A stretch of 48,910 bases of DNA, from positions 1-48,910 of the forward strand of contig CAMWRW010000008.1 of the NCBI GenBank assembly GCA_947176755.1, read 5' to 3'. Below are positions 1-48,910 of the stretch, one piece after another. Position 1 is the first letter of the stretch. Each line of letters begins with the position of its first letter. Both the position numbers and the translations under genes were made by a program. The DNA is from an uncultured Porphyromonadaceae bacterium (lineage in GTDB: Bacteria > Bacteroidota > Bacteroidia > Bacteroidales > Muribaculaceae). Under the pieces are notes generated by a model, which ran no database searches, was not told the origin of the DNA, and saw only the letters and a list, made by a program, of their open reading frames with translations.

Positions 1-55
1 ACCTGCAACCTTCTGATCCGTAGTCAGATGCTCTATTCAGTTGAGCTAACGAACC
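1..55 (-). tRNA. tRNA-Arg (anticodon ACG), 3' part cut by window edge
   Basis: Read on the minus strand, the sequence gives a 5' acceptor strand (GGTTCGT), TA at positions 8-9, a D arm GCTC/GAGC, and an anticodon arm TCTGA/TCAGA around the loop CTACGGA, so the anticodon is ACG (plus-strand bases 19-21). The T arm starts with GCAGGT and is cut by the window start. ACG decodes CGN arginine codons, normally with A34 edited to inosine. The 3' acceptor strand and CCA end lie outside the window. Confidence 0.93.
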
Positions 56-82
56 GTGCTTGTCGTTTCCGATTTGCGAGTG

Positions 83-114
83 CAAAGTTATAGCTTTTTT
101 CCGTTTCCTCCAAA
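83..114 (-). promoter_or_regulatory. Bacteroidetes-type promoter for tRNA-Arg
   Basis: On the minus strand there is a -33 box TTTG (111-114), a 20-nt spacer and a -7 box TAACTTTG (83-90). This fits the Bacteroidetes sigma-ABfr consensus TTTG-N19/20-TAnnTTTG. Transcription would start near 76, about 20 nt before the mature tRNA 5' end. Confidence 0.72.
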
Positions 115-119
115 TTTTT

Positions 120-497
120 TCAGCTCTTTTTTTCAAAAAAATATTCTATCCCGCAATCTCCGTCTATGCCGCTGATTGGTGGGGCAAGCTTTATTATCTT
201 GATATCCATGCATTTTACCTGTTCCCAACGTCCGGAAATTCGTCTGCATATTTCTTCGGCAGCCGATTCAAGAAGTAGCCATTCTCGTTCCATCGTCCCT
301 GCAATTTCGTCATAAATATCGGCATAGGATAGGGTAGTGTCGAGTTGCTCTGTCCGAAAATTATTTCCGTCAATCTCTATCGAGACGTTGACCAAAAACT
401 CATTCCCAACAGTTCGCTCCTGCTCAAATACGCCAATCCGGCTGTGAAACCTAAGGTCACGCAACCGGATTGTAATTATTCGTTTTTCTTCTTTCAT
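120..497 (-). CDS. folB: Dihydroneopterin aldolase (folate biosynthesis)
   Basis: The 125-aa product has the size and pattern of FolB. This enzyme cleaves 7,8-dihydroneopterin to 6-hydroxymethyl-7,8-dihydropterin and glycolaldehyde in cytosolic tetrahydrofolate synthesis. Family hallmarks seen are the N-terminal strand with RDLRFHSRIGVFEQER (residues 12-28), the central LSYADIYDEI segment that helps form the pterin pocket, and a C-terminal IKLAPPI strand. Its start overlaps the end of rpiB by 4 nt (ATGA at 494-497), so the two are probably translationally coupled. It is the last protein gene of the leftward cluster before the tRNA. Confidence 0.9.
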   Translation of the reverse strand: MKEEKRIITIRLRDLRFHSRIGVFEQERTVGNEFLVNVSIEIDGNNFRTEQLDTTLSYADIYDEIAGTMEREWLLLESAAEEICRRISGRWEQVKCMDIKIIKLAPPISGIDGDCGIEYFFEKKS

Positions 498-928
498 TTG
501 ACCGAAATCTTGTCTATCCTGCGCTGGTGACGGCCTCCTTCATATTCTGCCTTGAGATATGCATCTACAATCCGTATGGCTTCTTCTTCAGATATGAAAC
601 GTGCGGGAAGGCTCAGGATATTCGCGTTATTGTGCTGTTTGGCCAAGGCTGCAATCTCCGGTTGCCAGCATAGGGCCGCTCTTATCCCTTGATGCTTGTT
701 TAGCGTCATTGTGATACCGTTTCCTGTGCCGCACATTGTAATGCCGAAGGCGCAATCTCCATTTTCTACACCCAGGGCTGCCGGATGGGCATAATCGGGA
801 TAATCGCACGACTCTTCATTAAACGTGCCGAAATCCTCCACATCATAACCCTTTTCTTTCATATACGCTTTCAGGCGTTCCTTAAGTCGGAACCCGGCGT
901 GATCGCTTGCGAATGCTACTTTGATCAT
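494..928 (-). CDS. rpiB: Ribose-5-phosphate isomerase B
   Basis: The 144-aa product is the usual length for RpiB, which interconverts ribose 5-phosphate and ribulose 5-phosphate in the pentose phosphate pathway. The N-terminal ASDHAGFRLKE motif (residues 8-18) binds phosphate. The ITMCGTGNG segment near residue 63 carries the catalytic Cys and the anion hole. It overlaps folB by 4 nt downstream and lies 73 nt after the gtrA-like gene. The LacA/RpiB superfamily also contains allose- and galactose-6-phosphate isomerases, but the single-subunit form in this setting fits RpiB. Confidence 0.93.
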   Translation of the reverse strand: MIKVAFASDHAGFRLKERLKAYMKEKGYDVEDFGTFNEESCDYPDYAHPAALGVENGDCAFGITMCGTGNGITMTLNKHQGIRAALCWQPEIAALAKQHNNANILSLPARFISEEEAIRIVDAYLKAEYEGGRHQRRIDKISVK

Positions 929-1001
929 TCTTGTTGAATTTGATATTTCGGTTTATTATAGTTGATCCGTTAATATTTCAGGATTCTTTGCAGCTCGTAA
1001 C

Positions 1002-1436
1002 TTAATTCTTACAATTCTTTGCCTCTCTTTCATTGCGGCTCATGAAAACAGGACTGTTGAATACCGTGCGCACCAAAATGAAATTTACCGGAACGCATAT
1101 CGCCAATGCCGGCAACAGAGCGAGTGTAGGATTCATTATCCCCTTGAAAATTGCAACAAGTCCTGTCTGAAGCCCCATGTTAACGAGGTGACTCAATGTG
1201 AACCCGAGGCCGCGTCTGGAGTTTGGCGAGGAATGGAATGTGAAGAAACTTGATAGGAAAAAGTTAGCTATGAAACTAATCGCATAACTTATCAGTGTGG
1301 CTATCACGGCAGGAACGCCGACAGCGCGCAAAAAGACAACATAAAGACCATATTGAAGTCCTGCGCAGAAACTGCCAACCAATCCAAACCGGATCAGCTC
1401 ACCCTTCTTTCCTTCAACTTTATTCAGATTCTTCAT
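1002..1436 (-). CDS. GtrA-family membrane protein (polyprenyl-linked sugar translocation)
   Basis: The 144-aa product has a short charged N-terminus, then four hydrophobic segments starting at [20 protein letters not shown]. This is the layout of GtrA/DPMS3-like proteins. Members are thought to flip undecaprenyl-phosphate sugars across the inner membrane or to anchor the glycosyltransferase that makes them. The start overlaps the end of engB by 17 nt. A polyprenol-phosphate glycosyltransferase lies in the same probable operon (3515-4249), which suggests the two act together even though lysC and engB sit between them. The pairing is inference. Confidence 0.8.
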
Positions 1437-2046
1437 CCTTGTTTTCTTCGACTTCTTTATTTATTGTGTAGATATAGTCGATCAGCTCCTGGCGTCCCTG
1501 ATTTTTCTCCGATGAGGTGATAAAAATAGGGGGGAGTTCTTCCCAACTCTTGAGAAGCTCTTTCTTATATGCCTCGACGTTCCTTTCCCCGGCAGCTTTG
1601 CTCAACTTGTCGGCTTTCGTGAAAACGATCGCGAACGGCACTTCATGTTCCCCAAGCCACGAGAGAAATTCCATGTCTATTTTCTGCGGCTCATGCCGAA
1701 TGTCAAGTAGAACAAACAGAAGTGTAAGCTGTCGGCGGTTGAGTATATACCCTTCGATCATCTTTCTCAACTGCTCGCGCATTTCTTTCCCTCGCAGTGC
1801 GAAACCATAACCCGGTAAATCCACAAGATACCATCTGCCGTCGTCCATTCGGAAATGATTTATCAGAAGTGTCTTTCCCGGCGTTTGCGAGGTCTTGGCC
1901 ATCTTCTTGTTCTTTGTCAGCATGTTTATCAGTGAAGATTTGCCCACATTGCTTCGGCCGATAAAGGCATATTCCGGAACGTCCGTCTCCGGACAACCTT
2001 TTACATTTGGACTGCTTATCTCGTATTTGGCATTCTTTATATCCAT
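1420..2046 (-). CDS. engB: EngB/YihA/YsxC ribosome-biogenesis GTPase
   Basis: The 208-aa product shows the TrmE-Era-EngA-EngB GTPase motifs. These are G1 GRSNVGKSS (about residues 30-38), G2 around SQTPGKT, G3 DLPGYGFA and G4 TKADK. EngB is a cytosolic GTPase needed for assembly of the 50S ribosomal subunit. The last residues are acidic and low in complexity ([11 protein letters not shown]). The gene overlaps the GtrA-family gene downstream by 17 nt and follows lysC after a 92-nt gap in which I see no clear terminator. Confidence 0.95.
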
Positions 2047-2138
2047 AATTCTTTCCGCTCTTTATTACGGTCTCCTAATGTGAATAACAGAGCACAACGC
2101 ATTCTTTCTTTTCCAATTCAACTTATTTATCAAGTTTG

Positions 2139-3506
2139 TCAAGAAAAACATGCGCCGTGGACCAGTTGGAGACCACGTTCAACATTACTGTTGTCGACAA
2201 CAAGAGCTATCGTCGTTTCTGACGCCCCGTCGGAAATTGCCTTTACATCTATTCCGTGGCGTTGAAGGGTGTGGACGAGGCGGTCGCCGAGTCCGTGATG
2301 CTTTTTGATTGCTTCTCCGACCACGGCTATGATTGCTAAATCCGCGGTCGATTGGATGCTGCGGACTTCTCCATTTTGGAGCTCCGGGGCAAATTCCTCC
2401 TCAAGAACCTTCAATGCCCTGGCGGACTCCGCTGAGGTCATTGCAACAGAAAAACTTACGTCACTCCCGGGTTGTGCCACAAGATAGACACTTATTCCGT
2501 TGCGCGCCATGGCATTATACGTCCGTGAATTGATTGCGGCCACGTTCACTGTCAAATCTCCCTCAACGGTAATCATGGCTGTGTTTCTCACTGACGACAC
2601 TCCGCATATTCCTCCCTCAGGCTCTTTCTTGGATTCCTTGATGAGTGTACCGGGAGCACTCGGATTATGGGTGTTGAGTATTTTTATAGGAATGTTTTTA
2701 TGGAATACGGGATATATCGTCGGTGGATATATGACTTTAGCTCCGAATGAGCATAGCTCCATACTTTCAATGAACGACATCCTCGGGATCACGCGTGCCT
2801 CCGGGATGATCCTCGGATCAGCTGTCATAAATCCGTTGACATCCGTCCATATCTGCAGTTCCTCCGCATCAAGGGCAGCGGCTATAAGAGCCGCTGTATA
2901 GTCGCTTCCTCCGCGTCCGAGATTCGTGATTTCTCCGCTATCTCGATCGCGTGAGATAAATCCTCCGGCAACTCCCGTTGCGCCTTGCAGTTCGCTGAAA
3001 GTGTCGCGGATAAGTTGTTCGGTAAGACCCCTGTCGGCTATATTCCGGTTAAACCATTTCTCTGTCTTTATGTAGTCAAGAGAGTCGAAATGCTTCGCAT
3101 CCTTAATGATTGCAGCGACAATCACCGACGACATCCGTTCTCCAAAACTTACAATTTGGTTCATGGACCTCTCCGGCAGATCGCGTATCAGAGATAGGCC
3201 TCGGTAGACATCCTCAAGTTGGGAGATGAATTCATCAGTGGTTTTCCTTACATAATCCTTCGCTTCCTCTGCTACGAGCGCATCGATTATATCATGATGG
3301 CGTATTGCCATCTCCTTTACGTCCTGTTCAAACCCGGCGTCTCCTTCGGAGGCCTTTTTTGCTGTCGCAATAAGTCTGTCGGTGAGTCCTCCGAGGGCAG
3401 ATACGATTACTATCTTCTCTCCTTCAAGACTTTCGACAATGCTTTTCACATTGCGCAGACTTTCGATGGTGCCAACTGAAGTGCCGCCGAACTTTAGTAC
3501 TTTCAT
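2139..3506 (-). CDS. lysC: Aspartate kinase, monofunctional
   Basis: The 455-aa product phosphorylates aspartate, the first step toward lysine, threonine, methionine and diaminopimelate. The N-terminal KFGGTSVG motif (residues 5-12) and the central GRGGSDYTAALIAAAL segment mark the amino-acid kinase domain. The C-terminal third carries two ACT-like regulatory domains, with MITVEGDL near residue 315 and LAIIAVVGEAI near residue 390. No homoserine dehydrogenase domain follows, so this is not ThrA. The start lies 8 nt after the stop of the glycosyltransferase gene, so the two are probably co-transcribed. Confidence 0.93.
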   Translation of the reverse strand: MKVLKFGGTSVGTIESLRNVKSIVESLEGEKIVIVSALGGLTDRLIATAKKASEGDAGFEQDVKEMAIRHHDIIDALVAEEAKDYVRKTTDEFISQLEDVYRGLSLIRDLPERSMNQIVSFGERMSSVIVAAIIKDAKHFDSLDYIKTEKWFNRNIADRGLTEQLIRDTFSELQGATGVAGGFISRDRDSGEITNLGRGGSDYTAALIAAALDAEELQIWTDVNGFMTADPRIIPEARVIPRMSFIESMELCSFGAKVIYPPTIYPVFHKNIPIKILNTHNPSAPGTLIKESKKEPEGGICGVSSVRNTAMITVEGDLTVNVAAINSRTYNAMARNGISVYLVAQPGSDVSFSVAMTSAESARALKVLEEEFAPELQNGEVRSIQSTADLAIIAVVGEAIKKHHGLGDRLVHTLQRHGIDVKAISDGASETTIALVVDNSNVERGLQLVHGACFS

Positions 3507-3514
3507 ATCAGCGT

Positions 3515-4249
3515 TTAACAGAAATTCTTTTTGTTAAAGATGCTCCCGAGTTTAAGCTTAATGACTCCGAAAATCGCTTCCCCGAAAATGCCGGAATTCA
3601 TTTTGGATTCGCCAAGCTGACGGTTGACAAATACTATCGGCACTTCCACAATCTTGAATTTTCTACAGTAAGCTTTGAATTTCATTTCTATCTGGAATGC
3701 ATAGCCCTTGAATTGAATCTTATCGAGATCAAGCGCTTTAAGCACGTCGGCTTTGTAGCAGACAAACCCTGCAGTCGAGTCTCGCAAAGGCATCCGAGTG
3801 ATTGTTCTCACATAAACCGATGCAAAATACGACATAAGAACTCTGCCCATCGGCCAATTAACCACATTCACTCCTGAAATGTAGCGGGATCCGATTGACA
3901 TATCGGCGCCTCGGTCGCGACATTCGAGATAGAGTCGGGGAAGATCTTCCGGATTGTGCGAAAAATCGGCATCCATTTCTATAACATAGCCGTAGCCTCT
4001 TGTCAAGGCCCATTTGAAACCATGAATGTAGGCCGTGCCGAGACCAAGTTTTCCTGATCGGGATTCAAGAAAAACGCGATCCGGATATTGCGCCATTTTC
4101 TCGCGGACTGCTTCTTGTGTCCCGTCCGGAGACGCATCGTCTATCACAAGCACATCAAACCTTTCCGGCAATTTCATCACTGCTTCTATGATATTCCGGA
4201 TATTCTCGATCTCATTATAGGTCGGTATGATCACAAGTGCTTCGCTCAT
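3515..4249 (-). CDS. Polyprenol-phosphate mannose/glucose synthase-like glycosyltransferase (GT2, DPM1 type)
   Basis: The 244-aa product starts MSEALVIIPTYNE and shows the DPM1 signature set: IPTYNEIENI, VIDDASPDGT, the metal-binding EMDADFSHNPEDL and GSRYISG. It should transfer a sugar from a nucleotide donor (GDP-mannose or UDP-glucose) to undecaprenyl phosphate on the cytosolic face. It has no C-terminal membrane segments. A longer reading frame starts at 4288, but a -7 box at 4293-4300 would start transcription near 4286 or later, and homology begins at 4249, so I take the inner ATG. The gtrA-like gene downstream may supply the membrane partner. Confidence 0.88.
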   Translation of the reverse strand: MSEALVIIPTYNEIENIRNIIEAVMKLPERFDVLVIDDASPDGTQEAVREKMAQYPDRVFLESRSGKLGLGTAYIHGFKWALTRGYGYVIEMDADFSHNPEDLPRLYLECRDRGADMSIGSRYISGVNVVNWPMGRVLMSYFASVYVRTITRMPLRDSTAGFVCYKADVLKALDLDKIQFKGYAFQIEMKFKAYCRKFKIVEVPIVFVNRQLGESKMNSGIFGEAIFGVIKLKLGSIFNKKNFC

Positions 4250-4292
4250 AATTCCAAATTTTTTCCCGCTGTCAAGCCGGAGTTTCAATCTG

Positions 4293-4300
4293 CAAATTTA
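4293..4300 (-). promoter_or_regulatory. Candidate -7 box upstream of the glycosyltransferase-lysC operon
   Basis: The minus strand reads TAAATTTG, an exact TAnnTTTG. No good TTTG was found 19-21 nt upstream, so only the -7 element is supported. It lies 43 nt before the chosen start at 4249. Confidence 0.45.
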
Positions 4301-4481
4301 ATAATTTTTTTGCTTCTTTCGCCCTGCTTGATGACTTTGATTTATGTCCGGGACTCTTCATATTACTCAATCTCCTCATAATTTTTCTGAAATTAAGGTA
4401 AATTTCTGTAATCTTATGGCTCTTCGGTCTGAGTGGGTCCGTTATTTGAATGATGCTTGTAACTGATTGTTGCTTGATTAT

Positions 4482-4489
4482 TATATTTG
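4482..4489 (+). promoter_or_regulatory. Candidate -7 box just before the HExxH metallopeptidase
   Basis: TATATTTG matches TAnnTTTG exactly and ends 5 nt before the ATG at 4495, so a transcript from it would be leaderless or nearly so. The -33 side shows only TTG at 4457-4459 with a long 22-nt spacer. If translation instead starts at the ATG at 4450, this site cannot be the promoter. Confidence 0.35.
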
Positions 4490-4494
4490 TATTT

Positions 4495-4932
4495 ATGGTA
4501 AATCTGATTGATAAATCATCTCTTCCTGTCGTCGCTTCCTTTATCAGGCTTTATGGTCCGACTCTCCGGGAGTTTTTCCCGGACAGTGATGCCAACATAT
4601 CGTTTCATAATCTTCCGGAATCGGAAAATCAGTTTCGAGATATCCTTGTCCGACTTGGCAAAAAAATATTTATTTCTCCGGAGGAGGTCGGTCGGCTCGG
4701 ATTGTCGAATCCTGAAATCTTTGCCGCGCTGGCACATGAATTGGGCCACATCCTTTATAATGCGGATGCTTTCGCTCCCGATAATGAGCAACGCGCCGAT
4801 ACGCTCGCTGCCCGACTCGGTCTCGGATCCCAGATGATTGCCGTCATTGAAAAGATTATCGCGAGTCGGCGTTTTCGTCACCTCACGTCGGAACTTGTCA
4901 GACGGATACAGTTCCTCCAGCTTGTCGGATGA
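4495..4932 (+). CDS. Small HExxH zinc metallopeptidase-like protein (M48-like core), function unknown
   Basis: The product is about 145 aa from the ATG at 4495; an ATG at 4450 would add a hydrophobic stretch (LIIIFVF). The visible feature is the zinc site: AHELGHILYN with the HExxH motif, followed about 18 residues later by NEQRADTLAARLGL. There, E and D match the ExxxD third-ligand region of M48-type gluzincins. The rest is a short N-terminal domain, with no obvious membrane segments if the inner start is used. It stands alone on the plus strand before aguA and is divergent from the lysC operon. The substrate is unknown. It could also be a toxin-antitoxin-type or ImmA-like peptidase domain. 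Confidence 0.65.
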   Translation: MVNLIDKSSLPVVASFIRLYGPTLREFFPDSDANISFHNLPESENQFRDILVRLGKKIFISPEEVGRLGLSNPEIFAALAHELGHILYNADAFAPDNEQRADTLAARLGLGSQMIAVIEKIIASRRFRHLTSELVRRIQFLQLVG

Positions 4933-4965
4933 ATTTTATTTATGTCGAGTTTCAATTCTTTTTAC

Positions 4966-4973
4966 TAATTTTG
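4966..4973 (+). promoter_or_regulatory. Candidate -7 box of the aguA-aguB operon
   Basis: TAATTTTG is an exact TAnnTTTG match 60 nt before aguA. I see no convincing TTTG at the right spacing upstream. Confidence 0.5.
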
Positions 4974-4982
4974 CTCCATTAT

Positions 4983-5012
4983 AGAAAGTCGGATTTCAAG
5001 AACTGACTTTCT
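4983..5012 (+). other. Hairpin in the aguA 5' leader
   Basis: AGAAAGTC (4983-4990) and GACTTTCT (5005-5012) form an 8-bp stem around a 14-nt loop, directly downstream of the candidate -7 box and 21 nt before the aguA ATG. It is followed by TTAT rather than a clear T run, so a role as attenuator or RNA stabiliser is only a possibility. Confidence 0.4.
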
Positions 5013-5033
5013 TTATTATGGAGCTATATTTTT

Positions 5034-6086
5034 ATGAGTAATTCGACAAGATTTCCGGCAGAGTGGGAGAGTGCGAAGGCAATCCTCGTTGCCCTTCCGC
5101 ACGCTGGAACAGATTGGCACTATATCCTTCCTGAAGCCATTGATCAGTTTCACAGGTTGATTAAGGCTATGGTCGATGCCGGGGAATTCGTGGTCGCCTT
5201 GGCGACAGATATGGATGCCGCTAAAAGTAATTTCAGCGATATCAACCCCGGGTCTTTCAAGATTATCGAGATGCCTCTGAATGATACGTGGACGCGTGAC
5301 TACGGCCCGATTTCTGTGGAACGCAACGGGCGGATGCGGGCGTTGGATTTCGGATTCAACGGATGGGGGCTTAAGTTTGCTGCCGACAACGACAATTTAG
5401 TCAATGTCAATCTTGCAAGGAAAGCTTTAATTCCCTCGGATGTCTACCGCAATCGTCGCGGATTTATTCTTGAAGGGGGATCGTTGGAAACCGATGGAGC
5501 CGGGCTCTTGCTCACAACATCCGAATGTCTCCTGTCGCCGAACAGAAACGGAGGAATGGATAAGAAAGAGATTGCAGAGACCTTAAGTAATGATCTCGGA
5601 GTTGACCATATCCTATGGCTTGATTATGGCGCATTGGAGGGAGACGACACTGATTCTCACATAGACACTCTATGCCGCATCGCTCCCGGCAATTCTATTC
5701 TGTTTACCGGTTGCCGCAACGTTGATGATTCACATTTTGAATCGCTGCTCAAGATGCGGGCCCAGCTTGAAATGTTCAGGAATGCCGAAGGAGAGTCATT
5801 CAATCTTATCGAACTGCCCCTTCCCGATCCCATCTTCGATGAAAACGGGGATAGGTTGCCTGCAACCTATGCGAATTATCTCGTTACGCCTCGCAATCTG
5901 TTTATGCCGACCTATAATCAGCCGATTAATGATCGGCTCGCATGCCAGATGGTAAGAGTAGCATTCCCTACTCATAACATTGTGCCCGTAGATTGCACAA
6001 CTCTCATTCGCCAGCACGGTTCTCTGCATTGCTCCACAATGCAGATTCCCGATGGTATCTTCGATAAAGTCGTTTTTGAAAATTAA
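5034..6086 (+). CDS. aguA: Agmatine deiminase (agmatine iminohydrolase)
   Basis: The 350-aa product is the usual length for this guanidine-modifying enzyme family member. It converts agmatine to N-carbamoylputrescine and ammonia. Visible motifs are PAEWESAK near the N-terminus, NDTWTRDYGPI with the substrate-binding Asp, DDTDSHIDTLCR with the catalytic His, and the C-terminal HGSLHCSTMQIP where Cys333 is the nucleophile. The next gene encodes the following enzyme and starts 13 nt after this stop, so aguA-aguB form a two-gene putrescine operon. The arginine decarboxylase that would supply agmatine is not in the window. Confidence 0.96.
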   Translation: MSNSTRFPAEWESAKAILVALPHAGTDWHYILPEAIDQFHRLIKAMVDAGEFVVALATDMDAAKSNFSDINPGSFKIIEMPLNDTWTRDYGPISVERNGRMRALDFGFNGWGLKFAADNDNLVNVNLARKALIPSDVYRNRRGFILEGGSLETDGAGLLLTTSECLLSPNRNGGMDKKEIAETLSNDLGVDHILWLDYGALEGDDTDSHIDTLCRIAPGNSILFTGCRNVDDSHFESLLKMRAQLEMFRNAEGESFNLIELPLPDPIFDENGDRLPATYANYLVTPRNLFMPTYNQPINDRLACQMVRVAFPTHNIVPVDCTTLIRQHGSLHCSTMQIPDGIFDKVVFEN

Positions 6087-6099
6087 GAGTGTCAGTAAT

Positions 6100-6987
6100 A
6101 TGAATATGGTAAAAGTTGGAATTGTCCAGCATTCCTTTCTCGGCGATGTGATAGCCAATCGTGCCCGCAATCTGACGGCAATAGAAAGTCTCGCCTCCGA
6201 TGGAGCTGAACTTGTAGTGCTCTCCGAGTTGCATGATTCCCTCTATTTCTGTCAGACGGAAGATGTGGAAAATTTTGAACTGGCTGAAGAAATTCCCAGT
6301 GATTTTACGGAGTTTTACGCTGATGCTGCGCGATCTAACAACGTGGTCCTTGTGACGAGTATGTTCGAACGTCGTGCCCCGGGTCTTTATCATAACACTG
6401 CTCTAGTGTTCGATCGCGATGGATCAATCGCAGGAAAGTATCGTAAAATGCACATTCCTGATGATCCCGGTTTCTACGAGAAATTTTATTTCACTCCCGG
6501 AGATCTCGGTTTTGTCCCTGTTCAAACTTCATTGGGTAAACTCGGTGTGCTTGTTTGCTGGGATCAGTGGTATCCCGAGGCTGCAAGAATCATGGCTATG
6601 CGGGGTGCGGAGATGCTGATTTACCCGACCGCTATCGGTTGGAATCCGGATGACACTCCTGAAGAAAAAGCCCGTCAGCGGGAGGCTTGGATCACGATTC
6701 AACGTTCCCATGCCGTGGCTAACGGCATTCCGGTTGTCTCGGTCAACCGAAATGGCTTTGAAGAAGATCCTTCTGTTCAAACCTCCGGAATCGATTTCTG
6801 GGGATCAAGTTTCATCGCGGGGCCGCAAGGTGAGATTCTGTTTATGGCCCCTGACAATTCTTCATGTGAAATGGTTGTCGATGTGGATTTGTCAAGATCT
6901 GAGAATGTGCGCCGTTGGTGGCCTTTCCTCCGTGATAGAAGAATTGATTTCTATGGCCCGTTGAATCGTCGGTTCCTTGATGAATAA
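6100..6987 (+). CDS. aguB: N-carbamoylputrescine amidohydrolase
   Basis: The 295-aa nitrilase-superfamily enzyme hydrolyses N-carbamoylputrescine to putrescine, CO2 and ammonia. The catalytic triad is visible as Glu43 in VLSELHDS, Lys116 in KYRKMHIP and Cys153 in LVCWDQWYPEAAR. The WDQWYPE context is typical of the carbamoylputrescine group. The frame is open from 6052, but homology starts at the ATG at 6100, which does not overlap aguA. A strong terminator follows. Together with nspC elsewhere in this window, it implies the agmatine route to putrescine and then the carboxyspermidine route to spermidine. Confidence 0.95.
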   Translation: MNMVKVGIVQHSFLGDVIANRARNLTAIESLASDGAELVVLSELHDSLYFCQTEDVENFELAEEIPSDFTEFYADAARSNNVVLVTSMFERRAPGLYHNTALVFDRDGSIAGKYRKMHIPDDPGFYEKFYFTPGDLGFVPVQTSLGKLGVLVCWDQWYPEAARIMAMRGAEMLIYPTAIGWNPDDTPEEKARQREAWITIQRSHAVANGIPVVSVNRNGFEEDPSVQTSGIDFWGSSFIAGPQGEILFMAPDNSSCEMVVDVDLSRSENVRRWWPFLRDRRIDFYGPLNRRFLDE

Positions 6988-6997
6988 ATCAGAAAGT

Positions 6998-7035
6998 AAA
7001 AAATCCCGTCATTCTGAAAGATGACGGGATTTTTT
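6998..7035. terminator. Bidirectional Rho-independent terminator between aguB and btuC
   Basis: A perfect 15-bp stem has arms 6998-7012 and 7021-7035 with an 8-nt loop. The core is ATCCCGTCAT/ATGACGGGAT flanked by A6 on one side and T on the other. It can terminate both the rightward aguAB transcript and the leftward btu transcript. Confidence 0.9.
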
Positions 7036-7053
7036 TACGCTTTTTAGTGTCGT

Positions 7054-8058
7054 TCATGATTTCCCCTTGAGGATAACATAAAGAATAACCGGAACGCCTA
7101 CAATCGGAGTTAACGCGTTGAGCGGTATTATCCTGTCGGGAATGGCATTCATCCCCCAGTTGCACAGCAAGGTGGCCATTCCCCCCGCTAATATTACCGC
7201 CGGCATCAGCACGAAATGATTATCTGTCTTGAATATCATTCTTGCAAGATGCGGCATGGCGATTCCGATAAATGAGATCGGACCGCAATAGGCTGTAACC
7301 ACCGCCGTCAGCACACCGGATGTGATTAGCAGCTTATTGCGAACCCGTTCTACATTTACTCCTAAATTTCGTGCATAACTGTCTCCCAGGAGAAGTAAGT
7401 TAAGAGGTTTGGCAAGCATAATGGATGCTACGAGTGCGATTCCCACTAACACGGCGAACAATGGTAACCTGTCGAGAGATACTCCTCCGAAATTTCCCAT
7501 TCCCCAGACCACATAGCTCTGGATTCCTTGTGCCGTCGTGATTGATGAAAGCAGGGTCACAACGGAGGATGTAAGATAACCTGTCATCATTCCGGCAATC
7601 AGGAGCATGATATTGCTGCGGATACGTAGGGAAAAGAAGATAAGGAGGGCCATGACTGCCATGCTCCCTGCTATTGCTCCGGAGATTAAGGCTGCGGAGC
7701 CGCCGAACGTATTATCTCCAATGCTCACGACTCCTCCGAAGAATAGCATGACGACGGCGACGCCCAGACTCGCTCCCGAGCTTATTCCCAATATCGAAGG
7801 TCCGGCGAGAGGATTGCGAAATGACGTTTGAAGAAGTAACCCGCAGACCGATAACGCACCCCCGGAAAGGAATGCCGTCAGAGCCTGAGGCAATCGGTTA
7901 CGGATAATTATGAAACTCGTCGTTTCCTCCGGATTCAACCGTCCGAGCAATGATGCCGTCACTTCTGAAGCCGGAATGTGAACTGCTCCGAAGTATAGGT
8001 TGATCAGGAACATCAACACGCATCCGAAACCTAATAGAGCTATCTTTAGTTTCATCAT
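7054..8058 (-). CDS. btuC: FecCD-family ABC permease, predicted vitamin B12 importer BtuC
   Basis: The 334-aa polytopic protein of the FecCD/BtuC family has about ten membrane segments. The family pattern ALTAFLSGGALSVCGLLLQTSFRNPLAGPSI is present at residues 53-84, as is GPISFIGIAMPHLARM near residue 258, which contacts the ATPase. It would form the inner-membrane channel that takes corrinoid from the BtuF-like binding protein, powered by the ATPase at 12665-13447. Substrate assignment rests on the cobalamin riboswitch at the head of the operon, since sequence alone cannot separate B12 from siderophore permeases. It is the last gene of the operon, 16 nt after btuF. Confidence 0.88.
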   Translation of the reverse strand: MMKLKIALLGFGCVLMFLINLYFGAVHIPASEVTASLLGRLNPEETTSFIIIRNRLPQALTAFLSGGALSVCGLLLQTSFRNPLAGPSILGISSGASLGVAVVMLFFGGVVSIGDNTFGGSAALISGAIAGSMAVMALLIFFSLRIRSNIMLLIAGMMTGYLTSSVVTLLSSITTAQGIQSYVVWGMGNFGGVSLDRLPLFAVLVGIALVASIMLAKPLNLLLLGDSYARNLGVNVERVRNKLLITSGVLTAVVTAYCGPISFIGIAMPHLARMIFKTDNHFVLMPAVILAGGMATLLCNWGMNAIPDRIIPLNALTPIVGVPVILYVILKGKS

Positions 8059-8074
8059 TCCCTCTCTTATTCGA

Positions 8075-9214
8075 TTATTTTAATTTGTGGTAGTATCGCT
8101 GTTCCGGCTCCTTCATACGGGTAGGGTGAAACAGGTATGCCATCTCTGCGAGTATACGCTGCGGATGGAATGCTCCGTCTTCGAATATATTGGTTTCCAT
8201 CGTGTCGCTGCCGTAAACGTCTCCGTTTCGGAAGGCTTTGATTCGCGTGTAGGCTTCATTTTCTTTTGACAATTCCTGCAAGGTCAGTTCCTGCGCCTGA
8301 TTATAGCGAATAAGCCAAATATCGGCCGAACTTCCCGAGTGTAAAACCCGTTCGGGAGATAATTGCGCGCTCCCTCTCTGGCCCAACAATTCAAAAGGAT
8401 TGCTTCCCCCCGCATCCTTTATCATGATTCCCATCACTGAGCCTGAGGTCGGTACGCTCCATTCATGGCCATATATTCTATCGAAAAGAATTCTCGGCTG
8501 TCCATCTCCCTTTGCGGCGGCGTGAGCTTCGTTTCGCGTCTCAATATACTCCTTTTCCGTTTGGGCAAACAGTGAGTCAGCCTTATCTCCGGCTCCGAAT
8601 AGACGTCCGTAGAACCTCATCCACTCCGCACGCCCGAGAGGCGTGGACTCCATATAATCGGCAGCCATTACGAGAGGAATCCCGGATGTCCGTAAGGTTG
8701 CCCCTCCGCTTCCATCTTCGTAAGGGGAGAGGATGATTCCATCCGGCTTTAGACTCAATATCTTTTCCACTATCGGTTGCATCGAACTCCCGCAATCCTT
8801 AATCAGTCCCTCTCGGATGCGCTTCCCCAGTATCGTGTCATGTAAATATTGGGTATCGCATATTCCAAGAATTTCATTGTCGATACCTAATTCTGATAGA
8901 AGTGAGGCATGGACGCCGGAAAAAAGAACAGATCGGCGCAACGGAATCTGTATGGTCACCGTCCCTTTTTCATTGACCCTCTTTTCATCCTCCACCAGAA
9001 GATAGCGGCTTAGAATTTTGGTCGTGTCCCAAGGATTTTTAATCGTAACTCGGAGACCCTGTTCGGATTCTTCCATTCGAATCAGTTTCGCGTGTCGAAT
9101 GGAGATTTCCTTTAAGGAGTTTTTCTCTGACTCCTTTGGGGATGATTGGCCGCTCCCGCATGCTGCAAGGAGCGGCACAATCATTAATGTTATAAATTGT
9201 CCTAATTTTGTCAT
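8075..9214 (-). CDS. btuF: Periplasmic corrinoid-binding lipoprotein, BtuF-like
   Basis: The product is 379 aa from the ATG at 9214, which overlaps the btuG stop by 4 nt; the upstream in-frame extension is rejected. The N-terminus is a lipoprotein signal ending LLAAC with Cys19. No acidic residues follow the Cys, so an inner-facing or periplasmic location is likely. The body is a class III periplasmic binding fold, with VLFSGVHASLLSELGIDNEILG at the start of lobe 1, KPDGIILSPYEDGSGG mid-way, and PRILFDRIYGHEW opening lobe 2. It delivers corrinoid to BtuC. Assignment to B12 is from context. Confidence 0.85.
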   Translation of the reverse strand: MTKLGQFITLMIVPLLAACGSGQSSPKESEKNSLKEISIRHAKLIRMEESEQGLRVTIKNPWDTTKILSRYLLVEDEKRVNEKGTVTIQIPLRRSVLFSGVHASLLSELGIDNEILGICDTQYLHDTILGKRIREGLIKDCGSSMQPIVEKILSLKPDGIILSPYEDGSGGATLRTSGIPLVMAADYMESTPLGRAEWMRFYGRLFGAGDKADSLFAQTEKEYIETRNEAHAAAKGDGQPRILFDRIYGHEWSVPTSGSVMGIMIKDAGGSNPFELLGQRGSAQLSPERVLHSGSSADIWLIRYNQAQELTLQELSKENEAYTRIKAFRNGDVYGSDTMETNIFEDGAFHPQRILAEMAYLFHPTRMKEPEQRYYHKLK

Positions 9215-10317
9215 TTCGTATTGAAGGCTATCGCCGTCGGACCGCTGCCAACATTGAATTTCTGAAGCCATCTGTCATTTTCTCCATCATATCTCACAAC
9301 ATATCCCGGAGCATCGAAACTCGGATATTGCCCGTCGCGAACAAGCGAACTGATAAGGATATCATTCGTGACAGGATCTATAGCGAGGCCCTGAGCATAT
9401 TCGGGCTGTTGAATTGTCCAATCCGTGGTCTTTCCGCTTTTGATGTCATATTTTTTATATGATGCTTCTCCTGATCCGTAGAATGGATCGTCAACCATGT
9501 AGATGGTCTTTTCGGATGCAGTCATGATTGTTGCGTTGGCGATATAGCTGGATTCTCCATTTCCGGTAATTTCATAAATCGCTGACGGGACATATTCCGG
9601 CGAATCCATTGCTGCATAATTTCCCCGACAGAGAATGAAAAGATGATCGCCCGCTGCATAGAAAGAGTCCGGATTTAGTGGACACTTGTAAGTGCCTTCA
9701 AGTGTGAATGTTGATTCGTTAATGACGCTGTAAGTGTCTCCCAATACAGGATAGCTCATGCCGTCAGTGTTCGGAACATATATCTTCCCTTGGAAGAGGG
9801 CAATTTTATCCGGGTTTGGTCCGACCTTAACCGATTTTGTAATTGTTTGGGTTAATGTGTCGAGACATGCAACATAGCCGTCATACATTGAGATATACAC
9901 TTTCCCTTCATGTGTCACCATTGACCGCGGCTGGGTTCCTTCTATTCCATTGTCTCCCGGCTTCAGTTGTTTGATTGAACGGAATGTAGAGCGATCAACT
10001 ATCTCTATCGTGTTCGAAGCGTATGTGCCTATATAGAGTTTGCTGCCGTAGGAGACAATACACTGTGGCGTATCTCCCAGACTGCGGGAATTAACTTTCT
10101 CGAAGATTCCCACTTCTGATTGTCCCGTCTCATAGTCTATTGCTGTTAACGATCCGGGGATGTGGTTGTAGTAATTGCCTTGACACAGTACGAAGGCTCC
10201 TGATGATGTTGTCGGAAAATCAGGGGATAAACCGTTATTGTCATCTTTCTCGCATGCTGTCATGGCACCGGTCAGAAGCATACCGAGGCAGATGGTCTTT
10301 ACATACTCTTTTTTCAT
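9211..10317 (-). CDS. btuG: Surface lipoprotein beta-propeller, BtuG-like B12-binding protein
   Basis: The product is 368 aa from the ATG at 10317. The lipobox LTGAMTAC places the lipidated Cys at residue 22, followed by EKDD. This fits the Bacteroidetes lipoprotein export signal for surface display. The body consists of repeated YncE/DUF5074-like propeller blades (IDYETGQSEVGIF, IVDRSTFRSIKQL, CLDTLTQTITKSV). In Bacteroides, BtuG proteins sit on top of the TonB-dependent transporter BtuB and bind B12 with extremely high affinity. The btuB-btuG-btuF-btuC order and the riboswitch upstream make this the best reading. It overlaps btuF by 4 nt. Confidence 0.85.
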   Translation of the reverse strand: MKKEYVKTICLGMLLTGAMTACEKDDNNGLSPDFPTTSSGAFVLCQGNYYNHIPGSLTAIDYETGQSEVGIFEKVNSRSLGDTPQCIVSYGSKLYIGTYASNTIEIVDRSTFRSIKQLKPGDNGIEGTQPRSMVTHEGKVYISMYDGYVACLDTLTQTITKSVKVGPNPDKIALFQGKIYVPNTDGMSYPVLGDTYSVINESTFTLEGTYKCPLNPDSFYAAGDHLFILCRGNYAAMDSPEYVPSAIYEITGNGESSYIANATIMTASEKTIYMVDDPFYGSGEASYKKYDIKSGKTTDWTIQQPEYAQGLAIDPVTNDILISSLVRDGQYPSFDAPGYVVRYDGENDRWLQKFNVGSGPTAIAFNTK

Positions 10318-10407
10318 GATTCTTTTTTTGTTTAAGATATTGGTTTTCAGTTGTTTTCTGTCAAACTCAAGTTCTCCTTGAAAACGCCGTGATTGTAATA
10401 ACCGCAA

Positions 10408-12426
10408 TCAGAATTGATACTTGATCGAGACCAGCCAGTTGCGGCCGGGCATGGGGTATCGTGCAATCAATTCATATTGCCGATTGAAGGCGTTTTGAAG
10501 ATCTGCGCGCAATTCAATGCTGTGTGCGCCGAACCGGATAGTTCGGTATAGAGTGAAGCCGAAATCAATGTAGCCTGCGATGCGCGACGAGGGGAGGTTT
10601 ATGGATGTCGCGTAACGACTGCCTGAACCAATTGCATGAGCCACAAAGTTTACCCACGGATTTTTCCACGTCAGGCTAACCGACCCGGTGTGCTCCGGGG
10701 TATAGGCCACTTGTTTGTTCCAGTCAAGTTGTTCGCGGCTTGTCCGGATACGTGCTCGTTGATAGGAGTACGCCCCGGAAAGGATTAGGCCTTGCTTTTT
10801 TGTAAAGCTTAACTCTGAATCCACACTGAAGTCAACTCCCGATGCCACCACCTTCCCTAAATTTGTCATCGTGTTGATAAACATATTGAAAGGAACGGCG
10901 ACAATCTTATTCCTAACAATATTGCAGTATCCGTCGAGGGTCGTGCTCAGTGAAAATTTTTCTATTGTCAGGCCGTAGGTAATTCCTATATTAAACATCT
11001 CAGCATCCTCCGGCTTAAGATTTACACTTCCGTAGTGGTCGAAGTATAGTTCATTAAAGGTTGGCATCCTGTAGATATTCTTGTAGGATGCGCGAATGAG
11101 GAATTCCTTTTCTTTAAAGGGGATGATGGAGATGGTGATTGAGGGCGAGAAGCGGAATGTGCTTTTAGATTCGGAATCACTATGGCTTCCATCCCCGATC
11201 AAGGAAAACAGTGTTTTGGCTGTGACCGTGAAAATGCGATGCTTCCATCTTCCGGCGAGGAGCTGGAGAAGTGTATGTCGGTAAGGTGAATTGTTTGTTG
11301 CAAGATTGCTCTCCAAGTCCTGATAGGTGTAGTCGATAGAGTAGTCAAAACTCCAATCCCGAAGCGGAGCCCAGAATAGTGCGCCCGATCCATAAGCCTC
11401 TTTTTGAATGTAGTTTTGATTCAGTTCGCCACCCGGATATTTACCGTTTTTATCACTGTAATTCGTCCGACTCCAATTAAACTTTCCCAATGTTTGCAGG
11501 GAGAAAGAGTGAGGGAGTCGAGTCTTGAATGCTACTTGTCCGTATGCGTTTTGTTCTTTGAGGCGTTCGTTATTCTCTTCGACATAATAGACAACCGGCC
11601 CCGGAAGATGTTGATTACTCCCATAATAATAACCTTTGACTATAATGGAATTCCAGGGTCTTGGACGCCACCCCCCGTTAATCTCGCCATGACCTCTGTC
11701 AATACGGGCGTTTTGTCGCCTGAGGGTTGTAGTGTAGTCTCCGTTTTTCAGCTCAAAGGGAAAGTTGTTGTTGGAATGAGTATATTCTCCGGAGGCGGAA
11801 AAGGCGAGGTTCTCTCCATTGCTTTTTGATATCCGAAGATATGGACTGATGTGGCCAAAGGATCCCCCTTCAAGTCTTACAGTGGCTCTTGGACGCGAAT
11901 CAAGCATATCCGGCAAAATCCCTGTCGAGATATTTAGAGTGCCTGCAGAAGCTGCCCCCCTTGCCGGAATTAGAAGTTCATCCCGATCCCCGATATTAAC
12001 GGTCATTCCGGAGACATTTTCGAGAGAATATCTCGACAGGTCAATAGCTCCGTTGCGTATGTCGGAGAGTGGAAATCCGTCGTAGACAACTCCCGTATGC
12101 TGCACGCCGAGTCCCCTGACGGCTATAGTCTTGAGCCCGCCTGAGCCTCCGTAATCGTTAAGGTTCACGCCCGGCAATCGACGCATCGCATCGCTTATGT
12201 CGGTGATGCCTGCCGACATCACTTTATTTGCATCTATCGTTGGGGCTGGGCTGGCGCTTGACATTTTGTCTACTTTGCGCTTCGCCTTTACCTCGACTTC
12301 ATGCAAATCTGTAGCTATCGAGTCGTTTCGGTCAACACCGGCTCCATAACAAAACTGCCCGGAGACACACGTGATCCCGAGCAGCGCAGCTGAAATTCTT
12401 TTTCTTCCTTGCATTGGCTTTCTCAT
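10408..12426 (-). CDS. btuB: TonB-dependent outer-membrane receptor, BtuB-like
   Basis: The 672-aa product begins with a signal peptide (ISAALLGITCVSGQFCYGAG). A plug domain follows: HEVEVKAKR, SDAMRRLPGVNLNDYG and IAVRGLGVQHTGVVYDG. The rest is a beta barrel ending in NWLVSIKYQF with the terminal Phe needed for outer-membrane insertion. It should take cobalamin or other corrinoids across the outer membrane using TonB energy. There is no N-terminal carboxypeptidase-like (SusC-type) domain, which separates it from SusC transporters. The gene lies directly behind the cobalamin riboswitch and heads btuB-btuG-btuF-btuC. An inner ATG at 12414 would also keep the signal peptide. Confidence 0.9.
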   Translation of the reverse strand: MRKPMQGRKRISAALLGITCVSGQFCYGAGVDRNDSIATDLHEVEVKAKRKVDKMSSASPAPTIDANKVMSAGITDISDAMRRLPGVNLNDYGGSGGLKTIAVRGLGVQHTGVVYDGFPLSDIRNGAIDLSRYSLENVSGMTVNIGDRDELLIPARGAASAGTLNISTGILPDMLDSRPRATVRLEGGSFGHISPYLRISKSNGENLAFSASGEYTHSNNNFPFELKNGDYTTTLRRQNARIDRGHGEINGGWRPRPWNSIIVKGYYYGSNQHLPGPVVYYVEENNERLKEQNAYGQVAFKTRLPHSFSLQTLGKFNWSRTNYSDKNGKYPGGELNQNYIQKEAYGSGALFWAPLRDWSFDYSIDYTYQDLESNLATNNSPYRHTLLQLLAGRWKHRIFTVTAKTLFSLIGDGSHSDSESKSTFRFSPSITISIIPFKEKEFLIRASYKNIYRMPTFNELYFDHYGSVNLKPEDAEMFNIGITYGLTIEKFSLSTTLDGYCNIVRNKIVAVPFNMFINTMTNLGKVVASGVDFSVDSELSFTKKQGLILSGAYSYQRARIRTSREQLDWNKQVAYTPEHTGSVSLTWKNPWVNFVAHAIGSGSRYATSINLPSSRIAGYIDFGFTLYRTIRFGAHSIELRADLQNAFNRQYELIARYPMPGRNWLVSIKYQF

Positions 12427-12444
12427 CCGCGTGGAAAACTTCTG

Positions 12445-12575
12445 TGTATTTCTCCGGAGGTCGGTCGGACTTTAACCGTAGCGGGACTGTCAGGGAATTC
12501 CACCCTATTCTTTATCCGGATAGAGGTCATCCGTCATATTGCTTTCTTTACTTAAAGATAACCCGTAGGCGGATG
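12445..12575 (-). promoter_or_regulatory. Cobalamin riboswitch in the btuB leader
   Basis: On the minus strand the leader contains the conserved aptamer core. GGGTGGAATTCCCTGACAG followed by TCCCGC (12481-12505) corresponds to the family GGTG..AATCC..AC.GTCCCGC. TACGGTTAAAGTCCGACC and GACC (12459-12480) correspond to CACTGT..AGTC.G..GACCTGCC. It lies 33 nt before the btuB ATG, so translation control is likely, as is common in Bacteroidetes. The outer limits are approximate. I set the 5' end at the probable transcription start. Confidence 0.88.
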
Positions 12576-12576
12576 T

Positions 12577-12608
12577 GTTGCAAAATTACAATTATTTTTT
12601 AATCTTTG
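12577..12608 (+). promoter_or_regulatory. Candidate divergent promoter of btuD
   Basis: On the plus strand GTTG (12577-12580) and TAATCTTTG (12600-12608, one base longer than TAnnTTTG) lie 19 nt apart. They interleave almost completely with the btuB promoter on the other strand. The match is weaker than for btuB. Confidence 0.45.
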
Positions 12609-12612
12609 CAAA
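12581..12612 (-). promoter_or_regulatory. btuB operon promoter
   Basis: On the minus strand there is a -33 box TTTG (12609-12612), a 20-nt spacer and a -7 box TAATTTTG (12581-12588), a full consensus match. The start of transcription would be near 12575, at the 5' edge of the riboswitch. Confidence 0.8.
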
Positions 12613-12664
12613 AAATATGGACTGGCAAATTTTTATTTCGGCAGCCCCTACAATCTTTAAAAAT

Positions 12665-13447
12665 ATGCAGCATTCCGCTCTTTCGTTTTCTCACCTTTCA
12701 ACCGGATATACGGTCCGACATGATAAGATCGAAATAGGGAAGGATCTTTCAGCAAGCCTTCCAGTTGGTCAGTTCACTTGTCTGTTGGGCCCTAATGGTG
12801 CCGGAAAATCAACGCTCTTCAGAACTCTCGCCGGTTTTATTCCCTCTTTATCCGGAATTGTGACTCTAATGGGACGTCCGGTTCAGCAATATAAAGCTGA
12901 AGAATTGGCCAAGACAATCAGCGTGGTACTCACTGAACGCCCCTCCGTGACGGCCATGACTGTTGCTCAACTCGTATCTCTCGGACGAAGCCCTTATACC
13001 GGTTTCTGGGGTCGCCTGACGGATGTTGACCGTCATCGTGCGGAGGAGGCCATGGTCTTGGCAAGATGTGTGGAACTTAAGGATCGACTCGTCGATACAC
13101 TCAGCGATGGTGAATGTCAAAGGGTGATGATTGCCAAGGCTCTCGCTCAGGACACTCCGGTTATTTTCCTTGATGAGCCGACTGCCTTCCTTGATTTCCC
13201 CTCTAAGGTAGAGATGATGAGGACTCTTAAGCGCCTTGCCCATGAAGCCGGAAAATCAATCCTCCTGTCAACTCACGATGTCAACATGGCTCTGCAGACT
13301 GCCGACAATTTATGGCTACTTGACCGTAAATTCGGACTAAGTTGTGGAAGTCTTGAATCTCTCGCCCGCGAAGGGACTCTTCAGAAATATTTCCTTAGAG
13401 ACGGAATAGCTTTTGATGACGCAAGTTCATCTTTCATCATTGTCTGA
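12665..13447 (+). CDS. btuD: ABC transporter ATPase, predicted BtuD
   Basis: The product is about 260 aa from the ATG at 12665; in-frame ATGs at 12617 and 12575 would add non-homologous residues. Walker A is LLGPNGAGKST, the signature is LSDGECQRVMIAKAL (the LSDGE variant usual in FepC/BtuD-type importers), Walker B is PVIFLDEPTAFLD, and the H-loop is LLSTHDVNM. It should power the BtuC permease encoded on the other strand. Unlike btuB-G-F-C, it is transcribed away from the riboswitch and so escapes direct control by it. The short spacer to the hut promoter holds a dyad. Confidence 0.87.
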   Translation: MQHSALSFSHLSTGYTVRHDKIEIGKDLSASLPVGQFTCLLGPNGAGKSTLFRTLAGFIPSLSGIVTLMGRPVQQYKAEELAKTISVVLTERPSVTAMTVAQLVSLGRSPYTGFWGRLTDVDRHRAEEAMVLARCVELKDRLVDTLSDGECQRVMIAKALAQDTPVIFLDEPTAFLDFPSKVEMMRTLKRLAHEAGKSILLSTHDVNMALQTADNLWLLDRKFGLSCGSLESLAREGTLQKYFLRDGIAFDDASSSFIIV

Positions 13448-13453
13448 TAGACT

Positions 13454-13482
13454 GTGCGAGGATAGCTTTTGCATCCTCGCAC
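13454..13482. other. Inverted repeat between btuD and hutU (terminator or operator)
   Basis: GTGCGAGGAT (13454-13463) and ATCCTCGCAC (13473-13482) form a perfect 10-bp stem around a 9-nt loop, starting 6 nt after the btuD stop. No T run follows. The loop contains the -33 box of the hutU promoter, so it may act as btuD terminator, as an operator for hut control, or both. Confidence 0.6.
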
Positions 13483-13498
13483 AAATTTATTATATTTG
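13468..13498 (+). promoter_or_regulatory. Promoter of the hut operon
   Basis: TTTG (13468-13471), a 19-nt spacer and TATATTTG (13491-13498) form a full consensus match. Transcription should start near 13505, leaving a leader of about 60 nt before hutU. Confidence 0.8.
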
Positions 13499-13563
13499 CA
13501 TCCAAGACGTCCCTATGGGTCGGCATTATTTATTGATTATATATTCAACAACATCATAATATC

Positions 13564-15561
13564 ATGAAAGAAAACACTTTCGCTATCGGTGCTGAATGGC
13601 CTGATATGCCTGCTTTCGTTGAAGGTATTCGTCGTGCTCCCGACCGTGGTTATACTCTCAACGAGCAAAAAACGATGACAGCCCTTAAAAATGCTCTTCG
13701 TTATCTTCCTCCGGAACTTCATGAAAAGGCCGCTCCTGAATTTCTCGAAGAACTTCGCACGCGCGGCCGAATATATGCTTATAGATTCCGCCCTGAAGGC
13801 GATATCAAGGCCAAGCCTATTGATGAATATAAAGGTAAATGCCTCGCCGGAAAGGCTTTTCAGGTTATGATCGACAATAACCTCAGTTTCGATGTCGCTC
13901 TTTATCCTTATGAACTTGTCACTTATGGCGAAACAGGTCAGGTTGCTCAGAACTGGCTTCAGTATCGTCTGATTAAAAAATATCTTGAGGAGATGACCGA
14001 GAATCAGACCCTGGTGGTTGAATCCGGTCATCCCCTCGGCCTGTTCCCATCGCGTCCGGATGCTCCACGCGTCATAATCACGAATGCCATGATGGTCGGT
14101 ATGTTCGATAATCTCCACGATTGGCATGAGGCAATGCAGCTTGGAGTTGCAAACTATGGCCAGATGACCGCCGGCGGGTGGATGTATATCGGTCCTCAGG
14201 GAATCGTTCACGGAACTTTTAATACAATCCTTAACGCTGGCCGAATGAAACTCGGAGTGCCGGAGGATGGCGACCTCTCCGGTCATTTGTTTGTTTCCTC
14301 CGGTCTTGGAGGCATGAGCGGCGCTCAGCCCAAGGCTGCTGAAATCGCCGGCGCGGTTGCTATAATTGCCGAAGTCGATGATTCGCGTATCAAGACACGC
14401 ATGGATCAGGGGTGGGTAACGGCTCGCACATCTGATGTCGCAGAGGCTTTCCGTCTCGCAGAGGATGCCATGGCCGAGAAACGGCCCGTGTCTATCGCTT
14501 ACCATGGCAATGTGGTCGATCTTCTCGAATATGCCGTTGCCAATGATAAGAAAATCGAGCTCCTTTCCGACCAGACAAGTTGCCATGCCGTTTATGAAGG
14601 TGGTTATTGCCCGTCTGGTATTTCTTTTGAGGAAAGGACTCGGTTGCTCCATGATGATCCTCAGAAGTTCCGCAATCTTGTTGATGAGACCCTCCGTCGC
14701 CATTATGAGGCAATCAAGGCATTGGTGGCGAAAGGAACATATTTCTTCGATTATGGAAACTCCTTCATGAAAGCGATCTACGACGCCGGTGTCAAGGAGA
14801 TATCAAGAAATGGAGTTGATGAGAAGGATGGATTCATCTGGCCGTCCTATGTTGAGGACATTATGGGCCCCATGCTTTTCGATTTCGGCTACGGGCCGTT
14901 CCGTTGGGTTTGTCTGTCCGGTAAGCACGAAGATCTTGTGAAAACCGACAAGGCCGCAATGGAATGTATTGATCCGACTCGCCGAGGCCAGGATCGCGAT
15001 AATTATAACTGGATCAGGGATGCTGAAAAAAATGCCCTCGTAGTTGGCACGCAGGCTCGTATCCTTTATCAGGATGCTATGGGACGCCTTAATATCGCTC
15101 TAAAATTCAACGATATGGTGCGTAAAGGTGAAGTAGGACCCATAATGCTCGGCCGTGACCATCATGATGTCAGCGGCACGGACTCTCCTTTCCGTGAGAC
15201 TTCCAACATCAAGGATGGATCGAATGTAATGGCCGACATGGCTGTTCAGTGCTTTGCCGGAAACTGCGCTCGTGGAATGAGTCTTGTAGCTCTACACAAT
15301 GGCGGCGGCGTCGGTATCGGAAAATCAATCAACGGTGGTTTTGGAATGGTATGCGACGGTTCGGACCGTGTAGATGAAATTCTTAAGCAAGCAATGCTCT
15401 GGGATGTCATGGGAGGCGTGGCCAGAAGAAGCTGGGCTCGTAATGAAAATGCAATGTCTACGGTGCGTGAATGGAATGAAACTCAAGGTGAAAACGGGTT
15501 CGCTATTACGGAACCATTCCTTGCCGATGAATCCATGCTCGACGCTATTATTAAAGGATAA
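13564..15561 (+). CDS. hutU: Urocanate hydratase
   Basis: The 665-aa product catalyses the second step of histidine degradation, converting urocanate to 4-imidazolone-5-propionate with tightly bound NAD+. Family segments seen include VVESGHPLGLFPS, ITNAMMVGMFDN, AGGWMYIGPQGIVHGT, SSGLGGMSGAQPKAA (dinucleotide-binding), DQTSCHAVYEGGYCPSG and LGRDHHDVSGTDSPFRET. The length is at the long end, as in Bacteroidetes orthologues. It is the first gene of the hut operon, with a consensus promoter 66 nt upstream. A 388-codon antisense frame over it is a shadow. Confidence 0.96.
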   Translation: MKENTFAIGAEWPDMPAFVEGIRRAPDRGYTLNEQKTMTALKNALRYLPPELHEKAAPEFLEELRTRGRIYAYRFRPEGDIKAKPIDEYKGKCLAGKAFQVMIDNNLSFDVALYPYELVTYGETGQVAQNWLQYRLIKKYLEEMTENQTLVVESGHPLGLFPSRPDAPRVIITNAMMVGMFDNLHDWHEAMQLGVANYGQMTAGGWMYIGPQGIVHGTFNTILNAGRMKLGVPEDGDLSGHLFVSSGLGGMSGAQPKAAEIAGAVAIIAEVDDSRIKTRMDQGWVTARTSDVAEAFRLAEDAMAEKRPVSIAYHGNVVDLLEYAVANDKKIELLSDQTSCHAVYEGGYCPSGISFEERTRLLHDDPQKFRNLVDETLRRHYEAIKALVAKGTYFFDYGNSFMKAIYDAGVKEISRNGVDEKDGFIWPSYVEDIMGPMLFDFGYGPFRWVCLSGKHEDLVKTDKAAMECIDPTRRGQDRDNYNWIRDAEKNALVVGTQARILYQDAMGRLNIALKFNDMVRKGEVGPIMLGRDHHDVSGTDSPFRETSNIKDGSNVMADMAVQCFAGNCARGMSLVALHNGGGVGIGKSINGGFGMVCDGSDRVDEILKQAMLWDVMGGVARRSWARNENAMSTVREWNETQGENGFAITEPFLADESMLDAIIKG

Positions 15562-15591
15562 CCTTAATGTATCTATTATCCACTAAACACA

Positions 15592-17292
15592 ATGAAACAG
15601 CTAATAGAATGCGTGCCTAATTTTTCTGAAGGACGCGATCGTGCGGTGATCGATGCGATCACTGCTGAAATTGAAAAGGGTGGGGAAGTTCGGCTTCTGG
15701 ATGTTGATCCGGGCGAAGCCACCAATCGCACGGTTGTGACATTTGTCGGCGAACCTCAGGCCGTGATGGACGCTGCCGTGAGGGGCGTTAAGAAGGCGGC
15801 CGAACTTATTGATATGCGGAACCATCACGGTGCCCATCCCCGAATGGGAGCAACTGATGTGCTTCCTCTCATTCCGGTCAGCGGAATAACTCTCGAGGAA
15901 TGTGCGGCTCTTGCTCGCCAGCTCGCAGAAAGAATCAGCAATGAATTGAACATTCCAACTTATTGCTATGAGGCTGCCGCATTCACTCCCGAACGTAAGA
16001 ACCTTGCGGTTTGTCGCGCCGGTGAATATGAAGCATTGCCCGAAAAAATGGGTGTGGAGGGTAAAGCGCCCGATTTCGGTGACAGACCCTTTGATGAAGG
16101 CGTTGCCCGCACGGGAGCAACCGCAGTCGGAGCACGCGATTTCCTAATCGCTGTTAATTTCAATCTCAACACGACTTCTACGCGTCGCGCGAATGCCATC
16201 GCATTCGATGTGCGCGAAAAGGGCCGTCCGATGCGCGAAGGTGGTAAAGTCACAGGCAAGCCGATGAAAGATGAGGCCGGAAACACTATAATGATTCCCG
16301 GCACGCTAAAAGGCACCAAGGCCATCGGTTGGTTTATTGATGAGTATGGAGTTGCTCAGGTTTCGATGAATATCACCGATATGGGAGTCACTCCGCTCCA
16401 CAAGGCCTTTGACGAGGTAAGTCGCGCGGCTGCCGCTCGCGGAATCCGTGTGACCGGTACGGAAATTGTCGGTCTTGTGCCGAAAAGGGCAATCCTTGAT
16501 GCGGGCCGTCATTATCTTGAGATGCAACAGCGTTCGGCGGGTATCCCTGATGAGGAAATCATTAAGATAGCTGTAAAATCCATGGGGCTTGATGAACTTA
16601 AGAAGTTTAACCCGGAAGAGAAGATTATCGAATATATGATTGATTCCGCATCTTCCGGCAAGCGCCTCGTAGACATGACAGTGGAAGGCTTCGCGAATGA
16701 AACTTCTTCGGAGTCTCCAGCCCCCGGTGGCGGTTCGATTTCCGCTTATATGGGGGCTCTGGCTGCCGCACTTGGTACGATGGTTGCCAATTTGTCCGCT
16801 CATAAAGCCGGCTGGGACGACCGTTGGAAAGAATTTTCTGATCAAGCTGTTAAGGGTCGCGAGTTGCAAACCCGACTTATTGCTCTTGTCGATGAGGACA
16901 CGGAGGCTTTCAATCGTATAATGGCCGTTTTCGCAATGCCCAAGTCAACTCCTGAGGAAAAGGCAGCGAGAGCGGAGGCTTTGGAGGAAGCAACCCTCTA
17001 TGCCACTCGCGTGCCGTTGCGTACGATGAAAACGGCGCTTGATGTCTTCCCCCTGCTTGAGTCAATGGCCTCTACCGGCAACCCAGCCTCTGTGAGTGAT
17101 GCAGGTGTCGGTGCGTTGGCCGCGCGTTCAGCAGTGCTTGGTGCATATCTGAATGTCAAGATTAATGCAGCAGGCCTTAAGAATAGGGAAGAGGCCGACA
17201 GTATCCTTGCCGAGGCTGCAAGTATGGCTGCTGATGCAGAAGAAGCTGAACGTAGGGTTCTCGCTATTGTGAACAATATCATTGATAAATGA
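15592..17292 (+). CDS. ftcD: Glutamate formimidoyltransferase / formimidoyl-THF cyclodeaminase fusion
   Basis: The 566-aa two-enzyme fusion has a formiminotransferase part at residues about 1-330, starting LIECVPNFSEGRD, with the active-site RNHHGAHPRMGATDVLPL near residue 78. The cyclodeaminase part (about 360-566) begins VEGFANETSSESPAPGGGS and has the helical SVSDAGVGALAARSA segment. The first part moves the formimino group from formiminoglutamate to tetrahydrofolate, giving glutamate. The second releases ammonia to make 5,10-methenyl-THF. So the histidine carbon enters the folate pool. It is positioned 30 nt after hutU and 7 nt before the hutI start. Confidence 0.93.
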   Translation: MKQLIECVPNFSEGRDRAVIDAITAEIEKGGEVRLLDVDPGEATNRTVVTFVGEPQAVMDAAVRGVKKAAELIDMRNHHGAHPRMGATDVLPLIPVSGITLEECAALARQLAERISNELNIPTYCYEAAAFTPERKNLAVCRAGEYEALPEKMGVEGKAPDFGDRPFDEGVARTGATAVGARDFLIAVNFNLNTTSTRRANAIAFDVREKGRPMREGGKVTGKPMKDEAGNTIMIPGTLKGTKAIGWFIDEYGVAQVSMNITDMGVTPLHKAFDEVSRAAAARGIRVTGTEIVGLVPKRAILDAGRHYLEMQQRSAGIPDEEIIKIAVKSMGLDELKKFNPEEKIIEYMIDSASSGKRLVDMTVEGFANETSSESPAPGGGSISAYMGALAAALGTMVANLSAHKAGWDDRWKEFSDQAVKGRELQTRLIALVDEDTEAFNRIMAVFAMPKSTPEEKAARAEALEEATLYATRVPLRTMKTALDVFPLLESMASTGNPASVSDAGVGALAARSAVLGAYLNVKINAAGLKNREEADSILAEAASMAADAEEAERRVLAIVNNIIDK

Positions 17293-17299
17293 TTCTGCC

Positions 17300-18553
17300 A
17301 TGGGCAATATCATTATTCGTAATGCCACTGTCTTCACCCCGCGCGGCAAATCAGCTCGCCGCGGGGCGGAGATGGCGGAAATTATTAGAATCCCCAAGGC
17401 TTCAGTAATAATTGAGGGTGGCGTCATCACGTATGTTGGTCCGTCGGATGCCGAACCTACACTTGATCCTTCCATAAAATTTCAGGAGCTCGATGCCGTA
17501 CATAAAGCCGTGATTCCGGGTTTTGTCGACTCTCATACTCACCTTATTTTTGGCGGATTCCGTCATGAGGAATTTGGTTGGCGTTTGAAAGGCGATTCCT
17601 ACATGAGCATCATGGAAAGAGGTGGCGGCATTCAGAGCACTGTAAACGCTACGAGACAAGCCTCTCTCGGAGAACTTGTCAGAAAAGCCAGATGGTTTGT
17701 CGATGTGATGTCGCGTATGGGAGTGACCACAGTCGAAGCCAAGAGTGGATATGGACTCGATCTTGAGACGGAGTTAAGAATGCTCGAAGCGATCGATTTG
17801 CTTGATCGTGATCCCGGCACGCCCCTTAGGGTAGTCTCGACATTTCTGGGTGCCCATGCCGTCCCCTCGGAATATAAAGGAAACACTAAGGGATATGTTG
17901 ATCTGCTGATTGAAAAGATTCTCCCCCAAGTTAAGGGGAAAGCCCGGTTCTTTGATATCTTCACGGAAAAGAATGTCTTTGAGATTGATGATTCCCGTCG
18001 ATTATTGAATGCTGCGAAGACAGCCGGATTTGACCTCAAACTCCATGCAGATGAAATTGTAACACTTGGCGGTGCGGAACTTGCTGCTGAGGTTGGTGCG
18101 GTGTCGGCGGATCATCTTCTTCACGTCAGCGATGAGGGAATCCGAAGAATGGCGGAAAAAAATGTGGTTGCCACTCTTCTTCCGCTAACTGCGTTCGCAC
18201 TCCGTGAACCCTATGCACCTGCTCGTAAATTTATTGAAGCCGGTGCCGCGGTGGCCCTCGCGACCGATCTGAATCCCGGCTCTTGCTTCTCCGGTTCGAT
18301 TCCTCTCACGATTGCACTCGCTTGCATATATATGGGCATGTCGGTAGAGGAAACTTTGACTGCGTTGACACTTAATGGTGCCGCGGCTGTCGGAATGTCC
18401 GATACGATAGGTTCCCTTGAAGTCGGTAAATCCGGAGATGTTGTTATTCTTAATTTTGATTCCATAGCTGCACTCCCTTATTATGTCGGGATGAACACGG
18501 TCCGCACGGTGGTGGCGTCCGGAAGGGTAGTGGCTGATAATTCTCATCTTTAA
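17300..18553 (+). CDS. hutI: Imidazolonepropionase
   Basis: The 417-aa amidohydrolase-superfamily enzyme hydrolyses 4-imidazolone-5-propionate to formiminoglutamate. The metal-binding GFVDSHTHLIFGG sits near residue 80, VEAKSGYGLD lies mid-way, LHADEI has the third His, and ALATDLNPGSC near residue 325 provides the metal Asp. The reading frame is open from a TTG at 17282 that overlaps ftcD, but the ATG at 17300, 7 nt after the ftcD stop, is the natural start. It is the third gene of the hut operon. Confidence 0.93.
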   Translation: MGNIIIRNATVFTPRGKSARRGAEMAEIIRIPKASVIIEGGVITYVGPSDAEPTLDPSIKFQELDAVHKAVIPGFVDSHTHLIFGGFRHEEFGWRLKGDSYMSIMERGGGIQSTVNATRQASLGELVRKARWFVDVMSRMGVTTVEAKSGYGLDLETELRMLEAIDLLDRDPGTPLRVVSTFLGAHAVPSEYKGNTKGYVDLLIEKILPQVKGKARFFDIFTEKNVFEIDDSRRLLNAAKTAGFDLKLHADEIVTLGGAELAAEVGAVSADHLLHVSDEGIRRMAEKNVVATLLPLTAFALREPYAPARKFIEAGAAVALATDLNPGSCFSGSIPLTIALACIYMGMSVEETLTALTLNGAAAVGMSDTIGSLEVGKSGDVVILNFDSIAALPYYVGMNTVRTVVASGRVVADNSHL

Positions 18554-18563
18554 TTCTACAATT

Positions 18564-20081
18564 ATGTCAAAACTTGAAATATACGAGATCGGATCGTCGG
18601 ATTTGACTTATGATCTGATTGAAAAAATATTGCGCGATAACACTCGGCTTGTGCTTTCTGAAGAAGCTCAACAAAAAATCCAGCATTGTCGCGATTATCT
18701 TGACGCTAAGACTGATAATGACACGGTGCCCATTTACGGAGTCACTACCGGCTTCGGATCTTTGTGCAAATGTCATATATCCCACAATGAATTAACAACG
18801 CTCCAGGAGAACCTCGTAAAGAGTCATTCCTGTTCGGTCGGTACGCCGGTGGATCCCGTGGTTGTCAAACTGATGCTTCTTCTTAAAGCCCACGCTCTTT
18901 CAATGGGTTTCTCGGGTGTTCAGGTACAGACTGTTCAGAGAATTCTTGATTTTTATAATAACGATGTGCTCCCCGTGGTCTATGATCGCGGCTCGCTCGG
19001 TGCCTCCGGAGACCTTGCCCCTCTTGCAAATCTTTTCCTTCCCCTGATTGGTGAAGGCGAGGTGATGTTCCAGGGTAAGAAAATCAAGGGTATTGAAGCC
19101 CTGAATATTTTCGGATGGAATCCAATAAGATTGAAATCAAAAGAGGGTCTCGCATTGCTCAACGGCACTCAATTCATGAGTGCCAACGGAATCAAGGCTC
19201 TTATTGACGGTTGGCACATGGTCAACTGCTTCGACCTTTTCGGAGCCATGTCGCTTGAAGGATTTGATGGAAGAATCGAGCCGTTCTGGGATTGCATCCA
19301 GCAGGTCCGCCCTCATCCCGGCCAGATCGAAACCGGAAAGGTCTTCCGCTCTTTGTTGAAAGGAAGCGAGATTATCCGCCGTGAAAAACCGCATGTGCAG
19401 GATCCATATTCATTCAGATGTATTCCTCAGGTCCACGGAGCCGTTAAGGATGCGATGATTCATGTCACAAATGTCTTGCACATTGAAATTAATTCCGTTA
19501 CGGATAATCCGACTGTGTTCCCCGACTTGGATCTGGTAGTCTCCGGCGGAAACTTCCATGGTGAGCCTTTGGCCCTCGCATTTGATTATATGGGAGTCGC
19601 TCTTCATGAACTTGGAAATATCTCTGAGAGAAGGGTCGCTCAGCTGATTCTTGGTTTGCGCGGCCTGCCTGAATTCCTGGTTGCGCATCCCGGACTTAAC
19701 TCCGGCTTCATGATTCCGCAGTACTCTGCCGCTTCGATGGTGAGCCAGAATAAAATGTACGCATGGCCCGCTTCCTGCGATTCCATAGTTAGCTCCAATG
19801 GCCAGGAGGACCTCGTGTCGATGGGGGCAAACTCTGCGACAAAACTTCATAAGATTATATCTAACCTTAAATATATCGCGGCAATCGAGCTTATGAATGC
19901 CGCTCAGGCTATTGATTTCCGCCGCCCGCTCAAATCTTCTCCCTATATTGAGAAGGTAATGACAGAGTTCCGGAAATCTGTGCCGTTCGTTGAGGAAGAT
20001 GTCGTTATGGAGGATTATATCCAGGCAACGATGAACTTCCTCGAGAGTTTTGACGTTGTGATAGAAAAATTAGAAGATTGA
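18564..20081 (+). CDS. hutH: Histidine ammonia-lyase
   Basis: The 505-aa product deaminates L-histidine to urocanate and ammonia, the committed step of the pathway. The electrophilic MIO cofactor forms from Ala147-Ser148-Gly149 in the motif GSLGASGDLAPLANL. VTTGFG near residue 60 and VTDNPTVF near residue 313 are further family signatures. The gene lies 10 nt after hutI. Its TGA overlaps the ATG of the next gene by one base, so the nitroreductase-like gene is coupled to it. The operon order is U-ftcD-I-H, with the first pathway enzyme last. Confidence 0.96.
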   Translation: MSKLEIYEIGSSDLTYDLIEKILRDNTRLVLSEEAQQKIQHCRDYLDAKTDNDTVPIYGVTTGFGSLCKCHISHNELTTLQENLVKSHSCSVGTPVDPVVVKLMLLLKAHALSMGFSGVQVQTVQRILDFYNNDVLPVVYDRGSLGASGDLAPLANLFLPLIGEGEVMFQGKKIKGIEALNIFGWNPIRLKSKEGLALLNGTQFMSANGIKALIDGWHMVNCFDLFGAMSLEGFDGRIEPFWDCIQQVRPHPGQIETGKVFRSLLKGSEIIRREKPHVQDPYSFRCIPQVHGAVKDAMIHVTNVLHIEINSVTDNPTVFPDLDLVVSGGNFHGEPLALAFDYMGVALHELGNISERRVAQLILGLRGLPEFLVAHPGLNSGFMIPQYSAASMVSQNKMYAWPASCDSIVSSNGQEDLVSMGANSATKLHKIISNLKYIAAIELMNAAQAIDFRRPLKSSPYIEKVMTEFRKSVPFVEEDVVMEDYIQATMNFLESFDVVIEKLED

Positions 20082-20833
20082 TGTATACTCTTGACGAATT
20101 GCAATCACGCCATTCCGTTCGTGCTTACTCTCCGAATGCAATTCCGGAGGATATCAGGAATAAGCTCCGGGCTGAAGCAACTTTGATAAATTCGCGTGAA
20201 GCCGGATTAAACTTCCGTATAGTTTTCGACAACGGAGAACCCTTCAACGGATTCACTCGCAGTTATGGTTTCTTCAAAGGAGTGAGCAATTATCTCGTGC
20301 CGATAATCGATCCTTCATTTTCAAATGCTGAGGAACGGGCGGGATATTTTGGAGAACAGTTTGTCATGGCTGCCCTTCGTTTAGGTCTGGGCAGTTGTAT
20401 AGTTGGAGGTACTTTCTCATCTTCTCATGTCGCTGAACGTCTGGAAGTCTACGAAAAGATCCCTTTTCTGATTCCTTTCGGGTATCCGGCCTCTAAACTT
20501 CCCTGGACCCAAAAAATGTTTGGGCACAAGAAGAACAGGCCCTCCGGCAGATCTTTCTTCATAGGGACGGAGGATGAATATTTAGAAGCGTGCCGACTGC
20601 TTCCCTCGCTCCCGGAGGCTCTTGAAGCAGTTGCATGCGCTCCATCCGCTCTAAATAAAAGACCTGTGAGGATCGCTCTTCAGAAAAATGAAAATGGCAA
20701 TAATCTTATTGCCTATACTGACTCTGATGGAAAATTTTCAGCTGTTGATCTCGGAGTCGCAAAATTCAATTTCGCTTCTGTAGCGGGGGGTGAATGGGAA
20801 TGGGGACAAAAGGCTCCATTCTTGCCCGAATAA
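20081..20833 (+). CDS. Nitroreductase-family flavoprotein (TM1586-like), last gene of the hut operon
   Basis: The product is 250 aa from the ATG at 20081, which shares one base with the hutH stop. The N-terminal RHSVRAYSPNAIPED is the flavin-phosphate-binding start of the nitroreductase fold. GEQFVMAALRLGLGSCIVGGTF is the central helix-strand, and IPFGYPA follows. The second half (ALEAVACAPSALNKRPVRI, VDLGVAKFNFA) repeats the fold in a degenerate way, as in the TM1586-type two-domain members. It is probably an FMN-dependent NAD(P)H oxidoreductase. Its substrate is unknown and no step of the standard Hut pathway needs one. Confidence 0.8.
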   Translation: MYTLDELQSRHSVRAYSPNAIPEDIRNKLRAEATLINSREAGLNFRIVFDNGEPFNGFTRSYGFFKGVSNYLVPIIDPSFSNAEERAGYFGEQFVMAALRLGLGSCIVGGTFSSSHVAERLEVYEKIPFLIPFGYPASKLPWTQKMFGHKKNRPSGRSFFIGTEDEYLEACRLLPSLPEALEAVACAPSALNKRPVRIALQKNENGNNLIAYTDSDGKFSAVDLGVAKFNFASVAGGEWEWGQKAPFLPE

Positions 20834-20843
20834 TCAAGGACTT

Positions 20844-20903
20844 ACAGAATAAATAAGATGCAGTCAATGGTAAGAAACATTGATTGCATCTTATTTATTC
20901 TGT
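20844..20903 (+). terminator. Very long hairpin after the hut operon, probable terminator
   Basis: Arms 20844-20869 and 20878-20903 form a 26-bp stem (25 Watson-Crick pairs and one G-U) around an 8-nt loop, starting 10 nt after the nitroreductase stop. No T run follows. It would block 3' exonucleases and probably ends the hut transcript. Confidence 0.75.
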
Positions 20904-20982
20904 ATGGTCGGCCGTTAATTACCTTCGCACAAGCAGACAGGAAACCATCAATGCCGGTGTCAAGATTATATATGGTTGTATA

Positions 20983-21024
20983 GACCCCGTTTCCCAACGG
21001 TAATAATTATTGGGGAACAGGGTC
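20983..21024 (-). terminator. Hairpin directly after the DAHP synthase gene, probable terminator
   Basis: Arms 20983-20997 and 21010-21024 form a 15-bp, GC-rich stem with two imperfect pairs and a 12-nt loop. It begins 1 nt after the stop codon of the leftward gene at 21026. A T run is lacking. Between it and the other hairpin (20904-20982) I see nothing coding. Confidence 0.6.
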
Positions 21025-21025
21025 C

Positions 21026-22066
21026 TTATATTTCCAGTTGTTGTCTGACGGATTCCTCGTGAATGAGGGAATAGAGCTTCTTGACAAAATCAGCAGACAT
21101 TCCCATTTCGTGTCCCGTCTTGACCCTTGAATCCATTAGTTGCTTATAGCGATCGTTTTGGAAAACCGTGATGTTATGGCTTTTTTTGTATTCTCCGATT
21201 TGCCTGCTGATTGCCATCCTTTGTGACAATATGTCGATTAGTTCAGCATCCTTCATATCCATCTCATTTCGCAACATTCCGATTTCGTCTCCTGCATCTT
21301 CGGAAGATCTCTGTTTGAGATTCTGAATGAGTCTACCCAGCTCTTCTGGTGTGATTTGTTGACGGCTGTCGCTCAATGCATCCTCCGGATGACAATGACA
21401 TTCGATGATGAGCTTATTGAATCCGAGATTGTATGCTTGTTGGGATAGGGGAGCAATGAGGTCGCGTGAGCCTCCAATATGGCTGGGATCGCATATTATA
21501 GGAAGTCCGGGAAGTCGCTGCCTTAATTCGGTCGGAATGCTCCACTGTGGAGGATTCCGATATATTTTTTCTCCGTATGAGCTGAAGCCTCTGTGAATGG
21601 CGGCAAGTTTATGGATTCCTGCGTTATACAGTCGTTCGATGCCTCCAATCCATAAATCAATATCCGGATTCACCGGATTCTTGACCATTACTGTCACATC
21701 TTTTCCCGTCTCGGCGATGGTATCTGCGATTTCTTGGACGGCAAATGGATTTGCGGTGGTCCGGGCGCCTATCCAGAATATGTCTATTCCGGCAACTATA
21801 CATTCCAACACATGAGCGCGTGTCGCCACCTCCGTAGCGACACGCATCCCTGTCAATTTCTTTGCTTCAAGAAGCCATGGGATTCCGATGCTGCCAACCC
21901 CCTCGAAGCCTCCTGGCTTCGTGCGTGGTTTCCACAAACCGGCTCTATATGTTTTTATGCCCTGTCGGCTTAACGCGAGAGCGGTGTTGACGACCTGCTC
22001 CCGACTTTCTGCACTGCAGGGACCTGCAATTATATCGCCTTCGATTTCTATTGGTTCAAATTCCAT
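21026..22066 (-). CDS. Bifunctional DAHP synthase / chorismate mutase
   Basis: The 346-aa product has an N-terminal type I-beta DAHP synthase barrel (residues 1-255). Visible motifs are IAGPCSAESREQ, YRAGLWKPRTKPGGFEG, WIGARTTANPF, VMVKNPVNPD, AIHRGFSSYG and ICDPSHIGGSRDL. A C-terminal AroQ-type chorismate mutase domain follows (about 262-346: LRNEMDMKDAELIDILSQRM). It condenses PEP and erythrose 4-phosphate at the entry of the shikimate pathway and also isomerises chorismate to prephenate. The mutase domain probably provides feedback by prephenate or chorismate. The upstream gene (small helical protein) ends 47 nt before it. Confidence 0.93.
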   Translation of the reverse strand: MEFEPIEIEGDIIAGPCSAESREQVVNTALALSRQGIKTYRAGLWKPRTKPGGFEGVGSIGIPWLLEAKKLTGMRVATEVATRAHVLECIVAGIDIFWIGARTTANPFAVQEIADTIAETGKDVTVMVKNPVNPDIDLWIGGIERLYNAGIHKLAAIHRGFSSYGEKIYRNPPQWSIPTELRQRLPGLPIICDPSHIGGSRDLIAPLSQQAYNLGFNKLIIECHCHPEDALSDSRQQITPEELGRLIQNLKQRSSEDAGDEIGMLRNEMDMKDAELIDILSQRMAISRQIGEYKKSHNITVFQNDRYKQLMDSRVKTGHEMGMSADFVKKLYSLIHEESVRQQLEI

Positions 22067-22113
22067 TCTAAATCTCAGAATCTTTTTGGCCCTGGACTTT
22101 ATGACACAATCAT

Positions 22114-22386
22114 TTATTTTGCGCCGAACCCGAAAATCCCTTTGCCTCCGGTCTTTTCAGATACAAAGTCCTCCAGTTTGTCTTTCGCATCCGAAAGAGC
22201 TTCTTTCCCTTTTTCTACATAGTCTTGAACATTGCCATCCTTCACGCCATCTTTTACTGACTCTGTGGCTTTGTCCAGATATTCTTTACCTTTATTAATG
22301 GCTTCCTGAATTTCAGGTTTATTGATAAATTCCTGTGCTTTCTCTCCTAATTCGGCCGCTTTTGCCTTAAGATCATCCGTATTCAT
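22114..22386 (-). CDS. Small hydrophilic helical protein of unknown function
   Basis: The 90-aa product is rich in Lys, Glu, Ala and Asp, with almost no Cys or aromatic residues. Short near-repeats such as KAAELGEKAQEFI, KGKEYLDKATESV and KGKEALSDAKDKL give amphipathic helices with roughly 11-residue spacing. The tail is glycine-rich (TGGKGIFGFG). It has no signal peptide or membrane segment. The composition resembles LEA-like, YtxH/CsbD-like or Rv0909-type small stress proteins, but I cannot name a family. The upstream DNA (22387-22469) is AT-rich without a clear -7 box. Confidence 0.7.
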   Translation of the reverse strand: MNTDDLKAKAAELGEKAQEFINKPEIQEAINKGKEYLDKATESVKDGVKDGNVQDYVEKGKEALSDAKDKLEDFVSEKTGGKGIFGFGAK

Positions 22387-22469
22387 AATCGTGTGTTTTT
22401 ATAGTTTGTCAATATTTTTAGTTATTATTATAACGCACGATGTTAATGGAGGTTCATATCCTGCCCTAA

Positions 22470-22958
22470 TTAAATACGCATGATCTCAACCGGAGTTGCC
22501 GTTTCAAGACTTTTTTTTACATCTATAATGCGCTGATTTGATGACCCTCTGAATGCAAGGTCCGGATTTTTAAGAGTCTCTAAGAAACGACCTTCCACTA
22601 CAGCTTCCGCTTGACTCACTGCGTCCCTCAAGAGAGGATTTTCAATGATCTCCTCCCAGAGAAAGCCTGTATATACCCATGTCCTTTTCCCAAGCTCATG
22701 AATCCGTTCAATAAGTGCAGAGGCAAACATGGGTTGGTAGAGAGGGTCTCCACCTGACAAGGTGACATCGAAATCCTCCTCATATATGATATCAACAATA
22801 TCTTGGAGTTCCATTTCTTCCCCTCCTGAGAAATCCCAACTTTGCGGATTGTGACATCCCGGACAATTGTGGGCGCACCCTGCAAAGTAAATTGCAGTCC
22901 GAAATCCCGGGCCATCCACAGTCGTGCCTCTGACGATATCCAGAATTCTCGCTTTCAT
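22470..22958 (-). CDS. nrdG: Anaerobic ribonucleoside-triphosphate reductase activating protein
   Basis: The 162-aa radical-SAM activase uses S-adenosylmethionine and a [4Fe-4S] cluster to create the glycyl radical on NrdD. The cluster motif CAHNCPGC supplies Cys28, Cys32 and Cys35 (CxxxCxxC). VTLSGGDPLYQ is the SAM-contacting GGE-like motif. TVDGPGFRTAIY is typical of the N-terminus. The ATG at 22958 overlaps the nrdD stop by 4 nt, which fixes the start. An in-frame extension up to 23084 lies wholly inside nrdD and is rejected. Confidence 0.95.
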   Translation of the reverse strand: MKARILDIVRGTTVDGPGFRTAIYFAGCAHNCPGCHNPQSWDFSGGEEMELQDIVDIIYEEDFDVTLSGGDPLYQPMFASALIERIHELGKRTWVYTGFLWEEIIENPLLRDAVSQAEAVVEGRFLETLKNPDLAFRGSSNQRIIDVKKSLETATPVEIMRI

Positions 22959-25165
22959 TTCCCCGAATGAACGATGCGATCTTTTAACTCTGCCAATTTC
23001 CCGGAATTCCAGCGATCGGTTGTACCGACAAGATAGCCTGTGATTCTCTGAATGGTCTCGAATTCTGTGCCGCATTTCGGACACTCTTTCTGTTCTTTTT
23101 CCGCGTTTTCATATCCGCATTTCGGACAATGGTTTCTGTTATGATTCACAGACCCGTAGCCCATATCGTATTTGTCCATCATGTCGACAATCTGCATTAT
23201 CGCCTCCTCGTTGTGAGTGGCGTCGCCGTCTATCTCGACATAGAAGATATGGCCTCCCCGAGTGAGGTTATGATAGGGCGCTTCGATTTTAGCCTTATGG
23301 CGAGGCGAACAATGGTAATAGACCGGGACGTGATTCGAATTGGTATAGTAATCTTTATCCGTTATTCCTTTAAGCTCTCCGAATGTGGCGCGATCACGCT
23401 TCGTAAAGCGTCCCGACAGACCCTCTGCCGGTGTGGCCAGAATGGAATAGTTATGGCCGTATCGCTCGCTAAATTCATTAGCTCTGCTGCGCATGTGTCC
23501 GACAATACGGAGTCCGAGCGCCTGTGCCTCCTCACTCTCTCCGTGATGGTGTCCAACCAGGGCAATCAGACATTCTGCCAAGCCTATAAATCCAATGCCG
23601 AGAGTTCCTTGATTTATTACGCTTTCAATGGTTTCATTGGGGGCGAGCTTGTCGCTTCCTTCCCATAACACGTGCATCACGAGAGGAAATTGTTTTGCTA
23701 ATGCGGTTTTCTGGAATTCAAACCGATCGTTAAGTTGTCTCGCAGTTATCTCAAGCAGATTGTCAAGTTTCTCGAAGAATCTACGGATGCGTTCCTCTTT
23801 ATCCAGAATCTGCATTTGTTCGATGGCTATCTTAACGATGTTAATTGTCGAGAATGAGATGTTTCCTCTGCCGACGGAAGTTGTTTTCCCGTAGCGGTTC
23901 TCGAACACACGGGTTCTGCATCCCATCGTTGCCACTTCATGCATATAGCGTTTCGGATCATCTTCCCGCCATTCCTCGCTTTGATTGAAACTTGCATCAA
24001 GATTTAGGAAGTTAGGGAAAAATCTTCGGGCCGTTACTTTGCAGGCTAATTTGTACAAATCATAGTTCCTATCGGAGGGTAGATAGCTGACACCTCTTTT
24101 CTTTTTCCATATCTGAATAGGGAAGATGGCGGTCGCTCCATTTCCTACTCCTTCGTATGTCGAGTTGAGAAGTTCACGAATAACACAACGTCCTTCTGCC
24201 GACGTATCCGTGCCGTAATTAATGGAAGAGAACACAACTTGATTGCCTCCGCGCGAGTGAATCGTATTCATATTGTGGATGAAGGCCTCCATTGCTTGGT
24301 GAACCCGTTCCACGGTTTTGTTCATCGCGTGTTGAAGTTGACGTTCTTTGCCTTCGAGACCCTCAAGAGGTTTTTTAGTGAAATCGTCGACCTGCAAATT
24401 ATATAGTTCCGAAAGATTATTTCCTGATATTTGCTCCAGGTTTTTGATTTCTTCAATGAACGTTCGTCTCACGAACGGAGCTAAATAGAAGTCGAAAGCG
24501 GGGATTGCCTGGCCCCCGTGCATTTCGTTCTGGGCTGTTTCTAATGAAATGCATGCCAGCGTGCCGGCGGTTTCAATTCTTTTTGCCGGACGTGATTCTC
24601 CATGTCCGGCGATGAATCCGTTTTCAAGAATCTTGTCCAGGGGATGCTGAACGCAAGTAAGACTTTTCGTGGGGTAGTAGTCTTTGTCATGGATGTGAAG
24701 GTAGTTATTCTTTACTGCCTGTTTAGCCTCTCCTGACAATAGATAGTCGTCCACAAACGGTTTGGTCGTTTCGCTTGCGAATTTCATCATCATTCCTGCC
24801 GGTGAATCCGTATTCATGTTGGCGTTCTCTCGCGTGATGTCATTGTTTTTGGCCTCTATGATTTCAAGAAAAACATCACGCGTTTTCGCCCTGCGGGCAA
24901 TTGAACGCTGATCTCGGTAGGCGATGTATCGTTTGGCTACATCCTTGCGGGATGATTTCATCAATTCAATCTCCACACGGTCCTGGATGGCTTCTACGGT
25001 CATTCGTTCGTTGCCCGTCATGCCGATTCGGTCGCAGATTTTTTGAATCAGCGCCTCATCCTCTCCGATTTCTGTGGCAAGCATGGCTTTCCTGATTGCA
25101 GCTTTTATCTTTTCTTCATTATAGCCTACAATCCGGCCATCTCTTTTTTCGACTGTGGTGATCAT
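22955..25165 (-). CDS. nrdD: Anaerobic ribonucleoside-triphosphate reductase, large subunit
   Basis: The 736-aa product makes deoxyribonucleotides under anaerobic conditions. An ATP-cone allosteric domain spans residues about 1-95 (VEKRDGRIVGYNEEKIKAAI). The catalytic barrel follows, with SLTCVQHPL and TLGIGFIGLAECLIAL. A zinc site CPKCGYENAEKEQKECPKCG lies near residue 675. The glycyl-radical loop RITGYL places the radical on Gly710, followed by RWNSGK. It is coupled to nrdG. A full-consensus promoter sits about 50 nt upstream. No NrdR-box pair was recognised in that leader. Confidence 0.96.
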   Translation of the reverse strand: MITTVEKRDGRIVGYNEEKIKAAIRKAMLATEIGEDEALIQKICDRIGMTGNERMTVEAIQDRVEIELMKSSRKDVAKRYIAYRDQRSIARRAKTRDVFLEIIEAKNNDITRENANMNTDSPAGMMMKFASETTKPFVDDYLLSGEAKQAVKNNYLHIHDKDYYPTKSLTCVQHPLDKILENGFIAGHGESRPAKRIETAGTLACISLETAQNEMHGGQAIPAFDFYLAPFVRRTFIEEIKNLEQISGNNLSELYNLQVDDFTKKPLEGLEGKERQLQHAMNKTVERVHQAMEAFIHNMNTIHSRGGNQVVFSSINYGTDTSAEGRCVIRELLNSTYEGVGNGATAIFPIQIWKKKRGVSYLPSDRNYDLYKLACKVTARRFFPNFLNLDASFNQSEEWREDDPKRYMHEVATMGCRTRVFENRYGKTTSVGRGNISFSTINIVKIAIEQMQILDKEERIRRFFEKLDNLLEITARQLNDRFEFQKTALAKQFPLVMHVLWEGSDKLAPNETIESVINQGTLGIGFIGLAECLIALVGHHHGESEEAQALGLRIVGHMRSRANEFSERYGHNYSILATPAEGLSGRFTKRDRATFGELKGITDKDYYTNSNHVPVYYHCSPRHKAKIEAPYHNLTRGGHIFYVEIDGDATHNEEAIMQIVDMMDKYDMGYGSVNHNRNHCPKCGYENAEKEQKECPKCGTEFETIQRITGYLVGTTDRWNSGKLAELKDRIVHSGK

Positions 25166-25215
25166 CTGAGCAAGGATTATGATTTGTTGAGGTTACATTT
25201 TTTATTTTCCGGATG

Positions 25216-25246
25216 CAAATTTAGACCAATATTTTTGTTTAGCAAA
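25216..25246 (-). promoter_or_regulatory. nrdD-nrdG promoter
   Basis: On the minus strand TTTG (25243-25246), a 19-nt spacer and TAAATTTG (25216-25223) form a perfect consensus. The transcript would begin near 25208, giving a leader of about 43 nt. The rest of the 295-nt gap (25166-25460) holds only this promoter, AT-rich DNA and the terminator below. Confidence 0.8.
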
Positions 25247-25374
25247 ATTTATTGGGAATATTTTTTGGAAACTTTTTGAGTATTGAAATTTTATAAATGC
25301 TTGAAAATAAATATAAAAACAATTCGTTTTGGAAAACTTTAAATGCGCAGCACCTATCAAAATTGCTGAAAATT

Positions 25375-25410
25375 AAAATCTTGTCAATATTCAAATATTG
25401 ACAAGATTTT
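25375..25410 (-). terminator. Terminator downstream of nspC
   Basis: The near-palindrome AAAATCTTGTCAATATT / AATATTGACAAGATTTT (25375-25391, 25394-25410) gives a stem of about 15 bp with a short loop and T-rich flanks on both strands. It separates the end of the leftward nspC operon from the nrdD promoter. Confidence 0.8.
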
Positions 25411-25460
25411 TTTATTTCGCGGCTAATAGCGGCCGGACATTGAAATCTCGGTTCGCGTTC

Positions 25461-26633
25461 TCAGTCCATCCGGTCGCGATAGTCTTGATATGTGTATTCC
25501 CTAAGAAGCTGAATCGGTTGGTCGGCGGAGGGTTTATACCATATTGAGGGATGCTGCAGTCCGTTGAACATGGTTGTTTTTACGGTTGTATAATGGTTCA
25601 TATCCTGCAATCTTAGTCTGCTCCCCGGTTGCAATGGTTTGTCAAACCACCAGTCGCCTACAAAGTCCCCGCTGAGGCATGAGTTTCCTCCGAGTCGGTA
25701 TGCCAGCCCTTTCCGTATGGGCTTTCTATCCTCCTCTGTCTCCGGAATTGCTTCTGCAATATACGGGCGATAGGGCATCTCGAGCGTGTCAGGCATGTGA
25801 CATGCGAAGGAGGCATCAATGATAGCGGTTTTTATGCCCGCATCTTCCACAACGTCGAGCACTTCTGTGACGAGATCTCCTGTCTGCCATGTAAAGGCGC
25901 TTCCGGGTTCTATGATTAGTTCAAGGTTCGGATAGTCAGACTTGAGTTTACGCATCATTTGAATGAAATGGGCCGTGTCGTAATCCTTACGCGTGATCAG
26001 ATGTCCTCCGCCCATATTGAGCCATTTAAGTTTCGGCAATAGATGGCCGTATTCATGAAGAAAAGCTTCGAGCACAGCCTCCAGATCCTTACTCGAAGAT
26101 TCGCATAAGGCATGGAAATGTAAGCCCTCAATCCCTTCAGGCAGACCCTTATTCAGATTCTCGGGGTTTTCGCCGAAGCGTGACCCCGGAACGCAAGGAT
26201 TATAGATATCCGTCTCTATCACCGAACAATGCGGATTCACCCTCAAACCACACGACACTTTAGCCCCCGTTTCCTTAAGGTAGGGATAGAATTTTCGGAA
26301 CTGTGCCAGTGAATTGAATGTGATATGGCTGCAGTGTCTTGCAAATTCCGGGAAAGTCTGATCCGTATAAACCGGACAATAGGCGTGGACATCATTACCA
26401 AGGTAATCAAGAGATAGACGCATCTCGTTTAGGGAGCTCGCCGTGGAGGATTGAAAGTATTCCTTTATAACTGGAAAGGTCTTCCATAGTGCATTAGCTT
26501 TGAATGCCATTATTATTTTCACTCCGCTTTCTTCCGAGACTCTTTTGAGTTTCTCAAGATTAGCTCTCAGTTTATCTTCGTAGACTATATAATATGGAGT
26601 CGGGATGTCCGCCTCTCTTTCTGTCGTATTCAT
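25461..26633 (-). CDS. nspC: Carboxynorspermidine/carboxyspermidine decarboxylase
   Basis: The 390-aa PLP enzyme has the alanine-racemase-like fold. IPTPYYIVYEDKL opens the barrel, MAFKANALW holds the PLP lysine (Lys45), MGGGHLITRKDY binds the phosphate, EPGSAFTWQTGDL follows, and GNSCLSGDF carries the catalytic Cys of the second domain. It decarboxylates carboxyspermidine to spermidine. The partner dehydrogenase is not in the window. It is the last gene of a leftward operon, 10 nt after the helicase gene. The link to aguA-aguB is metabolic: their putrescine is the precursor. Confidence 0.94.
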   Translation of the reverse strand: MNTTEREADIPTPYYIVYEDKLRANLEKLKRVSEESGVKIIMAFKANALWKTFPVIKEYFQSSTASSLNEMRLSLDYLGNDVHAYCPVYTDQTFPEFARHCSHITFNSLAQFRKFYPYLKETGAKVSCGLRVNPHCSVIETDIYNPCVPGSRFGENPENLNKGLPEGIEGLHFHALCESSSKDLEAVLEAFLHEYGHLLPKLKWLNMGGGHLITRKDYDTAHFIQMMRKLKSDYPNLELIIEPGSAFTWQTGDLVTEVLDVVEDAGIKTAIIDASFACHMPDTLEMPYRPYIAEAIPETEEDRKPIRKGLAYRLGGNSCLSGDFVGDWWFDKPLQPGSRLRLQDMNHYTTVKTTMFNGLQHPSIWYKPSADQPIQLLREYTYQDYRDRMD

Positions 26634-26643
26634 TAATTTTGTT

Positions 26644-29040
26644 TTAGAGTTTTGTGAACCTTGCGAATTTCAACATAAGTTTCTTGATTCCAAGTACACC
26701 GAAATCAACCGTAATACTCGGATCGCCTGCAATCGCCCCATGTCCGATAATCGTGCCCTCTCCGAATTTATCATGTCGGATTCGGGTGTTGACGGGAAGC
26801 TCGGATTGGGAATAACGCGCCTGCGCAGATGATGGAGCTGAAACGGGTTGAAGTCTCCCGGAGGGTTGTCTGACGTTGTTAGGCACTGCGTTCGATCTGT
26901 CAATGCTCCTTCCGGCCCCGAATCCGGAGCTGCCATAAGTCCTCTCCTTGACATGATTCCCTGAATAGTCGGAACCTCTATCCAGCCATTTCCTTTCATT
27001 ATAATTAGCAAGGGGATTCACAAATGTCGGATCGTTATCATCAGTTCTTTTCCCTGATGATGAAACTTTCAGATAGCGAGGATCTATTTCCGACAGAAAT
27101 CGCGACGGAGAAGTCAGTTTTGTTTGACCGTTTCTGAATCGGGTCTTTGCATAGGATATCACGCATGTTTTCTCCGCCCGTGTAATCGCCACATAAAGCA
27201 GTCTGCGTTCCTCTTCAACTTCAGCAAGCGTATTCATTGCCATTGCCGAAGGGAATAGCTCTTCTTCTGCTCCTACGATGTACACATGCTTGAATTCAAG
27301 TCCTTTCGCAGCGTGCACGGTCATTAGTGTAACCTTGGGACCTTCTGTTTTGTCTGCTTCGTCAGCATCCGTGGCAAGCATAACTTCCGACAGGAAGTGT
27401 TGCATTTTTACATCATTATCCCCAACTTCAAGATGAGAATCCACGAAATCCTTAAGACCTCCGAGAAGTTCATCCAGATTCTCCTTACGGGATATTGTCT
27501 CAGGGGTGTTGTCATGAGCCAACATTGACAGAAGTCCGGTTCTGTTGAAAATCAACTGACCCAATTCGAATGCATCCGATGATTTATTATCGTCGATAAA
27601 CTCCTGTATCATGTCGCGAAACAGAGTGAGCTTTTTAAGGGTCGCTCCTTTTACACCGGCATTATATTTTTCCGGGTCATTCAAGACGGTCCATATACTC
27701 ACGTGACCTGCTGAGGCCGCAGCCTGAAGTTTCTTTAATGTGGTTTCTCCTATTCCGCGCGCAGGGTAATTAATGATTCGACGCAACGCCTCATCATCAT
27801 CGGGATTTATGGCCATCCTGAAGTAAGCCACGGCATCCTTAACCTCCTTTCGCTGATAAAAGGCTGTTCCTCCGACAAGCCTGTAGGGGATGTTGCGCTT
27901 GCGGAGTGCTTCTTCAAGAACACGCGACTGGGCGTTAGTTCTATAGAGCACGGCATAGTCATCGTAGGTGTCATGTTCTGTCAGCTTGGATGCCGACAGA
28001 TGTGAGGCCACAACATACGCTTCTTCAATGTCGCTGTAGGTCTGGAGAATGCTGACGGGCATTCCCTTTTCATTCTCACTGTAGACATCCTTTTTCAGCT
28101 GTTGTGTATTTTTTTCAATCAAGCTTCCGGCTGCGTTCACGATATTTTGGGTCGACCTATAGTTGCGTTCGAGCCGGAATGTCTTCAGTTCAGGATAATG
28201 TTTCCGTAGATTTATGATATTGGCAATATTCGCTCCACGGAACGAATATATGCTTTGAGCGTCATCTCCGACCACACAAAACCGGTTGTCCGGTTTCACA
28301 AGTTGCGACACAATGAGATGTTGAGCGAAATTCGTATCCTGATACTCATCCACAAGAAGATATCTGAAAAATTCCTGATAGTGATGTCGGATATCAGGAT
28401 GGTCTCTCAGAAGCAGATTCATATAGAAAAGAATATCATCGAAGTCCATCGCGTTGGCAATCTTGCATCTCTCGGCATATATGGAATATATCTTGCCCGT
28501 CATAGGACGCCGCGCTTTACGGTCAACTTCAAAATACTCCCTTTGATACTGCTCCGGGGTCATCATCGCGTTCTTTGCGTTGGAGATGGTTGATGCAATG
28601 GTCGAAACCTTATACATCTTTTCATCCAGCGCCAGTTCCTTGATAATATACTTTATCAGGGAGCGGGAGTCGTTGGTGTCGTAAATAGTGAAGCCGTTTT
28701 TAAATCCCAGAAGCTCGCTGTGACGTCTGAGCAGGCGAAGGAAGATAGAGTGAAAGGTCCCCATCCAGAGTCGTTGAGCGGTCTCAGGAGCGACCATCTT
28801 CGCAATGCGGTCCTTCATCTCCCGGGCGGCCTTGTTGGTAAAGGTCAGCGCCATGATCCGGTATGGCTCATATCCTTCTGCAAGCAGATGGACGATTTTA
28901 TGGGTCAACACGCGTGTTTTGCCGGAACCTGCTCCGGCAATCACAAGTGTCGGCCCGTCATTATATGACACGGCCTCTCGCTGCTGAGGATTCAGCGCGA
29001 GCAGGTAATCGGGGATATTTTTATTATTTTCTGTATCCAT
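26644..29040 (-). CDS. pcrA: UvrD/PcrA-type superfamily 1 DNA helicase
   Basis: The 798-aa 3'-5' helicase acts in repair and removal of replication conflicts. The Q motif is LNPQQREAV and Walker A is AGAGSGKT with Lys41. Motif Ia is ALTFTNKAAREM, motif II is LVDEYQDTN, motif III is VVGDDAQSIYSFRGA, motif IV includes LERNYRS, motif V is VTLMTVHAAKGLEF, and motif VI is RRLLYVAITRAE. The C-terminus (after about 660) is low-complexity Ser/Gly/Arg-rich and ends in a Tudor-like segment (RIRHDKFGEGTIIGH) typical of PcrA. The start abuts the stop of the HsdR-N gene with no gap. Confidence 0.94.
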   Translation of the reverse strand: MDTENNKNIPDYLLALNPQQREAVSYNDGPTLVIAGAGSGKTRVLTHKIVHLLAEGYEPYRIMALTFTNKAAREMKDRIAKMVAPETAQRLWMGTFHSIFLRLLRRHSELLGFKNGFTIYDTNDSRSLIKYIIKELALDEKMYKVSTIASTISNAKNAMMTPEQYQREYFEVDRKARRPMTGKIYSIYAERCKIANAMDFDDILFYMNLLLRDHPDIRHHYQEFFRYLLVDEYQDTNFAQHLIVSQLVKPDNRFCVVGDDAQSIYSFRGANIANIINLRKHYPELKTFRLERNYRSTQNIVNAAGSLIEKNTQQLKKDVYSENEKGMPVSILQTYSDIEEAYVVASHLSASKLTEHDTYDDYAVLYRTNAQSRVLEEALRKRNIPYRLVGGTAFYQRKEVKDAVAYFRMAINPDDDEALRRIINYPARGIGETTLKKLQAAASAGHVSIWTVLNDPEKYNAGVKGATLKKLTLFRDMIQEFIDDNKSSDAFELGQLIFNRTGLLSMLAHDNTPETISRKENLDELLGGLKDFVDSHLEVGDNDVKMQHFLSEVMLATDADEADKTEGPKVTLMTVHAAKGLEFKHVYIVGAEEELFPSAMAMNTLAEVEEERRLLYVAITRAEKTCVISYAKTRFRNGQTKLTSPSRFLSEIDPRYLKVSSSGKRTDDNDPTFVNPLANYNERKWLDRGSDYSGNHVKERTYGSSGFGAGRSIDRSNAVPNNVRQPSGRLQPVSAPSSAQARYSQSELPVNTRIRHDKFGEGTIIGHGAIAGDPSITVDFGVLGIKKLMLKFARFTKL

Positions 29041-29535
29041 TTAGTTTGATCCTGGCAAGAGCGTTATATCCCGGTAATCGGGTATCTTGGGGATAAAATG
29101 ATATGTTCCCTCTTTGTAGTCGATGCCGCAACAATAATGATTGAGGCCGTTCGACACTACAAGATAACGTGCCCGGAGGGTCATATTGTATCTGACGATC
29201 TGATCAAATACGTTCTGAGTTATCGTTACGTCCGGCGCCTTATATTCAACAATCATGAAAGGGTGTCCGTCACGGTCGAATACAACGGTGTCACATCTTT
29301 TTTTTGTGCCATTTACCTCTATGCCGATTTCATTTGCCATCAACGAAGCCGGGTAGTGCAGGTTGCTCGTAAGCCATGCACAAAATTGTTGCCTCACATA
29401 CTCTTCCGGTGTCAGACCGACATATTTGTCCCTGAGCGTATCGAAAACCTTGATAATTCCCTTTTCGTTGCGTATGCGCATCGGTGTGTATGGGAGGTTA
29501 AGCTCAGGAAGGCGTGGTGATAAGTTTTCTGCCAT
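29041..29535 (-). CDS. Stand-alone HsdR N-terminal (PD-(D/E)xK) nuclease-like protein
   Basis: The 164-aa product resembles the N-terminal nuclease domain of type I restriction HsdR subunits (HSDR_N_2 type). TPEEYVRQQFCAWL is the usual opening. The catalytic set Glu69, Asp82 (KKRCDTVVF) and Glu97-x-Lys99 (IVEYKAP) is intact. No helicase or translocase domain is fused, and no HsdM or HsdS genes are nearby, so it is not a restriction system. It sits directly upstream of the PcrA helicase gene (0-nt gap) and 6 nt downstream of the S1/P1 nuclease. Its function in Bacteroidetes is not known to me. Confidence 0.85.
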   Translation of the reverse strand: MAENLSPRLPELNLPYTPMRIRNEKGIIKVFDTLRDKYVGLTPEEYVRQQFCAWLTSNLHYPASLMANEIGIEVNGTKKRCDTVVFDRDGHPFMIVEYKAPDVTITQNVFDQIVRYNMTLRARYLVVSNGLNHYCCGIDYKEGTYHFIPKIPDYRDITLLPGSN

Positions 29536-29541
29536 ATCGGC

Positions 29542-30357
29542 TCACTTTTTTCTTGGCGTATAATATCCCTTATAGTCTGGGTCGAAGGTCGAATTGAGAA
29601 CATCAGCGAGTCTTAATCCTCCTTTTAACAGCTGCTGTTCGATTACGGGTGTCCAATGAGCGATATAGGTGTATTCGATATTGGTTTCGGCAGGTGTTTC
29701 TGAGTATATCTGTTTTACAATATCATACGTTTCATTGGCCCAGGTATGTTCATTCCCCTGGCGAAGGATTTCGGCCTCTTGATCCGGTGAAAGTCGGTCG
29801 ATTTCACGCTGCCACTCTGTATGACTCCAACTGTGGCCGGCCTCAAGAATCCTACTGTCCCATACTTTGTGAAGATTTGTCTTGTTTCCGAAAAACTTCA
29901 CAGGAACGCGGTTCCCTCCCAGGTCGCTCCGTCGACCGAGATGCATCGGTTGATGGATATCCCCAAGAAAATGGATGACCATTTTAAGCGCCAGTGCCTT
30001 TCTGTCGTTGCTTACCGTGTCGCAGCCCAAAACTTCAATTTCCTGAGTTAGTGCGCGCACTATGTCTCCCTCCGGTGCAATCCTTGCGCTTCTGTATGTC
30101 TCGTCGGCATCGATATTCTTATAATGCCATGGTTTGGAATAGGCGTATTCCGGCGTGTGAGAGGCGTTGTCCAGCCAGTTGGAATAATAGACGATGGATT
30201 TCCCTCCGAATATCTCCGAGGTCTTTGCTTTGGTCGCCGGTGTCAGATGTTGTTCGGCTATGTAAGCCACGATGTCATGTCCTTTCTGTCCCCAGCTATA
30301 AGCCGACAAGACAGTGGAGCCGAGTAGGGCAATGGTTAGAAGGTGTTGCGTTGTCAT
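29542..30357 (-). CDS. S1/P1-family zinc-dependent nuclease, secreted
   Basis: The 271-aa product has a signal peptide ending about LSAYS. Trp22 would then be the mature N-terminus, as required in S1/P1 and phospholipase C family enzymes, where it binds zinc. Further zinc ligands are visible in WGQKGHDIV, the HFLGDIHQPMHLG motif and LHKVWDSRIL. It probably degrades single-stranded DNA and RNA in the periplasm or outside the cell. It is the first gene of the leftward cluster with the HsdR-N protein, pcrA and nspC. A -7 box lies at 30372-30379. Confidence 0.92.
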   Translation of the reverse strand: MTTQHLLTIALLGSTVLSAYSWGQKGHDIVAYIAEQHLTPATKAKTSEIFGGKSIVYYSNWLDNASHTPEYAYSKPWHYKNIDADETYRSARIAPEGDIVRALTQEIEVLGCDTVSNDRKALALKMVIHFLGDIHQPMHLGRRSDLGGNRVPVKFFGNKTNLHKVWDSRILEAGHSWSHTEWQREIDRLSPDQEAEILRQGNEHTWANETYDIVKQIYSETPAETNIEYTYIAHWTPVIEQQLLKGGLRLADVLNSTFDPDYKGYYTPRKK

Positions 30358-30371
30358 AGTTAAACTTTTTA

Positions 30372-30379
30372 CAAATTTA
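30372..30379 (-). promoter_or_regulatory. Candidate -7 box for the S1/P1 nuclease operon
   Basis: The minus strand reads TAAATTTG, an exact match, 14 nt before the start codon. No TTTG was found at the expected -33 place. Confidence 0.4.
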
Positions 30380-30400
30380 GCGATTATATGTAACTTTTGC

Positions 30401-30408
30401 TAATTTTG
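30401..30408 (+). promoter_or_regulatory. Candidate -7 box for lipA-lipB
   Basis: TAATTTTG is an exact TAnnTTTG. The -33 area has TTTAG (30376-30380), a partial match at about 20 nt. It overlaps the divergent nuclease promoter region. Only copy 1 of the lip genes has this promoter. Confidence 0.5.
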
Positions 30409-30454
30409 CATACTGTTTAGGAGGGATTCCTCCCCATTAATTCGAACAACCAAT

Positions 30455-31351
30455 ATGTCTGATACTGAAAAAAACACAATATCTTCCGGTGATTCAGAAG
30501 CTCCGGTAACATTTCGCCGTAAGCCGGAATGGCTTAAAGTCAGACTCCCCAGAGGGTTTAAGACCGGCCAAGTGATAAGCTTGCTCAATGAGCGTCACCT
30601 CCACACTATTTGCTCAAGCGGCATGTGTCCAAATCGTGCAGAATGTTGGGGAAACGGAACCGCAACTTTTATGATCGGAGGCAACACTTGTAGTAGGAAT
30701 TGCAAATTCTGTAATGTCACTCCCGGGCGACCCGGGCCTCTCGATCCGAAAGAAATTGATAATATCGTCGAGTCCATTAAAACTCTCGGTCTGAAACACG
30801 TCGTTATCACTTCGGTCACACGAGATGATCTCCCCGACGGCGGAGCTGCCCATTGGGCTGATACTATCCGTGCGATCAAGCGTGAGTGCCCGGGAGTTAC
30901 AATGGAGGTACTCGTGCCGGATTTTATGGGAGACACGAAGTTGTTGGATATGGTGATTGAGGCCGGTCCGGAAATTATTTCTCATAATATGGAAACAGTC
31001 GAGCGGCTCACACCTTCCGTCAGAAGTGTTGCCACTTATCGACGCTCGCTCGCTGTGCTTGAATATCTGGCATCCAGAGGAGTCCGCACGAAGTCGGGAA
31101 TTATGCTGGGACTTGGTGAAACCCGCGAGGAGATTCTCGCGACTATGGATGACCTCCGTTCAGTCGGATGTTCAATAATGACCATCGGACAGTATCTCCA
31201 ACCTTCGCGCCTGCATTACGACGTCCGCGAATATGTCCATCCCGACACTTTCGCAGAATATGCCATTATCGGCAAACAGAAAGGGTTTCGCCATATCGAG
31301 AGCGCTCCAATGGTGCGTTCCAGTTATCATGCAGAAAAACATCTTCTCTGA
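30455..31351 (+). CDS. lipA: Lipoyl synthase (complete copy)
   Basis: The 298-aa radical-SAM enzyme inserts two sulfurs into octanoyl groups on lipoyl domains. The auxiliary cluster cysteines are Cys53, Cys58 and Cys64 (CSSGMCPNRAEC). The radical-SAM cluster uses Cys79, Cys83 and Cys86 (CSRNCKFC). The C-terminal RSSYHAE provides the serine ligand of the auxiliary cluster. All required motifs are present. From base 30843 (codon 130) on, the DNA is repeated 1730 bp further right, so the 3' 57% of this gene also exists as a fragment at 32573-33081. lipB follows after 11 nt. Confidence 0.97.
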   Translation: MSDTEKNTISSGDSEAPVTFRRKPEWLKVRLPRGFKTGQVISLLNERHLHTICSSGMCPNRAECWGNGTATFMIGGNTCSRNCKFCNVTPGRPGPLDPKEIDNIVESIKTLGLKHVVITSVTRDDLPDGGAAHWADTIRAIKRECPGVTMEVLVPDFMGDTKLLDMVIEAGPEIISHNMETVERLTPSVRSVATYRRSLAVLEYLASRGVRTKSGIMLGLGETREEILATMDDLRSVGCSIMTIGQYLQPSRLHYDVREYVHPDTFAEYAIIGKQKGFRHIESAPMVRSSYHAEKHLL

Positions 31352-31362
31352 TTCTCATTTCT

Positions 31363-32046
31363 ATGTGTGATAATCTGAATATCCCGATTGAAAATTGGGG
31401 GAGAATGTCTTATGTGTCTGCCTGGAATCGGCAGAAGGAATACGTCGAGCTAGTCCGCTCGATGAAAGAGAATCAAACGTTATCTGAAGAACGGATAATA
31501 ATTGTTGAGCATGCCCCGGTCTATACGATCGGATTTCACGGGAATGCGGGCAATATGCTTGCGTCGGAGGATTATTTGAAGTCGGTCGGGGCTGAACTGA
31601 TAAGAATCGAAAGGGGAGGGGATATTACCTATCATGGACCCGGCCAGCTTGTGGTCTATCCTATTATTGATATTGCCCGGCGTGGAATCGGAGTTAAAAG
31701 TTATGTCCATATTCTTGAGCATTCAGTAATAGAATTGTTGAAGCAATATGGTATCCATGCTTCTTGCAATGACTCCGCGATAGGGGTCTGGCTGGATTGG
31801 GGAGAGGCATCGGAACGTAAGATATGTGCAATCGGAGTCAAAGTGCGTCATGGCGTGACTATGCACGGCCTTGCTTTGAATGTTAACACCGATTTGAACG
31901 CGTTCAATCTCATAAATCCTTGCGGGTTCGTTGATAAAGGTGTGACTTCTATAGCTCGAGAGCTGGGGAAGCCTGTTGATTTTGACAGTGCTTCCGCAAG
32001 TCTGGGAAAAATTATATCGCGCCGACTTAAAGAAGCGACGCGATAA
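31363..32046 (+). CDS. lipB: Octanoyltransferase, copy 1
   Basis: The 227-aa product moves octanoyl from acyl carrier protein to lipoyl domains, supplying the substrate for LipA. Motifs seen are RGGDITYHGPGQLVVYP (residues 84-100), the catalytic Lys153 in RKICAIGVKVR and the nucleophile Cys187 in NPCGF. The start chosen is the ATG at 31363, 11 nt after lipA. The frame continues upstream inside lipA without homology. An identical second copy lies at 33093-33776. This copy is transcribed with the complete lipA and is probably the main source of enzyme. Confidence 0.95.
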   Translation: MCDNLNIPIENWGRMSYVSAWNRQKEYVELVRSMKENQTLSEERIIIVEHAPVYTIGFHGNAGNMLASEDYLKSVGAELIRIERGGDITYHGPGQLVVYPIIDIARRGIGVKSYVHILEHSVIELLKQYGIHASCNDSAIGVWLDWGEASERKICAIGVKVRHGVTMHGLALNVNTDLNAFNLINPCGFVDKGVTSIARELGKPVDFDSASASLGKIISRRLKEATR

Positions 32047-32083
32047 TCCGGTAGACGCAGTCGAGAACTGATCTTTATTTCTT

Positions 32084-32572
32084 CTATTCCTCTGCTTGAT
32101 ATTCCCGCTCCAGAAACAACTTGACCTCCTGAAAGAGTTTGGACGCAAACACAAAGTCGTTTAGCGATTGGCTCTTGCTTTTGAAAATTGTTTTGTCATT
32201 CCCTTGCCAATCACAATGACCTTTATTGATGAAGACAATGTGCTCACCGATTCCCAACACAGAGTTCATGTCATGGGTGTTGATGATGGTTGTCATTCCA
32301 TACTCATGAGTGATGTCGCTTAGGAGTTCGTCAATCATGATTGACGTTTTGGGATCAAGTCCGGAGTTCGGTTCGTCGCAGAAAAGATACTTCGGATTCA
32401 GTGCAATCGCACGCGCAATCGCCACGCGCTTCTGCATACCTCCCGAAATTTCGGAAGGAAATTTATCATCAGCTCTTTCAAGTCCGACACGCTTTATGCA
32501 AAAGTGAGCTCTTTCAAGTTGCTCGGCTTGCGACATGTTAGACAGCATCTTGAGAGGAAACATAACGTTGCC
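32084..32572 (-). pseudogene. 5'-truncated mlaF copy (C-terminal fragment of ABC ATPase)
   Basis: This fragment keeps codons about 96-258 of mlaF, including the signature SGGMQKR and Walker B FCDEPNSGLDP. It lacks the start, Walker A and Q-loop because the duplication joint cuts it at 32573-32576. Beyond the joint, the upstream sequence is antisense lipA, so no mlaF promoter or start remains. It cannot encode a working ATPase. It is identical to the matching part of the complete gene at 33814-34590. Confidence 0.93.
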
Positions 32573-33081
32573 GAGCTGCCCATTGGGCTGATACTATCCG
32601 TGCGATCAAGCGTGAGTGCCCGGGAGTTACAATGGAGGTACTCGTGCCGGATTTTATGGGAGACACGAAGTTGTTGGATATGGTGATTGAGGCCGGTCCG
32701 GAAATTATTTCTCATAATATGGAAACAGTCGAGCGGCTCACACCTTCCGTCAGAAGTGTTGCCACTTATCGACGCTCGCTCGCTGTGCTTGAATATCTGG
32801 CATCCAGAGGAGTCCGCACGAAGTCGGGAATTATGCTGGGACTTGGTGAAACCCGCGAGGAGATTCTCGCGACTATGGATGACCTCCGTTCAGTCGGATG
32901 TTCAATAATGACCATCGGACAGTATCTCCAACCTTCGCGCCTGCATTACGACGTCCGCGAATATGTCCATCCCGACACTTTCGCAGAATATGCCATTATC
33001 GGCAAACAGAAAGGGTTTCGCCATATCGAGAGCGCTCCAATGGTGCGTTCCAGTTATCATGCAGAAAAACATCTTCTCTGA
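32573..33081 (+). pseudogene. 5'-truncated lipA copy (C-terminal fragment of lipoyl synthase)
   Basis: The fragment corresponds to codons about 131-298 of lipA and is identical to them. It lacks all six cluster-binding cysteines near the N-terminus and so cannot be active. An in-frame ATG at 32632 leaves a 149-codon frame, but no promoter is visible. It precedes the second lipB by the same 11-nt spacing as in copy 1. Confidence 0.93.
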
Positions 33082-33092
33082 TTCTCATTTCT

Positions 33093-33776
33093 ATGTGTGA
33101 TAATCTGAATATCCCGATTGAAAATTGGGGGAGAATGTCTTATGTGTCTGCCTGGAATCGGCAGAAGGAATACGTCGAGCTAGTCCGCTCGATGAAAGAG
33201 AATCAAACGTTATCTGAAGAACGGATAATAATTGTTGAGCATGCCCCGGTCTATACGATCGGATTTCACGGGAATGCGGGCAATATGCTTGCGTCGGAGG
33301 ATTATTTGAAGTCGGTCGGGGCTGAACTGATAAGAATCGAAAGGGGAGGGGATATTACCTATCATGGACCCGGCCAGCTTGTGGTCTATCCTATTATTGA
33401 TATTGCCCGGCGTGGAATCGGAGTTAAAAGTTATGTCCATATTCTTGAGCATTCAGTAATAGAATTGTTGAAGCAATATGGTATCCATGCTTCTTGCAAT
33501 GACTCCGCGATAGGGGTCTGGCTGGATTGGGGAGAGGCATCGGAACGTAAGATATGTGCAATCGGAGTCAAAGTGCGTCATGGCGTGACTATGCACGGCC
33601 TTGCTTTGAATGTTAACACCGATTTGAACGCGTTCAATCTCATAAATCCTTGCGGGTTCGTTGATAAAGGTGTGACTTCTATAGCTCGAGAGCTGGGGAA
33701 GCCTGTTGATTTTGACAGTGCTTCCGCAAGTCTGGGAAAAATTATATCGCGCCGACTTAAAGAAGCGACGCGATAA
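33093..33776 (+). CDS. lipB: Octanoyltransferase, copy 2 (identical to copy 1)
   Basis: The 227-aa protein is the same as that at 31363-32046, with the same catalytic Lys153 and Cys187. The coding sequence is complete, but its original promoter before lipA has not been duplicated. Expression would need read-through from the copy-1 lipA-lipB transcript across the antisense mlaF fragment, or a promoter inside the lipA fragment. It runs convergent with the complete mlaF, whose stop is 37 nt away. Confidence 0.93.
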   Translation: MCDNLNIPIENWGRMSYVSAWNRQKEYVELVRSMKENQTLSEERIIIVEHAPVYTIGFHGNAGNMLASEDYLKSVGAELIRIERGGDITYHGPGQLVVYPIIDIARRGIGVKSYVHILEHSVIELLKQYGIHASCNDSAIGVWLDWGEASERKICAIGVKVRHGVTMHGLALNVNTDLNAFNLINPCGFVDKGVTSIARELGKPVDFDSASASLGKIISRRLKEATR

Positions 33777-33813
33777 TCCGGTAGACGCAGTCGAGAACTG
33801 ATCTTTATTTCTT

Positions 33814-34590
33814 CTATTCCTCTGCTTGATATTCCCGCTCCAGAAACAACTTGACCTCCTGAAAGAGTTTGGACGCAAACACAAAGTCGTTTAGCGATTG
33901 GCTCTTGCTTTTGAAAATTGTTTTGTCATTCCCTTGCCAATCACAATGACCTTTATTGATGAAGACAATGTGCTCACCGATTCCCAACACAGAGTTCATG
34001 TCATGGGTGTTGATGATGGTTGTCATTCCATACTCATGAGTGATGTCGCTTAGGAGTTCGTCAATCATGATTGACGTTTTGGGATCAAGTCCGGAGTTCG
34101 GTTCGTCGCAGAAAAGATACTTCGGATTCAGTGCAATCGCACGCGCAATCGCCACGCGCTTCTGCATACCTCCCGAAATTTCGGAAGGAAATTTATCATC
34201 AGCTCTTTCAAGTCCGACACGCTTTATGCAAAAGTGAGCTCTTTCAAGTTGCTCGGCTTGCGACATGTTAGACAGCATCTTGAGAGGAAACATAACGTTG
34301 CCGAGCACTGTCTCATTGTCAAACAGAGCTGAGCCTTGAAACAACATTCCGATCTCGCTGCGAAGCTGACGTCGCTGTTCTGTGTCCAGATCTCGGAATT
34401 TTCGCCCGTCGTATAAAATCTCTCCCTCCTCCGGAGTCAGAAGGCCTATCAGACATTTCATGAACACTGTCTTGCCCGAGCCTGACTGTCCAATGATCAG
34501 GTTGGTTTTCCCATCTTCGAATGTGGCCGATACATCAAAGAGTATCTGTTGGCCGTCAAACCATTTGGATATGTGTTTAGCTTCGATCAT
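33814..34590 (-). CDS. mlaF: MlaF-like ABC transporter ATPase (phospholipid transport), complete copy
   Basis: The 258-aa product has Walker A GQSGSGKT (34-41), the Q-loop LFQGSALFD (residue 85), signature EISGGMQKR, Walker B YLFCDEPNSGLDP and an H-loop in NTHDMNSV. SALFD and NSGLDP match the Ttg2A/MlaF subfamily. This group drives lipid exchange between inner and outer membrane and maintains outer-membrane asymmetry. The start overlaps the mlaE stop by 4 nt. The 3' 63% of the gene lies within the 1730-bp duplication. The MlaD-like (MCE) partner is not in the window. Confidence 0.92.
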   Translation of the reverse strand: MIEAKHISKWFDGQQILFDVSATFEDGKTNLIIGQSGSGKTVFMKCLIGLLTPEEGEILYDGRKFRDLDTEQRRQLRSEIGMLFQGSALFDNETVLGNVMFPLKMLSNMSQAEQLERAHFCIKRVGLERADDKFPSEISGGMQKRVAIARAIALNPKYLFCDEPNSGLDPKTSIMIDELLSDITHEYGMTTIINTHDMNSVLGIGEHIVFINKGHCDWQGNDKTIFKSKSQSLNDFVFASKLFQEVKLFLEREYQAEE

Positions 34591-35333
34591 TGCAGTAAGA
34601 GTTTGGTTAAGATGACATCGGCAAGCAAAATAAGAATCGAGCTCGACACGACTGCCCTTGTGCTCGCCTGGCCGACTTCAAGCGCTCCTCCCTTTACATA
34701 ATAGCCGAAATATGCCGACACTGATGTTATGATAAAGGCAAAGAAGAGTGTCTTTATTATGCCATACCAGACATACCATTCCGTGAAGAAAGACTGGATG
34801 CCGTAAACATAATGATCCATCGTAATCATATCCGTGAATTCCGCCACGAGCGCACCGCCAATTAAACCCATGAACATTGATATGATGCAGAGCACGGGAA
34901 TAAAAAGCACGAATCCGATTATTTTAGGAAGTACGATGAAGTTTGCTGAATTCAGACCCATAATTTCCATCGCATCAATTTGCTCCGTGACCCTCATGGT
35001 GCCTATCTCGGATGCAACATTACTTCCAACTTTGCCTGCCAAAATAAGACACATCATTGTTGACGAAAATTCCAGAAGCATAATCTCGCGCGTTGCCAAT
35101 CCGGTTGCATAGGTCGGTATGAGCGGCGACACAATATTAATTGTCATCTGAATGCATATCACAGCGCCGATGAACAGAGATATTATGATTACCAGGGGAA
35201 TAGAGTCAACGCCAAGCTTGTTGATCTCCTTAATCAAACTTTTCAGGAATTCTTTCCATTTGTCTGGAGCCCTGAACACCTGGGCCATGAACATACAATA
35301 GCGCCCAACAGATTTTATGGAGTTAGTTATCAT
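34587..35333 (-). CDS. mlaE: MlaE-like ABC permease (phospholipid transport)
   Basis: The product is 248 aa from the ATG at 35333, with five to six membrane segments. Family segments are SIPLVIIISLFIGAVICIQ, the AGKVGSNVASEIGTMRVTEQIDAMEIMG stretch that contacts the ATPase, and GGALEVGQASTRAVV. It forms the membrane channel for MlaF. The frame is open up to 35447, but a -7 box (TAACTTTG on the minus strand, 35378-35385) and homology support the inner start. It is coupled to mlaF by a 4-nt overlap. Confidence 0.92.
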   Translation of the reverse strand: MITNSIKSVGRYCMFMAQVFRAPDKWKEFLKSLIKEINKLGVDSIPLVIIISLFIGAVICIQMTINIVSPLIPTYATGLATREIMLLEFSSTMMCLILAGKVGSNVASEIGTMRVTEQIDAMEIMGLNSANFIVLPKIIGFVLFIPVLCIISMFMGLIGGALVAEFTDMITMDHYVYGIQSFFTEWYVWYGIIKTLFFAFIITSVSAYFGYYVKGGALEVGQASTRAVVSSSILILLADVILTKLLLQ

Positions 35334-35377
35334 TACTTTTGTAGTTTTAAGGCTAGGCAATAAACCCGCTCGATTTG

Positions 35378-35385
35378 CAAAGTTA
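35378..35385 (-). promoter_or_regulatory. Candidate -7 box of mlaE-mlaF
   Basis: The minus strand reads TAACTTTG, 45 nt before the mlaE start. There is no TTTG at the matching -33 place. It is divergent from the udk promoter, whose -33 box begins 9 nt away. Confidence 0.45.
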
Positions 35386-35393
35386 ACAAAAAA

Positions 35394-35425
35394 TTTGCAG
35401 CCGTTATTAAGATTTTGTAATTTTG
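35394..35425 (+). promoter_or_regulatory. Promoter of udk-lptB
   Basis: TTTG (35394-35397), a 20-nt spacer and TAATTTTG (35418-35425) form a full consensus, with transcription expected about 20 nt before the udk ATG. Confidence 0.75.
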
Positions 35426-35452
35426 TCTTGATTAATATCAAATGCAATTATT

Positions 35453-36058
35453 ATGCTCGTCATAGGTATAGCCGGAGGAACCGGTTCCGGTAAATCAACG
35501 GTGGTAAGAAAAATCATAGAAAGCCTCCCCGCAGATGAGGTTACGGTGATTCCTCAGGATTGTTATTATAAGGATAATCATCATATCCCCCTTGAGGAAC
35601 GTTTGAAAATGAATTATGACGAGCCGGCCTCCATTGACTGGCCTCTTCTGACCGATCATCTTCGAAAATTGAAAGAGGGGCAATGTGTCGAAATGCCGAC
35701 CTACGATTTCCTTACTTGTGCCAGAATGAAGGAAACAATTCCTTTGCACCCGACGGAGGTGGTTGTGGTGGAGGGTATTCTTGTCCTGACTTCCCGTGAA
35801 ATCCGCGATTTGCTTGATGTCAAGGTGTTTGTTGATGCTGAGGCCGACGAACGCCTGATAAGAGTTATCAAACGTGATTGTGTGGAGCGCGGCAGAACGC
35901 CTCAAATGGTCATCGACCGCTATCTTGAAACGCTCAAACCGATGCATGAACTATATATTGAGCCATCAAAACGTTTCGCCGACCTGATTGTCCCTCAGGG
36001 TGGAAATAATGCCGTGGCAATTAAACTCCTCACTGATTACATCCGTTCCTTGCTTTGA
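35453..36058 (+). CDS. udk: Uridine kinase
   Basis: The 201-aa P-loop kinase phosphorylates uridine and cytidine in nucleotide salvage. Walker A is GIAGGTGSGKST (residues 5-16). The nucleoside-binding DCYYKDNHHIP and NYDEPASIDWPLL follow. VVEGILVL and the lid segment RDCVERGRTPQMVIDRY are as in the family. The lptB-like gene starts 1 nt after the stop. Phosphoribulokinase is the nearest alternative, but the motifs fit uridine kinase. Confidence 0.94.
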   Translation: MLVIGIAGGTGSGKSTVVRKIIESLPADEVTVIPQDCYYKDNHHIPLEERLKMNYDEPASIDWPLLTDHLRKLKEGQCVEMPTYDFLTCARMKETIPLHPTEVVVVEGILVLTSREIRDLLDVKVFVDAEADERLIRVIKRDCVERGRTPQMVIDRYLETLKPMHELYIEPSKRFADLIVPQGGNNAVAIKLLTDYIRSLL

Positions 36059-36059
36059 T

Positions 36060-36998
36060 ATGAAGATTTTCGGATTAAAAAGACATAATTCTGCCGACAA
36101 ATTAAAGGCTCCGAGACCTGATGGCCTCACCGTAGAGGAGGAAAGAATCCTTGAAGGAGATCCAATGCCTGACATGATGCAGGAGGATGAGTCGTCTATT
36201 TCTGTTATATCCAATCGTGAAGGGACGGAGGTCGAGGTTGATGAAAAAGTGATTCCAGAAAAGGGAATTTTAAGAACTGACAACCTTGTGAAAAAATATG
36301 GCAAGCGAACGGTTGCGAATCATGTCTCTATCGAAGTCACCCAGGGCGAAATTGTAGGGCTTCTCGGGCCGAATGGTGCCGGGAAAACAACTACATTTTA
36401 TATGACTGTTGGTCTTATCCGGCCCAATGAAGGAAAGGTTTTCCTTGATAATCATGATATAACCGATTTTCCGGTGTATAAGCGTGCCAAGTTTGGTATT
36501 AGTTATCTTCCTCAAGAAGCCTCTGTGTTCCGGTCTTTATCCGTAGAAAATAACATACGGGCCATTTTACAGATGTCCAACACATCCAAGGAGTATCAGA
36601 AAGCACGTCTCGAACAGCTGATAGATGAATTTAAATTGAATCATGTCCGACATAATTTAGGAAGCAATCTCTCGGGAGGTGAACGCCGACGCACGGAAAT
36701 TGCCCGCTGCCTGGCAATCAATCCTAAGTTCATTATGTTGGATGAGCCTTTTGCAGCTGTTGACCCGATTGCGGTGGAAGACATTCAATCCGTGGTCTAT
36801 CACCTTAAGGAACGTAACATCGGGGTTCTTATCACCGACCATAAGGCAGATTCGATTCTGGGTATTGCTGACAGAACGTATATGCTTTTTGAAGGAAAGG
36901 TCCTTTTCCATGGCACAAGTGAAGAACTCGTTGTCAATCCGATTGTGCGCGAAAAATATCTTGGCCAAGACTTTGTCTTTACCAGAAGAACTTTCTGA
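36060..36998 (+). CDS. lptB: LPS export ABC ATPase LptB with an acidic N-terminal extension
   Basis: The 312-aa product powers LptBFG, which extracts lipopolysaccharide from the inner membrane. The ABC domain starts about residue 70 (ILRTDNLVKKYGKR). It shows Walker A GLLGPNGAGKTTTFYM, the Q-loop YLPQEASVFRSLSVENNI, signature NLSGGERRRTEIARCL, Walker B FIMLDEPFAAVDP and TDHKADSIL, all diagnostic of LptB. E. coli LptB is 241 aa. The extra 70 N-terminal residues here are Glu/Asp/Met-rich and look disordered. Inner Met codons (36, 39, 40) could be alternative starts. The gene starts 1 nt after udk. Confidence 0.93.
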   Translation: MKIFGLKRHNSADKLKAPRPDGLTVEEERILEGDPMPDMMQEDESSISVISNREGTEVEVDEKVIPEKGILRTDNLVKKYGKRTVANHVSIEVTQGEIVGLLGPNGAGKTTTFYMTVGLIRPNEGKVFLDNHDITDFPVYKRAKFGISYLPQEASVFRSLSVENNIRAILQMSNTSKEYQKARLEQLIDEFKLNHVRHNLGSNLSGGERRRTEIARCLAINPKFIMLDEPFAAVDPIAVEDIQSVVYHLKERNIGVLITDHKADSILGIADRTYMLFEGKVLFHGTSEELVVNPIVREKYLGQDFVFTRRTF

Positions 36999-37018
36999 TT
37001 TTAGTCCCGCTATTGTTG

Positions 37019-37507
37019 TTAGAGCAGTTTGAGAGCGATTGCCGCGCATGCCTCGGCATCGGCAAGGGCATGGTGATGGTTCTCAAGGTCGAAGCCACAG
37101 GCCGCGGCAACGGTGTGTAGCTGATGGTTGGGCAGCCTTAAATGCCTGCGCGAGGCGGTGAGTGTGCAATGGAATGTATAATCCGGATAATCCAGCCGAT
37201 AAGTCCTGAATACAGCTTTCAAACATCCCTCGTCAAATCGGCTGTTGTGGGCCACTAATGGTAACCCGGCAATCTTCGGAGCTATCTTTGCCCAAACCTC
37301 CGGGAAATAAGGAGCCTCTTCTGTATCTTCTTTACATAAGCCGTGGACCCGGCTGCAGAAATACGCATAATAGTTGGGGGTAGGGTGTATCAGACTGTAG
37401 AAACGGTCGACAATTTCCCCTTCTCTGACAATTACGACCCCTACGCTGCAAACGCTTGAACGTGTTCCATTGGCTGTCTCAAAATCTATTGCTGCAAAAT
37501 CTTTCAT
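37019..37507 (-). CDS. DnaQ-like DEDDh 3'-5' exonuclease
   Basis: The 162-aa product consists of just one RNase H-fold exonuclease domain. The acidic residues are Asp8 and Glu10 (AAIDFETANG), an Asp in AHNSRFDEGCL, and the HxAxxD motif HHALADAEA with catalytic His and final Asp. It resembles the epsilon proofreading domain but stands alone and is convergent with lptB, 20 nt apart. Its substrate (DNA or RNA) cannot be told. A TAAATTTG box on the minus strand (37512-37519) ends 5 nt before the ATG. Confidence 0.9.
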   Translation of the reverse strand: MKDFAAIDFETANGTRSSVCSVGVVIVREGEIVDRFYSLIHPTPNYYAYFCSRVHGLCKEDTEEAPYFPEVWAKIAPKIAGLPLVAHNSRFDEGCLKAVFRTYRLDYPDYTFHCTLTASRRHLRLPNHQLHTVAAACGFDLENHHHALADAEACAAIALKLL

Positions 37508-37511
37508 GAGG

Positions 37512-37543
37512 CAAATTTAATGAATTCCTAATAGCTTGTCAAG
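37512..37543 (-). promoter_or_regulatory. Candidate promoter of the exonuclease gene, leaderless spacing
   Basis: On the minus strand CTTG (37540-37543, imperfect -33), a 20-nt spacer and TAAATTTG (37512-37519) are seen. The usual start distance puts the first transcribed base at or next to the ATG at 37507. Confidence 0.4.
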
Positions 37544-37545
37544 TC

Positions 37546-39144
37546 CTATTTCTTAATTACAGCTATCGGTGTACCGGGTTCGTCGCCCGTACCGAAAAAC
37601 GGCACTGCACGTAATGTACTGTCCTCGGGCATTTCGTATATCTCAATAGTCCGGATTCCATGTTCTTTATAATGGCGCTCGGTGGAGATCCAACAATCCA
37701 AAATATAGGCCTCCTTATCAACTTGATAGTATATAGCTTCACGCATCTGTTGATATTTTCTGCCCTGCCAGACCCCTCCCGCGAAGGCAACCGTGCCACT
37801 GATAATCGCCATTATCCCCACGGCGTATCCTGATATTTTAAGGTATTTATTCTTTGAAACTATTCCGGATATTACTCCGGAAACGATCACGAGCCATATT
37901 ATATTAATGTATCTCGCCCACCAGGTCTGTTCGAAGCAGAAGCATGATATTATGCTTGCAGCAGAAATATATAGCCAGATGTATTTCCGGGCCGGTCCGG
38001 TTTTGTGCCCGTAGGTATAACCACCGACATTGACGAGCGAGAGTAGCAGCATCAGGGGCATCAAAGGTCCGAAGCCTCCGATACGTTCTCCATATTTGGG
38101 AAACGATATGGATACAAGAGATTTGAAAAAATTATATATTCTGCCATGTGACTGGAATATATCGGGCGTATTGATGCCCATTATGTCGGTCTCATTAGAT
38201 CCTATCAATGGATAGAAGGGATTGCCTCCCGCAAATGTATTCGTAACGTAAGGGTTATAACCGAATATAAGCGCTCCCAGGATGCAACCTGTTAACAAGG
38301 AGAGTGTGATGTTGAATGCATTCCGATAACGCTTTAGGCACACTATCCATATTATAACGAATAGGCCTGTGAGCCCCTGATAGAAGAAGACGGTAAACTT
38401 TATTCCCGCTCCAAGAATTGTAAGACCGCTCAGAAGAAACAACCACTTCTTATCGCACGTTTCCGTATAAATTGCTGAGCATATTATTGTCAAGACGCCG
38501 AGATAATAGATTGCATAATCGTTGTAAAATGTCAAAACCTGTGCCATCCCGACAACGTTCAGTGTGACGACCAGGACAATCAAATATTTAGACACGTTTG
38601 ACAGTTGTCTAAACTTTGAACTGATATAGAAAAATGATAGGAATCCTGTTCCTAATATCAAAAAAAGATTGGATGCTTTCCCGGTTTCGATGCTTCCGGT
38701 TGTTGATGCTATGCAGGAGGCGACCAATTCAAGTCCCTTAGCGTAATGGATGCTCCAGGGAGAGCATTCTTCTGTCGGCACATAACGCTCAATCGGGTTC
38801 CAACCGTCCAAGAAATAAATTATTATTTCTTGATGATATGTGTTTCCGTCAAACGAATAATCATCAGTTAATCCGGTTCCCATCACGCATAACAGAATTA
38901 TTAGAACGGCTGCGGCTATTTCGAGGATACTCGCTTTATTATGCCTAAAGAACAACCCGGAGACGATTGAGGAACACAGGATACTTAGTGGGAATATAAC
39001 CCGGTTAATACCCAATCCAAGCCACATCCAAACCCATCCGAAAACATAGGTGAATACAAGGGTGAGAATCAATACAAGCCCGATTAGCCCGGAAATATAT
39101 GCAGAGGTTGATATCTTTTTGTCAGAGAGTTTTGAGAGTGACAT
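37546..39144 (-). CDS. Large multi-spanning membrane protein, probable GT-C-type glycosyltransferase
   Basis: The product is 532 aa from the ATG at 39144, with about 12 hydrophobic segments. After the first two, a loop contains TDDYSFDGNTYHQE and WNPIERY. An acidic first loop followed by many helices is the layout of GT-C fold transferases that use polyprenyl-phosphate sugars. The last about 70 residues form a soluble tail (YILDCWISTERHYKE). I do not recognise a specific family. A -7 box at 39175-39182 on the minus strand rules out the ATG at 39177. It is a single gene, convergent with nothing and 38 nt upstream of the exonuclease gene. Confidence 0.65.
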   Translation of the reverse strand: MSLSKLSDKKISTSAYISGLIGLVLILTLVFTYVFGWVWMWLGLGINRVIFPLSILCSSIVSGLFFRHNKASILEIAAAVLIILLCVMGTGLTDDYSFDGNTYHQEIIIYFLDGWNPIERYVPTEECSPWSIHYAKGLELVASCIASTTGSIETGKASNLFLILGTGFLSFFYISSKFRQLSNVSKYLIVLVVTLNVVGMAQVLTFYNDYAIYYLGVLTIICSAIYTETCDKKWLFLLSGLTILGAGIKFTVFFYQGLTGLFVIIWIVCLKRYRNAFNITLSLLTGCILGALIFGYNPYVTNTFAGGNPFYPLIGSNETDIMGINTPDIFQSHGRIYNFFKSLVSISFPKYGERIGGFGPLMPLMLLLSLVNVGGYTYGHKTGPARKYIWLYISAASIISCFCFEQTWWARYINIIWLVIVSGVISGIVSKNKYLKISGYAVGIMAIISGTVAFAGGVWQGRKYQQMREAIYYQVDKEAYILDCWISTERHYKEHGIRTIEIYEMPEDSTLRAVPFFGTGDEPGTPIAVIKK

Positions 39145-39174
39145 CAGCTTATTTACTTTCAATTGGTGATTCTG

Positions 39175-39182
39175 CAAAATTA
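39175..39182 (-). promoter_or_regulatory. Candidate -7 box of the membrane protein gene
   Basis: The minus strand reads TAATTTTG, an exact match, 31 nt before the chosen start at 39144. No -33 box was recognised. Confidence 0.45.
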
Positions 39183-39297
39183 CAAATTTTTATCAGTAAG
39201 TTTATTTTTCACAGTTGTGACTTTTTATATAAGACCATTGCCCCCGGTCAGATGTGCCTGACAGAAGAAAGCTACTAATATAATTGGAGGGTTGAAA

Positions 39298-39329
39298 ATT
39301 GGCTAATATAAAAAAAATAGGTAACTTTG
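39298..39329 (+). promoter_or_regulatory. Promoter of the nrnA operon
   Basis: ATTG (39298-39301), a 20-nt spacer and TAACTTTG (39322-39329) form a near-consensus match. Transcription would begin about 39336, leaving a leader of roughly 195 nt before nrnA, unusually long for this window. Confidence 0.55.
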
Positions 39330-39335
39330 CGGAGA

Positions 39336-39532
39336 AAGGATTAAATGCGTTTGGAAATGTCCGGATTCGCTTGAAATCGTATGCCCCGAATGTGTATATT
39401 CCTATCTGAAATTCGGACAATCGAGTTTGAGTTGTCCGGAGATTGCAATTGCAACTTTTTTAGGCTTCTCTTGTAGCCGGCTGATGCTTCGGAGGTTACG
39501 AGAGGATGTCGTGTGAGAACAGAAAAGCGTAA
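39336..39532 (+). other. Long structured leader of nrnA with possible leader peptides
   Basis: This region has no annotated gene but is not featureless. A 9-bp hairpin has arms 39412-39420 and 39432-39440. TTGCAATTGCAA is followed by CTTTTTT (39443-39461). A hairpin of 11-13 bp has arms 39466-39478 and 39494-39506, ending 26 nt before the nrnA ATG. Two tiny frames exist: 9 codons from 39345, with GGAGAAAGGA just ahead, and 31 codons from 39381 ending at 39476. None matches a riboswitch I know. The remaining gap 39183-39297 shows nothing clear. Confidence 0.45.
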
Positions 39533-40582
39533 ATGAAGAATATACTTAATCCTAAGAAAGTGGACGAGTTTCGAAAATTGATCGAAAAATCGTCCCGAAT
39601 TGTCATAACCTGTCACATGCGTCCCGATGGAGATGCTATTGGTAGTTCGCTTGGATTATGCGGCGTGCTTCGTGCCTTGGGCAAGGAGGCGTCCGTAGTC
39701 GTGCCGGATCGCGCTCCTCGTTCCCTATCCTTTCTTCCCGGAATTAAAGAAATCGCAGTTTATACTCAACATGATCCTTATTGCGCAAGATTGATTTCCG
39801 ACGCTGATTTAATCATAATGTGTGATTTTAATTCGCATTATCGACAGGGAGAACTGGCTCCGCTTGTCGAATACGCGGATTGTAAGCGAATTCTCATTGA
39901 TCATCATCAGGAACCCGATGTGAAGTGCGATTTGTCGTTCTCTTTCTCGGAAATGTCCTCCACTTGTGAACTCGTATTTCGAATAATTGCGGCTTGCGGA
40001 TGGTATCAGTTTGTCGATTATGCCTCGTCAATGGCGCTTCTCACCGGTCTAATTACGGATACTCAAAATTTTACTGTCAACTGCAACGACCCCGAAATTT
40101 ATGAGATAATGATGCGTCTCCTTGAAAAAGGGGCTGATAAGAACCGGATTGTCGATGAAGCAATCAAGGCCTCCAGCCTTTCAGCGTTGAAATTGTCAAG
40201 TTTTGCAATCTTGGAACGTCTCGAAGTGCTGAGAGAACACAGATGTGCAGTTATCACTCTGTCAAAAAAGGATCTTGACGAGTTTGATTATGAAAAGGGC
40301 GACACCGAGGGACTGGTCAATGTTCCATTGCGCATAAGAGGCATTGTAAGTTCTATTTTTCTTCGTGAAGACCCTGATTGCATTAAAGTGTCATGCAGAA
40401 GTAAGTTCGATTACCCCGTTTCTCAGATCTGCAAGGATCTGTTCAACGGAGGAGGTCATCTCATGGCGGCGGGTGGAGAATTTAAAGGTACGCTCGAGGA
40501 ATGTCGTCAGATTCTTCTTGAACATATCGGCGACTATGATAGATATTTGCCTCAGAAACTCGATAAACTTGAGATAAAATGA
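39533..40582 (+). CDS. nrnA: DHH-family phosphoesterase, NrnA-like oligoribonuclease/pAp phosphatase
   Basis: The 349-aa product has the DHH domain motifs VITCHMRPDGDAIGSS (residues 24-39), MCDFNS and the DHH triad LIDHHQEPD near residue 122, with LITDTQNF as the fourth. The C-terminal DHHA1 domain ends with NGGGHLMAAGGEF. Relatives degrade nano-RNAs and dephosphorylate 3'-phosphoadenosine 5'-phosphate; some act on cyclic dinucleotide products. It overlaps the DUF4827 gene by 4 nt, so the operon continues into glmM and sppA. The long leader upstream suggests post-transcriptional control. Confidence 0.9.
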   Translation: MKNILNPKKVDEFRKLIEKSSRIVITCHMRPDGDAIGSSLGLCGVLRALGKEASVVVPDRAPRSLSFLPGIKEIAVYTQHDPYCARLISDADLIIMCDFNSHYRQGELAPLVEYADCKRILIDHHQEPDVKCDLSFSFSEMSSTCELVFRIIAACGWYQFVDYASSMALLTGLITDTQNFTVNCNDPEIYEIMMRLLEKGADKNRIVDEAIKASSLSALKLSSFAILERLEVLREHRCAVITLSKKDLDEFDYEKGDTEGLVNVPLRIRGIVSSIFLREDPDCIKVSCRSKFDYPVSQICKDLFNGGGHLMAAGGEFKGTLEECRQILLEHIGDYDRYLPQKLDKLEIK

Positions 40583-41181
40583 ATTTGAAAATATGTAAGT
40601 CCTTGGGGAAATCCCTGCTAATTTTTTGTGGCTTTGCGGCCGGCATTTCGTTACAATCCTGTGACGACAATAAAAGTTATGCAGAGCTTCTTGAGGCCGA
40701 AACTAAAGCTGTCAACTGGTATCTCTCTAATTTCTCAGTTGTCGCTCAGATTCCTGAGAATAATGAGTTCATTTGCGGAGAGGATGCCCCCTTCTATAAG
40801 ATGAACGGCGACGGAACGGTTTACATGAGAGTTATAAATCCCGGAAGTGAATCTTCACGCCCCCAAAAAGGTGAGACGGTCTATTTCCTTTTCATGCGCG
40901 CAAACATCAACACGATGTATGACAGTCGTTCTCTTACCGGCTCCTGGAGTGGAAATGCTGAGGATATGAATTCCTCCGTGAATGGAACGAATTTTGTATA
41001 TGGCAACACAGTTTTGCCATCTACCACTCAATATGGCACCGGGTTGCAACTCCCTCTTGATTATCTTGGATATGACTGTGAGGTCGATATCGTTATCAAA
41101 TCTACGGAGGGCTTCTCTGCGGATATCAGCAACTGTGTTCCTTATGTTTATAATATCCGTTATTTTAAGGCGGAATATTAA
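40579..41181 (+). CDS. DUF4827 lipoprotein
   Basis: The 200-aa product has a lipoprotein signal ending ISLQSC, with Cys28 as the lipidated residue, followed by DDNK. The mature part (YAELLEAETKAVNWYLSNF and later VPYVYNIRYFKAEY) matches the Bacteroidales-restricted DUF4827 family. The C-terminal half, with LPLDYLGYDCEVDIVIKS, resembles an FKBP-type fold. Its function is unknown. It sits between nrnA (4-nt overlap) and glmM (54-nt gap), an arrangement I recall as common in Bacteroides, which hints at an envelope role. Confidence 0.82.
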   Translation: MNLKICKSLGKSLLIFCGFAAGISLQSCDDNKSYAELLEAETKAVNWYLSNFSVVAQIPENNEFICGEDAPFYKMNGDGTVYMRVINPGSESSRPQKGETVYFLFMRANINTMYDSRSLTGSWSGNAEDMNSSVNGTNFVYGNTVLPSTTQYGTGLQLPLDYLGYDCEVDIVIKSTEGFSADISNCVPYVYNIRYFKAEY

Positions 41182-41235
41182 GACGGAACATATTTCCAGA
41201 CAGTATCTACTATTAACGAACACTAAGAATTAACT

Positions 41236-42621
41236 ATGGCATTGATAAAATCAATTTCCGGAATCCGAGGGACTATTGGCGGTCCGGAAGGGGATGGCCT
41301 CAGCGGAACTGATATCGTCCGCTTCACGGCTGCCTATGCAGCTTTCATTCGAAAGTCCTATAAAGGATCTTCAAATTCGATAGTTGTCGGACGCGACGCC
41401 CGGTTATCCGGGAAGATGGTGGAACACCTTGTGGTAGGCACTTTGATGTCGATGGGTTTTGATGTAATAAATATTGGCCTCGCCTCCACTCCGACAACAG
41501 AGATTGCCGTGACCGGAGAAAATGCTTGCGGCGGTATTATAATCACGGCCAGTCACAACCCGGTGCAGTGGAACGCACTTAAACTTCTCAATCATAACGG
41601 AGAGTTCCTCTCTGATTTAGAAGGAAAGGAAGTTATCGAAATCGCTGAAAATGCATCTTATTCTTTTGCCGAGGTCTTTGAAATCGGTAAGGAATATAAA
41701 AATCAGACATGGGGCATTCGCCATATTGAGGCTGTAAAGGGGCTTGCCCTGGTTGACGCAGAGGCTATAGCTGCCGCTGATTTCACGGTAGCTGTCGATG
41801 GCATCAACTCAGTCGGAGGCGTTATAATTCCCCAATTGCTTAGAGCTCTCGGTGTAAAGAATATTATTGAGCTTAATTGCGAAGCCACCGGAAGATTCGC
41901 CCACACTCCCGAACCTATTCCCGAGAATCTTACATCCATTGCCGCCGTGGTAAAGGAAAGCGGAGCGAATGTTGGAATCGTGGTTGATCCTGATGTCGAC
42001 CGTCTCGCTATAGTGATGGAAAATGGCGAGATGTTTGTTGAAGAAAATACGCTTATCGCAATAGCGGATTTTGTCCTTGACCGCACTCCCGGCTCCACTG
42101 TATCCAATCTGTCGAGCTCGCGTGGTCTTAAAGATGTGACGGAAAATCATAATTGCTCATATTTCGCAGCTGCCGTCGGAGAGGTGAACGTTGTCACCAA
42201 GATGAAGGAAGTCAATGCCGTTATCGGAGGAGAGGGTAATGGTGGAGTGATTTACCCCGCTCTCCATTATGGTCGTGATGCACTTGTGGGCGTTGCTCTT
42301 TTCCTTACGTTGATGGCTAAATCCGGAAAGAGCGTTTCAGATATAAGACGCGGACTCCCTCAGTACGCTATCGCTAAGAATAAAATTGAACTCGACCCGT
42401 CAATCAATGTCGATGCGATTCTCTCGGCTATGAAAAATAAATTTGCCGACGAGAAAATTACTGATATTGATGGCGTAAAAATTGACTTCGCCGATAGTTG
42501 GGTCCATCTTCGTAAATCAAACACCGAGCCGATAATTCGCATTTACAGCGAGGCCGAAACAATGGAGGAGGCGGAGAGACTCGCTGAATCCATTAAAAAA
42601 ATAATTTCTGAAGAGTGTTGA
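41236..42621 (+). CDS. glmM: Phosphoglucosamine mutase
   Basis: The 461-aa alpha-D-phosphohexomutase has the phosphoserine loop TASHNPVQWN, with Ser106 as the phosphorylated residue. The metal-binding DPDVDRLAIV is near residue 252, the sugar-binding GGEGNGGV near 333, and the phosphate-binding RKSNTEPIIRIYSEA near 417. It converts glucosamine 6-phosphate to glucosamine 1-phosphate for peptidoglycan and lipid A. A phosphomannomutase/phosphoglucomutase role cannot be excluded by motif alone, since Bacteroidetes members of this branch are often annotated either way. sppA starts 3 nt downstream. Confidence 0.85.
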   Translation: MALIKSISGIRGTIGGPEGDGLSGTDIVRFTAAYAAFIRKSYKGSSNSIVVGRDARLSGKMVEHLVVGTLMSMGFDVINIGLASTPTTEIAVTGENACGGIIITASHNPVQWNALKLLNHNGEFLSDLEGKEVIEIAENASYSFAEVFEIGKEYKNQTWGIRHIEAVKGLALVDAEAIAAADFTVAVDGINSVGGVIIPQLLRALGVKNIIELNCEATGRFAHTPEPIPENLTSIAAVVKESGANVGIVVDPDVDRLAIVMENGEMFVEENTLIAIADFVLDRTPGSTVSNLSSSRGLKDVTENHNCSYFAAAVGEVNVVTKMKEVNAVIGGEGNGGVIYPALHYGRDALVGVALFLTLMAKSGKSVSDIRRGLPQYAIAKNKIELDPSINVDAILSAMKNKFADEKITDIDGVKIDFADSWVHLRKSNTEPIIRIYSEAETMEEAERLAESIKKIISEEC

Positions 42622-42624
42622 TTT

Positions 42625-44412
42625 ATGCTTAAGAAATTTTTCATTAATACACTCTCCTCATTTGTCGGAGCATGGATCGCACTTCTTCTTGTCGGAGTTG
42701 TGGGGTGCATAGTATTGTTCGGTTTTATCGGGCGTTTGGCTCTGTCGCAGAATCCTGAACAAGTGAAATCGCGAAGTGTACTGAAGATTGAACTTGCAGG
42801 CCCGATTGAGGAATACCGTATGGAGGAGCGTCCTGATCCTCGAGATATCATCACAGGGAATTTTTCGTCTGTCCAGACCCTCGATGTCCTCATTGAGGGG
42901 ATACGTCTGGCAGCAGATAATGACAATATCGCCGCCATCTATCTTGATTGCGGAAATGTCCAGGCTGCCCCCGCTACATTGAATGCCTTGCGTGAGGCAA
43001 TCTCCGATTTCCGAAAATCAGGAAAGAAGGTTCTGGCTTATGGCGATGAGCTTTCAATGGGGGCTTATTTCGTTGCCTCAGCGGCCGACAGTGTCTTTCT
43101 TAATCCCGGTGGGTCGATTTCTCTTTCCGGACTTGGATCGACTTCTATGTATATGAAAGATCTCTTTGATAAACTGGGAATTGAATTCCAGGTCGTAAAG
43201 GTAGGTTCTTTCAAATCTGCAGTCGAACCTTATATCATGCAGGAAATGAGCGCTCCGGCGCGTGCCCAACTGGATACGCTCTATACCAACATGTGGGGCT
43301 ATATTCGCGATAATATTGCCAAATCCAGAAAGGGAGTTACTGCGAACGGGATTGATTCCCTTATAAATATTAAAAATATCTCTTTTGCTCCGACCAGTCT
43401 TGCAAAGAAGAGTGGCCTCGTTGACAATCTTATATATGGGCGGAATATGAAATCCCGTCTGGCGTCTCTTGTTGGTGCTGAAGAAGATAAACTTAATTTT
43501 GTCAGTCCGTCGACTTTGGTCAATCAGACCGATTGGGCAAACTCCTTTTCCGGGAAAGACCGTATTGCTGTTCTTTATGCTGTCGGTGAGATTGCTGACG
43601 GTTCGGATCGTGGCATCAATTATGAAAATCTCGTTCCTTTGATTGTCAAACTTGCTGACGATAAGGATGTCAAAGGAATGGTGCTTCGAGTTAATTCTCC
43701 CGGTGGTTCGGCCTTTGGTAGCGAACAGATTGGAGAGGCACTTGATTATTTTAGGTCAAAAGGCAAACCTCTCGCTGTTTCCATGGGAGACTATGCAGCT
43801 TCCGGAGGATACTGGATTTCAAGTTGCGCAGATATAATATATGCCGACCCCCTGACAATTACCGGTTCTATCGGTATTTTTGGACTGATTCCCAACTTCA
43901 GCGGAACAATGAACAAACTAGGGGTATCTCCTCAGACAGTCGCCACTAATCCTTCTGCAAATTTTCCTACCGGCATCCGTCCGATGGACGCTCGCCAGCT
44001 TGAGGTAATGCAGGCGTATGTAGATAGGGGATACGAACAGTTTGTTAGCCGTGTTGCAAAAGGAAGACGCAAATCTGTAGAGGCAATCAAGCGGATCGGT
44101 GAAGGTCGAGTATGGGATGCGATGATGGCTCAACGCATCGGTCTGGTCGACAGTCTCGGCTCTATGTCGAAGGCAATTGAGTGGACAGCTCGCAAGGCGG
44201 GAATAAGCAACAAATATAATCTCGGCGCTTATCCTCAGTTTTCTCCGGGTATCTGGAGTTTTATTTCCGAAAATGGTCTGGCAGATGGGTTGGTTTCATC
44301 TTTTGATGAGGATTACTTCAGAAAATTTGTCTCCGAATATGTTAAGACAATTCTTGCCCGAAAACCGATTCAGGCCAGAATGCCCGAAATTTCCGTTGGT
44401 TTCGGACTGTGA
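42625..44412 (+). CDS. sppA: Signal peptide peptidase SppA, 67-kDa type
   Basis: The 595-aa inner-membrane serine protease has an N-terminal membrane anchor (residues 7-37). Two tandem S49/ClpP-like domains follow. The catalytic dyad is Lys197 in VGSFKSAVEPY (N-terminal domain) and Ser393 in GDYAASGGYW (C-terminal domain), spaced as in E. coli SppA. VNSPGGSAFGSEQI forms the oxyanion strand. It degrades cleaved signal peptides in the membrane. It starts 3 nt after glmM and is followed by a hairpin. Confidence 0.95.
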   Translation: MLKKFFINTLSSFVGAWIALLLVGVVGCIVLFGFIGRLALSQNPEQVKSRSVLKIELAGPIEEYRMEERPDPRDIITGNFSSVQTLDVLIEGIRLAADNDNIAAIYLDCGNVQAAPATLNALREAISDFRKSGKKVLAYGDELSMGAYFVASAADSVFLNPGGSISLSGLGSTSMYMKDLFDKLGIEFQVVKVGSFKSAVEPYIMQEMSAPARAQLDTLYTNMWGYIRDNIAKSRKGVTANGIDSLINIKNISFAPTSLAKKSGLVDNLIYGRNMKSRLASLVGAEEDKLNFVSPSTLVNQTDWANSFSGKDRIAVLYAVGEIADGSDRGINYENLVPLIVKLADDKDVKGMVLRVNSPGGSAFGSEQIGEALDYFRSKGKPLAVSMGDYAASGGYWISSCADIIYADPLTITGSIGIFGLIPNFSGTMNKLGVSPQTVATNPSANFPTGIRPMDARQLEVMQAYVDRGYEQFVSRVAKGRRKSVEAIKRIGEGRVWDAMMAQRIGLVDSLGSMSKAIEWTARKAGISNKYNLGAYPQFSPGIWSFISENGLADGLVSSFDEDYFRKFVSEYVKTILARKPIQARMPEISVGFGL

Positions 44413-44417
44413 TATTA

Positions 44418-44447
44418 GCATGAAGGTCTCTGAACCGACCTTCGTGC
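44418..44447 (+). terminator. Hairpin after sppA, probable terminator
   Basis: GCATGAAGGTC (44418-44428) pairs with GACCTTCGTGC (44437-44447), 11 bp with one wobble pair and an 8-nt loop, 5 nt after the stop codon. It lacks a T run. The remaining sequence to lpxK (44448-44523) shows no clear promoter. Confidence 0.55.
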
Positions 44448-44523
44448 ACCATTTGTTATCAGCGATCTCGTGGATTGAATGATTTGCGGGAAAGCGCATA
44501 ATGACGCATTAATATGAATTAAG

Positions 44524-45621
44524 ATGAGCTCCTCGAAGCATAAATATTTGCCATACATACTGAAGCCATTGTCCTGGATCTATGGCGCCGTGACCGACAT
44601 CAGGAACTTGTTGTTTAATCGCAACATACTTCCTCAAGAAGAATACGACGTGCCGGTGGTCAGTGTGGGCAATCTGTCAGTGGGCGGTACCGGCAAGACT
44701 CCTCATGTCGAATATATCGTCGGTATGCTTGCTATGAGGTACAATATCGCTGTGCTCTCCCGGGGGTATAAAAGGAAAACTCGCGGATTCCTATTGGCAA
44801 ATTCCAATAGTACGCCTGACAGCATCGGTGATGAGCCGCTCCAGATTTTCAATAAATATGGCCATAAGGTTAAGGTTGCGGTTTGTGAAGACCGTCGTAA
44901 GGGTATTCGCGAACTTATCAAACTTTATCCTGAGATTCAACTTATAATTCTTGACGATGCATTTCAGCATAGGTATGTCAAACCGAAAGTATCTATTGTA
45001 TTGATGGATTACAGTCGCCCGGTTTATGAGGATCATCTTCTTCCACTCGGCCGGCTTAGGGAAAAAGCTCATAATATCAGCAGGGCCGACATGGTCATTG
45101 TTACTAAATGCCCGGAAGACCTTTCTCCTCTATCATATCGGCTTCTTTCAAAGAAACTTGATCTGATGCCTTACCAGCAACTCTACTTCTCTACATATAC
45201 CAACGGAGGTTTGCTTCCGGTCTTCCCCGATGATGAACCTTATAATGTCAATTTGGATTCGCTCGGATCTCCGGACACTGTTCTGCTCCTTACCGGGATT
45301 GCTAATCCGCGTGGTTTTGTAAGGCATTTCAGAAATTATCCGTTCAGAAAGGTTGTCAGTCATTTCCCTGATCATCACGATTTCTCCAGGGACGACCTCA
45401 AACATCTGCTTGATAAATTCAATAATCTCACGGGAGAACGAAAATTAATCATAACCACGGAGAAGGATGCCGTCAGGCTGGCTCATAATCCCTATTTCCC
45501 CGATCAGCTGAAGCGTATCACTTATTATCTGCCGATCGGAGTCAAGTTCGTACCCGGTCTCGGTAAGGATGATTTTATCGGGGATTTGGAATCTGCTATC
45601 AACGCAACCCGTCTTCCCTGA
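44524..45621 (+). CDS. lpxK: Tetraacyldisaccharide 4'-kinase (lipid A biosynthesis)
   Basis: The 365-aa product phosphorylates the 4' position of the lipid A disaccharide precursor at the inner membrane. The P-loop is VGNLSVGGTGKTPHVEY (residues 48-64). LSRGYKRKTRGF, GDEPLQIF and the DDAFQHRYVKP motif are family signatures, and ITTEKDAVR lies near residue 316. The N-terminal hydrophobic helix (LSWIYGAVTDIRNLLF) anchors it. It shows that this organism makes a 4'-phosphorylated lipid A intermediate. Confidence 0.94.
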   Translation: MSSSKHKYLPYILKPLSWIYGAVTDIRNLLFNRNILPQEEYDVPVVSVGNLSVGGTGKTPHVEYIVGMLAMRYNIAVLSRGYKRKTRGFLLANSNSTPDSIGDEPLQIFNKYGHKVKVAVCEDRRKGIRELIKLYPEIQLIILDDAFQHRYVKPKVSIVLMDYSRPVYEDHLLPLGRLREKAHNISRADMVIVTKCPEDLSPLSYRLLSKKLDLMPYQQLYFSTYTNGGLLPVFPDDEPYNVNLDSLGSPDTVLLLTGIANPRGFVRHFRNYPFRKVVSHFPDHHDFSRDDLKHLLDKFNNLTGERKLIITTEKDAVRLAHNPYFPDQLKRITYYLPIGVKFVPGLGKDDFIGDLESAINATRLP

Positions 45622-45674
45622 GGCAGCTTTTGAGCCTTGAAAATTTTAAAATATTGAACCTAAACAGAAATAAC

Positions 45675-46499
45675 ATGGAAAAGACGTATCTTGAAAAAAT
45701 TAACGAAACGGCAGCATACATAAAGAATACTGTCGGCGAAACTCCTGTCATCGGAATCATCCTTGGCACGGGCCTTGGCGATCTCGTGTCTCATATAAAC
45801 ATTTCAAAAGAGCTTTCTTATGAAACTATCCCCAACTTCCCCGTTTCAACGGTGGAAGGTCATTCGGGTAAACTTATATTTGGTTACCTGGGTGGAAAAT
45901 ACATAATGGCTATGCAGGGACGTTTCCATTATTACGAAGGCTATGATATGAAAGAGGTGACCTTCCCCGTGCGCGTGATGCAGGCTTTGGGCGTTAACAC
46001 TCTCTTTGTCAGCAATGCGGCCGGTGGCATGAATAAGGAATTTATGGTAGGTGATGTCATGGTAATTACCGATCATATCAACCTTTTCCCTGATAATCCT
46101 CTCCGAGGCAAAAACTATCCTGAACTCGGCACTCGCTTCCCGGCAATGACGGAGGCTTACTCTCTTGGCTTGATTCAAATGGCTGATGATATTGCCAAAG
46201 AGAATAATGTCAGATTGATGCATGGCGTTTATGTCGGAACCCAAGGACCCACTTTCGAGACGCCCGCAGAGTATGAATATATGCGTGTAATCGGAGGAGA
46301 TGCCGTCGGAATGAGCACTGTTCCGGAAGTCATTGTCGCAAACCATGCCGGAATGAATGTGTTTGGTGTGTCGGTTATCACTGACCTCGGTGGAAAAGAT
46401 ATTAAGGAAATTCCGACTCACGAGGAAGTGCAAAAGGCCGCCGTGAAGGCTCAGCCCGTGATGACAGGTCTTATCAAGGAAATGCTCGAACGTATTTAA
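45675..46499 (+). CDS. punA: Purine nucleoside phosphorylase (trimeric, PNP type)
   Basis: The product is 274 aa from the ATG at 45675; an in-frame TTG at 45630 adds unlike residues. It phosphorolyses inosine and guanosine to base and ribose 1-phosphate in purine salvage. Motifs seen are GIILGTGLGDL (phosphate), STVEGHSGKL, MQGRFHYYEGY, VSNAAGGMN, TQGPTFETPAEYEY and GGDAVGMSTVPEVI, all of the low-molecular-weight homotrimeric class. It follows lpxK after 53 nt and ends with a strong hairpin. Confidence 0.94.
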   Translation: MEKTYLEKINETAAYIKNTVGETPVIGIILGTGLGDLVSHINISKELSYETIPNFPVSTVEGHSGKLIFGYLGGKYIMAMQGRFHYYEGYDMKEVTFPVRVMQALGVNTLFVSNAAGGMNKEFMVGDVMVITDHINLFPDNPLRGKNYPELGTRFPAMTEAYSLGLIQMADDIAKENNVRLMHGVYVGTQGPTFETPAEYEYMRVIGGDAVGMSTVPEVIVANHAGMNVFGVSVITDLGGKDIKEIPTHEEVQKAAVKAQPVMTGLIKEMLERI

Positions 46500-46529
46500 T
46501 TATTTTGTAATTAGAGTGTTGTAATTTTT

Positions 46530-46555
46530 CAAATGCCGGGACAACCCGGCATTTG
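46530..46555 (+). terminator. Terminator after the purine nucleoside phosphorylase gene
   Basis: CAAATGCCGGG / CCCGGCATTTG form a perfect 11-bp stem with the loop ACAA, followed by ATATTTT. It lies 30 nt after the stop codon. Confidence 0.85.
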
Positions 46556-46665
46556 ATATTTTCGACCTTTAATCTGTTATATTATTTGAGGGACTTATTC
46601 CCCTCTTGATTACTTTGCCGCATTTTCCGGCATAGTGAGTCACTTCTTTATTTAACTCATCTAAT

Positions 46666-47832
46666 ATGGACAATACGCAACAGACTGAAATATCAGCTTT
46701 AGGAGAATTTGGATTGATTGACCGTCTTACAAAAGAATTCCCTTTGAGGAATCCTTCAAGCAAGCTTGGAGTGGGAGATGATGCTGCAATTCTGAATTTT
46801 GAAGGAAAGGAGACGCTCGTCACAACCGATCTTCTTCTTGAAGGAATTCATTTTGATTTGAGGTATGTCCCTCTCAAACACCTGGGGTATAAGGCAGCCG
46901 TAGTAAATTTCAGCGATATTTATGCCATGAATGGAACCCCAAGACAAATAACGGTCAGTCTCGGTGTCTCAAGCCGATTTACGGTCGAACATATCGACGA
47001 GCTTTATGCCGGTATCCGTCTTGCATGTGAGGTTTATGGTGTAGATCTTGTAGGTGGAGATACCTCTGCATCTGTCACTGGATTGGTAATAAGCATAACT
47101 TGTATTGGTGATGCTGAGCCTCAAGATATAGTGAGACGTTCAGGTGCGAAACCGACAGATCTTATCTGTGTCAGTGGCGACTTAGGAGCTGCTTACATGG
47201 GCTTACAGTTGCTTGAACGTGAAAACAGAGTGGCCGCACAGTCTCCGGAGGGATTCCAGCCGGATTTTGCAGGTAAGGAATATATCCTTGAACGCCAGCT
47301 CAAGCCGGAGGCCCGCAAAGATATAGTTGCGTTGCTTAAGAAAAATGGCATTAAACCGACTTCCATGATTGATGTCAGCGACGGATTGTCGTCTGAATTA
47401 CTGCATCTTTGCAAAAGCTCAGACGTCGGTGTGCGTGTTTATGAAGATCGGATTCCAATTGATTATCAGACTGCTATAATGGCCGAGGAACTCAACATGA
47501 ACCTCGTTATGACCGCCATGAATGGTGGTGAGGATTATGAGCTCCTTTTCACCGTACCGCTGTCGGAAAATGAAAAGATTGAAAAGATTAGGGGTATCAC
47601 GATGATTGGTTATGTCACAAAACCGGAATTGGGAGCTGCACTTGTGGCCCGCGATGGCGCCGAACTCCCGATTCAGGCCCAGGGTTGGAATGCTTTCCCG
47701 GCTCCGTCGGTGGCTGCACCTGAATCTCAAATCGAGGATGCCGTGATTGAAGAAGAATTGCCGGATTCGGAAAAATTGCGTGAAGAATCCGGTGAAAATT
47801 CGGAAAATCCGTCAAGTGAGAGTGGTAAATAA
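46666..47832 (+). CDS. thiL: Thiamine-monophosphate kinase with an acidic C-terminal tail
   Basis: The 388-aa ATP-dependent kinase makes thiamine diphosphate from thiamine monophosphate. Motifs seen are LGVGDDAAIL, TTDLLLEGIHFDL, NFSDIYAMNGTPRQI, VGGDTSAS, MIDVSDGLSSEL and NGGEDYELLFTV. The normal protein ends about residue 345 (PIQAQGWNAF). Here about 40 more residues follow, rich in Glu, Ser, Pro and Asn and likely disordered. No TPP riboswitch is seen in the 166-nt upstream gap, which holds the previous terminator and a small hairpin near 46588-46605. Confidence 0.93.
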   Translation: MDNTQQTEISALGEFGLIDRLTKEFPLRNPSSKLGVGDDAAILNFEGKETLVTTDLLLEGIHFDLRYVPLKHLGYKAAVVNFSDIYAMNGTPRQITVSLGVSSRFTVEHIDELYAGIRLACEVYGVDLVGGDTSASVTGLVISITCIGDAEPQDIVRRSGAKPTDLICVSGDLGAAYMGLQLLERENRVAAQSPEGFQPDFAGKEYILERQLKPEARKDIVALLKKNGIKPTSMIDVSDGLSSELLHLCKSSDVGVRVYEDRIPIDYQTAIMAEELNMNLVMTAMNGGEDYELLFTVPLSENEKIEKIRGITMIGYVTKPELGAALVARDGAELPIQAQGWNAFPAPSVAAPESQIEDAVIEEELPDSEKLREESGENSENPSSESGK

Positions 47833-47896
47833 GTATTGATAAAAGAGTTTAAAGATAATTAACAGAGGCATTGAACTCCGAATGGTGTGAAAATGC

Positions 47897-47904
47897 TATT
47901 TTTG
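47897..47904 (+). promoter_or_regulatory. Candidate -7 box of the moxR gene
   Basis: TATTTTTG matches TAnnTTTG, 55 nt before the moxR start. The nearest TTG lies 23 nt upstream, a longer spacer than usual. Confidence 0.45.
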
Positions 47905-47959
47905 CACAAAACGTAATCAGACTCTTTCAAGGAGTCATCATAAATCACATATTGCAAAA

Positions 47960-48910
47960 ATGTCTGAAGTAGTAAATATTAGGGAACTCAATGATCTGAT
48001 CGCCTCCAAGGCCGGTTTTGTAAGTATGATTCGTTCCGGAATGGATCGAAGAATAGTTGGTCAGAAGCATCTCGTGGATTCCCTTCTTATCGCTTTGCTA
48101 TGTAATGGCCATGTTCTCCTGGAAGGTGTGCCTGGTTTGGCAAAGACCCTCGCAATCAAAACGCTCGCCAGTCTGGTCGACGCTAAGTATAGCCGTATTC
48201 AGTTCACCCCCGACCTTCTTCCGGCGGATGTCGTAGGGACGCTTATCTATAGCGTGAAACGCGAATCTTTTGAAGTGAAAAAAGGTCCTATATTTGCTAA
48301 TTTTGTCCTCGCCGACGAAATTAACCGAGCTCCGGCCAAAGTGCAGAGTGCTTTGTTGGAGGCTATGCAGGAACGTCAGGTCACGATCGGCGATGATACA
48401 TATCCTCTCCCTAAGCCTTTCTTGGTCATGGCTACACAAAACCCAATTGAACAGGAAGGCACTTATCCTCTTCCGGAGGCTCAAGTCGATCGATTTCTTC
48501 TGAAAGTCGTTATCGGTTATCCGACAAAGGAGGAAGAGAAAATGATCATTCGACAGAACATACGTGGAGCTCTCGAGGAGATATCTCCGATTCTAAATTC
48601 ACGGGAAATTCTCGATGTCCAGAAAATTGTGCGTCAAATATATATTGACGAAAAGATTGAAAATTATATCGTTGATATTGTTTTTGCCACACGTCAGCCT
48701 GCCAAGTATGGTCTGACAGATCTTCAGGGTCTTATATCCTTCGGCGCTTCTCCGCGTGCATCAATCAGCCTGGCTGTGGCTGCCCGTGCTTATGCCTTCC
48801 TGCAGGGTCGAGGATATGTCATTCCGGAGGATGTCCGTGCTGTATGCCACGATGTGCTTCGTCATCGTATTGGCCTTACTTATGAGGCGGAAGCCAACAA
48901 TATTGGCGCT
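47960..48910 (+). CDS. MoxR-family AAA+ ATPase (partial, runs off the right edge)
   Basis: 317 codons from the ATG at 47960 are open to the end of the window. Walker A is LLEGVPGLAKTL. Walker B is VLADEINRAPAKVQSALLEAMQE, sensor 1 lies in VMATQNPIEQEGTYPLPEAQ, and an arginine-finger region is in DRFLL. The C-terminal lid begins with the helix pattern SPRASISLAVAARA. MoxR ATPases act as chaperones that load metals or activate partner proteins with von Willebrand A domains. In Bacteroides they head the Bat aerotolerance operon, with DUF58 and Bat genes next. Those genes would lie beyond this window. Confidence 0.93.
   Translation, partial: MSEVVNIRELNDLIASKAGFVSMIRSGMDRRIVGQKHLVDSLLIALLCNGHVLLEGVPGLAKTLAIKTLASLVDAKYSRIQFTPDLLPADVVGTLIYSVKRESFEVKKGPIFANFVLADEINRAPAKVQSALLEAMQERQVTIGDDTYPLPKPFLVMATQNPIEQEGTYPLPEAQVDRFLLKVVIGYPTKEEEKMIIRQNIRGALEEISPILNSREILDVQKIVRQIYIDEKIENYIVDIVFATRQPAKYGLTDLQGLISFGASPRASISLAVAARAYAFLQGRGYVIPEDVRAVCHDVLRHRIGLTYEAEANNIGA

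Follow-up and report, generated by a model that had tools for sequence, protein, structure and literature searches.

Contig C8 of a draft assembly carries a unit of 1730 bp twice, head to tail, across lipA, lipB and mlaF. Does the chromosome itself hold this doubled state, or did it arise while the draft was being produced? The window analysed here, 48,910 bases, is the entire contig C8; the draft comprises 97 contigs and 2,270,512 bases, and was scored 99.93% complete and 1.97% contaminated. To answer the question, we considered the duplication and its genes, the corresponding loci of relatives, and the occurrence of further exact doublings in the draft and in control stretches.

An exact 1730-bp tandem duplication in the window

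Positions 30843-32576 and 32573-34306 agree base for base, giving a longest exact self-match of 1734 bases at an offset of 1730, whereas for each of the other ten offsets between 1725 and 1735 matching stops after 7-10 bases at most. The bases just outside the match differ (GGCG versus TGCC on the left, TGCC versus ACTG on the right), and the 4-bp sequence GAGC is common to both edges and to the joint, exactly as the earlier note had described. Short direct homology of this kind at edges and joint is what a spontaneous short-junction tandem duplication would show; at such periods, the probability that one random joint shares at least 4 bp is about 0.017.

Table 1. Features of the doubled locus in the window and exact doublings in the draft; positions in the last eight rows refer to the contig named.
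Feature	Position	Strand	Period (bp)	Joint overlap (bp)	Remark
Unit 1, 1730 bp	30843..32572	+			exact self-match; unit found twice in own genome
Unit 2, same as unit 1	32573..34302	+			exact self-match
Joint	32573..32576				GAGC common to the sequence ending unit 1 and the start of unit 2; self-match
Terminal GAGC	34303..34306				exact match ends here; self-match
lipA	30455..31351	+			intact, 298 aa; left edge of unit in codon 130; passes TIGR00510
lipB copy 1	31363..32046	+			intact; passes TIGR00214
Truncated mlaF copy	32084..32563	-			residues from about 96 on; GQSGSGKT motif (residue 34) lost
Headless lipA copy	32573..33081	+			residues 131-298; first ATG at 32632
lipB copy 2	33093..33776	+			intact, identical to copy 1
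mlaF-type ABC ATPase	33814..34590	-			intact, 258 aa
mlaE-type permease	34587..35447	-			outside the duplication
C8 doubling			1730	4	
C21 doubling	1464-2576		556	1	
C25 doubling			322	3	
C27 doubling	9360-11953		1296	2	
C30 doubling			241	2	
C41 doubling			752	1	
C19 doubling			335	2	
C10 doubling			639	3	

The unit spans lipA from codon 130, the whole of lipB and part of mlaF. Unit 1 had been said to cut mlaF and unit 2 to cut lipA; this is true of the extra fragments, but a full lipA and a full mlaF remain at the outer ends of the structure (Table 1), so that the net content is one intact lipA, mlaF and mlaE each, two copies of lipB and two fragments. The headless lipA copy is without the cysteine cluster beginning at residue 79, which we take to be the one with a role in radical-SAM enzymes, and the motif lost from the truncated mlaF copy is presumably its Walker A. 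A stop in the lipA frame lies just upstream of the joint, and hence there is no open fusion with lipA. For mlaF the product is an ABC ATPase; it scores 147.7 bits against the MlaF model (cut-off 441), which is not its best-scoring model; mlaE matches TIGR00056 at 182.2 bits, under the 212.2 cut-off. The name mlaF is therefore based mainly on position adjoining mlaE.

Seeded with 16 bases and set to a minimum length of 40, a repeat finder reported no further repeat in the window, direct or inverted; within it, the unit edges show neither a mobile element nor a long repeat, as had been claimed from the sequence. Megablast against phages and plasmids gave no match to the C8 duplication, and its joint pattern was absent from viral_contigs. 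Although a GCCC/GGGC stem adjoins the left edge of the unit, hairpins at the breakpoints were rejected: they fold no better than shuffles (z of -0.32, -0.71 and -0.73), and the edges show no unusual hairpin potential. Promoters and terminators created by the joint were rejected too, their counts being only at chance level. Elsewhere in the window, positions 12452-12521 (minus strand) hold an AdoCbl-II cobalamin riboswitch above its gathering score.

The locus in relatives

Matches to the unit occurred in 101 of the 111 genomes of a genus search, the own genome counted. Among the matches listed, only the own genome matched the whole 1730 bases, twice, and relatives showed diverged pieces covering lipA, lipA-lipB or mlaF; we thus reject the duplication as a conserved trait. 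The best 29 relatives' loci were then compared gene by gene, after retaining only the best of overlapping matches and discarding mlaF or lptB matches below 35% identity. Here lipA, lipB, mlaF and mlaE were each present at most once per locus: lipA-lipB stood convergent with mlaF-mlaE, once, in 16 of 29; lipB lay beside mlaF without lipA in the locus in one, and on the other strand in one; and no lip gene was detected at the locus in 11. Because 16 of 29 loci share it, the convergent single-copy arrangement lipA-lipB / mlaF-mlaE is likely to be ancestral, in keeping with the order read earlier from the window. In a LipB scan of genome contigs, the closest sequence among the best 80 of 589 relatives had 53% identity, and the nearest named LipB relatives were Bacteroidales records.

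Exact doublings in the draft and in control stretches

We searched 1,301,910 bases (57%) of the draft, comprising the window and, from other contigs, stretches of 20 kb and ends of 3 kb, for exact self-matches no shorter than their offset, a criterion that admits exact copies only. Eight exact two-copy tandem duplications were found, the window counted, all with zero mismatches, two copies each and periods of 241-1730 (Table 1); not among the eight are two arrays of short period (12 and 24 bases) and, on C3, C30 and C41, three repeats arranged otherwise than head to tail. By contrast, the controls, 80 named loci from other assemblies and 69 stretches from genus relatives, contained no exact doubling of period 100 or more in 1,517,121 bases and 149 stretches, these being on average shorter than the own-genome stretches. 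With the window excluded as the ascertained case, the comparison is 7 versus 0 (binomial P 0.0039; minimum period 40 in the own genome, 100 in controls). A relaxed search, allowing the exact run to fall up to 50 bases short of the period, found nothing further in 61 own stretches and two short partial repeats in 109 control stretches. No doubling had a period between 40 and 240, though the own-genome search reached 40; true slippage is expected to favour short units.

Identical copies and an excess in one assembly, both seen here, are what an assembly or library concatenation artefact would produce. Because the sample is one genome, the excess cannot be assigned to the genus and belongs to this assembly or lineage; a real excess of duplications in one lineage would give identical counts, one genome having been deeply sampled.

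The C21 doubling frameshifts uvrB, leaving two open frames that match profile positions 1-342 and 157-652. A whole-draft search found no intact uvrB, only these two overlapping fragments (next best 42.1 bits), whereas the same search succeeded in 14 of 14 control genomes. As evidence for an artefact the broken sole uvrB is strong, not absolute, since such a loss can also become fixed in nature. Two other doublings also frameshift a single gene: that on C25 a dxs-like gene, a full dxs being present on C35, and that on C30 a gene for which one piece gives LysM-type matches that are weak and in no case reach their cut-offs. The C27 doubling repeats most of an oxalyl-CoA decarboxylase in frame, creating a 1042-aa open frame that matches the family in two stretches. 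Such placement is blind to gene function, as expected of an artefact; yet in the remaining four doublings, on C8, C10 (a pair of adjoining open frames), C19 (the beginning of rpsL) and C41 (purD/folD), every gene seems to retain an intact copy, which counts against that explanation.

Outside the window, the joints lie at 2020 on C21, 1501 on C25, 10656 on C27, 449 on C30, 11484 on C41, 30119 on C19 and 36697 on C10. Over all eight joints the overlaps sum to 18 bp against 5.4 expected for random breakpoints with the same periods, a sum reached in 8 of 20,000 simulations, and every one of the eight joints shares at least 1 bp, an outcome seen in 25 of 20,000. As the overlaps exceed the random-breakpoint expectation, blind concatenation is unlikely to be the origin of the joints. 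Template switching in the library, software that joins ends with only a few bases in common, and real microhomology-mediated events would each account for them, and an artefact would require one of the first two.

In four of the eight doublings, an edge lies no more than 1.5 kb from a contig end, where 6-8% would be expected (P 0.0014, the same by position and by whole interval, with the 1.5-kb threshold picked after the data were seen). Contig ends in this draft also overlap one another, exactly over 40 bases once and over 55 bases twice, and imperfectly in several cases. The imperfect overlaps, with mismatches or small gaps, join the C3 end and C15 start, the C33 and C32 starts, the C4 end and C30 start, and the C5 end and C6 start; neighbouring contig ends that overlap imperfectly are a sign of a rough draft. 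C8 begins inside a tRNA gene (window positions 1-55), and its first 40 bases are an exact reverse-complement overlap with the start of C21, so the two are probably neighbouring contigs. The start of C18 is a C/G-rich low-complexity run that resembles sequencing noise.

Origin of the doubled state

Exact doublings are thus present in this draft and unseen in the control stretches, and one of them breaks uvrB. Seven more exact doublings, together with the broken sole uvrB, make the doubling on C8 most likely an error and not biology, and we put the probability that it is a sequencing or assembly artefact, absent from the chromosome as written, at roughly three in four (0.76). The living genome would then probably have lipA-lipB and mlaF-mlaE once, convergent, like many relatives, and the additional 1730 bases would belong to a class of perfect two-copy concatenations, at least eight in number, that arose during production of the draft. 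The joints may have come from chimeric DNA molecules, or from ends joined on a few common bases; in the assembly graph, such a joint would close a loop from unit end to unit start, which the assembler would have walked once too often.

Artificial concatenation of identical sequence is described as an assembly error in metagenome assemblies (PMC7111523), where, in the excerpted text, it is termed seemingly rare, phage sequences are named and no cause is stated. The eight doublings fit this error in being exact head-to-tail copies of hundreds of bases or more that are evident to a repeat finder. They differ from the phage cases as excerpted in having two copies, in lying several to one bacterial draft, and in their 1-4 bp joints. 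Nothing closer than this report was found in the literature on single-cell or metagenome tandem misassembly. Chimeric molecules would be available in ordinary data, since 130-184 chimeric reads per Mb are given even for bulk DNA libraries in an excerpt of PMC5794965.

One particular route to an artefact, a chimera formed in vitro by phi29 whole-genome amplification of one or a few cells and carried into the assembly, appears unlikely though not negligible; it is a sub-case, contained within the probability given above for an artefact. Amplification chimeras, direct ones included, typically join nearby sites through short complementary sequence (PMC1855051, PMC4595205, in the passages drawn on), and the doublings share both traits. 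In those passages, however, 85% of chimeras are inverted, with direct ones under 10 kb making up 11 of 475 (PMC1855051), and overlaps peak at 6 nt, as measured on inverted chimeras (PMC4595205), against 1-4 bp here. No fold-back copies were seen in the 61 own-genome stretches, where inverted exact matches of 40 bases or more within a stretch were limited to a single self-complementary 40-base site; this lack of predominantly inverted joints weighs little, since assemblers may drop them. One amplified cell usually yields 40-55% completeness in the excerpted PMC5794965, against 99.93% here, which a co-assembly of several cells could reach. In a stretch of another genome (L177, contig C1 of genome G005), positions 12122-12383 near a contig end form a perfect 262-base self-complementary stretch, possibly a fold-back artefact.

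That the chromosome truly carries a very recent short-junction tandem duplication we consider improbable. A broken or slipping end would have re-paired on GAGC and recopied 1730 bases, doubling lipB with little harm, because a full copy of each cut gene remained. The clean anatomy of the C8 duplication, its 4-bp microhomology, the enrichment of microhomology across all eight joints, and the presence of recA and mutS with scores over their cut-offs all favour such an event. Ku had no match in the draft, a weak point against it, since 13 of 14 control genomes lack it too. A direct repeat of 1.7 kb should be readily lost by recombination, and the other doublings and the broken uvrB weigh against the event. 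Of the two readings first offered for this locus, the assembly error is therefore the favoured one, and illegitimate recombination or slippage is disfavoured. The argument that a lack of mutations makes the event very recent is unsafe: repeat copies can be kept the same by recombination between them, and in an artefact the copies are identical from the outset.

Spontaneous duplications in Salmonella resemble the C8 structure in having direct-order joints at short homology (PMC3411829). As excerpted, that study confirmed five of eight tested duplications, with joints of 11, 13, 14, 16 and 27 bp, left those of 7, 9 and 17 bp unconfirmed, and deduced a cut-off of 11 bp; its joints were selected at 7 bp or more, so that joints below 7 bp lay outside the test and it has no direct bearing on the 4 bp at C8. 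Unlike the Salmonella cases, as far as the excerpts describe them, the doublings here are eight in one consensus sequence, with joints of 1-4 bp over all eight. That all eight are real, a recent burst of microhomology-mediated (1-4 bp) duplications of 0.2-1.7 kb spread over the chromosome in a Ku-less duplication-mutator lineage, with uvrB itself broken by one doubling and recA and mutS intact, is very improbable.

If real, the doublings would represent an unusual duplication burst at joints of minimal homology. If they are artefactual, as we favour, a completeness score of 99.93% and a contamination score of 1.97% are compatible with about one false doubling in every 160 kb of a draft. The organism would then be credited with a loss of uvrB, a second lipB and an oxalyl-CoA decarboxylase protein of 1042 aa, all three false; scanning a draft for exact tandem copies would expose such errors.
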